This document shows, piece after piece, positions 1 to 39,570 of a DNA stretch of 39,570 nucleotides. The notes under the pieces are model-generated. The model ran no database searches, was not told the DNA's origin, and was given only the letters and a program-made list of their open reading frames with translations. The translations under genes and the position numbers were made by a program. The first letter of the stretch is position 1; every line of letters starts with the position of its first letter. The DNA comes from Peptococcaceae bacterium CEB3 (GTDB taxonomy: Bacteria > Bacillota > Desulfitobacteriia > Desulfitobacteriales > Desulfitobacteriaceae), in NCBI GenBank assembly GCA_001029295.1, contig LDXJ01000031.1, positions 1 to 39,570 on the forward strand. Reading direction: 5' to 3'.

Positions 1-283
1 CTATGATCCTGCGGCTGATGGTGTGGTTGATGGCCATGATCCAGCGGTGCTCTTTGTTCCCAAGTTTCCGAAGAGCTTTGTGCGCCCCCTTCTTCTGGAG
101 CTTTTTCCGCAGTTCTGCGTAGTGCCGCCGGATGTAGGCGAGTTCCGCCCCGCTGAAGAACAGGGTAGATCCGAGGATGCTTGCAACCGCAAGGTCGATG
201 AGCCCCAGGTCCACGCCCATATACTTCGGCGGCTTCTTCTCCGCTTTTACGCTGACGGTGAGCGCCAGGTGAATGTACCACTG
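1..283. repeat. Terminal direct repeat, left copy (identical to 39288-39570)
   Basis: Bases 1-283 match 39288-39570 with no difference that I can find by reading both. The matching block at 25152-25435 in the other TnpB copy has several substitutions, so this is not just general IS identity. This is the expected form of a circular contig written out with a short overlap. Confidence 0.85.
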
Positions 284-754
284 TCTGCCGCATTTGATGA
301 GCTGCGCCGTCCCTTGTTTGGCTTGACCGGAGAGAAGAAGTTCCAGATACTTAATTTGGTACTTCTCTACTTGAATGGGCACGCCCACCCGTTTCTCCAG
401 GGTGGGAAAGGAGACTTTCCAGGCGGCTCCGCCGTCCTGCAGGGTCTCTTTCTCTATCCGGAAGTTCTGGTTGTTGAAGTCCGGCCAGAGCCGCTTGAAC
501 GATTTGGCATTTTTCTTGGCCTCGATGTCCCGGATAGCCTGGCACAAGACAGCGGCTGGCAAGGGTTCTGAGTGCAGCTTAGCATCCCCTGAGCTTTTGG
601 GACGCATGGGCTTGTCAAGTCCTAGATACCGGTTCGCAAAATCGGTTGTCCGGTCGGCCATGGTCTGGTACATGTCCTGTTTCGTCTTCGTGGAATTGAA
701 CAGCTTGAGCTTGATTGTGATGACTTGGCCTTTCTCTTCGTCAGTCTGTTTCAT
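1..754 (-). CDS. tnpB: TnpB RNA-guided nuclease, N-terminal part (copy 1, cut by window start)
   Basis: Transposon-encoded RNA-guided DNA nuclease of IS200/IS605-type elements. The ATG at 754 follows GAGGAGGTGAAGAA, a strong ribosome site. The frame is open to base 1 and covers the N-terminal domain and the first RuvC block (GVDLGLIDLAV, catalytic Asp). If the ends are joined at the 283-bp overlap, the frame continues into 38881-39287 and gives a 386-residue protein, close to the 383 residues of the copy at 24745-25896. Codons after about base 535 (protein N-terminus) differ from that copy much more than the rest does. A hairpin at 780-808 and leader cassette 874-1015 lie upstream. Family assignment is firm; completeness depends on circularity. 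Confidence 0.9.
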   Translation of the reverse strand, partial: MKQTDEEKGQVITIKLKLFNSTKTKQDMYQTMADRTTDFANRYLGLDKPMRPKSSGDAKLHSEPLPAAVLCQAIRDIEAKKNAKSFKRLWPDFNNQNFRIEKETLQDGGAAWKVSFPTLEKRVGVPIQVEKYQIKYLELLLSGQAKQGTAQLIKCGRQWYIHLALTVSVKAEKKPPKYMGVDLGLIDLAVASILGSTLFFSGAELAYIRRHYAELRKKLQKKGAHKALRKLGNKEHRWIMAINHTISRRII

Positions 755-779
755 TTCTTCACCTCCTCTCTACATGAAG

Positions 780-808
780 AAAAGCCGCTGCATGATGCAA
801 CGACTTTT
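780..808 (-). terminator. Hairpin directly upstream of tnpB
   Basis: A 14-bp inverted repeat (AAAAGCCGCTGCAT / ATGCAACGACTTTT, imperfect) lies between the leader cassette and the tnpB ribosome site. On the minus strand it ends in CTTTTCTTC, so it may act as a weak terminator or as a left-end recognition hairpin. A counterpart lies at 25922-25949 in front of the second tnpB. Confidence 0.45.
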
Positions 809-873
809 CTCGATTAAGTTCCAGGCAATTACAATTTCTTGTGCTTTCTCCCTCACCTCCTGTTTTTAGACAC

Positions 874-1015
874 ACAAAAAGAAGCCCTTACGGGCTTCTA
901 TTTTGTGGCAATATTTTAGGGTAGGCTTCGCCCCACCCTGTTTTTCTCATTTTATCGCGGATTTGGGCCGTTTACAAGCCTTTTTTGGGCCTTTTTACAA
1001 AATATTTTTAGCAAA
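874..1015 (-). promoter_or_regulatory. Promoter-leader cassette, copy 1 (upstream of tnpB)
   Basis: Read on the minus strand: an A/T-rich stretch, -35 TTGTAA (972-977), a 17-bp spacer, -10 TAAAAT (949-954), an invariant hairpin (919-938), then a terminator stem GAAGCC..GGCTTC with a T-run (876-898). It stands in front of tnpB copy 1. Six other copies are scattered through the window. The part of the hairpin reading GAAGCC can also pair with GGCTTC of the terminator, so an attenuator is plausible; no ligand family was recognised. Confidence 0.75.
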
Positions 1016-1073
1016 ACTTTTGGGACGCGCTTTCATCCCCGGAATCAAATTCCGAGGTTTTCCCGCGCGTATC

Positions 1074-2366
1074 CTATAACGGGCTAACCAGCTCTGTCTT
1101 AACCGGCTTGGCTAGATCTTTTAGCTTAATATAAACCCCCTTGTTTTGAATACCCTTAACGGCATATTTCTGGTTGTTAAAGAGTACCGTATCACAGGGC
1201 TGGTACGCATATCTCGTTTTGCGAATTCTGCGCTGCCCCTTGGACATTTTCTTTCCCCTGTAAATACGCAAGTTTGGACCATTCAGGTTGATGTTGCGGG
1301 CCCTTCTACCTGAAAACAACTCTCCACCAGAAACTTTCTCACCTGTCCGGATGTCGATATACCGGGCATCGTAGAACAACTCCAAGCTACGGTTATTCCG
1401 CCGAATCTGCTTAATCTGTAGCGGATCAACTCGCTGCTGGCTGGTTCCCCCAGCAATACAAAACGCATCATTCACATGGGATTTTTCAAGCCCCGACTCA
1501 ATACGCAATGTCTTTGTGATATGCCCGTAGGTGTGTTCACAGCCAATAGCATTAACCAGTTTCCACCGCACTACGCTCATAAATGTCTCCGGCTTATAGC
1601 TCTTGACTTTCGGCTCCCATCCATACAGGAACTTGCCGGATTGGTGGTTTGCCGGAGTATGGCATTTAGTGCAAAGCGTGATCAGATTCCCTGGCCGGTC
1701 AGTCCGGTCCCCTTTCCAGAACCCAATATGATGGACCTGAAGGACTTTCTCTTTGGCTTTGTTCTTACAGTCCGGGTTTTGACATTGGTGATTGTCCCGG
1801 TGAAAGATATATTCCCGCAGGTTCCAAAAACCGTACTGTTCTCCCTGTTGGTATCCTTTGCCTTCGATGTTAGGGTTCTTAATCTCCTGGATATCAAAGG
1901 CGGCAACTTCTACGACAACTTTGCTTATGGGAACCAGGGCAGAAATCTTGTCTACCAAGCGGATATGAGTATCAAGCTTGTTCTGTAGACTGGGTGCCAG
2001 CCAACCTTCGGGCTTTTTCCTGTTGTTAAACCTTGCCTTGCGGTAACGGAGTCTGCTCCTCCGTTGTCTGCGGTACCTTGATCGTTCCTTGTTTCGTTCG
2101 ACCTGGCACTGAAGAAGACTGAGTTCTCCGGCGATCCATTCTTTTGCAGCATTGACGGCTGAAAAACCCACATTACTATACCCGGAATCCAATCCTAACG
2201 TAGCCGGTTGTGTGTACTCCGTCGTTTCATACATAAGCTGGATAGTGAAGGGCTTGGCTTTGACAACTTTGGCCTTTCCCTCTTTGAGCATCCTTCTGAC
2301 CTTCCCATGCCGTTCTGTTGGAATAAGCGGTTTTCCTTCTTGGGATAACACATAGACCACATTCAT
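1074..2366 (-). CDS. iscB: IscB RNA-guided nickase/nuclease (RuvC + HNH)
   Basis: A 430-residue IscB, the OMEGA-system ancestor of Cas9. N-terminal PLMP-like motif (KPLIP, 12-16); RuvC-I LGLDSG with Asp60; arginine-rich bridge helix RSRYRRQRRSR (96-106); RuvC-II VVEVAAFD with Glu153; HNH domain with two CxxC-type pairs (Cys195/200, Cys232/235) and VHHI (His212/213); RuvC-III HVND with Asp300; then the C-terminal target-adjacent-motif domain. All catalytic residues are present, so it is probably active. ATG 2366 was chosen because it gives M-N-VVYV, matching the usual IscB start; ATG 2369 overlaps it. The omega RNA is directly upstream on the same strand. Confidence 0.92.
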   Translation of the reverse strand: MNVVYVLSQEGKPLIPTERHGKVRRMLKEGKAKVVKAKPFTIQLMYETTEYTQPATLGLDSGYSNVGFSAVNAAKEWIAGELSLLQCQVERNKERSRYRRQRRSRLRYRKARFNNRKKPEGWLAPSLQNKLDTHIRLVDKISALVPISKVVVEVAAFDIQEIKNPNIEGKGYQQGEQYGFWNLREYIFHRDNHQCQNPDCKNKAKEKVLQVHHIGFWKGDRTDRPGNLITLCTKCHTPANHQSGKFLYGWEPKVKSYKPETFMSVVRWKLVNAIGCEHTYGHITKTLRIESGLEKSHVNDAFCIAGGTSQQRVDPLQIKQIRRNNRSLELFYDARYIDIRTGEKVSGGELFSGRRARNINLNGPNLRIYRGKKMSKGQRRIRKTRYAYQPCDTVLFNNQKYAVKGIQNKGVYIKLKDLAKPVKTELVSPL

Positions 2367-2673
2367 CATCTCCTCGAAGAGATAAGTCTGCCTTACGGCA
2401 GTCGGTCCACATTGCCAATGTTAATGCCGGGTTTAAGCGGACATCACTTCTCCTACCCTCAGAGATGTTTAAACACCCGCCGCAGAGCCTGGAACGTGTG
2501 GAGGATCCCAGGGTGCCTATCTATTCCGGCTTAACGTAGTGGTTCGCTGTCCCCTTTCGGTAAACATCCCGACCACTAAGGCATAATCAACCGGGCCTGA
2601 GGGCGTATAAGCCTGGCTTACACGTTTCCCCAAGCCCCCACTTCAAACGCCGCTAGGCGTTAAGTGGGGGTAG
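2367..2673 (-). ncRNA. IscB omega RNA (HEARO-type) scaffold
   Basis: About 300 non-coding bases directly upstream of iscB, rich in stems. The first is CCCCCACTT..AAGTGGGGG with an inner AACGCC/GGCGTT stem (2637-2671), followed by several GC stems, for example GACTGCCGTAAGGCAG at about 2390-2405. Position, strand and size match the IscB-associated omega RNA (HEARO RNA). In this family the guide is the 5' flank, here about 16-20 bases from 2674 upward, which lie in the 3' end of the DUF5131 gene. The 5' boundary was inferred from the left-end stem. Confidence 0.75.
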
Positions 2674-3432
2674 TTGACCCTCCAATTCCGGCATGACCAC
2701 CTTTTTCCCATTGACAATTTTTTGCTTGTAGAAGAAAGGCGTTCCTGCAGAAATACATTGATCTCTTAGCGATTCTACCCAGCCTTCATCCATTGGCCTG
2801 GCATTAGGCCCAGATTCGGCACCAACAATCACCCAGTTTAGTTTATTTGAAAATATGTTTGGTATGGCTTGACAAACGGATTTTAGATTAATCCCGCATC
2901 CCTCCAATACATTCATGGTTGTGTATTTATTAAATTGTACCGATGTTAAATCCACCAGCTCCAACAACGGCTCTGCGCTAATAAATCTCACTGTCGCCGC
3001 CGGTGTGCGCAAAAGCAGTGGAATCCGTTCGTCGGCGGCAGCTTGATTCTCCACCGAAGTACCGATCCACGCATTGGATGGAAACACGAAATCAGCATAC
3101 CTTTTGGGATTTTTCGTTAGGAAAAGGAATGTATGCTGCGGACACTGCTCTACCACCTGCAAAACTTGCTTAATCCACTCTGTCGGCACCCAATCGCCAA
3201 AGAGATCCCCCATGTCCGAAACGAAAATGCGAGAAGGTCTTTTGAGCTTCAATGGCTCCGTTAATCGCCCTGGATGAAAACTTGGCGCAAAACCGTTGGG
3301 AAATGCCTTGCTCCCTTTGAAGCGTTGAGCTATACGGCGAGCAAAGCAATAGGTACATCCATGGAAACATCCTGTTACCGGGGACCAAGTATGGTCACAG
3401 TAGGGGATTCCGTATGGGCCTTGTTTGTTCAC
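2653..3432 (-). CDS. DUF5131 (phage Gp37/Gp68 family) radical-SAM-like protein, 3' end replaced by IS sequence
   Basis: Matches the DUF5131/Gp37Gp68 family common on phages and plasmids: CDHTWSPVTGC start, CxxxCxxC cluster (CFHGCTYC), FVSDMGDLFG, WIGTSVENQ, ISAEPLLE, WVIVGAESG and FFYKQ. The cysteine triad is of the radical-SAM Fe-S type; the substrate is unknown. The GTG at 3432 follows AAGGAGG, and its GTGA overlaps the dam stop, so the two genes are translationally coupled. The IscB element is inserted at the 3' end: the last six residues and the stop are read from its left-end stem. The usual family tail after the LDG-like motif is therefore missing; the catalytic part is intact. Confidence 0.8.
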   Translation of the reverse strand: MNKQGPYGIPYCDHTWSPVTGCFHGCTYCFARRIAQRFKGSKAFPNGFAPSFHPGRLTEPLKLKRPSRIFVSDMGDLFGDWVPTEWIKQVLQVVEQCPQHTFLFLTKNPKRYADFVFPSNAWIGTSVENQAAADERIPLLLRTPAATVRFISAEPLLELVDLTSVQFNKYTTMNVLEGCGINLKSVCQAIPNIFSNKLNWVIVGAESGPNARPMDEGWVESLRDQCISAGTPFFYKQKIVNGKKVVMPELEGQLPPLNA

Positions 3433-4283
3433 GACACACACCTCCTTAAATAAGCATAGTTGCTAACCAGTATCTCCGGTACTTTTCCTCTTCGGGTTGC
3501 ATTGGAGTTGATGGCACGGTTTGCTTCAACGACATCCGGCTCATATTCCGCATACAGATCTACCACAAATGGAGTGGCTGAATTGCTGAGAAGTACGCAG
3601 CATCCCTTTGCCGTGAGCGCGTCGAAAAACTTTTTGAGGCGCACCTGTTCTTCCCGGCTGAAACCGCCGGAGTTATAAGCTGTAAACGAGGCTGAATCCG
3701 AAATTGGGTCGTAGGGGGGATCGAGATACACGAAATCGCCCGGTCCAGCATCTAGCAGTGTATCCGCAAAGTCCGTATTGCGAATCTCAACTTTGTTTCT
3801 GGCTAAATATTCGTGAACGGCCCGCAAAACCGGCTCATTCACGATTTGAGGATTTGCGTACCGGCCAAAAGGGACGTTGAAATGGCCGTGGCTATTGACT
3901 CGGAAAAGGCCGTTAAAACACGTGTGGTTCAAGTAGATAATACGGGCTGCACGTTCGACCGGGGAGAGACCGGCGTAGTCCGGAGCTAGATCGATGTCCC
4001 GCATCCGATAATAATATTCCTTTTCGTTTTCGTGTCGGCTGAGGTAGGCTATCAGCTCATCGGGGGAATCCCGGATAACCCGGTAGCAGTTCATAAGCTC
4101 CGAGTTGACATCGTTAATGACGGCCCTTTCCGGCTGGAGAGCAAACAGAATGGCTCCACCGCCAACAAAGGGCTCGTGGTAGGTGCCAAAGTGTTTCGGA
4201 ATTCGCTTCGTAATTTCCGGTAGGAGCTGTCGCTTGCCGCCCGCCCATTTAACAAACGGCTGGAGTGTACATTTGTTGTGCAT
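3429..4283 (-). CDS. dam: DNA adenine N6-methyltransferase (Dam, D12 class)
   Basis: 284 residues. S-adenosylmethionine motif KWAGGKRQLL (12-21), EPFVGGGA (37-44), catalytic DPPY (188-191), and the family motifs YLNHTCFNGLFR and FNVPFGRY. It transfers methyl to adenine N6 in DNA. No partner endonuclease is adjacent, so it is probably an orphan phage/plasmid-type Dam that protects DNA or marks strands. ATG 4283 was chosen because GGAAGGATAGA precedes it and the upstream gene stops 1-2 bases before. It is the middle gene of an operon with a small Zn-binding protein and DUF5131. Confidence 0.92.
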   Translation of the reverse strand: MHNKCTLQPFVKWAGGKRQLLPEITKRIPKHFGTYHEPFVGGGAILFALQPERAVINDVNSELMNCYRVIRDSPDELIAYLSRHENEKEYYYRMRDIDLAPDYAGLSPVERAARIIYLNHTCFNGLFRVNSHGHFNVPFGRYANPQIVNEPVLRAVHEYLARNKVEIRNTDFADTLLDAGPGDFVYLDPPYDPISDSASFTAYNSGGFSREEQVRLKKFFDALTAKGCCVLLSNSATPFVVDLYAEYEPDVVEANRAINSNATRRGKVPEILVSNYAYLRRCVS

Positions 4284-4284
4284 T

Positions 4285-4500
4285 CTATCCTTCCACCCAT
4301 CCTCCTTCGTCTTCTTTCCGTTTTTCCGCACATCCTTGGCAGAATTTTGCTGGCTTACCCTTGAGCCTAGTTGTTCTTTCCCAGTATGTTTCTCCTGGGC
4401 TAATTCCCTTGCAATCCATGCTGCCCAGGCATATGTGGTATGTGCGCGCCTTCTTCTGCGTCCAAAATATTCCTTCGGGTTTTCTTGAAAAATAGGCCAT
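4285..4500 (-). CDS. Small cysteine-rich, probably zinc-binding protein
   Basis: 71 residues starting MAYFSRKPEGIFW, with Cys pairs in CLGSMDC and CQGC, and a charged tail. It reads like a minimal zinc finger; no family was recognised. The ATG at 4500 has AAGGAGGAAAATCGACC before it. It is the first gene after leader cassette copy 2 and palindrome 4523-4536, and it ends at the start of dam, so it shares that transcript. Its role is unknown; a DNA- or RNA-binding accessory is a guess. Confidence 0.65.
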   Translation of the reverse strand: MAYFSRKPEGIFWTQKKARTYHICLGSMDCKGISPGETYWERTTRLKGKPAKFCQGCAEKRKEDEGGWVEG

Positions 4501-4522
4501 GGTCGATTTTCCTCCTTCCTGC

Positions 4523-4536
4523 GGTATGCGCATACC
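4523..4536. promoter_or_regulatory. 14-bp palindrome GGTATGCGCATACC
   Basis: A perfect palindrome between the cassette terminator and the first gene. The same or a near-identical palindrome is at 12313-12326, 16476-16488 (degenerate) and 36642-36655, always at the same place relative to the cassette. It is a candidate operator for a dimeric regulator. Confidence 0.6.
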
Positions 4537-4550
4537 CCTTTTTAGGCAAA

Positions 4551-4690
4551 CGAAAAGAAGCCCCCGCGAGGGCTTCCATCTCTTACCATAATTTAAGGGT
4601 AGGCTTCGCCCCACCCCTTATTTACTTCATTTTAGCGTTTTTCGGGGTGTTTCGCAAGCGATCTTGGCCCTTGTGAAAAAATGTTTTTGC
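4551..4690 (-). promoter_or_regulatory. Promoter-leader cassette, copy 2 (Zn protein-dam-DUF5131 operon)
   Basis: Minus strand: A-rich upstream block (4661-4690), -35 TTGCGA (4652-4657), 17 bp, -10 TAAAAT (4629-4634), invariant hairpin 4597-4616, terminator stem GGAAGCCC..GGGCTTC with TTTTCG (4557-4577). It would make a 75-80-nt RNA if terminated, or read through into the operon. Confidence 0.78.
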
Positions 4691-4751
4691 TCTCATACGT
4701 TCCTTTCTCCTTTTCCTTGAATTAACTGCCCCTACAAGGTATAATATACAT

Positions 4752-4876
4752 ACTAAAGGCTGGGATGTTGCTAGCATCCCAGCCTGCACAACCGGGCCGC
4801 AGTAAGCGGCTGATAGGTGGACTTGGGAAGCAAAAGTAGCCTCCGTTGTCAAGTGGATGGGCTACTTTTGCTTTTC
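4752..4876 (+). ncRNA. Antisense antitoxin RNA of type I TA module 1
   Basis: Plus-strand promoter TTGAAT (4717-4722), 17 bp, TATAAT (4740-4745); start near 4752. The transcript holds a strong stem (GGGATG..CATCCC) and ends at a stem AAGCAAAAGTAGCC..GGCTACTTTTGCTTTTCC (4828-4877). That stem overlaps the last codons of the toxin gene on the other strand, so the RNA pairs with the toxin mRNA 3' end, as in txpA/RatA-type modules. Confidence 0.72.
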
Positions 4877-4960
4877 CTTAGAATCCTTGGCAAACCTGAG
4901 TATGGACAAAACTAACGCCGCAGACGATATTGCGAGCGTTAGCCATTGATATACGCTCAT
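4862..4960 (-). CDS. Holin-like type I toxin peptide, TA module 1
   Basis: 32 residues: start MSVYQWLTLAIS, one hydrophobic helix (about 7-22), and a charged tail ending KEKQK. This is the layout of the putative holin-like toxin family (Hol_Tox; BsrG/TxpA type), which damages the membrane. The ribosome site is GAGGGGGGTGCCGGGCA before ATG 4960. The mRNA probably starts from an extended -10, TGGTATACT (5061-5069 on the minus strand), giving a leader of about 95 nt. Module 3 encodes a peptide of the same length. The toxin role comes from family likeness. Confidence 0.72.
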   Translation of the reverse strand: MSVYQWLTLAISSAALVLSILRFAKDSKEKQK

Positions 4961-5084
4961 TGCCCGGCACCCCCCTCTATCCTCTCGGTTCAACCGGAAG
5001 GAAAGGGGCACCCTAGGGAGAAAAGCCGCCCACCCGACACCTATTTGGTTGTGCAAGCCCAGTATACCATATCCTTCCTCGCTT

Positions 5085-5109
5085 AGGTCCCCTTTTCGGG
5101 GGCCTTTTT
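5085..5109 (+). terminator. Intrinsic terminator-like hairpin at the outer edge of TA module 1
   Basis: GGTCCCC, loop TTTT, CGGGGGCC, then TTTTTG on the plus strand. The same hairpin sits at 26534-26557 at the outer edge of module 3, so it belongs to the repeated unit. On the minus strand it has no T-run. Confidence 0.55.
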
Positions 5110-5125
5110 GTTCTTTGCCATTGCT

Positions 5126-6028
5126 TCAGGAGGCATCTTTTCGTTGCAATCGTCCTGCGCTGCTTCCCACCTTTTCGGCTGTCTCCACAACGGTATACAA
5201 TGGCCTGTTCCGGGTGTTCTCGACAACCTGTTTCAGATACGCTCCCAGCACGGCTCCGGCCACCGTCCCCTGCAAGCCGATACAAAACATGAGCACATGC
5301 GGCTTCATGAAAAGAGACAGAATAAGCGTTAAAAGCCCGCTGTACGTGATGAGGCGCAGGGGCAGGTACGAAAGCGAGAACACGCCGTCCAGTGCGAGAT
5401 GCATCATTTTGCGTCCGGTGTATTTCGTCTCTCCGGCGGCCCGGCCCTGGCGTTCGTAGGCAAGGGGTACCTGTTTGAACCCGGCCCAGGCACTCAGTCC
5501 CCGGAGGTAGCGGCTGTGTTCCCGCATCTGACAGAGCACGTCCACGACTTGGCGGTCCATGAGGCGGAAATCCCCCGCGTCCACCGGGACTCTGACATCC
5601 GTCAGGCGGCTGAGCAGCCGGTAGTAGAGGTTGGCCGTGACTTTCTTGCGCCAGGTTTCTCCTTGACGGCTGAGACGCTGGCCGTAGACGATGTGCGCTC
5701 CCTGTTCCCACAGTTCCAGCATTCGCGGGATGAGTTCCGGCGGGTCTTGCAGGTCCGCGTCCATGATGATGACGGCATCCCCGGATGCCGCGTCCAGCCC
5801 GGCGGTGATCGCGATCTGCTGGCCGAAGTTGCGGGCCAGGTGAATAACTTTGACATGAGGATCGACGAGTGTGTCGAGAATGTTCCCGTCGGTGCTCCCG
5901 TCATCGACAAAGAGGATTTCATAGGCATATTTGGTATCCCAGAGGACTTTCACCACGCGCTGATAGCACGTTTCAACCAGCGTGCCTTCGTTATAGACCG
6001 GAATGATTACGGAGATTTTCTTTGCCAT
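5126..6028 (-). CDS. GtrB/DPM1-like family 2 glycosyltransferase with C-terminal membrane helices
   Basis: 300 residues. GT-A fold with VIIPVYNEG (7-15), VDDGSTD (41-47) and metal/nucleotide motif DADLQDPPE (90-98), then two membrane helices near 228-275. This is the layout of bactoprenol-phosphate sugar transferases (GtrB, ArnC, DPM1), which load a sugar onto undecaprenyl phosphate at the inner face of the membrane. ATG 6028 follows AAAGGAGTCGCAAT and overlaps the upstream gene by 22 bases. With that multi-span partner it resembles gtr modification operons of phages and plasmids. The sugar and acceptor cannot be told from sequence. Confidence 0.88.
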   Translation of the reverse strand: MAKKISVIIPVYNEGTLVETCYQRVVKVLWDTKYAYEILFVDDGSTDGNILDTLVDPHVKVIHLARNFGQQIAITAGLDAASGDAVIIMDADLQDPPELIPRMLELWEQGAHIVYGQRLSRQGETWRKKVTANLYYRLLSRLTDVRVPVDAGDFRLMDRQVVDVLCQMREHSRYLRGLSAWAGFKQVPLAYERQGRAAGETKYTGRKMMHLALDGVFSLSYLPLRLITYSGLLTLILSLFMKPHVLMFCIGLQGTVAGAVLGAYLKQVVENTRNRPLYTVVETAEKVGSSAGRLQRKDAS

Positions 6029-7386
6029 ATTGCGACTCCTTTCTTATCGTAAATTTGTTTCCAGCCCGGCAGGTGATTCATCTGCCAAGCGCCGAGCCCG
6101 TTGTCCTGCCAAACGACGGTATGAATACCGGGCGCATCCTGCTTGAGGAACGGTCCGATAGGGATTTCATTAAGGTTGACTTCGCAGTAACGGCTGAACC
6201 AGGGTTCACCGGCCCAGAGCGCCCGTCCGTCGGCGATGGTTTTGATTCCGTAAAACTCCAGGGTGCCGCCCATGCTGTATTCGTTGACCGCCCTACGAAT
6301 ATGATGAGCCGCGAGGTACCGGGCGGCTCCCTGCTCCGCCGGTGCGTTGAATGGGGATGTGATTTGGGTAAAACCGACTCCCAAGGAGACCCCCAGGATA
6401 ATGACTGCCATGAGCCGCAGAAAGTGACTGCGGTAGAGTTTGTCAGGCACTTTGATCGAACGCGCAAAGACAACCCAGGTAAGAATAACCGCATAGGCGG
6501 AGAAGCGCTGGGCAATGAAGTAGGCGACCCCGCCGAAAACGAGCCACAGTTTATCCCGCAAGCCGATTTGCCCCCAGACGCAGCCGACGAGCAGCAGCCC
6601 GAAGCCGAGAATGAAAAGTTGGTTGGCAAGGTGGAAATTGGGTGAGAGCCATTCGCTGATGACGAGGTTGGCCGGAGTGATCTGGCGGCCCAGAAAGTGG
6701 AGCATGGCGAAGGGGTCGGGCCGCAGGAAGAAGACGGCCAGGGAGGCTAAGGCAACGGCGAGATACTTCTTTGCGTTTTTCCAGGCAAAGAGCATTTCCA
6801 AGCCGATAAGGCCCAGCCAAAGGACGGCTGAGCCGTGCATGTTGTTCCAGATAAGGAGGATCGGCAAAAAGAACCAAAGAGGGCGTTGGCTTTGCTCTGC
6901 ACGGGCTTTCTCGATAGACAGGAGGGCCCAGGCAAAGAAGAGGTAGGAGACGATCTGCGGTCTAGCCTGGGTTTCGACGATCCAGGCGAAGCTGGCGAGA
7001 ATGGAGAGCAGCACCTGAACGGAGAGGGGCTGGTATGCGCGTGCGTAACGCCACAGGCTGAGGACGAGCAGGTCCATGACGGCAACGACCAAGAGGCGCA
7101 GACCGAACCAACCCCAGTGAAGGTAGATCCAGGCCGAAACGAGATCCCAGAGCCATTCGGCATCCCCCCAGGGATGTCCGGGCGTTTTCCATGTCCAGGT
7201 GTCGGTTAGAGGAATGGTGTGGGTACGCAGGATTTGCAGACCGTTGAGGGTGTGCCAGGGAACGTCGTAACCCCAGCCCGTGGTTCCTACGGCCCGGTAG
7301 AAGATGAGGCCGGTACAGATGAGGGTTAGAAGGCCCGCCGAGAGGATGGCGACTCTTCTTTGATTTCTTAACATGGCTTTTAGCAT
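6007..7386 (-). CDS. Multi-span membrane protein, probable GT-C-like glycosyltransferase (Gtr partner)
   Basis: 459 residues with about ten hydrophobic helices. An acidic/aromatic extracellular loop after helix 1 (WGYDVPWHTLNG, PLTDTWTWKTPGHPWGDAE) and a soluble C-terminal part fit the GT-C layout, in which a sugar is moved from the lipid carrier to an acceptor outside the membrane. No exact family was recognised. ATG 7386 is preceded by AAGGAAGGAAGGAAGCC; a second ATG follows 12 bases later. It is the first gene of a two-gene operon with the GtrB-like enzyme. A structured leader with a terminator lies upstream. Confidence 0.7.
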   Translation of the reverse strand: MLKAMLRNQRRVAILSAGLLTLICTGLIFYRAVGTTGWGYDVPWHTLNGLQILRTHTIPLTDTWTWKTPGHPWGDAEWLWDLVSAWIYLHWGWFGLRLLVVAVMDLLVLSLWRYARAYQPLSVQVLLSILASFAWIVETQARPQIVSYLFFAWALLSIEKARAEQSQRPLWFFLPILLIWNNMHGSAVLWLGLIGLEMLFAWKNAKKYLAVALASLAVFFLRPDPFAMLHFLGRQITPANLVISEWLSPNFHLANQLFILGFGLLLVGCVWGQIGLRDKLWLVFGGVAYFIAQRFSAYAVILTWVVFARSIKVPDKLYRSHFLRLMAVIILGVSLGVGFTQITSPFNAPAEQGAARYLAAHHIRRAVNEYSMGGTLEFYGIKTIADGRALWAGEPWFSRYCEVNLNEIPIGPFLKQDAPGIHTVVWQDNGLGAWQMNHLPGWKQIYDKKGVAIWQRKSP

Positions 7387-7423
7387 GGCTTCCTTCCTTC
7401 CTTGGTTTTTTCGTTTTGAGGAC

Positions 7424-7453
7424 AAAAAAGAATAAGCCTCTACTTTAGAGGCT
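7424..7453 (-). terminator. Leader terminator upstream of the glycosylation operon
   Basis: On the minus strand, AGCCTCT, loop AAAG, AGAGGCTT, then ATTCTTTTTT. It lies about 40 bases before the first gene and after the promoter region, so it can only act as an attenuator for that operon. Confidence 0.65.
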
Positions 7454-7575
7454 CTTGAACTCCGTACTCTTGGCACGGAGCGGATCGTGCGTTCCACCGA
7501 CGGCACCGTATGCCGCCGGAGATGATCCGGCTCGGGGACACAGGGAAAGGAGGTTCAACCTGTTCCCTTCGCTAA
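7454..7575 (-). promoter_or_regulatory. Structured leader RNA of the glycosylation operon
   Basis: Downstream of a minus-strand TATAAT (7577-7582) the leader can form GGGAACAGG/CCTGTGTCCCC, GCCGGA/TCCGGC, GGCA/TGCC and CTCCGT/ACGGAG stems in a row before the terminator at 7424-7453. It contains GGTGGAACG, loosely like a T-box sequence, but a specifier stem was not recognised. It is not similar to the repeated cassette. It may be a cis-acting regulator of unknown class. Confidence 0.4.
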
Positions 7576-7682
7576 GATTATAGAACGTGCGCGGGAAAAC
7601 CTCGGAATTCGATTCCGGGGATGAGAGCGCTTTCCTCAAAAAATCTCATGCACATAGTCAGTATTTGTGGTATAATTAAACT

Positions 7683-8084
7683 ATGGATAAATACAAGAAG
7701 ACTCGACATGCAACTTACTTTACGAACTACCACATAGTATGGATACCAAAGTACAGACGCAAGATTCTTACGGGTAACGTAGCTCTGGCGGTTGAAGAAT
7801 CACTTCAAACTGTAGCGCGGGAAAAAGAGTGGGAAATCATTGCGTTGGAAGTGATGCCGGATCACGTTCACCTGTTTGTTTCTGCCCCGCCTAAATATGC
7901 ACCGGCTGAGATTGTAAAAGCATTTAAGGGCTGGTCAGCTAGACGGGTACTCATGGCGTTTCCTAATCTGGCTCAAAAGACGGGCCGGGGAACCTTGTGG
8001 GCACCAAGCTATTACGTGGGTACCGCAGGGAATGTCTCGGCAGAAACCATTCGGCATTATATCGAAGAATGCCAAGATCACTAG
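7683..8084 (+). CDS. tnpA: IS200/IS605-family Y1 transposase TnpA
   Basis: 133 residues. Start DKYKKTRHATYFTNYHIVW, HUH motif in MPDHVHLFV, and the catalytic Tyr in the C-terminal helix (AETIRHYIEEC). It cuts and joins single-stranded ends at left- and right-end hairpins. A TGGTATAAT extended -10 lies at 7668-7676, only six bases before the ATG at 7683, so the mRNA may be leaderless; no ribosome site is present. It is followed 18 bases later by tnpB. It may also mobilise the iscB and stand-alone tnpB elements, which have no transposase. Confidence 0.93.
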   Translation: MDKYKKTRHATYFTNYHIVWIPKYRRKILTGNVALAVEESLQTVAREKEWEIIALEVMPDHVHLFVSAPPKYAPAEIVKAFKGWSARRVLMAFPNLAQKTGRGTLWAPSYYVGTAGNVSAETIRHYIEECQDH

Positions 8085-8102
8085 AGAGGGGGTGAAAACG
8101 AA

Positions 8103-9404
8103 ATGTTTGCTGCTCAGAAAGTACGGATCAAAGGGCTTACGCAAGCAGAATATGAGATTCTGTGTCTGCTCCACCGGTATGCCAAAAACCTCTACAATGT
8201 GGCGCTCTACGCTCTGCGCCAGCACTTTTTTGCGACGGGAAGACTGCTGAGCTTCAATAAGCTCTACCATCAGTGCAAAACGAATGAGAACTACCACTTG
8301 ATCCAAGCCGGAGTCAGTCAGCAGATCCTAATGAATGCGCGTGGAGACATGAAATCGTTTCTGGCGCTCAGTATAAAAGCGGCATTGAGGCAATATCCAG
8401 CGGAGAAAGTCAAGATTCCCAAGTATCTACCCAAGGACGGCTATTCTCAACTTCTTTGTTCGACCAATGCGATCACTGTTCACGACGGCTATTTTCAGGT
8501 GCCCATGTCCCATCGGTTCATGAAGGAGCATCCCGGCTTAACCATCAAAATTCGTGTGCCGGATCGTATAGCTGACCTACCCATCCGGGAAGTGCGCCTA
8601 AACCCCCTTCACCATGCCCGCTTCTTGGAAGCGGAGTTTGTGTATAAAACAGCAGATAAGGCACAACCTGTATGGGAGCCGGAAACTTTAGCTCTGGATC
8701 TTGGGGTAAATACCCTGGCAGCCGGTGTTAGTACTACCGGAACCGCGTTTTTGATCGACGGGAAGCGGCTGAAATCAGTCAATCAATGGTACAACAAGGA
8801 ACGCTCCAGACTCCAATCAATGAAAGACCTGCAAGGGATCAAAGGCGAAACCAATAAACTGGCGTTGATCGCCTACAACCGGGAAAACTTCATGCGCGAC
8901 TACCTGAGCAAAGCCGGTCACTTGATTTTGCAGCATTGCCTCGACAACAAAATCGGGCGGGTAGTTGTGGGTGTTAATCCCGGCTGGAAGCAGGAAATCA
9001 ATATCGGTCATGTGAATAATCAAAACTTCGTCCAGATTCCCTTCTGGAAATTCCGGCGGTTTCTGGCGTACCTGTGCGAAAAGAATGGTATTGAGTACGT
9101 GGAAATCACGGAGAGTTACACATCAAAGGCAAGTTTCTTGGATCGGGATGAGTTGCCGGAATATGATCCGGAGCACGCTGAAAAGTACGTGTTCAGAGGT
9201 AAACGGGTAAAACGGGGACTCTATCGCAGTGCAGATGGGCAAGCCGTAAACGCTGACTTAAACGGGGCGGCTAATATTCTGCGCAAAGCCAGTCCGGGAA
9301 TTGACTTGTCACGGGTAAGCCACGCACTCTGTCTAAATCCCATGAGACTCTACCCGCTGGCAACAATCAAGAAGCGTACACTCAAAAGTAAAGCGGCGGC
9401 CTAA
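8103..9404 (+). CDS. tnpB: TnpB nuclease without zinc finger (IS605 OrfB)
   Basis: 433 residues. RuvC-I ALDLGVN (Asp199), GWKQEINIGHVNNQNFVQIP, ITESYTSKASFLD (Glu337) and RuvC-III NADLNGAAN (Asp385). The usual CxxC...CxxC zinc finger is replaced by SKASFLD, and the usual RuvC-II glutamate position reads VVVGVNPGWKQ. The acidic residue is therefore probably the Glu of the ESYTSKAS motif, as in a known TnpB branch with a shifted RuvC-II residue. Ribosome site GAGGGGGTGAAAACGAA before ATG 8103. It is unlike the two zinc-finger TnpBs in this window. Confidence 0.9.
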   Translation: MFAAQKVRIKGLTQAEYEILCLLHRYAKNLYNVALYALRQHFFATGRLLSFNKLYHQCKTNENYHLIQAGVSQQILMNARGDMKSFLALSIKAALRQYPAEKVKIPKYLPKDGYSQLLCSTNAITVHDGYFQVPMSHRFMKEHPGLTIKIRVPDRIADLPIREVRLNPLHHARFLEAEFVYKTADKAQPVWEPETLALDLGVNTLAAGVSTTGTAFLIDGKRLKSVNQWYNKERSRLQSMKDLQGIKGETNKLALIAYNRENFMRDYLSKAGHLILQHCLDNKIGRVVVGVNPGWKQEINIGHVNNQNFVQIPFWKFRRFLAYLCEKNGIEYVEITESYTSKASFLDRDELPEYDPEHAEKYVFRGKRVKRGLYRSADGQAVNADLNGAANILRKASPGIDLSRVSHALCLNPMRLYPLATIKKRTLKSKAAA

Positions 9405-9514
9405 GGGCGACCGCATAGAGGCCACTTGTACGGCCTGCCAAGCTCCTTCGGGAGACTTGGGAATCCTCGCGTTTCAACGCGGGGAGGAAGTCAATATATC
9501 GCGTTTTGCCTAGT
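9405..9514 (+). ncRNA. reRNA 3' part and right end of the tnpA-tnpB element, with guide
   Basis: After the tnpB stop come stems GGCC..GGCC, CCAAGCTCC-TTCG-GGAGACTTGG and CCTCGCG..CGCGGGG, ending in AGTCAA at 9494. By the known TnpB layout, the next about 16-20 bases (9495-9514, TATATCGCGTTTTGCCTAGT) are the guide. The 5' limit of the RNA inside tnpB is not visible. Confidence 0.65.
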
Positions 9515-9616
9515 CTGTAAAGGGTATTTTATCATTTTTGGCTAATTTCCCTGCTTTTCCTCCCCAATTCTCATATTATCGCTCGATGATGTGTTATTCC
9601 TATGAAGAACGCTCGC

Positions 9617-10180
9617 TCAAAGGCGTTTCGCTACGGATTTGGAAATACCTTTCGTGTTCTGTATCTTGAGAATGGCTTTCACGAGTTGGTTTCGGTCCCA
9701 CAATTCTACGTCGTTTGCCCTGGCCAACTCAACCGCCGCGTTGGAGAAGTGGCTGTTCGTTACCACCATGGCTTTGTCCGCCCGGTAATATGCCTTGGCC
9801 GCGACAACCTCCTGCACGGCTTTGTTGCCTACGGTTTTGGCGTAGCGTTTCGCCTGGACAACCGTCTTGGTGCCGTCTTTGGAGAGCACCAGATCCGCTC
9901 CCCGGTCGCCGGTATACGGTGTTGGCTGGACGGCACATCCAAGCTGTCGAAAGAGGACGACTAAATATAGCTCGAATTCCCTGCCGTCCATTTTGTCGAT
10001 GTCGCCGATACCCGCTTGTTTCAATTGGGCCCGGTGGTACATGCCAACGCCGAACTTTATGAGTCCGATGAGAACCAGAGCCCCCCAGAGCGGCCAAAAA
10101 TAGCGGAACATGTACCAGAGTATGACCACAACTGTTTGCAGGAATACTTTGCTGAAACCTATGGCCGGAATCCCTACCAC
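9617..10180 (-). CDS. Membrane-anchored Mrr-like restriction endonuclease
   Basis: 187 residues. A hydrophobic N-terminal stretch (about 16-47, two short helices) is followed by an Mrr-type PD-(D/E)xK nuclease: REFELYL, GDRGADLVL (Asp96), VVQAKRY (Gln109, Lys111), then AVQEVVAAKAYY and LWDRNQL. Family members cut modified or foreign DNA. The GTG at 10180 was chosen because AAAGGGGGTG precedes it and longer starts would run into yhaM. It is the third gene of an operon with YhaM and an unknown protein. The family call is good; the target is unknown. Confidence 0.82.
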   Translation of the reverse strand: MVGIPAIGFSKVFLQTVVVILWYMFRYFWPLWGALVLIGLIKFGVGMYHRAQLKQAGIGDIDKMDGREFELYLVVLFRQLGCAVQPTPYTGDRGADLVLSKDGTKTVVQAKRYAKTVGNKAVQEVVAAKAYYRADKAMVVTNSHFSNAAVELARANDVELWDRNQLVKAILKIQNTKGISKSVAKRL

Positions 10181-10245
10181 CGCTTTATCACCCCCTTTTT
10201 CTTCTTTTCTTCGTCTTTTGGCCGTTTTCCTTCTTTGGCGGAAAA

Positions 10246-11175
10246 TTAGCCGGATGAGGGCCGGTACACCTTTCTCTCCAGCGATGACACTCTGGCGGAG
10301 AGTGTCCCCTCCTCTTCTGCCTGAGCCTTGTCGAAGTCGAACATGCGCGAGTCGATCATATCCAGGTGGTGCAGGAGTTCGGCTTCTTTGAACATGGGCC
10401 GCTTGGGACTGCCCCACTCGGGTGTTTGGTGGTGGGAGAGGATCATGTGCTGCAAGAGCAGCTTCTTTTCAGTGTCCAAGCCGGTTAGGTGTTCCAGTTC
10501 CGCAAGCCCCAGGGAAATATGCCCGAGCATTTCTCCTTCCAGACTGTACTCGGTGCCCAGGCCGGTTGCGTCTGTGCTGAGTTCGCGGACTTTGCCGATG
10601 TCGTGGAGGATGATCCCGGCGTACAGGAGATCCGTGTTGCACGGATAGACGCTCGTTAGTTTTTCGGCGGCAAGGAGCATGGTGCTGATGTGCTGGAGAA
10701 GGCCGCCCATGTAGGAGTGATGGTACGTTTTGGCGGCTGGATAGTACAGAAGGCGGTCTTTGTATTTTTGCAGGACTGCCGCAACCGCCGCATGAAACTG
10801 TTCGTCCCGAATGGCTTCTGCGAACCCGCTGACGATGGGCCACATGCGATCCGGCGGCGTGGGGGCCGAGGGGATGAGGGATTGCGGCTCATATGGATCG
10901 TTATCTGTCGCCTTGCGCAGTCTGTTCAGCTTGAGCTGGAGGCTGCCTTTGTATTCCTGGACCAGGGCCTCGGCCTTCACGATGTCCCCCCGCTTTGGCT
11001 GTTCGCCCCGGAGGACTTCGGGGATGTCCCAGGCTTTGGCGTTTATCTCGCCGCTGGTATCGACCAGGAGCATGTCGAGATACTTTTTCTTGGTTTCGCG
11101 GGTTTCCTTTTCGGCCATGTCTTTGACGGCAAAAAAGCCGGTGACAAGTTGGTCTCTCTGCAAATCTTTAATCAT
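10246..11175 (-). CDS. yhaM: YhaM-like 3'-5' exoribonuclease (OB fold + HD)
   Basis: 309 residues. N-terminal OB-fold-like region (1-90: KKYLDMLLVDTSGEINAKAWD, KRGDIVKAEALVQEYKG) and an HD domain with TYHHSYMGGLLQH, AGIILHDIGK and LSHHQTPEWGSPKRP. This matches the length and motifs of Bacillus YhaM, which trims RNA or single-stranded DNA from the 3' end. ATG 11175 follows AAAGGAGATTGCGA and overlaps the upstream gene by 8 bases. A copy on a mobile element, between an unknown protein and an Mrr nuclease, is unusual. Confidence 0.92.
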   Translation of the reverse strand: MIKDLQRDQLVTGFFAVKDMAEKETRETKKKYLDMLLVDTSGEINAKAWDIPEVLRGEQPKRGDIVKAEALVQEYKGSLQLKLNRLRKATDNDPYEPQSLIPSAPTPPDRMWPIVSGFAEAIRDEQFHAAVAAVLQKYKDRLLYYPAAKTYHHSYMGGLLQHISTMLLAAEKLTSVYPCNTDLLYAGIILHDIGKVRELSTDATGLGTEYSLEGEMLGHISLGLAELEHLTGLDTEKKLLLQHMILSHHQTPEWGSPKRPMFKEAELLHHLDMIDSRMFDFDKAQAEEEGTLSARVSSLERKVYRPSSG

Positions 11176-12265
11176 TCGCAATCTCCTTTACATTCTTCGC
11201 GCTTTGCTTATCGGGTCGCCCCGGAAGCCGGACTTGGCGGCAATGAGGACAAATCTCGAAGGGCAACGTATTCTGAGCCATGATGATTTTTTGGATTTCC
11301 CATTTTGTTGTTATCTTTTGCAAAAGGGGCTCTATCGCTTTTTCTTCGCAGCCATCGACCAAGGGATTCAACCACAGTAGCAAGTCGCTGACGTGGGTGT
11401 CTCCCGCGTATATGGCTGCCCCGATCATATCTGCGCCGGTGTTGGTACCCGGCCAGATGCTATGGAGGGAAACTACTGCTCTTATTTTCCCTGCAACGCC
11501 AAGAGAACTCGTCTGCGGTATTTCTTCTATGAAAAAATCCGGCATTTCGTTTTTCGTTTCTCCCAAAACTATTTTTGCGGCTATTTCTCTTTTTTTCAGG
11601 TACAAGAGCATGGTCCTCATATTCCGAAGGTATCGGCTGTACATGAAGGCATACATGTGTGTTTGAAGTGTTTGCAGGTGTTCCGGATCGTCCTCTTCTT
11701 CGCTCATTGTATCGAAAATCTCTTTCATTTGCTTGGCAACATCCGGAGAGGTTAACCACTCGGAAAACGAGAAATATTTGATTTCTATTGCCCCTGCCGA
11801 CGCTTGTTTCGAGTGCGAGACAATCTGCTCGGCCAAGGTCCATGCTTCCAGGTCGGGCCACCAGCAGAGCCGTCTTTCCGCGCTGGGTTGTTTTATTTGG
11901 TCTTTTAGCGAGCGACGTTCTTGGCTGTATCGATCCGGCAAACAGGCGGCAATGATAACCTTGTTCATCCTCCAAACGCCTACCGTAGGTAGGGTTTCCC
12001 TGCGTTGCTCTTTCGCCGGAAAGATATACCACCTCAGCTCGGCAATGTCTGCAAGTGCTTCTTCCGGAGCAGCGGTTGTTGCGTCTTCGTCGATGGTTGC
12101 ACTGAGAACTTTCCAGATACCGTTGTGCTTTTGTTCTGCAAGCAGGTGAATGGCGACTGTCGCGTTTTGCAGGTAGTTCACGGTAAGGTCGAAGATGGTC
12201 ATTATCCCCCCGGAGTGGTGTTGGTACTGGACAGAATATTTTTGGGTTTCGGCTGGTGTGTACAT
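11168..12265 (-). CDS. Unknown protein with C-terminal CPHC motif
   Basis: 365 residues; no family was recognised. Mostly mixed alpha/beta with a Trp-rich stretch (RRLCWWPDLEAWTLAEQ), a long middle helical part (KQMKEIFDTMSEEEDDPEHLQ, MYSRYLRNMRTMLLYLKKR), and a C-terminal ICPHCRQVRLPG that could bind zinc. There is no signal peptide or membrane helix. ATG 12265 is preceded by GGAAG at good spacing. It is the first gene after cassette copy 3 and palindrome 12313-12326, and overlaps yhaM by 8 bases, so it is co-expressed with YhaM and the Mrr nuclease. Confidence 0.75.
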   Translation of the reverse strand: MYTPAETQKYSVQYQHHSGGIMTIFDLTVNYLQNATVAIHLLAEQKHNGIWKVLSATIDEDATTAAPEEALADIAELRWYIFPAKEQRRETLPTVGVWRMNKVIIAACLPDRYSQERRSLKDQIKQPSAERRLCWWPDLEAWTLAEQIVSHSKQASAGAIEIKYFSFSEWLTSPDVAKQMKEIFDTMSEEEDDPEHLQTLQTHMYAFMYSRYLRNMRTMLLYLKKREIAAKIVLGETKNEMPDFFIEEIPQTSSLGVAGKIRAVVSLHSIWPGTNTGADMIGAAIYAGDTHVSDLLLWLNPLVDGCEEKAIEPLLQKITTKWEIQKIIMAQNTLPFEICPHCRQVRLPGRPDKQSAKNVKEIAND

Positions 12266-12312
12266 TAGCATCTTCCTTTCTCTATTCTACTTTCTCTCGC
12301 GGCGTTCTCAAC

Positions 12313-12326
12313 GGTATGCGCGTACC
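12313..12326. promoter_or_regulatory. Palindrome GGTATGCGCGTACC, copy 2
   Basis: Thirteen of 14 positions as at 4523-4536 (one base changed, so one mismatch in the palindrome), in the same position between cassette terminator and first gene. Confidence 0.58.
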
Positions 12327-12340
12327 GCCCCGAAAAAAGG

Positions 12341-12480
12341 GTAAACGAAAAGAAGCTACCGTTTCAGCAGCTTCCATATGGTTCCAAGTATTTTGGGTAG
12401 GCTTCGCCCCACCCCTTATTTAGTCCATTTTAGCCCTTTTCGGGGTATTTGGCTAGTGTTTTTAGGTCTTGTGAAAAAAT
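12341..12480 (-). promoter_or_regulatory. Promoter-leader cassette, copy 3 (unknown-yhaM-mrr operon)
   Basis: Minus strand: AAAAACATTTTTTCAC upstream block, weak -35 TAGCCA (12450-12455), 17 bp, -10 TAAAAT (12427-12432), invariant hairpin 12395-12414, and terminator stem GAAGCT..AGCTTC (12352-12374). The terminator stem sequence differs from the other copies but keeps the pairing. Confidence 0.75.
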
Positions 12481-12774
12481 GTTTTTATCTGAGTCATTGT
12501 CTAGGCTGCGCTGCTTCGTCTGAGCGTCTTGCATACCTGCCGTGTTTGGCAGTATAATGTGCGTAAGAAGGAACGCGAGATAGTTGCATATCCCGCGCTC
12601 CGGGTACAACGAACCGCAGATTGCGCGGCTTATAGGTGGCAACGAAAGCAAAGTAGCTCCCGTGCTAGGGTTGGGCCACTTTTGCTTTCCTGAGTGTTCT
12701 GTGGCAAATTTCAGTATCCGTATGACTAATGCCGCAACCGAGATTGCGAACATTAAGGCGTGATACGTACTCAT
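12430..12774 (-). CDS. Holin-like type I toxin, TA module 2, stop codon lost (extended to 114 aa)
   Basis: Residues 1-32 (start MSTYHALMFAIS, hydrophobic helix, tail SGKQK) align with the 32-residue toxin of module 1. Codon 33, TAG in module 1, is TGG here, so the frame runs a further 82 codons antisense to the antitoxin RNA and into cassette copy 3. ATG 12774; extended -10 TGGTACAAT (12886-12894, minus). The extension is probably not selected protein and may have inactivated the toxin; alternatively it is a new C-terminus. Confidence 0.6.
   Translation of the reverse strand: MSTYHALMFAISVAALVIRILKFATEHSGKQKWPNPSTGATLLSLPPISRAICGSLYPERGICNYLAFLLTHIILPNTAGMQDAQTKQRSLDNDSDKNIFSQDLKTLAKYPEKG
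12565..12690 (+). ncRNA. Antisense antitoxin RNA of TA module 2
   Basis: Plus-strand promoter TTGCAT (12529-12534), 18 bp, TATAAT (12553-12558), ending at the stem AAAGCAAAGTAGC..GGCCACTTTTGCTTT (12644-12690). Promoter and first 60 bases differ from modules 1 and 3 but match the remnant at 16668-16755. Confidence 0.65.
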
Positions 12775-12916
12775 AGCCTCAGCCCTTTCCGTCGGGAAAC
12801 CCCGCACTCTCTCTTTTCGAGGAAGCCGGAGAACCGTCCGGGAGGAAAGCCGCCCAACCTGCCCTATTTTGTTGTACCTGTCTCTATTGTACCATATTCG
12901 GCCATATTTTGCCAAT

Positions 12917-12957
12917 GAAAAGCGGTCTTCTCACATTATCGTGCTGAGAGACCGTTT
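12917..12957 (-). terminator. Terminator after metallophosphoesterase copy D
   Basis: Minus strand: ACGGTCTCTCA, loop, TGAGAAGACCGC, then TTTTC. The stop codon of the upstream frame lies in its stem. Confidence 0.7.
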
Positions 12958-13470
12958 TCCTTTGCTTATGGCCGGTTTTTGAACGCGCGTTTGTTGCGGA
13001 CTCGCTGTATAGATCTTCATCGTGGGCAGCTCCAGGCAGCTCAACGTGCCCCAGCGGACGGCCCCGGTGTCGATCCCAATTTTGACGCCGCGTGCATCCC
13101 ACGTTACGCTTCTCGCCGGTGTGTGGCCGAAGACCACCAGCTTGCCAACGTACTCACAGCGCAACCAGTCCTCGCGAATCCAAAGGAGTGTGTCGCGGTC
13201 GCTCGTCTCAGGCCGGGGATAGTCCGGATTAAGCCCGGCATGGACGAAGATGTAGTCCTCGGTTTCGTGGTACAAGGGCAAGGACTTGAAGAAGCCGATG
13301 TCGTCCTCAACGAAGGCGTGATTTTGCGTGTAGCTCCGGATTGTGTATCTGCCGCCGTTCGCGAACCACTGCTCTATGGCATCGCTTTCGATGGCTTGAA
13401 TTGCCATGTCCTCATGGTTCCCCAAAAGGGCAATGGCTCCGTCTTGGACAAGGGACTTGATGTCTCGTAG
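12931..13470 (-). pseudogene. Metallophosphoesterase, 5'-truncated (copy D)
   Basis: Corresponds to residues from about 57 to the end of the PPP-type phosphoesterase seen in full at 23663. It keeps GNHED, FVHAGLNPDY and VFGHTPARSV and the C-terminal IDTGAVRWGTLSCLEL. The N-terminal metal motifs DIHG and GDYIDRG are missing. Similarity stops near 13460, where about 10 bases are also lost compared with copy C. It should be inactive. No proper start or ribosome site was seen. Bases 13470-13711 upstream show nothing recognisable. Confidence 0.8.
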
Positions 13471-13711
13471 CTCAAGGATGGCAACAGTGATTTTTTGTCG
13501 CTGCCGCTTTGAACTACCCCCGGACTCGCCCGGTCGGTCACTTCGCTCATCTTTGCGAGGTTGTCATGGCTATCTCACGTCTTTGGTGCCAGTGGTAGTA
13601 ACTTACAAAACTTAAGATGATCGACATAGACGGCAAGCACAATACCGTTGGCAAACGCCACTGAAGATGATTAACTTACCGTCAAAGAACGTGAACCGCC
13701 ACAGTCCGCTA

Positions 13712-14332
13712 TTATTGTCCACTTATTTCGCTTTTGGTGAGGACACCATGGATATGCTTCCAAACTCCTTTCACCGTTTCGTTAGGTGATGTACTCCTGC
13801 AATATGCCCAAGAGAGTATTTGGAACACGATAAAGCCGAGAATCGCACCTATAACATTAAGAATAACATCATTAATGTCAACCGTTCGCAGTAGATAACC
13901 GGACAAATGAGATATGTTCTCAATAAACTGCAAAAGTTCAATGGAAACAGAAAATAGGGCTCCCTTCCAGATAACGGTTCTAAAATTGACCTGACTTATA
14001 AACGGAAGACCGAACCCAAATGGTAGCAAGAGTAAAATATTTCCCACTCCCTGAACTGAACTCAAATAACTAAGTGTTAGTTCACGAAAAGGAATAAAGT
14101 TCAGGCCGGTTTTCCAGTTGACACCCCGCTCCACGAGGGTGCGGTTGAACAAAAGAATTGGAAAAAGAGTATAGTGAGCTACGCAAACAAGATAAATACA
14201 GAACACTGTGAAACACAATATGTACCCCACACTCCGTTCCTTTTTGCGCCTTAAGTAATAGATTAATCCCGCGAGTATCAAAGCGACTAGCGGCGCTATA
14301 GTCTTAACATCGATCATTATACCAAGTCCCAT
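13712..14332 (-). CDS. VanZ-family membrane protein
   Basis: 206 residues with five hydrophobic helices and the VanZ-like signatures NFIPFREL, GNILLLLPFGFGLPF, SIELLQF and VDINDVILNVIGAILG. VanZ proteins give low-level glycopeptide or cell-surface phenotypes; the molecular function is not known. ATG 14332 has GGAGGGGTCAGGA before it. It stands alone; 280 bases to the next gene upstream (14333-14611) show no clear promoter or repeat. No van genes are nearby, so resistance should not be inferred. Confidence 0.82.
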   Translation of the reverse strand: MGLGIMIDVKTIAPLVALILAGLIYYLRRKKERSVGYILCFTVFCIYLVCVAHYTLFPILLFNRTLVERGVNWKTGLNFIPFRELTLSYLSSVQGVGNILLLLPFGFGLPFISQVNFRTVIWKGALFSVSIELLQFIENISHLSGYLLRTVDINDVILNVIGAILGFIVFQILSWAYCRSTSPNETVKGVWKHIHGVLTKSEISGQ

Positions 14333-14611
14333 TCCTGACCCCTCCCTCGCAGCCCTTACGTCATCCGGTAACCTTCCCTTAACTGTTGGCTTTCACATTC
14401 TTAGCTCGCAATTCACATGCAGCATTCAAAATTCCAGCCAGTACAAAAAATACTACTTGCTACTTGCTGAGCATCTGAGAAGCGAGGAATACTGGAGGTT
14501 TTAAAGCCATCAGCACCCCTCGCGATTATCTTATGCTTATGATACATCACCACAACATCTAAGGCATTACTAACTGCTCAGTCAAACTTCTTGCAACTTG
14601 TGTTACTGCTT

Positions 14612-15055
14612 TCAATTCACACTCAATGTCCCTGTACCTTCTGTACTCCATCCATCCGTTGCACCATTTACTTTGCTAATAAATACGTAGTAAGTTCCTG
14701 CTGAAATAGTGCCGGCATTATGGCTATAAGATACATTCTGATTTAACGTTGCTGATGGCGTAACGGTTTGGCTACTAACTTCAGTATCCCACAATATGCC
14801 TTCTTTATAAACTGCGATATTGATATCATATGGACCGACAGCCCCCTGTAGCTCCGCATACTCACACAGTTGCCCAGAATCAACCAATGTTCCTGCGGGC
14901 AGATTATGCAAAACCCCATTAGCCTTTCCGTTAACGACGTAGCCCGGATAGGGCATGTTCCAGGAATAACCTGAACTAGTAGCGGCAAATGCCGGCTGAA
15001 CCATTATCAATAGCGCGAAAATCACTGTCACCAGACGAATAACGAATTTCTTCAT
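14612..15055 (-). CDS. Small secreted protein under riboswitch A
   Basis: 147 residues. A clear signal peptide (KKFVIRLVTVIFALLIMVQ, cleavage after AFA), then a beta-rich domain with NLPAGTLVDSGQLCEYAEL, YDINIAVYKEG and NAGTISAGTYYVFISKV. The last part resembles the strand pattern of bacterial pre-peptidase C-terminal or similar beta-sandwich modules, but no family was recognised. ATG 15055 follows GAAGGAGAGAGGAAA. The nearest regulator upstream is c-di-GMP riboswitch A, about 500 bases away, with no gene between. Expression is therefore probably c-di-GMP dependent. Confidence 0.72.
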   Translation of the reverse strand: MKKFVIRLVTVIFALLIMVQPAFAATSSGYSWNMPYPGYVVNGKANGVLHNLPAGTLVDSGQLCEYAELQGAVGPYDINIAVYKEGILWDTEVSSQTVTPSATLNQNVSYSHNAGTISAGTYYVFISKVNGATDGWSTEGTGTLSVN

Positions 15056-15504
15056 TTTCCTCTCTCCTTCGGTTTTATCTCGGGAAACCACTGCATCCCG
15101 GAGTAAAGCAATAAAGCCTCAACCATAGTGACCCCGTCCCTTTACCACAGGAGGTTCAGACCAAATCCGAGTAGGAAACTGCGCCTACGTTTAAGGATTG
15201 ATCAATCCCCATAAGAATTGTCAAGGGTTGACTTCCTCACTTCCTACCACTCCCTTGGCGTGAGCAGCCAGTTGAAATTCGGGGATATATATGGCAAACA
15301 GGTTCCCCCCCTTCCTAAAAATCTCCCTTCACAACTTCCCCGAGTAGGTGTATCATAAAGACACCTACATTTGTGTAGGGGCAGCGCCTTCAGATCATTT
15401 GCTACTTTGCGGGTAATCGATGATCTGGGGGCGTCTTTATTTAAATGGCGAGAGCCATTTAAATACTCTATCTATCCATCTCCCATGGACAAACGTTCCG
15501 AAAC

Positions 15505-15542
15505 ATAAAAAGCCCGTCTCCAAAGCAAAGAGAAAGGCTCGC
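15505..15542 (-). terminator. Expression-platform terminator of riboswitch A
   Basis: Minus strand AGCC-tt-TCTC, loop, GAGA-cg-GGCT, then TTTTATG, about 15 bases after the aptamer. Confidence 0.72.
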
Positions 15543-15556
15543 TAACCTCAATTACA

Positions 15557-15642
15557 ATGGCAGCCTGGCAGTCATAGCTTAAAGCCTTAGACCCATAGCT
15601 TTGCGCCCCCGTCTTTCGGCGGGTTTACCTTTATCATTTGCT
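15557..15642 (-). ncRNA. c-di-GMP-I (GEMM-I) riboswitch A
   Basis: Minus strand core: AAAGGTAAACC, a CGCC-GAAA-GACGG stem with the receptor tetraloop, GGGCGCAAAGCTATGGGTCT, AAGGC, then TATGACTGCCAGGCTGCC. These are the conserved blocks of the class I c-di-GMP aptamer in its clostridial form. An extended -10 (TGGTAATAT) lies just upstream. Controlled gene: the secreted protein at 14612-15055. Confidence 0.92.
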
Positions 15643-15709
15643 CTGTAGTAATATTACCACACTTTTCACTCAAATTGTGTCGCAATGTGGCGGTGGACAA
15701 TGAAGTTTT

Positions 15710-16318
15710 TCAATACCCGGAATTTCCTTTTCTAATAGTAACTTGGCGCAGTGCGAGCACTTGGCGGCAAAGCATGGCTCGCTTTCCCTTGTTTTTCTGC
15801 TGAACGAACGTTTGCGGACTCGCTGTATAGACTCTCATCGTGGGCAGCTCCAGGCAACTCAATGTGCCCCAGCGGACGGCCCCGGTGTCGATCCCAATTT
15901 TGCCGCCGCGTGCATCCCACGTTACGCTTCTCGCCGGTGTGTGGCCGAAGACCACCAGCTTGCCAACGTACTCACAGCGCAACCAGTCCTCGCGAATCCA
16001 AAGGAGTGTGTCGCGGTCGCTCGTCTCAGGCCGGGGATAGTCCGGATTAAGCCCGGCATGGACGAAGATGTAGTCCTCGGTTTCGTGGTACAGGGGCAGG
16101 GACTTGAAGAAGCCGATGTCGTCCTCAACGAAGGATGATTCTGGGTGTAGCTCCGGATTGTGTATCTGTTCGGCATACCGATTGGCTTCCTTCTGCGAAG
16201 CAAAGGTACGCCCGTCGAGTTGGACCTTGCGGTTGTGGTACTTGTTTGACGCGGACGGCTGAATGTTTTCCTTGAGCAGTTTACGGCTGAGTGGATCATT
16301 ACGGCTGAGGCAGAGCAT
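15710..16318 (-). CDS. Chimeric protein: DUF1064-like N-terminus joined to metallophosphoesterase C-terminal half
   Basis: 202 residues. Residues 1-50 (SNKYHNRKVQLDGRTFASQ, KEANRY) look like the start of DUF1064, a small phage nuclease-like family. From FVEDDIGFF (about 63) it is the metallophosphoesterase: FVHAGLNPDY, FGHTPARSV, IDTGAVRWGTLS. The join is at about 16168, out of frame; a missing base near 16134 restores the phosphoesterase frame, so about 11 residues between are read in a shifted frame. Metal motifs DIHG, GDxxDRG and GNHE are absent, so phosphatase activity is unlikely. ATG 16318 follows GGGGGAAGGAATCC; cassette copy 4 drives it. Confidence 0.75.
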   Translation of the reverse strand: MLCLSRNDPLSRKLLKENIQPSASNKYHNRKVQLDGRTFASQKEANRYAEQIHNPELHPESSFVEDDIGFFKSLPLYHETEDYIFVHAGLNPDYPRPETSDRDTLLWIREDWLRCEYVGKLVVFGHTPARSVTWDARGGKIGIDTGAVRWGTLSCLELPTMRVYTASPQTFVQQKNKGKRAMLCRQVLALRQVTIRKGNSGY

Positions 16319-16475
16319 GGATTCCTTCCCCCTCTCTTTCGTTTGAGCGAGCGTTTCATTTCAGCCGCAGCAGGGTCGCCGAACTTCGGTGTCTCCGGCA
16401 GCCTTACTGATAGCGGCCCTAAGCCATCTGATGTACGGCTGGTGTGTAGGATTTATCACCCCCCCTTCCCCTGGT

Positions 16476-16488
16476 GGTACGCGCACAC
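16476..16488. promoter_or_regulatory. Degenerate palindrome, copy 3
   Basis: GGTACGCGCACAC, same position relative to cassette copy 4 as the perfect palindromes elsewhere but with symmetry broken at several positions. Confidence 0.4.
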
Positions 16489-16500
16489 GTTTCCGGGCAA

Positions 16501-16640
16501 ACGAAAAGAAGCCCTTTTAAGGCTTCCACACGTTTCCAGTTATTTAGGGTAGGCTTCGCCCCACCTGCTATTAGGTCTATTTTAACGCTTTTTGGGGCTT
16601 TAGACCAGCTTTTTTAGGGCTTATGAAAAAATATTTTTGC
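16501..16640 (-). promoter_or_regulatory. Promoter-leader cassette, copy 4 (chimeric gene)
   Basis: Minus strand: AAAATATTTTTTCAT block, -35 TGGTCT (16602-16607), 17 bp, -10 TAAAAT (16579-16584), hairpin 16547-16566 with one changed base, terminator GGAAGCC..GGGCTTC (16508-16527). Confidence 0.72.
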
Positions 16641-16667
16641 TTGGAATCCGCCCTGGCTTTGTCTATG

Positions 16668-16755
16668 TTGCATACTGACCTTGTTTTGCAGTATAATATG
16701 GGCAAGAAGAAACGCGAGATACTGGTAATATCCTGCATTTCGGGCACAACGAAAA
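16668..16755 (+). ncRNA. Orphan antitoxin promoter and 5' part (TA module 4 remnant)
   Basis: TTGCAT (16668-16673), 18 bp, TATAAT (16692-16697), then about 55 bases homologous to the antitoxin RNA of module 2. The match ends near 16755: toxin gene, terminator stem and toxin promoter are gone. It keeps its place directly upstream of cassette copy 4. Confidence 0.6.
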
Positions 16756-16759
16756 CAAG

Positions 16760-17175
16760 AACATCTCCAGTTTAATATGCAATCTTTGCCCCTTTCCTTG
16801 TGTAGATGTGTAATTATTCTTCCTGATTTTTCGTAAGAACTCACGCTCTAGTCATCTTGGCTTTTTGTAGTCGGCTCATTCGTCTAAGGGCAAAATATCC
16901 TTGGTCATTGTTCTGAAGCCTTGAATTTCCTTGCCCTGGGGCGATGCTGCAGGCAACAGTAATCTTCTTCTGGATATCTAGACACGACTTGCATTTACGT
17001 AGCTTATTCTGCGACGGTAGAGCTACGCCTAGAGCGGCAACCTCAAAGGAAGCATTCTACCCTGCGTTCTCTGAGAGACAATTTATTGTACACTAGGTCG
17101 TCGAGGTCCGTCTAGCTATCGGGCTCAAGAGTACCAAGGATTACTGACCTTAAACGCTAACGGTATTTTTGATTC
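16760..17175. other. Gene-free stretch
   Basis: No convincing gene or structure. A stop-free run of about 73 codons on the minus strand (about 16835-17055) contains CKSC but has no start or ribosome site. Probably decayed sequence after the TA remnant. Confidence 0.5.
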
Positions 17176-17275
17176 CTTGATGGTAACTTTAAAGACATGG
17201 GGTCTTACCAGTGGTAAGCTATCTGGTCAGTTTCCTTGTTTTCCTAAAAACCATCTTGCGAAATGGGGGATTATT

Positions 17276-17743
17276 TTGAAAAAAACCTTGCTAATTGTGG
17301 GGCTTATAAGTATTATGGTTGTTTTAACTTTAATGGGATTTGGTGCTAAAAACGTTTCTACCGGCCCAAATAATACGTTGCAACCAAAACAAGTAATTGA
17401 AAACTACTTCAGATTCTACAATGAGAAGAATGAGCAAGATTTATTATCCACGTTGACTAAATCGTATGCTCAACCTAACAGGGTTTTTGGTTTTAAGAGT
17501 TTGGTATTCATAAAGCTTTTGAGTGTTGGAAATGAAGATAGAACCACTGCTAATGCTTATTTGGGGTATGGTCGTGGGTCAACAAACGGAGTTAAGCCGG
17601 ATAATGTTGTTGCGTACAGAGTTACTTATGTATCTCTATATAGCAGTTATTTATGGCCAAGCGGAACTCAAACTGATGATTTCACTTTAATTAAAAATGG
17701 TGATAATGCACCTTGGTTAATAGATGACATTGGTCAAGGTTGA
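17276..17743 (+). CDS. Small exported/membrane-anchored DUF4829-like protein
   Basis: 155 residues from TTG 17276 (GGGGGATTAT before it). A lysine start and one hydrophobic helix (KKTLLIVGLISIMVVLTLMG) act as signal anchor; there is no lipobox. The rest, PKQVIENYFRFYNEKNEQDLLSTLT through DDFTLIKNGDNAPWLIDDIGQG, has the NTF2-like layout of DUF4829 lipoproteins. It is the only non-IS gene on the plus strand and is clearly more A/T-rich than its neighbours, so it probably arrived separately. A longer ATG start at 17177 lacks a ribosome site. Function unknown. Confidence 0.6.
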   Translation: MKKTLLIVGLISIMVVLTLMGFGAKNVSTGPNNTLQPKQVIENYFRFYNEKNEQDLLSTLTKSYAQPNRVFGFKSLVFIKLLSVGNEDRTTANAYLGYGRGSTNGVKPDNVVAYRVTYVSLYSSYLWPSGTQTDDFTLIKNGDNAPWLIDDIGQG

Positions 17744-17954
17744 ATATGCCAGGTCTAACTGAACAGTTTGACCGCTAAGATTGAACAGTCTTTTAGTTTG
17801 AAACTGGACACTATCCAGCTACGTCTTTTTCCCCGGAGTGGACTTGACATAGGACCCCACGTCGGATGGTTCAACGAGTCGAGGGCTGTGGTGGCGGCTT
17901 ATCGGGTTTAAAAGAAATATCAATGGCGGTGGTTTCCACGTCTTGAATTAAATT

Positions 17955-18090
17955 AATTATACCTACATGTGAGGGGATACACAAGGGAAACACGGTAAAC
18001 TTCAAGAAATTATGCAGAAAACAAGCTTGAAAGCAGGCTATTTTTCAACTAAACTGGCCAAATCGAATCAAAAGTCCTGTAGGTATAATT
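17955..18090. repeat. 136-bp element with perfect 13-bp terminal inverted repeats
   Basis: AATTATACCTACA (17955-17967) and TGTAGGTATAATT (18078-18090) are exact reverse complements. The inside holds no frame. Flanks show no clear target duplication. Possibly a MITE-like remnant. Confidence 0.45.
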
Positions 18091-18179
18091 TTTGCCGAGA
18101 ATCAAGGATAGCATCTATTATCCACTCTTTACTGTCTGGCATTGTGTGGAAACAACGCGCGCGAAACCCGCATGAATAA

Positions 18180-18205
18180 GGGCATCCATATCTTTACGGA
18201 TGCCC
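18180..18205 (-). terminator. Hairpin downstream of the amidase-like gene
   Basis: GGGCATCC / GGATGCCC stem with a 10-base loop, about 45 bases after the stop at 18250 on the minus strand, followed by TTATTC; a weak intrinsic terminator. Confidence 0.5.
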
Positions 18206-18249
18206 AAATCCACGAAAAACCGTGGAAGCCGAGCACTTTTAAGAGACTT

Positions 18250-19443
18250 TTACCAAAAATGCACGTCCCTATCACTAGAGAACTGTGAAAAATACATAGA
18301 CATCGGATAATTTAACCTATTGTTTGTATGAGCACAAAGTAACCAACCATACGTATCACTATCATAAGTTGCAATAGTACTGTGGCTGTAAAAAATCGCA
18401 AGCGGTTCTTCCCATTGAATGATATCTCCAAGAGATATATCCTCGGAAGCACCATTTTTATCATTGCTATTTAAGGCGATCTCCTTTGCATAACCGTTAT
18501 TTATCATATAGTCATGAAAACCTCCTACATTTACCCAATCATAAGAACCTGAATACCAAGTCGTAGTTGCAGGAACTCCTCCGGCGTAAACAGCTTGTGA
18601 AGCAAAATTTGTACAGTCTGCAGAATAGCTTGGATAGGCAGGATTATAATTCAATGCATATTTTTCGGCATAATTTACTACGGCTTGCCTATTTATTCCA
18701 GAGTATGAAGCAGCCGAAAAACTGGCTTTGACAGAGTTACCTGAGAGGGTTTCTTTTACTTTGTTCTTTGCTATTGCTTCATAGTTTTTCTCAAGTTGAT
18801 ATATATTAGCTGATCTCGCTTCCAAACCTTTTAATTTTGTATCCAAAATCGCCCTGTTATCGGCTAACACGTCACTATCATTTATTGATGTTAGCTTATT
18901 ATTAGGATTTTCCACTTGAATCATATCGGCATAGTCAGCTTTATTTATCAACTTATCTACTACCCATTGACCAGATTTATTTTCTACTTGACACACATAA
19001 TTATCCGACATTTGTGGATGAATTGGAAAATCCTTACCTAGTGTTAATTCTGCTTTGAAAGTAACATCTAGCATATAATTGTTACCACTTAATTTTGTTG
19101 CATTATTTATTTTAACATTTGATTTATAGCCATATATTTTGAAATTAACGTCTTTGTACCATTTTTCTTTAAACTTCTCGGTTTCCTGTATTAGCTGTAA
19201 TAACTTATTGTCGTTAATAACACTACTATAGTCTTTAGTTGTACGTGTTTTTACAATATTTAACTCTGACGATAAAATATTATTAAGGACCCCACCAATT
19301 GTCGTAACTTCTGCCGCAGACAGATCGGAATATCCGGTAGTAGCAACAGTATTAACATTTGCCAATGACACGGGAACAAGACACGTCATGATCAACATGA
19401 CCATGAATACTAACATACTCCCCTTAACAATCTCCTTTTTCAT
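18250..19443 (-). CDS. Secreted Amidase_6-type protein under riboswitch B
   Basis: 397 residues. Signal peptide (about 1-28, VPVSLA/NV), a long helical and beta N-terminal region, then a C-terminal putative amidase domain: YNPAYPSYSADCTNFASQ with the catalytic Cys, GDIIQWEE, and the His in FYSHSTIATYDSD followed by CAHTNNR. These Cys/His amidases are mostly found in spore-forming Firmicutes and probably act on cell wall. ATG 19443 follows GAAGGAGGAATAGGTA. Riboswitch B lies about 740 bases upstream with no intact gene between; 19444-19776 holds only eroded leader. Confidence 0.85.
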   Translation of the reverse strand: MKKEIVKGSMLVFMVMLIMTCLVPVSLANVNTVATTGYSDLSAAEVTTIGGVLNNILSSELNIVKTRTTKDYSSVINDNKLLQLIQETEKFKEKWYKDVNFKIYGYKSNVKINNATKLSGNNYMLDVTFKAELTLGKDFPIHPQMSDNYVCQVENKSGQWVVDKLINKADYADMIQVENPNNKLTSINDSDVLADNRAILDTKLKGLEARSANIYQLEKNYEAIAKNKVKETLSGNSVKASFSAASYSGINRQAVVNYAEKYALNYNPAYPSYSADCTNFASQAVYAGGVPATTTWYSGSYDWVNVGGFHDYMINNGYAKEIALNSNDKNGASEDISLGDIIQWEEPLAIFYSHSTIATYDSDTYGWLLCAHTNNRLNYPMSMYFSQFSSDRDVHFW

Positions 19444-20135
19444 TACCTATTCCTCCTTCTAAATATTGAACTAGCTTTCCTTTGTTGCCATCAATCTACC
19501 TCACGTGCGCTGTTCTCCAGAACCTCGCCGCATGAATGGCTTCCCATGCCTGTACAACCTGCCCCAATTGGAAGTTCTCCAGTGTTTCATTCCCACAATT
19601 CACCAACACTCCGAATCGCCCTGCTGGCACCAAATTTAGAAACTAACTCGAAGTACGTACCCGAGGACACTCCGGTTGCGTCGTACTTCCCGCGCTCGTT
19701 AGTTATCGAGTTATCGTATATCCGCCCCCAATAGCAATCGCTTCCTGATCTATCTGCCAGATATTCTGAGACGTAAGTGGATGCAGCGGGAAATCAGGTA
19801 CGCCAGCGCCACAACGAGCGCATCGGAAACAGGGTACGTGGGAGTGCCGCTGCCTGGACTACAGGCCCTTCTTACCACTCCTTTCACTCCTTCGGCGTGA
19901 GCAACCAGTTGAAATTCGGGGATATATATGGCAAACAGGTTCCCCCCCTTCTTAAAAAATCTCCCTTCACAACTTCCCCAAGTAGGTGTATCATAAAGAC
20001 ACCTACATTTGTGTAGGGGCAGCGCCTTCAGATCATTTGCTACTTTGCGGGTAATGGATGATCTGAGGGCCTTCTATTTAAATGGCGAGAGCCATTTAAA
20101 CACTCTATCTCCCATGGACAAACGCTCCGACACAT

Positions 20136-20171
20136 AAAAAGCCCGTCTCCAAAGCAAAGAGAAAGGCTGGC
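20136..20171 (-). terminator. Expression-platform terminator of riboswitch B
   Basis: Same AGCC..TCTC..GAGA..GGCTTTTTATG hairpin as in copy A. Confidence 0.72.
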
Positions 20172-20186
20172 TAACCTCAATTACAA

Positions 20187-20271
20187 TGGCAGCTTGGCAG
20201 TCATAGCTTAAAGCCTTAGACCCATAGCTTTGCGCCCCCGTCTTTCGGCGGGTTTACCTTTATCATTTGCT
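20187..20271 (-). ncRNA. c-di-GMP-I (GEMM-I) riboswitch B
   Basis: Same aptamer as copy A with one visible change in the core (GCCAAGCTGCC instead of GCCAGGCTGCC). The -10 region reads TGGCAATAT. Next gene downstream is the Amidase_6 protein at 18250-19443. Confidence 0.92.
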
Positions 20272-20530
20272 CTGAGTCAATATTGCCACACTTTTCGCAC
20301 AAATGCAATGCGCCGAGCAATACTGTTTTTCGATAATCGGAATCTCCATTTTCAATAGCAACTTGATTCAGTGCGAGCACTTGGCGGCTGAGCATGGCTC
20401 GCTTTCCCTTGTTTTTATAATGAACGAGCGTTTGTCGCGAACTCGCCGTATGGACAATCATCGTGGGCAGCTCCAGGCAGCTCAATGTGCCCCAGCGGAC
20501 GGCCCCGGTGTCGATCCCAAAATAGTCCCA
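20216..20530 (-). pseudogene. Metallophosphoesterase C-terminal fragment (copy B)
   Basis: Only the last part of the gene remains, from IDTGAVRWGTLSCLELPT onward. Here the frame runs on past the point where copies A and C stop and into the riboswitch, with CEKC near the end. It has no catalytic motif and lies between the lipoprotein gene and riboswitch B. Confidence 0.75.
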
Positions 20531-20551
20531 AGCCAGAATTGAGTGAGTTTC

Positions 20552-21253
20552 TCATTTTTCCATCCACGGAGTCCCAGTCTCAAGAACGATTTCCCAAGGA
20601 TCTCCTTCTTTTTCTTTAATAACGTGAACGGCAACACAGTTAAGTCCGTTACGCATGTAGGTTTCCTCCTTCGTTAACTTTCCCCGAAGTTTCAAATTGA
20701 GCTCCAAGTAGATGACTTTATACTGGTAGGCTCCCTCGTCTTCTTGCTCCTTAGAAACAATTCCAGTAATATCTGACCAGCGGATCAGATTTGCCCCGAT
20801 CACTTCTTTCAGATACAGAGTTCCTTCTTTACCTGTCAATCCGTCATATATCATCGTATTGTGATGCTTATGACCGCGCAAACAAAGTAATGCTTTATCA
20901 TATTCTTGCTTCCCTTGATAACTATAGAAGTCCCATGCAACCTTGGCTGCTCCCTCTGTTGGAGGATCAGTATGAACAGTTAAGCCTGTTAGGCTTAGAT
21001 AGAAGGTTTTTCCTCCATCATTACTAAACATTCCTTTAGGGTCTAGTGGCTTGTGTTGTGGCGCTGGGTTGACTTGTACTGGTCCATTTATATCCAATTC
21101 TTGGTTCTGGGAATCCAGTGAACCTGTATTAGAAGAAATTTGACCCGGAGTTACTCGGTTGCTACTTACTAAAGGAGTCGATGGATTCATGCCACAGGCG
21201 GTTAAAACAAACGCAAGGCTTAAAATGAGTACACATAAGAATTTTCTTCTCAT
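20552..21253 (-). CDS. Lipoprotein with DUF4829-like C-terminal domain
   Basis: 233 residues. Lipoprotein signal MRRKFLCVLILSLAFVLTAC with lipobox LTAC (Cys20), a Ser/Asn/Pro-rich linker, then an NTF2-like domain (AAKVAWDFYSYQGKQEYDKA, YKVIYLELNLKL, EGDPWEIVLETG) resembling DUF4829. ATG 21253 follows GAAGAGGAGGAAACC. It is 73 bases after the SpoIID/LytB gene and in the same direction, so it is probably co-transcribed from riboswitch C. It would be anchored to the outer face of the membrane; substrate unknown. Confidence 0.75.
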   Translation of the reverse strand: MRRKFLCVLILSLAFVLTACGMNPSTPLVSSNRVTPGQISSNTGSLDSQNQELDINGPVQVNPAPQHKPLDPKGMFSNDGGKTFYLSLTGLTVHTDPPTEGAAKVAWDFYSYQGKQEYDKALLCLRGHKHHNTMIYDGLTGKEGTLYLKEVIGANLIRWSDITGIVSKEQEDEGAYQYKVIYLELNLKLRGKLTKEETYMRNGLNCVAVHVIKEKEGDPWEIVLETGTPWMEK

Positions 21254-21326
21254 GGTTTCCTCCTCTTCGGCTTTATAGTGCAAGGAAGAATGGGACACAT
21301 TCTTCCTTGCTTGTGTGGACTTTCAA

Positions 21327-22118
21327 TTATGAATTTGGGACATTTACGATTTCCTCACATACATGCACGGCTAGATTTTTATACCATTTATTAATAATTT
21401 GGGAATAATCCATTCCGTCCTGGGCATCATAATAACTCCCCCATTGACTCATAGCATACCCCGGTGAAGTGGTTGCGTAATAGCAAGTTTCTAATAGTGT
21501 GGTGCTTACTGAGCCATCGCTATTTATGGTATAATTACCAATCACCTGATTCTTCACGTTGTCGACAGCCTGACTACAATTAGGTGCCTTAGCACCTGAT
21601 CCCGGGTCATACATTTGCGAAGCGGTTCCATTTGTTACGTCGGCACCATGACGCCAATCCTTTGGATATATCGTATGATACCACCCATAAGTTTTAACAG
21701 CCAGCGCTCCTGCTTCCAGTGAATTAAATCCATCGCTTGCCCAGGATTCATACCACTCATTTGGCAGAACATCCTTGACATATTGCTCGAAATCCACCGT
21801 GACATTCCCATTCCAAACATTAAAATCCTCTGCGCCACTACTATTCCGGTCATAAATTGCAACGGTTATTTGTGACGGTTCGGGAAAAGCGAGTACAGGA
21901 TGCGTTCCCGGAATACCTTCAGGTTTAATTTTAGTGGAAGGGGCAATATTCCTGGTAACGTAGACCGGCGCGGAATGTCCGGTCCCATTCCCCGGGCGAT
22001 TCGGTCCTGCATGTGGAAACTTCGTGGTACTTAACGTAGCAGCTTGTGACGGAAAAACAGAGATCATTAGCATTGTACACGACAGTACTGATAGAGCGAC
22101 CAACTTCTTAATTCTCAT
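21327..22118 (-). CDS. Secreted SpoIID/LytB-domain protein under riboswitch C
   Basis: 263 residues. Signal peptide (cleavage near SQA/AT), a proline-rich linker, then a SpoIID/LytB domain: FEQYVKDVLPNEWYESW, LEAGALAVKTYGWYHTIYP, NCSQAVDNVKNQVIG, YYATTSPGYAMSQWG. Family members cut glycan strands or stimulate amidases during spore engulfment and wall turnover. ATG 22118 follows CGGAGGTAGGAT. Riboswitch C is about 660 bases upstream. The protein lacks other sporulation signatures, so a role in wall remodelling is an inference. Confidence 0.85.
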   Translation of the reverse strand: MRIKKLVALSVLSCTMLMISVFPSQAATLSTTKFPHAGPNRPGNGTGHSAPVYVTRNIAPSTKIKPEGIPGTHPVLAFPEPSQITVAIYDRNSSGAEDFNVWNGNVTVDFEQYVKDVLPNEWYESWASDGFNSLEAGALAVKTYGWYHTIYPKDWRHGADVTNGTASQMYDPGSGAKAPNCSQAVDNVKNQVIGNYTINSDGSVSTTLLETCYYATTSPGYAMSQWGSYYDAQDGMDYSQIINKWYKNLAVHVCEEIVNVPNS

Positions 22119-22726
22119 ATCCTACCTCCGGTTCATTATAATTTTAGCAAACTCCGATTGCATTACTTTCAGAGATAAAAATACGGCCCAATTCCCTCCC
22201 TCGCGCAAATCGTACGGGCATCCCCCAGCCCCCAGCTTTCCGGTTCGGTGTGGGGTTAGTCGCCCTGTTAAGCAACATTGACTTGAGCCCGGCCTGACAA
22301 CCCAGTGCATCAGCACTTCCCGTACCGATAGCATATCACACCTCAATAACCCCGATAGTAATCGCTTCCTGCTCGTGAGCAGATGCAGTGGGGAATCAGG
22401 TGCGCCAGCGCCACAAAGAGCGCATCGGAAACAGGGTACGTGGGAGTGCCTCTGCCCAGACTAAGACCCTTTTCTTCCACTCCTTTGGTGTAAACAACCA
22501 GTTGAAATTCGGGGAGATATATGGCAAACAGGTTCCCCCCCTTCTTAAAAAATCTCCCTTCACAACTTCCCCAAGTAGGTGTATCATAAAGACACCTACA
22601 TTTGTGTAGGGGCAGCGCCTTCAGATCATTTGCTACTTTGCGGGTAATGGATGATCTGAGGGCCTTCTATTTAAATGGCGAGAGCCATTTAAACACTCTA
22701 TCTCCCATGGACAAACGCTCCGACAC

Positions 22727-22762
22727 ATAAAAAGCCCGTCTCCAAAGCAAAGAGAAAGGCTG
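22727..22762 (-). terminator. Expression-platform terminator of riboswitch C
   Basis: Same hairpin as in copies A and B. Confidence 0.72.
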
Positions 22763-22778
22763 GCTAACCTTAATTACA

Positions 22779-22864
22779 ATGGCAGCTTGGCAGTCATAGC
22801 TTAAAGCCTTAGACCCATAGCTTTGCGCCCCCGTCTTTCGGCGGGTTTACCTTTATCATTTGCT
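22779..22864 (-). ncRNA. c-di-GMP-I (GEMM-I) riboswitch C
   Basis: The aptamer core is identical to copy B; the promoter-proximal part (TGGTAATAT -10) is like copy A. Next genes downstream: SpoIID/LytB protein and DUF4829-like lipoprotein. Confidence 0.92.
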
Positions 22865-23138
22865 CTGTAGTAATATTACCACACTTTTCACGCAAATTGT
22901 GTCGCAATGTGGCGGTGGACAATGAAGTTTTTCAATACCCGGAATTTCCTTTTCTAATAGTAACTTGGCGCAGTGCGAGCACTTGGCGGCTGAGCATGGC
23001 TCGCTTTTCCTTCTTTTTCTGTTGAACGAACGTTTGCGGACTCGCCGTGTAGACTCTCATCGTGGGCAGTTCCAGGCAGCTCAACGTGCCCCAACGGACG
23101 GCCCCGGTGTCGATCCCGATTTTGCCGCCGCGTGCATC

Positions 23139-23663
23139 CTACGTGACGCTTCTCGCCGGTGTGTGACCGAAGACCACCAGCTTGCCAACGTACTCACAGC
23201 GAAGCCAGTCTTCGCGAATCCAAAGGAGTGTGTCGCGGTCGCTCGTCTCAGGCCGGGGATAGTCCGGATTAAGCCCGGCATGGACGAAGATGTAGTCCTC
23301 GGTTTCGTGGTACAGGGGCAGGGACTTGAAGAAGCCGATGTCGTCCTCAACGAAGGTATGATTCTGGGTGTAGCTCCGGATTGTGTATCTGCCGCCGTTG
23401 GCGAACCACTGCTCTATGCCGTCGCTTTCGATGGCTTGAATTGCCATGTCCTCATGGTTCCCCAAAAGGGCAATAGCTCCGTCTCGGACAAGGGATTTGA
23501 CGATCTGGACTGTTTCGTAGCTTTGACTGCCTCGGTCGATGTAGTCTCCCAAAAGGATGAGTTGGTCTGAGTGCGGCTGGTATTGGGCTTGCTCAAGGAC
23601 GGCCACGAGAAGATCAGCGCAGCCGTGGATGTCGCTAATGGCTAGAAATCGGTTTTTACTCAT
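23139..23663 (-). CDS. PPP-type metallophosphoesterase with premature stop (copy C)
   Basis: 174 residues to a TAG. All metal and catalytic motifs are present: DIHG (Asp11, His13), GDYIDRG (Asp40), GNHE (Asn69, His70), FVHAG (His128), FGHTP (His167). This is the layout of bacterial PrpA/PrpE-like serine/threonine or diadenosine phosphatases. In copies A and D the codon after ARSVT is TGG; here it is TAG, which removes about 65 residues including IDTGAVRWG. It may be inactive. ATG 23663 follows CTGGAGGAGGAAT. The frame remains readable to about 22940 beyond the stop. It is the probable parent of copies A, B and D. Confidence 0.8.
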   Translation of the reverse strand: MSKNRFLAISDIHGCADLLVAVLEQAQYQPHSDQLILLGDYIDRGSQSYETVQIVKSLVRDGAIALLGNHEDMAIQAIESDGIEQWFANGGRYTIRSYTQNHTFVEDDIGFFKSLPLYHETEDYIFVHAGLNPDYPRPETSDRDTLLWIREDWLRCEYVGKLVVFGHTPARSVT

Positions 23664-23716
23664 ATTCCTCCTCCAGTTAATGCCTGTCCAACTTGATACC
23701 TTTGTCCGTTATATCG

Positions 23717-24370
23717 TTATTCCCAAATAAGGCCACCCTTAAACTCATAAGTGAATCCAGTTACTTCTAGCTTTTTTTGGAATTCAAGCTGCTTTTCGTA
23801 AAACTGCTTCAATCCTAACTCGGATAATACACTATCCCCAGGCTCAGATCCATCCATCCCTTCGCCGTTTTCAATATCTTCCTCGGTCAAAATCTTAAAG
23901 TCGCAATTTCCTTTTACCCAATCAGAAAATTCATTCTCGAGGTGCCCAATTACGCTTTCCAGCGTGTAACAATCATGAGTGTATTGTGCCTTGTCTACAA
24001 ATTTGGGAATATCTTCTCCAAATATTCTTTGAACCATCAATTTACTGAGTGTCGCACTAGCATAGAATTCATCACCACCGTCCATGTAAACTTGATTGCC
24101 ATGGGTATATACAACAATACCTTCCATTTTTGAATTGGAACCATTCATGCGAACTCCTTCAAGTTCGTTGTTTATCTCTACTTCCGAGAGTGGGACACCA
24201 GCACCAGCTTTTGGGTTAGGATGTATATCAAACAATTTGATGGCAATATACAATTGTAAACCTGGTAATCCTACATCGTGATACATCGGTTTGCTAATAA
24301 CTTTGGCCTTTGTCCTTGCAGGAACAAAATATTGCCCAAATTTCATATCTTCCCTTGTAATGCAATACAT
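23717..24370 (-). CDS. Unknown cytoplasmic protein
   Basis: 217 residues; no family was recognised. The N-terminal half is beta-rich (KFGQYFVPARTKAKVIS, PGLQLYIAIKLFDI, EGIVVYTHGNQVYMDGGDE), the C-terminal half helical and acidic. There is no signal peptide or membrane segment. ATG 24370 has AAGGGGGCGTTGAA before it; these bases lie at the edge of the eroded IS end 24383-24492, so the IS may supply the ribosome site. A second ATG (24346) after AAGGGAAGAT is an alternative start. It precedes the metallophosphoesterase by 53 bases and may share its transcript. Confidence 0.65.
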   Translation of the reverse strand: MYCITREDMKFGQYFVPARTKAKVISKPMYHDVGLPGLQLYIAIKLFDIHPNPKAGAGVPLSEVEINNELEGVRMNGSNSKMEGIVVYTHGNQVYMDGGDEFYASATLSKLMVQRIFGEDIPKFVDKAQYTHDCYTLESVIGHLENEFSDWVKGNCDFKILTEEDIENGEGMDGSEPGDSVLSELGLKQFYEKQLEFQKKLEVTGFTYEFKGGLIWE

Positions 24371-24382
24371 TTCAACGCCCCC

Positions 24383-24492
24383 TTAACTTCTTCCCCGCAT
24401 TGAAACGCGGGGATTCTCAAGTCTCCCGAAGGAGCTTGGCTGGCTGTACAAGTAGCCTCTATACGGTCGCCGTTAGGCCGCCGCTATTCAGA
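24383..24492 (-). mobile_element. Solo right end / reRNA scaffold of the tnpA-tnpB family
   Basis: About 110 bases homologous to 9385-9494: remnant of the tnpB stop (GCGGCGGCCTAA), stem CCAAGCTCC-TTCG-GGAGACTTG, stem CCCCGCG..CGGGG, and end AGTTAA in place of AGTCAA. The tnpB frame itself is gone. The bases that would form its guide are the start region of the unknown gene 23717-24370. Confidence 0.72.
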
Positions 24493-24503
24493 ACTTTTTG
24501 TAT

Positions 24504-24744
24504 CCTCTAACGGTGCTGTCGGATTGACATCCTCCCCGCTTAAAAAAGCGAGGATTCCCTGGAATTCCGTGCCCTCACGGGTTCACGCCAGGGTTCGGTC
24601 GGGTTTCGCGTCCGCGCGTGCATTTCTGCCGCCCTTCATTCGCTCTCCCATTGGGGCCGTGCCAAACGGCCCGCCCCGCCAGGTTCAAGGGATCACCTGC
24701 CCTCTACCCTGCCGGGCGGCAGCCCTGTTGACCAGGCTGCTAAG
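24504..24744 (-). ncRNA. reRNA 3' part, right end and guide of TnpB element copy 2
   Basis: GC-rich stems after the tnpB stop, ending in stem CTCGCTTTTTTAAGCGGGGAG and GATGTCAA (24524-24531). Guide expected at 24504-24523, TCCGACAGCACCGTTAGAGG on the minus strand, which is sequence next to the older IS remnant. Confidence 0.65.
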
Positions 24745-25896
24745 TTATGCGGCTGTCGTTCTTCTCCGCGTCTTGGGCTTGAGTATTGTTTTTGCCCGTT
24801 TCTCTTCGCTCAGTCCGCTGATGGCCTGGGCAATGTTGTCGGCGGCATTTGCGTCAATGTGCTTAACCTTTCCACACCGGGGGCACGTGTACCACCGGCC
24901 CGCCGGGCGGCTGGTTCTGACTTCTCCGCACCGGCTGCATGTGAGACTGGTTAACTCCGGATTAACCAACTCCACTTCGATTCCTGCCAAAGCCGCTTTG
25001 TATTCGATGAACTGCCTGAGCTGGAAGAAGGCCCAGGAGTGGAGACTCCGTCCCGCGTCTTTGCGCTGCTTTTTCCGTTGGCTTTTCGTCCACCGGGCAC
25101 CCCGCAGGTCTTCCAGGCGGATGACGCTGACTCCATGCGCTTTGGCAAACTCTATGATCCTGCGGCTGATGGTGTGGTTGATGGCCATGATCCAGCGGTG
25201 CTCTTTGTTCCCAAGTTTCCGAAGAGCTTTGTGCGCCCCCTTCTTCTGGAGTTTTTTCCGCAGTTCGGCGTAGTGTCGCCGGACGTAGGCAAGTTCCGCC
25301 CCGCTGAAGAACAAGGTAGATCCGAGGATACTTGCAACCGCAAGGTCGATGAGCCCCAGGTCCACGCCCATGTATTTCGGCGGCTTCTTCTCCGCTTTCA
25401 CGCTGACGGTGAGCGCCAGGTGAATGTACCACTGTCTGCCGCATTTGATGAGCTGCGCCGTCCCTTGTTTGGCTTGACCGGAGAGAAGAAGTTCCAGATA
25501 CTTAATTTGGTACTTCTCTACTTGAATGGGCACGCCCACCCGTTTCTCCAGGGTGGGAAAGGAGACTTTCCAGGCGGCTCCGCCGTCCTGCAGGGTCTCT
25601 TTCTCTACCCGGAAATTCTGGTTGTTGAAGTCCGGCCAGAGCCGCTTGAATGATTTGGCATTTTTCTTGGCTTCGATGTCCCGAATGGCCTGATTTAGTA
25701 CAATGGCTGGAAGTGGCTCTGTGTACAGTTTGGCATCCGCTGATGACTTTGGTCGCATGGGCTTCTCCACTCCAAGATACCGATTAGCAAAATCGGTTGT
25801 TCTATCGGCCATGGTTTGGTACATGTCTTGCTTCGTCTTCGTGGGCTCGAAGAGCTTGAGCTTAATTGTGACAACCTGTTCGGTATTTTCTTCCAC
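24745..25896 (-). CDS. tnpB: TnpB RNA-guided nuclease with zinc finger (copy 2, intact)
   Basis: 383 residues. RuvC-I GVDLGLIDLAV, RuvC-II IRLEDLRG (Glu), zinc finger CSRCGEV..CPRCG (from about 320), RuvC-III HIDANAADN (Asp about 348). All catalytic and zinc residues are kept. GTG 25896 follows GAGGAGGTGAAAAC. The last two thirds are nearly identical in DNA to copy 1, while the first 75 codons are only about 80% alike, so one part was homogenised by recombination. No transposase is attached. Cassette copy 5 lies upstream. Confidence 0.93.
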   Translation of the reverse strand: MEENTEQVVTIKLKLFEPTKTKQDMYQTMADRTTDFANRYLGVEKPMRPKSSADAKLYTEPLPAIVLNQAIRDIEAKKNAKSFKRLWPDFNNQNFRVEKETLQDGGAAWKVSFPTLEKRVGVPIQVEKYQIKYLELLLSGQAKQGTAQLIKCGRQWYIHLALTVSVKAEKKPPKYMGVDLGLIDLAVASILGSTLFFSGAELAYVRRHYAELRKKLQKKGAHKALRKLGNKEHRWIMAINHTISRRIIEFAKAHGVSVIRLEDLRGARWTKSQRKKQRKDAGRSLHSWAFFQLRQFIEYKAALAGIEVELVNPELTSLTCSRCGEVRTSRPAGRWYTCPRCGKVKHIDANAADNIAQAISGLSEEKRAKTILKPKTRRRTTAA

Positions 25897-26030
25897 GTTT
25901 TCACCTCCTCTCCACATGAAGAAAAGCCGCCGCATAACGCAACGACTTTCCTTGATTTAGTTTTCGGTACCTAGACAATTATGGCTTCTGAATACGGTTT
26001 GGCACTCACCTCCTGTTTTTGAGCACACAA

Positions 26031-26170
26031 AAAGAAGCCTCGAAAGGCTTCTTTGCCTTGCTATGAATTTAGGGTAGGCTTCGCCCCACCCTGTATTTAC
26101 TCCATTTTAGCCCTTTTTAGGGCAATTGACAAGCATTTTCAGGTCTTGTGAAAAGATATTCTTGTTCTTC
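26031..26170 (-). promoter_or_regulatory. Promoter-leader cassette, copy 5 (tnpB copy 2)
   Basis: Minus strand: TTTTCACAAG block, -35 TTGTCA (26127-26132), 17 bp, -10 TAAAAT (26104-26109), invariant hairpin 26073-26092, terminator GAAGCC..GGCTTC + TTTTT (26034-26052). The best consensus promoter of the set. Confidence 0.78.
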
Positions 26171-26226
26171 AGTGCTCCTTTCTCTTTTTCCTTGAATTAA
26201 CGGCCCCTACAAGGTATAATATATAT

Positions 26227-26342
26227 ACTAAAGGCCGGGATGTTGTGAGCATCCCAGCCTACACAACCGGGCCACGATGAGCGGCCATATAGGGTTTCCG
26301 AAAAAGTAGCTTTTCCGGTTAGGGGTGGGCTACTTTTTCCTT
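26227..26342 (+). ncRNA. Antisense antitoxin RNA of TA module 3
   Basis: Promoter TTGAAT (26192-26197), 17 bp, TATAAT (26215-26220); ends at stem GAAAAAGTAGC..GGGCTACTTTTTCC (26299-26340), which overlaps the toxin stop on the other strand. Closely related to module 1 RNA. Confidence 0.72.
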
Positions 26343-26428
26343 GCCATGTTGTAAGCGAACTGGAGTATCAGAACCACTAATGTTGCAAAGGCAATCATTA
26401 GGGTTAATGCTTGATACCACTGGTTCAC
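26330..26428 (-). CDS. Holin-like type I toxin peptide, TA module 3
   Basis: 32 residues from GTG 26428: NQWYQALTLMIAF start, one hydrophobic helix, basic tail MARKK. Same length and layout as module 1 but different sequence, so the peptides have diverged while the module stayed. GGAAGGGGGTGAGGCC lies upstream. Extended -10 TGGTATACT at 26510-26518 (minus). Confidence 0.72.
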   Translation of the reverse strand: MNQWYQALTLMIAFATLVVLILQFAYNMARKK

Positions 26429-26533
26429 CGGCCTCACCCCCTTCCATGAAGAGATTGGAGAATTTAGGGGTTTGGCCGCCCACCCTGCCCTATTCCATTG
26501 TGCAAACTCAGTATACCATATCCTTCCTCGTTT

Positions 26534-26557
26534 GGGTCCCCCTTTTCGGGGACCTTT
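26534..26557 (+). terminator. Terminator-like hairpin at the edge of TA module 3
   Basis: GGTCCCC..GGGGACC then TTTTGC on the plus strand; counterpart of 5085-5109. Confidence 0.5.
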
Positions 26558-26559
26558 TG

Positions 26560-27120
26560 CTATCTTGCTAAGTTCCACACTCTCGTCGATTCCTCGAACG
26601 AATTTGCGCTGACCATGACGTGCAGAGGAATTGCCCAATGGGTCGTAGGCAGTGGAAGCAGTGGCAGAGTGACGGCAATATTCATGTTCATGGTGACGTA
26701 GGCGCTGGTTCCCGGTATGGTTCCGTAGAATCCTATGGGAGCCGGGCTGCCCCGGTCAGACTCGCCGTAGACCTTAAAGGACTGGAGCGTATACGTGCTC
26801 TGCGGCCAGTTTTGGAGGACAGTTTGCATGTTGTTCATAAATTCCTGCTGAACAGCCGACGTATTATTAACCTGCATTCCGTAGTTAACAGGATCAGGGA
26901 TAGTGTTATCGCTAAGTGCGATAGTAGCTGCATCTTTGATTCCACGGTGGAGTGTAGTTGCCATTTGTTGGATTTTCGCGGCATAGGCAAAAGTCGTGAA
27001 CATCGCTAAGAGAAGGAAAATACCCATTCCTGCAAGAACATACACCCCGACAAAACCCCGCTCATCACCCATAGCCGAATCCTTATACGTTTTGCAAACC
27101 GTCTCTAAATGTTTTCTCAC
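26560..27120 (-). CDS. TadE-like pseudopilin/membrane protein 1
   Basis: 186 residues. A short N-terminal stretch (GDERGFVGVYV) followed by one hydrophobic helix (LAGMGIFLLLAMFTTFAY) and an external beta-rich part. This is the layout of TadE/TadF-like minor pilins and of similar proteins on Gram-positive conjugative elements. GTG 27120 overlaps the stop of the upstream gene by four bases (GTGA), showing coupling. Family assignment rests on layout, not on a motif. Confidence 0.55.
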   Translation of the reverse strand: MRKHLETVCKTYKDSAMGDERGFVGVYVLAGMGIFLLLAMFTTFAYAAKIQQMATTLHRGIKDAATIALSDNTIPDPVNYGMQVNNTSAVQQEFMNNMQTVLQNWPQSTYTLQSFKVYGESDRGSPAPIGFYGTIPGTSAYVTMNMNIAVTLPLLPLPTTHWAIPLHVMVSANSFEESTRVWNLAR

Positions 27121-27593
27121 AGAGAAGCCCTCCCTTGCTCAGGGTGCCACGGTGTGGAATACCCACTTGACTTCGCCGTAATGACCCTGTAGATAGGAAT
27201 TTGCTCATGTGCATACCTTATAATCATTGCCACGTAGATACCCGCTCGGGATAAATCACGCAGGGAACACGCCACACCATCCCTCGTGGTGAAAACCCGA
27301 AATGCTTGTAGTGTATACGTGACTTCGGGCAATCCTTGAATCCGGTTCTGAAGTTTTGTTTCAAACTCATGCCGTACTACGGACGTGTCTGAGATACGTA
27401 TTTCGCCTGTGGCTGTATTTGGTATGACGTTGTCCCTTAATGCCGCTGTAGCAGACGTTTGAACGGCCCTCTCAAGTGTATTTTGCATAGCAATCATTTT
27501 ATACGCATGACTGAACGTACCTGCCATGGCTAACACAATAAAAGTTACGGCTATAACATAGGCAGTAGCAATCGTTCTTCGACTTACGTGCAT
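27117..27593 (-). CDS. TadE-like pseudopilin/membrane protein 2
   Basis: 158 residues. N-terminal helix (ATAYVIAVTFIVLAMAGTF), then QNTLERAVQTSATAALRDN and a beta-rich tail. It shares the pattern of the next gene (ATAALRDNVIPN versus ATIALSDNTIPD, YTLQAFRVF versus YTLQSFKVY), so the two are a duplicated pair. ATG 27593 follows AGGAAGGAGAAAAGCAA. Probably exported and assembled at the surface. Confidence 0.6.
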   Translation of the reverse strand: MHVSRRTIATAYVIAVTFIVLAMAGTFSHAYKMIAMQNTLERAVQTSATAALRDNVIPNTATGEIRISDTSVVRHEFETKLQNRIQGLPEVTYTLQAFRVFTTRDGVACSLRDLSRAGIYVAMIIRYAHEQIPIYRVITAKSSGYSTPWHPEQGRASL

Positions 27594-27613
27594 TTGCTTT
27601 TCTCCTTCCTAAC

Positions 27614-27641
27614 GCAGGGGGATCGCTTCCAATCCCCCTGC
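27614..27641. terminator. Intergenic stem between propeller protein and TadE-like pair
   Basis: GCAGGGGGAT / ATCCCCCTGC, 8-base loop, no T-run; may set mRNA stability between the two parts of the operon. Confidence 0.4.
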
Positions 27642-27657
27642 AAGCACCTGGTACGAA

Positions 27658-30102
27658 TTAAGGCTCCCACGATCCGACTGATCCCTGGATCGGAGCATAT
27701 ACCCAATCGCTTTCCTTGGTAAACCCGTATATTTCCGTCCCGGTTATATCAAGGTTCGTTGAAGCAACACCGCTGGCATCATAGGAACCAGTCTCCCAAA
27801 CATAATAGGTGCCGTGCTTGTTGCTTCTTTCGACTTCGTATTTGTAGTCCACGTGAACCGCAAAGGGTGCGTCAATATAATCGCTTTCCATGACATAACC
27901 TTGCGGCTCATTGATTGGCGGCGGGTATCCGGCCCAGTTCTCTCTGTACTTCACAAAAGCCGTGTGTCCGTTGAGCGTCATGTTGATTTTCGCCTTGTTT
28001 CGGGCTATATGGGGCGGACCAAAGGGGTTTTTCTCAAAGACTCCCTGCGGCGTATCCACCCACGCTTTCGTGATTCGCCATCCCGTAACCGTAGCGTTTA
28101 ACAAGCCGGACGGAGGCGGCGGAGTCTGTACGGTAAGCGTCGTTGCCAATTGATCCGCGTACCAGGCTGTTCCCGCCGGTTGCGTAGCCCCGCTTCGTCG
28201 CACGGCCACTATTTTCAGGGTTCCCGAAAGGTTGCCCGGTGGCGGCAGCGGTATGGGGTTGACTAGGAAGTAGGTCGTGGCGGTAGCGACATGCCCCGCG
28301 TTATCCGTCCCAGTCACGGTAACGGTGTACTTGACCTGGTGCCCTGTGTAGTTGGCCGGTGCCGTAAGCACTACCAGCCAATTTTCATGATCCGGCTGAT
28401 TGTTCCATTGCACTAATGGTATGCTGGGGAAGGTCTTCCCGCCAGCGGTTACGACGGCTGTCATACTCTTTGTAACATGGAGCGGATTCGGAATAGCATT
28501 CACGAAAACTTTGTCGCCGCTGTTTACGACGCTAGGCTCAGCCGTGGCCGTCAGCCCGTAGGGTGCTGGAGTCCAGAGTTCGACACAGCCCTGACTGTTT
28601 AAGCCCGCATCTGTCCAGGTGGCGATATAATGCAAAGGCGTTTTACCGTCCGTCGGATCAACGCCTACATCGGCGGCCACGGAGGTGTAAGCCGGTGACA
28701 CGGAACCGAGCATCTGCCAAGTGTCCTTGGCTACCCCGTTGTAAAGTGCCACTGGATTAGTAACCGACACCGGGTTCGTGATCATTAAGCCATCCTGTCC
28801 AGTGGAAGCAAGAAACACAATGTCCGACGAACCATTATTGACCACTGCCGGAGAGTTTAGGCCAACGTAGCCCGGCCCTTTCGTGCTAGATTGCGCATTA
28901 AATTGATCCAATGGCGCGGCATTGAGCGACGTATGCCCATTCCCTACCCATATAACGTTCTTCCCGTCTAAGGCGACGTTGGCGATACAGGGATTGCTTT
29001 GATCCATGGCCATAGTATTGTCCGCCATGTAGCTCCCGTTTGCGCTAAGTTCATAGATTGCCGCGCCCTGGTCCGGCACAACAATTGTGCCGTCCGCGAC
29101 CGGTGTGCTGGGGAACTTGGCCTTGGTGACGATGGCCGGGGAGGAGTCGATAGGCCCGTAGAAGATGGGTGAGCCATTCTGGTCTTTGTAGATGGAGTCA
29201 ATCTCTCCGGTTACTGGGTTCATGAGGATGAGCCGATACTTTCCGCTTTGGTAGGCATCGACACCGAAGACGGCGGCCCCCTGTCCGCCGACGCAGGTTG
29301 TTACGGGGTCCCAGGCAGGGGATGAGGTTACAATGTCGTTGGTGGCGTTGGAAGCGTCTTCGGTGGTTTGATAGACGTTTTTATTGGCAGAAACATTTGT
29401 CGGAATATCGAGTGGCTGGGAAATCACTCCGCCCGACCATGAACCTACTATCGCAAAAGGCGTTTGCCAAGTAACTGGTTGGTCTGTAGTTAAATCTGTA
29501 CCCGATGCTGTTAAAGGTGGCGTAATCAATGGTGATGCAGCAATTAGATTAATGTCATTCCCTGCGTTTCCCCTTATTGGGCTATCCTGCACTTGATCGG
29601 GATGTCCTAACGGCCACCAATATAGATATTTACCAACCGCAATTGCCAAGTACCCTTGAGCAATTGTTGGGCCGGAAATACCAGCCGCATTGTTAACATC
29701 TCCGTTGGCCCCACTTGTTCCTTCGTCAAAGTAAGCGATTGGCTTGGCTGTTAAGCTCACTCCCCCTCCGAGCTCCCAACCAGATTGCGGTTTGCTGAGA
29801 TCAATTTGCCATAAATGTCCATAGCCACCACGGTCAGCATCGTAGGTATATTGATATAGCTCGCTCCCCACAACAACTGGGGTTGTATTTGAATATTGCG
29901 GGTGCCCATCCCAATTGAGACTCACATAATACGGTTCGTTATTGTACGCAATCCCGTTGAAGCTAGGATCGACGACGGCATTGTCACGCGAAATATCCGC
30001 ATCATGTGTGTAGTTATCCATGCCCCACGCATTCTGGGGGCTAAGCATTGCCAACCCCAAGATTAGCGCGAGAATAGATACCATCCAGTGCTTCTTTTTC
30101 AC
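27658..30102 (-). CDS. Large secreted beta-propeller-like surface protein
   Basis: 814 residues from GTG 30102 (GGGAGGAGG upstream). Signal peptide (KKKHWMVSILALILGLAML..NAWG). Residues to about 520 hold repeated blade-like segments with PQQ/quinoprotein-like patterns (TPVVVGSELYQYTYDADRG, SPAIVTKAKFPSTPVADGT, SPAVVNNGSSDIVFLAST). These are followed by Ig-like parts (AVVTAGGKTFPSIPL, YTVTVTGTDNAGHVATATTY) and a C-terminal unique domain. There is no sortase motif or anchor. Probably a secreted or adhesin-type protein of the pilus-like block; function unknown. Confidence 0.7.
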   Translation of the reverse strand: MKKKHWMVSILALILGLAMLSPQNAWGMDNYTHDADISRDNAVVDPSFNGIAYNNEPYYVSLNWDGHPQYSNTTPVVVGSELYQYTYDADRGGYGHLWQIDLSKPQSGWELGGGVSLTAKPIAYFDEGTSGANGDVNNAAGISGPTIAQGYLAIAVGKYLYWWPLGHPDQVQDSPIRGNAGNDINLIAASPLITPPLTASGTDLTTDQPVTWQTPFAIVGSWSGGVISQPLDIPTNVSANKNVYQTTEDASNATNDIVTSSPAWDPVTTCVGGQGAAVFGVDAYQSGKYRLILMNPVTGEIDSIYKDQNGSPIFYGPIDSSPAIVTKAKFPSTPVADGTIVVPDQGAAIYELSANGSYMADNTMAMDQSNPCIANVALDGKNVIWVGNGHTSLNAAPLDQFNAQSSTKGPGYVGLNSPAVVNNGSSDIVFLASTGQDGLMITNPVSVTNPVALYNGVAKDTWQMLGSVSPAYTSVAADVGVDPTDGKTPLHYIATWTDAGLNSQGCVELWTPAPYGLTATAEPSVVNSGDKVFVNAIPNPLHVTKSMTAVVTAGGKTFPSIPLVQWNNQPDHENWLVVLTAPANYTGHQVKYTVTVTGTDNAGHVATATTYFLVNPIPLPPPGNLSGTLKIVAVRRSGATQPAGTAWYADQLATTLTVQTPPPPSGLLNATVTGWRITKAWVDTPQGVFEKNPFGPPHIARNKAKINMTLNGHTAFVKYRENWAGYPPPINEPQGYVMESDYIDAPFAVHVDYKYEVERSNKHGTYYVWETGSYDASGVASTNLDITGTEIYGFTKESDWVYAPIQGSVGSWEP

Positions 30103-30130
30103 CAAAGTGAACCTCCTCCCGATTTCAGGC

Positions 30131-30166
30131 AAAAGAAAAACACCTCCCCCAAAAACGGAAAGGTGA
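30131..30166 (-). terminator. Terminator between anchored surface protein and propeller protein
   Basis: Minus strand CACCT, long loop, AGGTG then TTTTTCTTTT; on the plus strand a wider stem also ends in TTTTTCTTTTTC, so it may work both ways. Confidence 0.6.
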
Positions 30167-30204
30167 TCATGCCTTTTTCTTTTTCTCTTCAGCCACAGAC
30201 TACA

Positions 30205-31119
30205 TTAAACAGCCCTGCGTCTTAAATATGCAATCCGACCGACAGCCGCCGCCAAAGCTACGATTACTACGCCTATCCCAATCCATACCCATCTGTTAGA
30301 CAATAGCCCCCCTGCCTTCTTGACCGGCTTGGCGGGGATTTTTATGGGGATGTTCGTAGGGTTAAGATTCGGTGGGTTTTTAGCCACCGCTTTCTGATCA
30401 GCAGCAACCATTTCTGGGGTCATACTTCCAGACGGGGTTTTTATCGTCTTGCCTGGATTCGTAGTGACGCTAGTTGACTGTTTACTGGAATTGCTTTGCG
30501 CTGGTGCTTGTGCCGTGGTACTTGATTGCGTTGAAGTTGTCTGCTGTTTCACTGGTTTCGGCTGAGATGGTGTTTGTGCAGTGGGCGTTGAGGTTGTCGC
30601 CGGTTTTGATGCGGTGACTGGTTTTGATGTCGGCTGGCTTGCCGCAGGAATGGAATAACCTACTCTTTTCAGCCAGGCTGTTTGAGACGAACTTAGCGAC
30701 GTAGAAGAAGGTGGGATATTGGCTCCGCCAACTTGTGCGGGGTTAAAATTCTGGACTTTCATGGCGGCTAACACATTCGGAGCAAATTTAATATTTGTAC
30801 CGAAGCTACCGTTTGTTCCGCCAAGATAATTACCATATCCTTCTTGTTCCGCCAAGATAATTGGACGAACATCATCAATAGTGTGCCATGAAGGCTCAAA
30901 AGATGCCTTGATCCCCGTTGGAGCGCTAAAACCACCTGAGTACACAAAGTTTATCATTGTACTTTTTCCGCCATCATTGGGGTTAACCGTCCAAGCTATC
31001 AGTGTCAACCCGCTCGGCACATCATTATTGTACGTCGTGGCCGCAGCCACCCCTGGCATCATACTGACCACCAGCACCGCTATTGCCAGCAGTATCCCGA
31101 GTTTCTTCACTCTGCTCAT
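30205..31119 (-). CDS. Surface protein with Ser/Thr/Pro-rich stalk and C-terminal membrane anchor
   Basis: 304 residues from ATG 31119; GTG 31110 is equally possible because GGGGG is very close to the ATG. Signal peptide (VKKLGILLAIAVLVVSMMPG..AAA), an N-terminal folded domain with YNNDVPSGLTLIAWTVNPND, then a low-complexity stalk rich in S, T, P, Q and K (about 160-255), and a C-terminal helix (WVWIGIGVVIVALAAAVG) with RRR tail. There is no LPXTG. Its position upstream of the propeller and TadE-like genes suggests one surface structure. Confidence 0.7.
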   Translation of the reverse strand: MSRVKKLGILLAIAVLVVSMMPGVAAATTYNNDVPSGLTLIAWTVNPNDGGKSTMINFVYSGGFSAPTGIKASFEPSWHTIDDVRPIILAEQEGYGNYLGGTNGSFGTNIKFAPNVLAAMKVQNFNPAQVGGANIPPSSTSLSSSQTAWLKRVGYSIPAASQPTSKPVTASKPATTSTPTAQTPSQPKPVKQQTTSTQSSTTAQAPAQSNSSKQSTSVTTNPGKTIKTPSGSMTPEMVAADQKAVAKNPPNLNPTNIPIKIPAKPVKKAGGLLSNRWVWIGIGVVIVALAAAVGRIAYLRRRAV

Positions 31120-31333
31120 CCCCCAACTTTTTCCTCTTGAGTCTATTCTACCACAGGCTCGCGACATTTTCATGCAAAGCCACCCCTTTCTTAATTTTAC
31201 GCAAAAAACTACAATAGAACACACTTGTTCGTCCCTAAGTTCCCCTCCAGATCCCCCCTGAACTCACCAGCCTACGGAGAATTGTTTTGCCCGTCTGAAT
31301 CACTCCAACCACTCCTTCCTCATTTTAGGCACA

Positions 31334-31380
31334 CAAAAAGAAGCCTCAATCGGCTTCCTTTTCTTACCACTTATTTAGGG
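31334..31380 (-). promoter_or_regulatory. Promoter-leader cassette, copy 7, truncated
   Basis: Only the terminator part (GGAAGCCGATTGAGGCTTC + TTTTTGTGTGCC, 31340-31358) and the bases up to CCCTAAATAAG remain; hairpin and promoter are missing beyond 31380. It lies upstream of the surface protein gene. Confidence 0.6.
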
Positions 31381-31496
31381 CGTAGTTCTTGTCGAGAGTG
31401 TACCCCCGAAAAAGGGTGCTATCAATACACCCTTTGTTTGTTATGTACTCGTGCCACTTTACATGGCCGGCGTCAACCGCAGTTCTCAGCTAAGAT

Positions 31497-34400
31497 TTAT
31501 ATTTCGTACTTTCCCGGAAGTTTTTCAGCAGCTACCCCAAAATGGTTGCAGTGCCCCCAAACGCTTTCGTCTCCGACGATGTAGACTCGTTGTTTGGCTC
31601 TAGTTAAAGCCACGTTTAATATATTAGGTGTTTCTGCTGCCCATATTGCGGAACCCATCTGGGTGCCATCTACTCCCAGTAACATTATTACAATTTCATT
31701 TTCTTTCCCTTGAAATGTGTGGACAGTTCCAACCGAATCCTTAAGCCATTTTTCCAAGACATCCTTTTCGGGTTTTGCATCCCACTTCAAAATTTCCGTC
31801 CTAAGAAGTCCCTTTATTCTGCGGGCAACATCCCGAAATGGTGAAATGACGCAAACTGGAGGGAATTGCTCTGTAAACATCTTTTTTAGTTGCCTAAAAA
31901 GCTGTACTACAAATAGACACTGTTCGGATATCCACTTCTGATCCCCCAAATGGTTACCCCTAATATCATACCAGCAGCTTTCCGGTAAATCAGTCCGTAA
32001 TCCAGAGCCTGTAGCAAATATCATTAAATTATCGTATGCCATTTCATTTGCTATCTCGAACATTGGGTTATGACAACGACGATGAACGCGTAACGGACAC
32101 CCTACCCACCTACCGTTAATCATTGCCCCCTTTGAATTTGCCCTGTCTGCCAACGTTTGCACTGATTGACATTGCGGATTCCATTTCTCGGAAATATCGA
32201 GATGTTTTGTTATTCTATCAACTATAACCTCGGGAACAGTGAATATGGGTTCAATTTGCATCGGGTCGCCAACTACTATTACCGTTTTGGACCGCCATAC
32301 AGCACCAACAGCAGCTTGAGGCTGTGCTTGTCCGGCCTCATCGATAAACAGATAACCTAATGATTCCCTACCCATTCCCTTGAAGAGCTTACGGAAAGAT
32401 GCCAGTGTTGTTGATACGACAGGCACCACCATAAAAAAGTCTTCCCACAAGGACTGCATAACCGTTTCGTTTCCATACTCATCTAGGTTTCCTTGAATAA
32501 GGTCCATGAACGATGAAAGGCACTTTTGAAATTTTTCACTATGAAACTTAACGAATGCTTCATGTACATGGAGAGCCGCCAAAAAAAGTTGAGACCGTGC
32601 ATTGTTAAGCTCGCTACTTGCCCAGGGAGAAACTGTTTGTAACTTATTATCTGCCCAAAATATTTCATCAGGAAAAAAGTCCCCAAATCTCCTTTTAGCT
32701 TTTTCAAAGGATTCCTCGAATTTGGTTAACTCATTTGAGAGAGCTACGCGTTCACCCTCTAACCTTTTTAACTCGTCGGCTTTCTCCTTGCACTCAGCTT
32801 CAAGATTCCTTCTCTGTTCTTCCTTGTTGGATAAAGCTATATCCAAATCATCCAATTCAGATGTGTAGCGAAGGATTTTATCCTCGATATCTTTTAACTT
32901 TTTGGGGTTTTTAAACATCATAATCCATTTCTCTACTAAAAATCTTGGTTGCAATGATTGCACTGCTTTACGGTTTTCGAGCACATCACCCTTTTTCTCT
33001 TTTATTTGGCTATATTCGCGCTGTGTGTCCTCAAGGAGCTTTTGACACTCGGAGAAGTTAGAAGAAACCCCTTCCATCTGCTCGTTTGCTTTTTCCAGTT
33101 GAGAAGCTAACTTCCCGTCAAGTGCACTTTCTGCCTCCTTCGCCAAAGTTAATAATTTATCGACATTTCTACGGCATTCCTGAAATCTTTCTACAGCTTC
33201 CTCCCATTCCCTTTTTCTTTGAGACTTAATATCCACGTTCTCCAAATACTTCTTCATTGTTGTTGTTTTTTGGGGATGAAACCAAAACTCTCTAGCAAAA
33301 TCCCCGTTTTTTTTGCTTTTCCCAAGATCCGCGGATAATAACCCCCAAGCATTCTCGTTATATATACTCTGGGCAATCTGCTTGAAGTATTCAGCGCATG
33401 AATAATGGCTGACATCAGAAACAGGTAACTCTCGTGACACATTTTCAACAGCGACATTGTTTGAAGAGGCAACCACCATTCCCCGACCAGTTAGCGGGGT
33501 GTCCAATACCCATGCTTCTCCTTTAAATTTCTTCTTGCTAAGTATCTCTATGCTTGTCACAAAGGCTTTTTCGGGATTTGCTTTGTAAAGGCAAAGTGTC
33601 TCGGCCCGATCCGTAACTATTGCTGCAATAATGTCACGGAGCAGCGTGGTTTTCCCAGTGCCTGGGGGTCCATTAACAGAGAACAATGGATTTTTCGATT
33701 TTAACGACATATTGACCGCAACCTGTTGCATTAAGCTTAACGGCTGGTGCGGAGGAAAGGGCCATCGTCCTACCGGCAGATTGTCTGCACTCAGGCTTCC
33801 TCTTAATTCGCCTTGATCTTCGTTTAAGTTAATTCTACGCGTGCTTTCGTCTCCAAGGTATTGAGTAAGAGCTGCACTGTCCGCCGATCGCAAGACTTCT
33901 TCTAAATCGACCGCAAAGAAACTGTTCAGTATTTGCTGCAACGTCCCCTCTGTTTCATTCGTTTCATCGGAGACATTGGCACTTTCTGCATTCTTGATTT
34001 GTTTCCCCCTTGAAACAACGGCAAAGTTAAATTCCTTTGGAAGCCATCCGGCGATTTCCCCCAACTTCTTCGTCAATTCACGCAACTTTTCCAGCGTACA
34101 GAAGCCGCTTAATGTGTGTGAACAAAGTTCACGTGCTTTTTGCTGGTAATCAAAAAGCTCCGTGGACCAATTACTTTGGAACAACTTACTTGTCCGACCG
34201 GTTGCCCAAGGAAAGGACGACAAACTTAGTGTCCCCTCAACGTATTTACCTTGGTTGTCAATTATCAGCTTGCCATAACAAGTTTTTTGGGATCTCAGTT
34301 CAAAAACATCTTCCGGATCAAATGATTCATTGATACTTAGTACCTTTCTGATGGTGTTCATAGATTCAATTGCATAAAAGATCCCTATGTATACAGTATG

Positions 34401-34613
34401 TTGGTACGTGTGAGATTCAGAGTCAGGATACTTCTTCTTATCAGACCACGGGAGGTTAGCCTCATTAAGATTTTCGGCAAGAACTTGACTAGACAGACCC
34501 CCCTCCAATTCACCCTCAAAGTCATATGGTAAAAAGTGTTCGAGTTTATGCCAATACCCAATAATATTCTTTATCTCAGCATTCAGCTTGACACACCCCC
34601 AAATATTCCTCAA
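31497..34613 (-). CDS. SF1 (UPF1/Dna2-like) helicase with internal coiled coil
   Basis: About 1038 residues. Walker A NGPPGTGKTTLL (about 316), a long coiled coil (about 450-650), Walker B LFIDEAGQAQPQ (about 756), GDPMQIEP, SPFRDVARRIKG, VGTVHTFQGKENEIVI and ALTRAKQRVYIVGD (about 1004). These are the ordered motifs of superfamily 1B helicases. Such large single proteins occur both in plasmid maintenance and in defence islands; no partner nuclease is adjacent. The start is uncertain: TTG 34613 has no good ribosome site. A 60-residue gene lies directly upstream. Confidence 0.85.
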   Translation of the reverse strand: MRNIWGCVKLNAEIKNIIGYWHKLEHFLPYDFEGELEGGLSSQVLAENLNEANLPWSDKKKYPDSESHTYQHTVYIGIFYAIESMNTIRKVLSINESFDPEDVFELRSQKTCYGKLIIDNQGKYVEGTLSLSSFPWATGRTSKLFQSNWSTELFDYQQKARELCSHTLSGFCTLEKLRELTKKLGEIAGWLPKEFNFAVVSRGKQIKNAESANVSDETNETEGTLQQILNSFFAVDLEEVLRSADSAALTQYLGDESTRRINLNEDQGELRGSLSADNLPVGRWPFPPHQPLSLMQQVAVNMSLKSKNPLFSVNGPPGTGKTTLLRDIIAAIVTDRAETLCLYKANPEKAFVTSIEILSKKKFKGEAWVLDTPLTGRGMVVASSNNVAVENVSRELPVSDVSHYSCAEYFKQIAQSIYNENAWGLLSADLGKSKKNGDFAREFWFHPQKTTTMKKYLENVDIKSQRKREWEEAVERFQECRRNVDKLLTLAKEAESALDGKLASQLEKANEQMEGVSSNFSECQKLLEDTQREYSQIKEKKGDVLENRKAVQSLQPRFLVEKWIMMFKNPKKLKDIEDKILRYTSELDDLDIALSNKEEQRRNLEAECKEKADELKRLEGERVALSNELTKFEESFEKAKRRFGDFFPDEIFWADNKLQTVSPWASSELNNARSQLFLAALHVHEAFVKFHSEKFQKCLSSFMDLIQGNLDEYGNETVMQSLWEDFFMVVPVVSTTLASFRKLFKGMGRESLGYLFIDEAGQAQPQAAVGAVWRSKTVIVVGDPMQIEPIFTVPEVIVDRITKHLDISEKWNPQCQSVQTLADRANSKGAMINGRWVGCPLRVHRRCHNPMFEIANEMAYDNLMIFATGSGLRTDLPESCWYDIRGNHLGDQKWISEQCLFVVQLFRQLKKMFTEQFPPVCVISPFRDVARRIKGLLRTEILKWDAKPEKDVLEKWLKDSVGTVHTFQGKENEIVIMLLGVDGTQMGSAIWAAETPNILNVALTRAKQRVYIVGDESVWGHCNHFGVAAEKLPGKYEI

Positions 34614-34631
34614 AGGTCATTTTAGCACAAA

Positions 34632-34814
34632 CTAAACAGTCTTTGTAGAGCATCCAACCGCCCCCTCCTGTTTTAATGCGGTCACATACTCTTTGGTGGG
34701 AACATGAAAGGAAGCCCCTGCAAAGGTCCTAATTTTCGGGATCTTCCCCTTTGAAATCTGAAGATGTACTCTTGTCCCCGACTCCAATCTGTGGTTTACG
34801 CGCAGGTATCGCAT
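34632..34814 (-). CDS. Small basic protein upstream of the helicase
   Basis: 60 residues, start MRYLRVNHRLESGTRVHLQI, basic, with beta-strand character. GGGGAGGGG lies 13 bases before ATG 34814, longer than usual. It ends 18 bases before the helicase start. No family was recognised. Confidence 0.45.
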   Translation of the reverse strand: MRYLRVNHRLESGTRVHLQISKGKIPKIRTFAGASFHVPTKEYVTALKQEGAVGCSTKTV

Positions 34815-34849
34815 AATCCAATTATATCCCCTCCCCGAAAAAGATGAAA

Positions 34850-35033
34850 CTACTCAGGTCGATTTCCCTTCACACTACCCATCCAAGCCTTGACCACCCC
34901 TTCCGCCGCTTTAGGCACCATATACACCCCATCCTCCCCCCTTTCTGCCCGACGTATCGAAGCTGCAAACTGCGCCCGAACATCCGGCGAATCCGGCAGA
35001 CTGACCCGAATATTCCCGCCAACATATGTTGTA
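34850..35033 (-). pseudogene. Duplicated C-terminal fragment of the 35279-36157 gene
   Basis: About 150 bases repeat 35283-35433 at high identity and encode the same GGNIRVSLPDSPDVRAQF..SIRRAERGEDGVYMVPKAAEG segment, ending at a TAG at 34850. There is no start; upstream sequence is unrelated. Confidence 0.75.
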
Positions 35034-35043
35034 GGTGCAAGTT

Positions 35044-35271
35044 TTAAATTTCAAATTTTAAGCCAAGGTTAGATCGCTTAGGCGGATTGATTCCTTTGAT
35101 AGCTATCACATCAAGAAGCTGCTTAAACTCGTTCAAGGTTATGGAGTCCACACAATCTTTATTTTGACTTGGTTCTTTGTGGGAAGCCATTCTAGATTGC
35201 GTTTTTAGCTTTTTCACCTTTACTCTTACCCCCCTTTCCCCCTTTTTCTTGGAACGTTTCTGCGCAGACAA
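35044..35271 (-). CDS. Possible small lysine-rich protein between the duplicated fragments
   Basis: 75 residues, very basic N-terminus (KRSKKKGERGVRVKVKKLK), then ITLNEFKQLLDVIAIKG. TTG start with no clear ribosome site. It lies exactly between the two copies of the duplicated segment. Weak call. Confidence 0.3.
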   Translation of the reverse strand: MSAQKRSKKKGERGVRVKVKKLKTQSRMASHKEPSQNKDCVDSITLNEFKQLLDVIAIKGINPPKRSNLGLKFEI

Positions 35272-35278
35272 GAACTGC

Positions 35279-36157
35279 CTACTTTACGCTGCCAAACCAC
35301 GCCTTGACCACCCCTTCCGCCGCTTTAGGCACCATATACACCCCATCTTCCCCCCTTTCTGCCCGGCGAATCGAGGCCACAAACTGCGCCCGGACATCCG
35401 GCGAATCCGGTAGACTGACCCGAATGTTCCCGCCAACCTCTGCTATTTCGGCTTTGAGCCAGGGAAACACACCCCTAGGGAATCCGTTCGACTGCGGACT
35501 CCCCTGCAACCTCGCCCGTTTCTGGTGCTCGTATTTCGCTGACCAGCCGGGAAACTCGTCCAGCAGCTTCCAGAGGAATTCCAACGAGTGTTTGATTTCC
35601 TGGCTGCGCGGCACATGCTCCCGCAAGAGATACCGGGCGAAGTCCAGATTGTTGAGGCTGATTTCCAACTTCGGCAGAGGGTTTCTGTGGAACTTGACAA
35701 GGTTGGCGGCTGTTATGCACCCCAGACACTCCGCCTCGCGGGAGGGCACCAGGCCATAGCTGATCTGCGTGCTGAGAATGCCCGGCACGCTGATGAGAAC
35801 CGTGCCGGAGTTGCCGGATTCGATTCTCAGCCGGACCGTATTGTCCAGAGGCTGGGTACTAAGGGTATGCGCGTGCGGTTGCGCCGTAGGCGACCTTGGT
35901 TGTCCGGCTTGGGATTTCTTCTTTTCGGGAAACCGGAATACGACTTTCCCTCCTTCCACCGCCAAGGCCGCACTGAACGGCTTCCCGGCCTTCGATTTGA
36001 AGCCGTCCAGCACTTCCGTTTCGCCTTTCTGGAAAAGGGCTTCGGCTATCTTTTCAGAAATGCGTTTTCCAGCAATCTCCTTCCAAACGGTGGTGCATTT
36101 GCAGGAGTACGATTTCGGCTGGTACTTAACTTCGGTTTTGCACCTTCGACAAAACAC
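35279..36157 (-). CDS. Protein with topoisomerase C-terminal repeat (Toprim_Crpt-like) N-terminus
   Basis: 292 residues from GTG 36157 (GGGAGGGGAATTCA). N-terminal CxxC pairs (CRRC, CKC) and WKEIAGKRISEKIAEALFQKG / LDGFKSKAGKPFSAALAVEG match the repeat found at the C-terminus of type IA topoisomerases, here without the topoisomerase itself. The middle (RLRIESGNSGTVLISVPG) and C-terminal DUF-like part (FPGWSAKYEHQKRARLQ, PDSPDVRAQFVASIRRAERG) were not recognised. It follows the HTH gene by 13 bases and shares cassette copy 6. Probably binds DNA or RNA. Confidence 0.7.
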   Translation of the reverse strand: MFCRRCKTEVKYQPKSYSCKCTTVWKEIAGKRISEKIAEALFQKGETEVLDGFKSKAGKPFSAALAVEGGKVVFRFPEKKKSQAGQPRSPTAQPHAHTLSTQPLDNTVRLRIESGNSGTVLISVPGILSTQISYGLVPSREAECLGCITAANLVKFHRNPLPKLEISLNNLDFARYLLREHVPRSQEIKHSLEFLWKLLDEFPGWSAKYEHQKRARLQGSPQSNGFPRGVFPWLKAEIAEVGGNIRVSLPDSPDVRAQFVASIRRAERGEDGVYMVPKAAEGVVKAWFGSVK

Positions 36158-36170
36158 TGAATTCCCCTCC

Positions 36171-36623
36171 CTATTGAATTTCGTCTTCTTGGATTTCTTC
36201 GCATCTCGCTTCCGCTCCTATCTCCGCCAGCGCCCGTTCCCAGCCCGTTAACACGGACGCATCGGAGAGAATTTTCGGATGTTTCTTCTCGGCCATCCGC
36301 CGAATTCTCTTTTGCAGTTCGGGGACGTTTCTCAGGGTTTCCAGAATTGTCCCTGGATCATAGAAGTGTGCTTTGCCGCCGTCTCCGTATTTCTTGTACG
36401 CATGGTGCCACTCCTCGTAGCAAAAGTGCTGGCGCACCCAGGATGTGGATACGCCAAGGTGCTTTGCAAGAGCGAGTGTTTGCACCAAGCCCCTAGCTTT
36501 AGCCAGAGCAAAGTTGCACGACTCCCAGGAATGTTTTTGGGACAGGACGCGCCGCTCTTCTTTTTCGCCCAATTCCCGGCTGGGCTTGGGCCACCAAAGG
36601 ATCGGGTGCATACAGTTAGCCAA
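36171..36623 (-). CDS. Helix-turn-helix protein, first gene after cassette 6
   Basis: 150 residues from TTG 36623 (GGGAGGAAC 4 bases before; ATG 36611 is the alternative). A middle HTH, LALAKHLGVSTSWVRQHFCYEEW, is followed by a basic C-terminal part (VPELQKRIRRMAEKKHPK) and an acidic tail. Probably a DNA-binding regulator or maintenance protein of the element. As no replication protein was found, it is one candidate, but nothing specific points to that. Confidence 0.65.
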   Translation of the reverse strand: MANCMHPILWWPKPSRELGEKEERRVLSQKHSWESCNFALAKARGLVQTLALAKHLGVSTSWVRQHFCYEEWHHAYKKYGDGGKAHFYDPGTILETLRNVPELQKRIRRMAEKKHPKILSDASVLTGWERALAEIGAEARCEEIQEDEIQ

Positions 36624-36641
36624 AGTTCCTCCCCCCTTCCG

Positions 36642-36655
36642 GGTATGCGCATACC
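36642..36655. promoter_or_regulatory. 14-bp palindrome GGTATGCGCATACC, copy 4
   Basis: Perfect palindrome identical to 4523-4536, between the cassette 6 terminator and the HTH gene. Confidence 0.6.
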
Positions 36656-36662
36656 GTTTTTC

Positions 36663-36800
36663 GGCAAACGAAAAGAAGCCCCCAAAAAAAGGCTTCCATG
36701 TTCTTCCAAGTATTGAGGGTAGGCTTCGCCCCACCCCTATTTGAGCCTATTTTACCCCTTTTTGGGCATTTTGGCAATGGGTTTAGGAAAATTTCTTAGT
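36663..36800 (-). promoter_or_regulatory. Promoter-leader cassette, copy 6 (HTH operon)
   Basis: Minus strand: A-rich block, -35 TTGCCA (36772-36777), 17 bp, -10 TAAAAT (36749-36754), invariant hairpin 36717-36736, terminator GGAAGCC..GGGGGCTTC + TTTTCG (36675-36697). Not preceded by a TA module. Confidence 0.78.
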
Positions 36801-36857
36801 TTTTTTTTGCCAACAGGAACAAGGAACAACACTAACTATGCGTCTCGGCAAGCGGCG

Positions 36858-37208
36858 CTAAATTCCTTCGTACCAACCCGGCATACACCGAAAATACAAA
36901 GACATGAATAGCCTCACAGAAAACAAGATGAGAGATACCTTTTTCAGCACTGGCTCATTTGATACAAGTTGCGCAACCAGTACGATTAAGACAACAGCTG
37001 CTATTATCCATTTCACAAGCCGTCTTGTTGTGTAGATCCAGATTATCGACGGCACAAACAAAAGCAGAATGTCCAGCCACAGAAAAACATCGACAAGGAC
37101 TTTATCTTGAATCATTTCTGCGCGAAAAAACCGGACAGTACCAAGGGCAGCACCAAAATAATGGCTAGATGTTAGGAACTCTACCGGCCAGTTGAAAATA
37201 TTCCTCAC
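36858..37208 (-). CDS. Small membrane protein coupled to the TadZ-like gene
   Basis: 116 residues from GTG 37208, which overlaps the upstream stop (GTGA); GAGAAGGTGA lies before it. Three hydrophobic helices (VFLWLDILLLFVPSIIWIY, WIIAAVVLIVLVAQLV, VSLILFSVRLFMSLYF). No family was recognised. Confidence 0.65.
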   Translation of the reverse strand: MRNIFNWPVEFLTSSHYFGAALGTVRFFRAEMIQDKVLVDVFLWLDILLLFVPSIIWIYTTRRLVKWIIAAVVLIVLVAQLVSNEPVLKKVSLILFSVRLFMSLYFRCMPGWYEGI

Positions 37209-38377
37209 CGCGATTTCACCTTCTCGCAAATGATGTCCCTTAATCGCATCGTCTGTACATCTTCCCTGCTCAGGCACACCGTTTTCTCATCTAACTCTCC
37301 TGGGGTCCCGTCTGCCATGAGCACGTTAAAATCAACCCCTTCCGGCGGTGGCAGCGTCCCCCCGTCTACCACAACTACCTGCCTGGGTGTCCGGATGTGA
37401 AACAAGGCAACACTCCACATTTCGGCAGCCTCTGCCGCCTCAATGGGCTCCCGTATTGTCCACACATTCAGGTTTCCTTTGGCATAATACTTCTCCGGTG
37501 GTATGCCGGGTGTCCGATTCTGCCACGAGCATTCCCATCCCGGACTCAGGCATTCGTACTCACTTGCCAGACTCGGATGTACCAGGTTCCCGTCCAGCAG
37601 CAGCACTGGCACTGATTCAGCTATATCGTTGGCAAACTGAACCGCCGCATAAGTGACACCTAGGCCGGGAACACTTCCCCAAAACCAGATAACACACCCT
37701 AACAGCGCTTTCGGATCGGCTGTGCTTTCCGGACTGTCCTCGTCTTCCCAGCACAGTTCGGCATCAGGCTCATCCGGCTTTTTCCTTGGGAGATGTATTT
37801 TCGACACAACCGAACTAAAATCCGGGAGTTTTACTTCAACGTGCGGCAGTTGCGGCAGTTTGGGCAGACTCATAGTCTTCGGCTGAGTTGGTTGCGACAG
37901 CTTCGGTGCCGCCGGAACCTCCTGAATCCTCGGCTTTTCCACATGATCCAGAGTGCCTTGAATCTGCGTGTTCACGTCATAGTCCGAGTAGGTTTTTGGG
38001 TGGCTGATCCAATACTCCAGCGTGTCTATGCTGTAGCCTTTGTCGCTGTCAATGAAATACATGTCGTAGATGGAATAGGTTAAGAGCTTGGCTATTAGAG
38101 ATTCGTCCCTTTGCAGATCATCAGAGAAAATGACAATCAGACGCAGATGGGGCAGGTTTCTTCGGACTCTTCCAAGGGATTCTATAATCTCCCGCTTAGT
38201 CATGACTCCGGCTTGTCCGTCCACAATGGCGATTTCCGCGTGGACTTCTTTTTTCTCGGAGAAGTCGGCAAACTGCGTTAGCGAATAGTCCCATTCGGCA
38301 ACGGTGTGTCCGGCATCCTCCAGGATCTGCCGAAGCTGCTCGACGTACTCTTCCTCATACACTAAATGAATGAGCAT
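37205..38377 (-). CDS. TadZ/CpaE-like P-loop ATPase with receiver-like N-terminus
   Basis: 390 residues. The N-terminal part (1-130) is receiver-like (HLVYEEEYVEQLRQIL, AEIAIVDGQAGV, LRLIVIFSDD), followed by a Pro/Lys-rich linker and a SIMIBI ATPase domain with deviant P-loop GSVPGLGVTYAA (about 235-250; the usual Lys is missing) and VPVLLLDGN. TadZ/CpaE proteins place Flp pili or conjugation machines at the pole. The lost lysine suggests weak or no ATP hydrolysis. ATG 38377 follows GAAAGGATTAAAAAGCA. No TadA/CpaF or TadB/C is in the window. Confidence 0.68.
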   Translation of the reverse strand: MLIHLVYEEEYVEQLRQILEDAGHTVAEWDYSLTQFADFSEKKEVHAEIAIVDGQAGVMTKREIIESLGRVRRNLPHLRLIVIFSDDLQRDESLIAKLLTYSIYDMYFIDSDKGYSIDTLEYWISHPKTYSDYDVNTQIQGTLDHVEKPRIQEVPAAPKLSQPTQPKTMSLPKLPQLPHVEVKLPDFSSVVSKIHLPRKKPDEPDAELCWEDEDSPESTADPKALLGCVIWFWGSVPGLGVTYAAVQFANDIAESVPVLLLDGNLVHPSLASEYECLSPGWECSWQNRTPGIPPEKYYAKGNLNVWTIREPIEAAEAAEMWSVALFHIRTPRQVVVVDGGTLPPPEGVDFNVLMADGTPGELDEKTVCLSREDVQTMRLRDIICEKVKSR

Positions 38378-38658
38378 TGCTTTTTAATCCTTTCTCAATA
38401 GTCGCATATGATTCTTTGGAAATAATTGCTAATGGGCACCTTCTCCAGTAATTACAGTCCCGGAAGCAATCTCGTTCCTCACAATGATCATCTGGCATAT
38501 TGCGCACTTGGTTAATAGCATTGCTGATCTCTAAATCACATGGTTGCTTGTAAACCCACCGTGCTATCCGTGCCCCTAGGATTTTAAGGTCAATGTCTGC
38601 TACACCTATTGTTGGATCATGCAGAATGAAAAGCCTTGTTATTTTCCCCAAAATACTC
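38355..38658 (-). pseudogene. 5'-truncated gene with Cys cluster, cut by the TnpB element
   Basis: The frame is open from the right end of TnpB copy 1 (38659). It contains LFILHDPTIGVADIDLKILG and a cysteine cluster (HCEERDC, DCNYWRRC), perhaps metal-binding, and overlaps the TadZ-like gene by 23 bases. A TTG at 38651 could start it, without a ribosome site. Probably the 3' part of a longer gene interrupted by insertion. Confidence 0.55.
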
Positions 38659-38880
38659 TTGACATCCTCCCCGCTTTAAAAAAGCGAGGATTCCCTGGAA
38701 TTCCGTGCCCTCACGGGTTCACGCCAGGGTTCGGTCGGGTTTCGCGTCCGCGCGTACATTTCTGCCGCCCTTCATTCGCTCTCCCATTGGGGCCGTGCCA
38801 AACGGCCCGCCCCGCCAGGTTCAAGGGATCACCTGCCCTCTACCCTGCCGGGCGGCAGCCCTGTTGACCAGGCTGCTAAG
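38639..38880 (-). ncRNA. reRNA 3' part, right end and guide of TnpB element copy 1
   Basis: Same GC-rich stems as 24524-24744, ending in GATGTCAA at 38659. Guide expected at 38639-38658 (GAGTATTTTGGGGAAAATAA), which is the 5' part of the interrupted gene. Confidence 0.65.
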
Positions 38881-39570
38881 TTATGCGGCTGTCGTTCTTC
38901 TCCGCGTCTTGGGCTTGAGTATTGTTTTTGCCCGTTTCTCTTCGCTCAGTCCGCTGATGGCCTGGGCAATGTTGTCGGCGGCATTTGCGTCAATGTGCTT
39001 AACCTTTCCACACCGGGGGCACGTGTACCACCGGCCCGCCGGGCGGCTGGTTCTGACTTCTCCGCACCGGCTGCATGTGAGACTGGTTAACTCCGGATTG
39101 ACCAGCTCCACTTCGATTCCTGCCAAAGCCGCTTTGTATTCGATGAACTGCCTGAGCTGGAAGAAGGCCCAGGAGTGGAGACTCCGTCCCGCGTCTTTGC
39201 GCTGCTTTTTCCGTTGGCTTTTCGTCCACCGGGCACCCCGCAGGTCTTCCAGGCGGATGACGCTGACTCCATGCGCTTTGGCAAACTCTATGATCCTGCG
39301 GCTGATGGTGTGGTTGATGGCCATGATCCAGCGGTGCTCTTTGTTCCCAAGTTTCCGAAGAGCTTTGTGCGCCCCCTTCTTCTGGAGCTTTTTCCGCAGT
39401 TCTGCGTAGTGCCGCCGGATGTAGGCGAGTTCCGCCCCGCTGAAGAACAGGGTAGATCCGAGGATGCTTGCAACCGCAAGGTCGATGAGCCCCAGGTCCA
39501 CGCCCATATACTTCGGCGGCTTCTTCTCCGCTTTTACGCTGACGGTGAGCGCCAGGTGAATGTACCACTG
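38881..39570 (-). CDS. tnpB: TnpB, C-terminal part (copy 1, cut by window end)
   Basis: 230 in-frame codons including the stop: RuvC-I onward, IRLEDLRG, zinc finger CSRCGEV..CPRCG, HIDANAADN. Nearly identical to copy 2 in this part. It joins to bases 1-754 if the molecule is circular. Read alone it would be an incomplete gene. Confidence 0.9.
   Translation of the reverse strand, partial: QWYIHLALTVSVKAEKKPPKYMGVDLGLIDLAVASILGSTLFFSGAELAYIRRHYAELRKKLQKKGAHKALRKLGNKEHRWIMAINHTISRRIIEFAKAHGVSVIRLEDLRGARWTKSQRKKQRKDAGRSLHSWAFFQLRQFIEYKAALAGIEVELVNPELTSLTCSRCGEVRTSRPAGRWYTCPRCGKVKHIDANAADNIAQAISGLSEEKRAKTILKPKTRRRTTAA
39288..39570. repeat. Terminal direct repeat, right copy
   Basis: Identical to bases 1-283; see the left copy. 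Confidence 0.85.

Follow-up and report, generated by a model that had tools for sequence, protein, structure and literature searches.

A probable conjugative element in a relative of Desulfosporosinus begins many gene groups with the same promoter and hairpin

Leader copies in the window

The genome of Peptococcaceae bacterium CEB3 (G000; 5.3 Mb, 64 contigs) carries several copies of one leader on the minus strand of contig C31, the whole of which (39,570 bp) was analysed here and is called the window. A sequence-only reading had described six full copies and a truncated one, all on the minus strand; the spans of model R1 and the exact matches to the P1 core bear this out, with the six full copies where that reading had placed them (Table 1). 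From 5' to 3', the leader is composed of a sigma-A-like promoter, a hairpin P1, a linker and a terminator-like hairpin P2 with a T-run. Each full copy also has an A-rich block upstream of the promoter, and about 10-15 A-rich bases separate the promoter from P1. Indeed (i) the 18-mer P1 core GGTGGGGCGAAGCCTACC matches perfectly at 6 places in the window, whereas 100 shuffles give no match, and the 20-mer is exact in five of the six copies, copy 4 having A in place of the first G; (ii) of the 17-bp-spaced promoter proposed earlier, the -10 sequence TAAAAT stands in all six full copies; and (iii) the hexamer 17 bp upstream of it, counted by eye, begins with TTG in four of the six (TTGTAA, TTGCGA, TTGTCA, TTGCCA) but is poor, also by eye, in copies 3 (TAGCCA) and 4 (TGGTCT).

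Copy 1 is followed by a TnpB gene, which runs off the contig end; copy 2 by a palindrome (GGTATGCGCATACC, 4523-4536) and by a small ORF, a Dam gene and a DUF5131 gene; copy 3 by a hypothetical gene, a YhaM-like gene and Mrr; copy 4 by a chimeric ORF, metallophosphatase-like by eye; and copy 6 by 36171-36650, a protein with a topoisomerase C-terminal repeat, and an SF1-type helicase. The palindrome GGTAYGCGCATACC or a relative of it comes after P2 in copies 2, 3, 4 and 6. Shortly past P2, these same copies and also the genomes G017, G062 and G067 have a conserved palindrome built around TATGCGCATA, and palindrome-like sequences were seen by eye in another genus; the palindrome is a possible operator or second signal.

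Table 1. Coordinates of the leader copies and of neighbouring features; positions refer to the window unless a contig is named.
Feature	Position	Strand	R1 span	Details
Leader copy 1	872..990	minus	872-947	TAAAAT within 947-954; P1 919-938; P2
Leader copy 2	4523..4668	minus	4548-4625	TAAAAT within 4627-4634; P1 4597-4616; P2 end near 4548
Leader copy 3	12313..12466	minus	12343-12423	TAAAAT within 12425-12432; P1 12395-12414; P2; palindrome 12313-12326
Leader copy 4	16474..16618	minus	16499-16575	TAAAAT within 16577-16584; P1; P2; palindrome-like 16474-16488
Leader copy 5	26025..26143	minus	26025-26100	TAAAAT within 26102-26109; P1 26072-26091; P2; heads TnpB 24745-25935
Leader copy 6	36642..36788	minus	36666-36745	TAAAAT within 36747-36754; P1 36717-36736; P2; palindrome 36642-36655
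Truncated seventh copy	31331..31380	minus		P2 half only; no P1, no promoter
Probable IS605-type end	1027..1079	minus		Just upstream of copy 1; reverse complement 88.7% to 7578-7630
Hol_Tox-like ORF	4862..4960	minus		Upstream of copy 2; Pfam 16.2 bits, below 23.3; predicted antisense promoter 4717-4745 (plus)
Hol_Tox-like ORF (by eye)	12676..12774	minus		Upstream of copy 3; no Pfam match; antisense promoter-like 12529-12558 (plus)
Hol_Tox ORF	26330..26428	minus		Upstream of copy 5; Pfam 29.3 bits (cut-off 23.3); predicted antisense promoter 26192-26220 (plus)
YhaM-like HD + OB-fold protein	10246..11181	minus		Downstream of copy 3
Protein without Pfam match	37205..38377	minus		By eye similar to G004 L103:9191-10639
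NusG-like gene of G000	C54:35336-36343			Outside the window; homology to the G004 protein

Other RNAs are predicted in the window as well. Three near-identical c-di-GMP-I-GGC riboswitches (15555-15638, 20184-20267 and 22777-22860, minus strand; 70.8-71.4 bits with Rfam) sit in duplicated stretches beside gene fragments that are metallophosphatase-like by eye. A HEARO RNA (2401-2678, minus strand, 100.8 bits) lies upstream of an ORF that is IscB-like by eye (1074-2369, minus strand), and this region has a counterpart 94% alike at C54:37999-38213.

Structure of the two hairpins

Stem letters of P2 vary while pairing is kept, as had been noticed from the window copies. Among 18 sequences (264 cells), 86.7% of the cells are paired. 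Covariation scores 0.300, whereas shuffles give 0.194 and slid registers do not exceed 0.126; the structure was drawn from the same 18 sequences, which favours it in these figures. Changes on both sides occur in 8 of the 15 P2 pairs. Furthermore, bases before the stem pair with bases past the T-run in an outer helix that wraps the T-run and that has, by itself, 73.5% of its cells paired; P2 is more than a plain terminator. Alignment A3 leaves out C54:1499 (whose leader is identical to copy 1), the truncated copy and C62, and alignment A5 leaves out the same three and C61:108165, which was found by model R2 and missed by model R3.

A terminator had been claimed for each full copy; P2 is present in all six of the window but is not constant outside it. 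Both leaders of the genome G004 are without the window-type P2: the one on contig C3 has no P2, and the one on C15 has a different terminator-like hairpin instead. P2 is also missing from one copy of the genome G001 (G001:2605893). The constant part of the leader is the promoter with P1, and P2 is optional. P1 is predicted to fold as a hairpin in all 17 variants tried (-2.3 to -14.5 kcal/mol, some of them weak). Its arms, which shift register in the alignment, vary (GGGU/ACCC, GGCA/UGCC and GUGGGG/CCCCAC, among others), and its loops are of the types GCGAAG, GUAAAU, GUGAAU, UGUAU and AAAAG.

The leader had been proposed as an undescribed regulatory RNA family, and it remains unmatched in Rfam at the gathering threshold over the whole window; at E values up to 10, the best match in 4400-4800 is sbrA with 20.2 bits, against a cut-off of 45 bits. 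The leader could alternatively be a riboswitch that senses a ligand, or an attenuator bound by a different protein such as the S1-domain or YhaM-like protein of the element; this would agree with the recurrent P1 loop, with the resemblance of P2 to an expression platform and with the S1 and YhaM-like proteins encoded by the element family. However, P1 is small for an aptamer and Rfam holds no match, and this explanation appears highly improbable.

Distribution of the leader

Models of the leader were built and searched in Firmicute genomes, along the lines suggested by the sequence-only reading, and the leader was found beyond the window in 8 of the 73 genomes of the order. In G000, the exact P1 20-mer occurs 8 times, on contigs C31 and C54 only, and diverged copies are present on C57, C61 and C62. 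With R3, a model of the promoter and P1 for which copies were counted from 45 bits upwards, G000 has 14 leader copies across these five contigs and the order has 26 (G000, 14; G001, 5; G004, 2; G017, G027, G033, G062 and G067, one each), 23 of the 26 being sequences on which R3 was trained. Three matches lie outside the training set, namely C54:1540, which nearly duplicates copy 1, C62:194396 and G001:2605893. Next in score comes G063 (33.7 bits), by eye a different RNA that resembles a fluoride riboswitch; it was not accepted as a leader.

Of 398 genomes that sample the phylum, two exceed 40 bits with R3, namely G000 and G004, both reaching at least 45, and the other 396 stay at or below 34.1 bits. 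The runners-up (34.1, 33.8 and 32.1 bits) were set aside, G106, G303 and G462 (32-34 bits) showing by eye no P1-like sequence; G106 has another hairpin downstream of a promoter-like sequence. Few candidates were scored in each genome here, and 3 of the 14 copies of G000 itself went undetected, so that weak copies may be missed. The P1 14-mer GGGCGAAGCCTACC has 15 matches in 3 of the 73 genomes, against 0 for the reversed control; the match on G004:C12 lies inside an ABC transporter-like gene and was rejected as chance. Model matches in G006, G008, G011, G018 and G017:C2 were likewise rejected, these being by eye plain terminators that miss the promoter-P1 block. Exact P1 had no match in the genome-contig collection or in viral contigs.

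Two places in G001 have unusual surroundings. The P2-less leader at C1:2605893 has a tRNA-like sequence just ahead of it and a Uma2-like gene downstream, both identified by eye. At C1:4490332, a group II intron-like sequence starts directly after P2 and is followed by a reverse transcriptase-like ORF (both by eye) and then by the TnpB family described below.

Transposons and toxin genes beside the leaders

The genes downstream of the leaders had been called unrelated, and IS200/IS605-type elements account for part of this: one TnpB family follows five copies of G000, one of the five genes being broken, and also follows the copy H3 of G001. Copies 1 and C54:1499 share 1079 bp at 99.2%, a stretch in which the leader and TnpB are accompanied by a probable IS605-type end. 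That end sequence is also present ahead of C54:5325 and of the G001 copies H1 and H3, and H2 has the inner part of it; its relative at 7578-7630 precedes ORFs that resemble tnpA and tnpB by eye. TnpB-only elements therefore seem to have captured and carried the leader, which explains part of the variety of downstream genes. Transposition probably accounts for some of the copies in G000, since several lie within or next to IS200/IS605-type elements. A TnpB family shared after five copies need not imply coordination. The repeat as a whole could also be mainly the left end of IS200/IS605-type TnpB elements that scatter a promoter, its conservation being that of a transposon end. This is quite unlikely: inspection finds neither an adjacent TnpB nor an insertion-sequence end at window copies 2, 3, 4 and 6, at the G004 copies or at the plasmid copies discussed below, and both the promoter elements and the pairing of P2 are conserved. 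A pure transposon end was thus dropped as an explanation of all copies and retained for some copies only.

Toxin-antitoxin genes seem to gather upstream of leaders. Modules of the Hol_Tox kind (type I), with a predicted cis-antisense antitoxin promoter, stand directly upstream of three window leaders (Table 1); the ORF ahead of copy 3 has TGG where its relatives have the stop codon TAG. Toxin ORFs also precede, by eye, leaders of C57 and of G001 H1 and H4, and a plus-strand promoter of that kind at 16668-16697 has no toxin ORF. In G004, gene pairs that resemble type II toxin-antitoxin systems (L103:7066-7706 and L102:7534-8054), which we take to be HigBA- and YefM/YoeB-like, are directly upstream of both leaders.

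A unit of promoter, hairpin and terminator, adjoined by a Hol_Tox-like ORF at 6 of the 21 places inspected by eye, could also be a standalone small RNA of about 80 nt, reaching from the promoter to P2 and acting in trans, e.g. as the antitoxin of the neighbouring Hol_Tox toxins. This seems very unlikely, as 15 of the 21 places are without a toxin ORF, the three toxin loci of the window have their own promoter-like sequence on the other strand (at 4717, 12529 and 26192) and P2-less copies provide no 3' end for a small RNA. The leader as antitoxin RNA of the upstream Hol_Tox ORF was rejected on the basis of these opposite-strand promoter-like sequences and of the absence of a toxin at most leaders.

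The probable conjugative element

Window positions 38661..39570 are the first 910 bp of contig C54 in exact overlap. C54 encodes (i) an integrase (Phage_integrase, 96.1 bits, C54:41930-43162) that adjoins a tRNA-Thr (C54:43281-43356), (ii) a VirB4-like ATPase (C54:11026-12840; TraG P-loop 36.2 bits, cut-off 25.8; DUF87 37.8 bits) and (iii) an SLT transglycosylase. All leaders of C31 and C54 share one orientation. From the overlap and the genes of C54, the two contigs most likely belong to a single integrative conjugative element, some 80 kb in length, at tRNA-Thr; we infer the join, which passes through a repeated TnpB copy. The coupling protein of the Brevibacillus plasmid discussed below had no match in C31 or C54, contigs in which the left end of the element was not located. 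The host is a relative of Desulfosporosinus, and the element begins many gene groups with the same promoter and hairpin. The sequence-only reading proposed that the leader coordinates an accessory element. Indeed the leader belongs to one and heads several of its operons, but not every copy marks a regulated operon of the element.

Related element genes are present on G004 contigs C3 and C15, each of which has one leader, and include a coupling protein on C15. In G067, on a contig of 4.5 kb, the leader precedes fragments of coupling-protein and S1 genes of the same family. YhaM-like genes follow leaders in G000, G001, G004 and G033, and as a fragment in G062, which fits descent of the element. 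The YhaM-like protein of the window also gives a weak match to TraI_2 (26.0 bits, cut-off 23.9), a family that overlaps the HD domain. The counterpart in G004 of the window protein without Pfam match (Table 1) is the second gene downstream of the leader on C3; we assume it to be CpaE-like.

A NusG-like gene on replicons that carry the leader

A NusG profile matches in 67 of the 73 genomes, mostly in single copy. Apart from G072, where two overlapping matches on one contig look like one broken gene, a second, divergent match was found only in G004 (C3:453106), about 16 kb from the leader. The NusG domain scores 27.7 bits in G004, 27.6 bits in a Brevibacillus plasmid and, below the cut-off of 22.2, 20.1 bits in G066. 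The G000 protein by itself has no Pfam NusG match and was assigned through homology to the G004 protein (tblastn, 4e-17, over C54:35885-36325). The family is present in 4 of the 73 genomes (G000, G004, G061 and G066) and, in the phylum sample, in 2 of 398, both previously known. A RecD2-like helicase gene follows the NusG-like gene in G000, G004 and G066. Among plasmids, relatives were found in the Brevibacillus record only; among genome contigs, in two Desulfosporosinus genomes (apparently G066 and G061), with one weak match in a Gammaproteobacterium; among viral contigs or phages, none was confirmed.

The four full-length proteins (G000, G004, G066 and plasmid) show no KOW domain at E values up to 1, and they may have a very divergent one. 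The LoaP family model NF033641 gives 21.4 bits for the G004 protein, against a cut-off of 125, and no match for that of G000. AlphaFold models (mean pLDDT 40.6 and 44.8) were of too low quality to be used, and the best match of a profile search of the PDB is a NusG (E = 0.0011).

The NusG-like gene and the leader are on one contig or replicon in three cases, namely C54 of G000, C3 of G004 and the Brevibacillus plasmid. By genome, the gene is present in 4 of 73, the leader in 8 and both in 2, with six leader-only and two gene-only genomes, the latter (G061 and G066) being fragmented, with NusG contigs of 3.2 and 8.6 kb. This co-occurrence is weak, and such numbers cannot by themselves establish that leader and NusG-like protein are linked. 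P1 could instead act in cis on RNA polymerase by RNA-only antitermination or attenuation, like HK022 put, EAR or canT of Tn916, the NusG-like protein being unrelated. Leaders in six genomes without a detected NusG-like gene would agree with this, as would the accessible parts of reports of RNA-based systems in conjugative elements, canT (PMC11658703) and conAn (PMC8955417). It is nevertheless rather unlikely: P1 is short and simple, and the leader-only genomes hold 1-5 copies, several of them beside broken or foreign genes, and these may be remnants.

The Brevibacillus plasmid

In Brevibacillus marinus NZ_CP034542.1, a tblastn search found genes for a sigma-like HTH protein, a NusG family protein and a RecD-like helicase in a row. 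The plasmid has two exact copies of the P1-like sequence GTGGSAAAAGYRCACCCATTTT, the next best site having 4 mismatches. Both lie on the transcribed strand downstream of promoter-like sequences, and a terminator-like hairpin follows one of them and not the other. Identity to the P1 of G004, by eye, is 13 of 17 bases for the copy at 81636 and 11 of 17 for that at 72636. The copy at 81636 lies between an M23 peptidase gene and a gene presumed to be CpaE-like, the same place as in G004. R3 found no leader in the plasmid, and the two copies were found by reading the intergenic DNA, so that the match is post hoc. A pattern for both P1 forms, drawn after both had been seen, matched in the searched stretches at leaders only (C31, 6; C54, 3; G004, 2; plasmid, 2), missed C54:5325 and gave a mean of 0.1 on Markov controls of the plasmid. 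In ten whole genomes, it gave 36 non-leader matches (about 0.8 per Mb), against 31 for the reversed pattern. The plasmid and G004 leaders are, on the resemblance and placing of P1, probably homologous.

Proposed antitermination and comparison with known systems

The leader, its conservation, the covariation of P2, the conjugative-element genes and the NusG-like gene on a replicon with leaders are the observed basis for the main reading, to which we give a probability of about 0.5: the leader would serve processive antitermination through a NusG paralog, with a 5' hairpin and a terminator, in a way that is LoaP-like without being LoaP. A trans-acting partner can be named, since the element, seemingly an integrative conjugative one, carries a NusG-like gene. 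Transcription would start at the sigma-A-type promoter shortly before P1 (GGGUGGGGCGAAGCCUACCC in this element), and P2, in most copies, would stop it ahead of the first gene. The NusG-like protein would recognise P1, either as nascent RNA or as the same sequence in the non-template strand, would join the elongation complex and would carry it past P2 and later terminators. The operons of the element would thereby be switched on together, and P2-less copies could nonetheless bring in the factor for use at terminators farther downstream. The transcribed strand shows no excess of terminator-like sites (plasmid, 30 vs 25; C54, 13 vs 10; C31, 18 vs 17; G004, 10 vs 13).

A wider form of this antitermination reading is more tentative, and we would not yet wager on it. 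The protein would represent a new class of NusG paralog, in which the N-terminal domain is of the NusG type and a helical tail takes the place of a recognisable KOW, recruited by the 5' hairpin GUGGG-N1-2-RAAGC-NN-ACCC; the whole conjugative element would be one antitermination regulon in Desulfosporosinus-type bacteria and Brevibacillus, and TnpB insertion sequences would have captured the leader as a promoter. Antitermination at the leaders would, if true, explain how the many operons of an element some 80 kb long are kept silent and then turned on at once, and would show how a regulatory leader spreads with insertion sequences. For most NusG paralogs, to our knowledge, no recruitment signal is known. 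Because one element carries candidates for both the protein and the RNA signal, in several natural variants, the recognition rule is directly testable.

Few antitermination systems are described for Gram-positive mobile elements in the portions of the literature that were accessible. The leader is not described in the accessible literature on conAn, LoaP leaders and NusG paralogs of conjugative elements, a weak negative given its thin coverage of subscription journals, nor in the available parts of PMC8955417, PMC12691694, PMC11658703 and PMC7593976. According to the accessible part of PMC12691694, LoaP of Bacillus velezensis requires a hairpin in the dfn and mln leaders and overcomes a NusA-dependent terminator, and its leader consists of a hairpin and an intrinsic terminator before the first gene, in two target operons. 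The present system would be alike, as far as that part goes, in its NusG-domain protein from a Gram-positive bacterium, its short 5' hairpin and its terminator, here predicted, between the hairpin and the first gene. It differs in that the loops are not UNCG, no KOW was detected, the proteins fall below the cut-off of the LoaP model and the targets are operons of a conjugative element. Element-encoded NusG paralogs serve long transfer operons of conjugative plasmids (PMC7593976, in part), and ActX is named in PMC12691694; the likeness to this ActX/RfaH type is a NusG paralog encoded by a conjugative element. RfaH, as described in the same part of PMC12691694, uses the ops DNA element and prevents Rho termination, whereas the leader studied here has a hairpin and a terminator and belongs to Bacillota. 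Processive antitermination in Gram-positive conjugative elements is also known, from the parts seen of both reports, for conAn of pLS20, where a protein and an RNA are paired at the beginning of a single operon (PMC8955417), and for canT of Tn916, described as an RNA (PMC11658703). The element of CEB3 shares that setting and differs from both in having a NusG-like gene and many copies of the leader.
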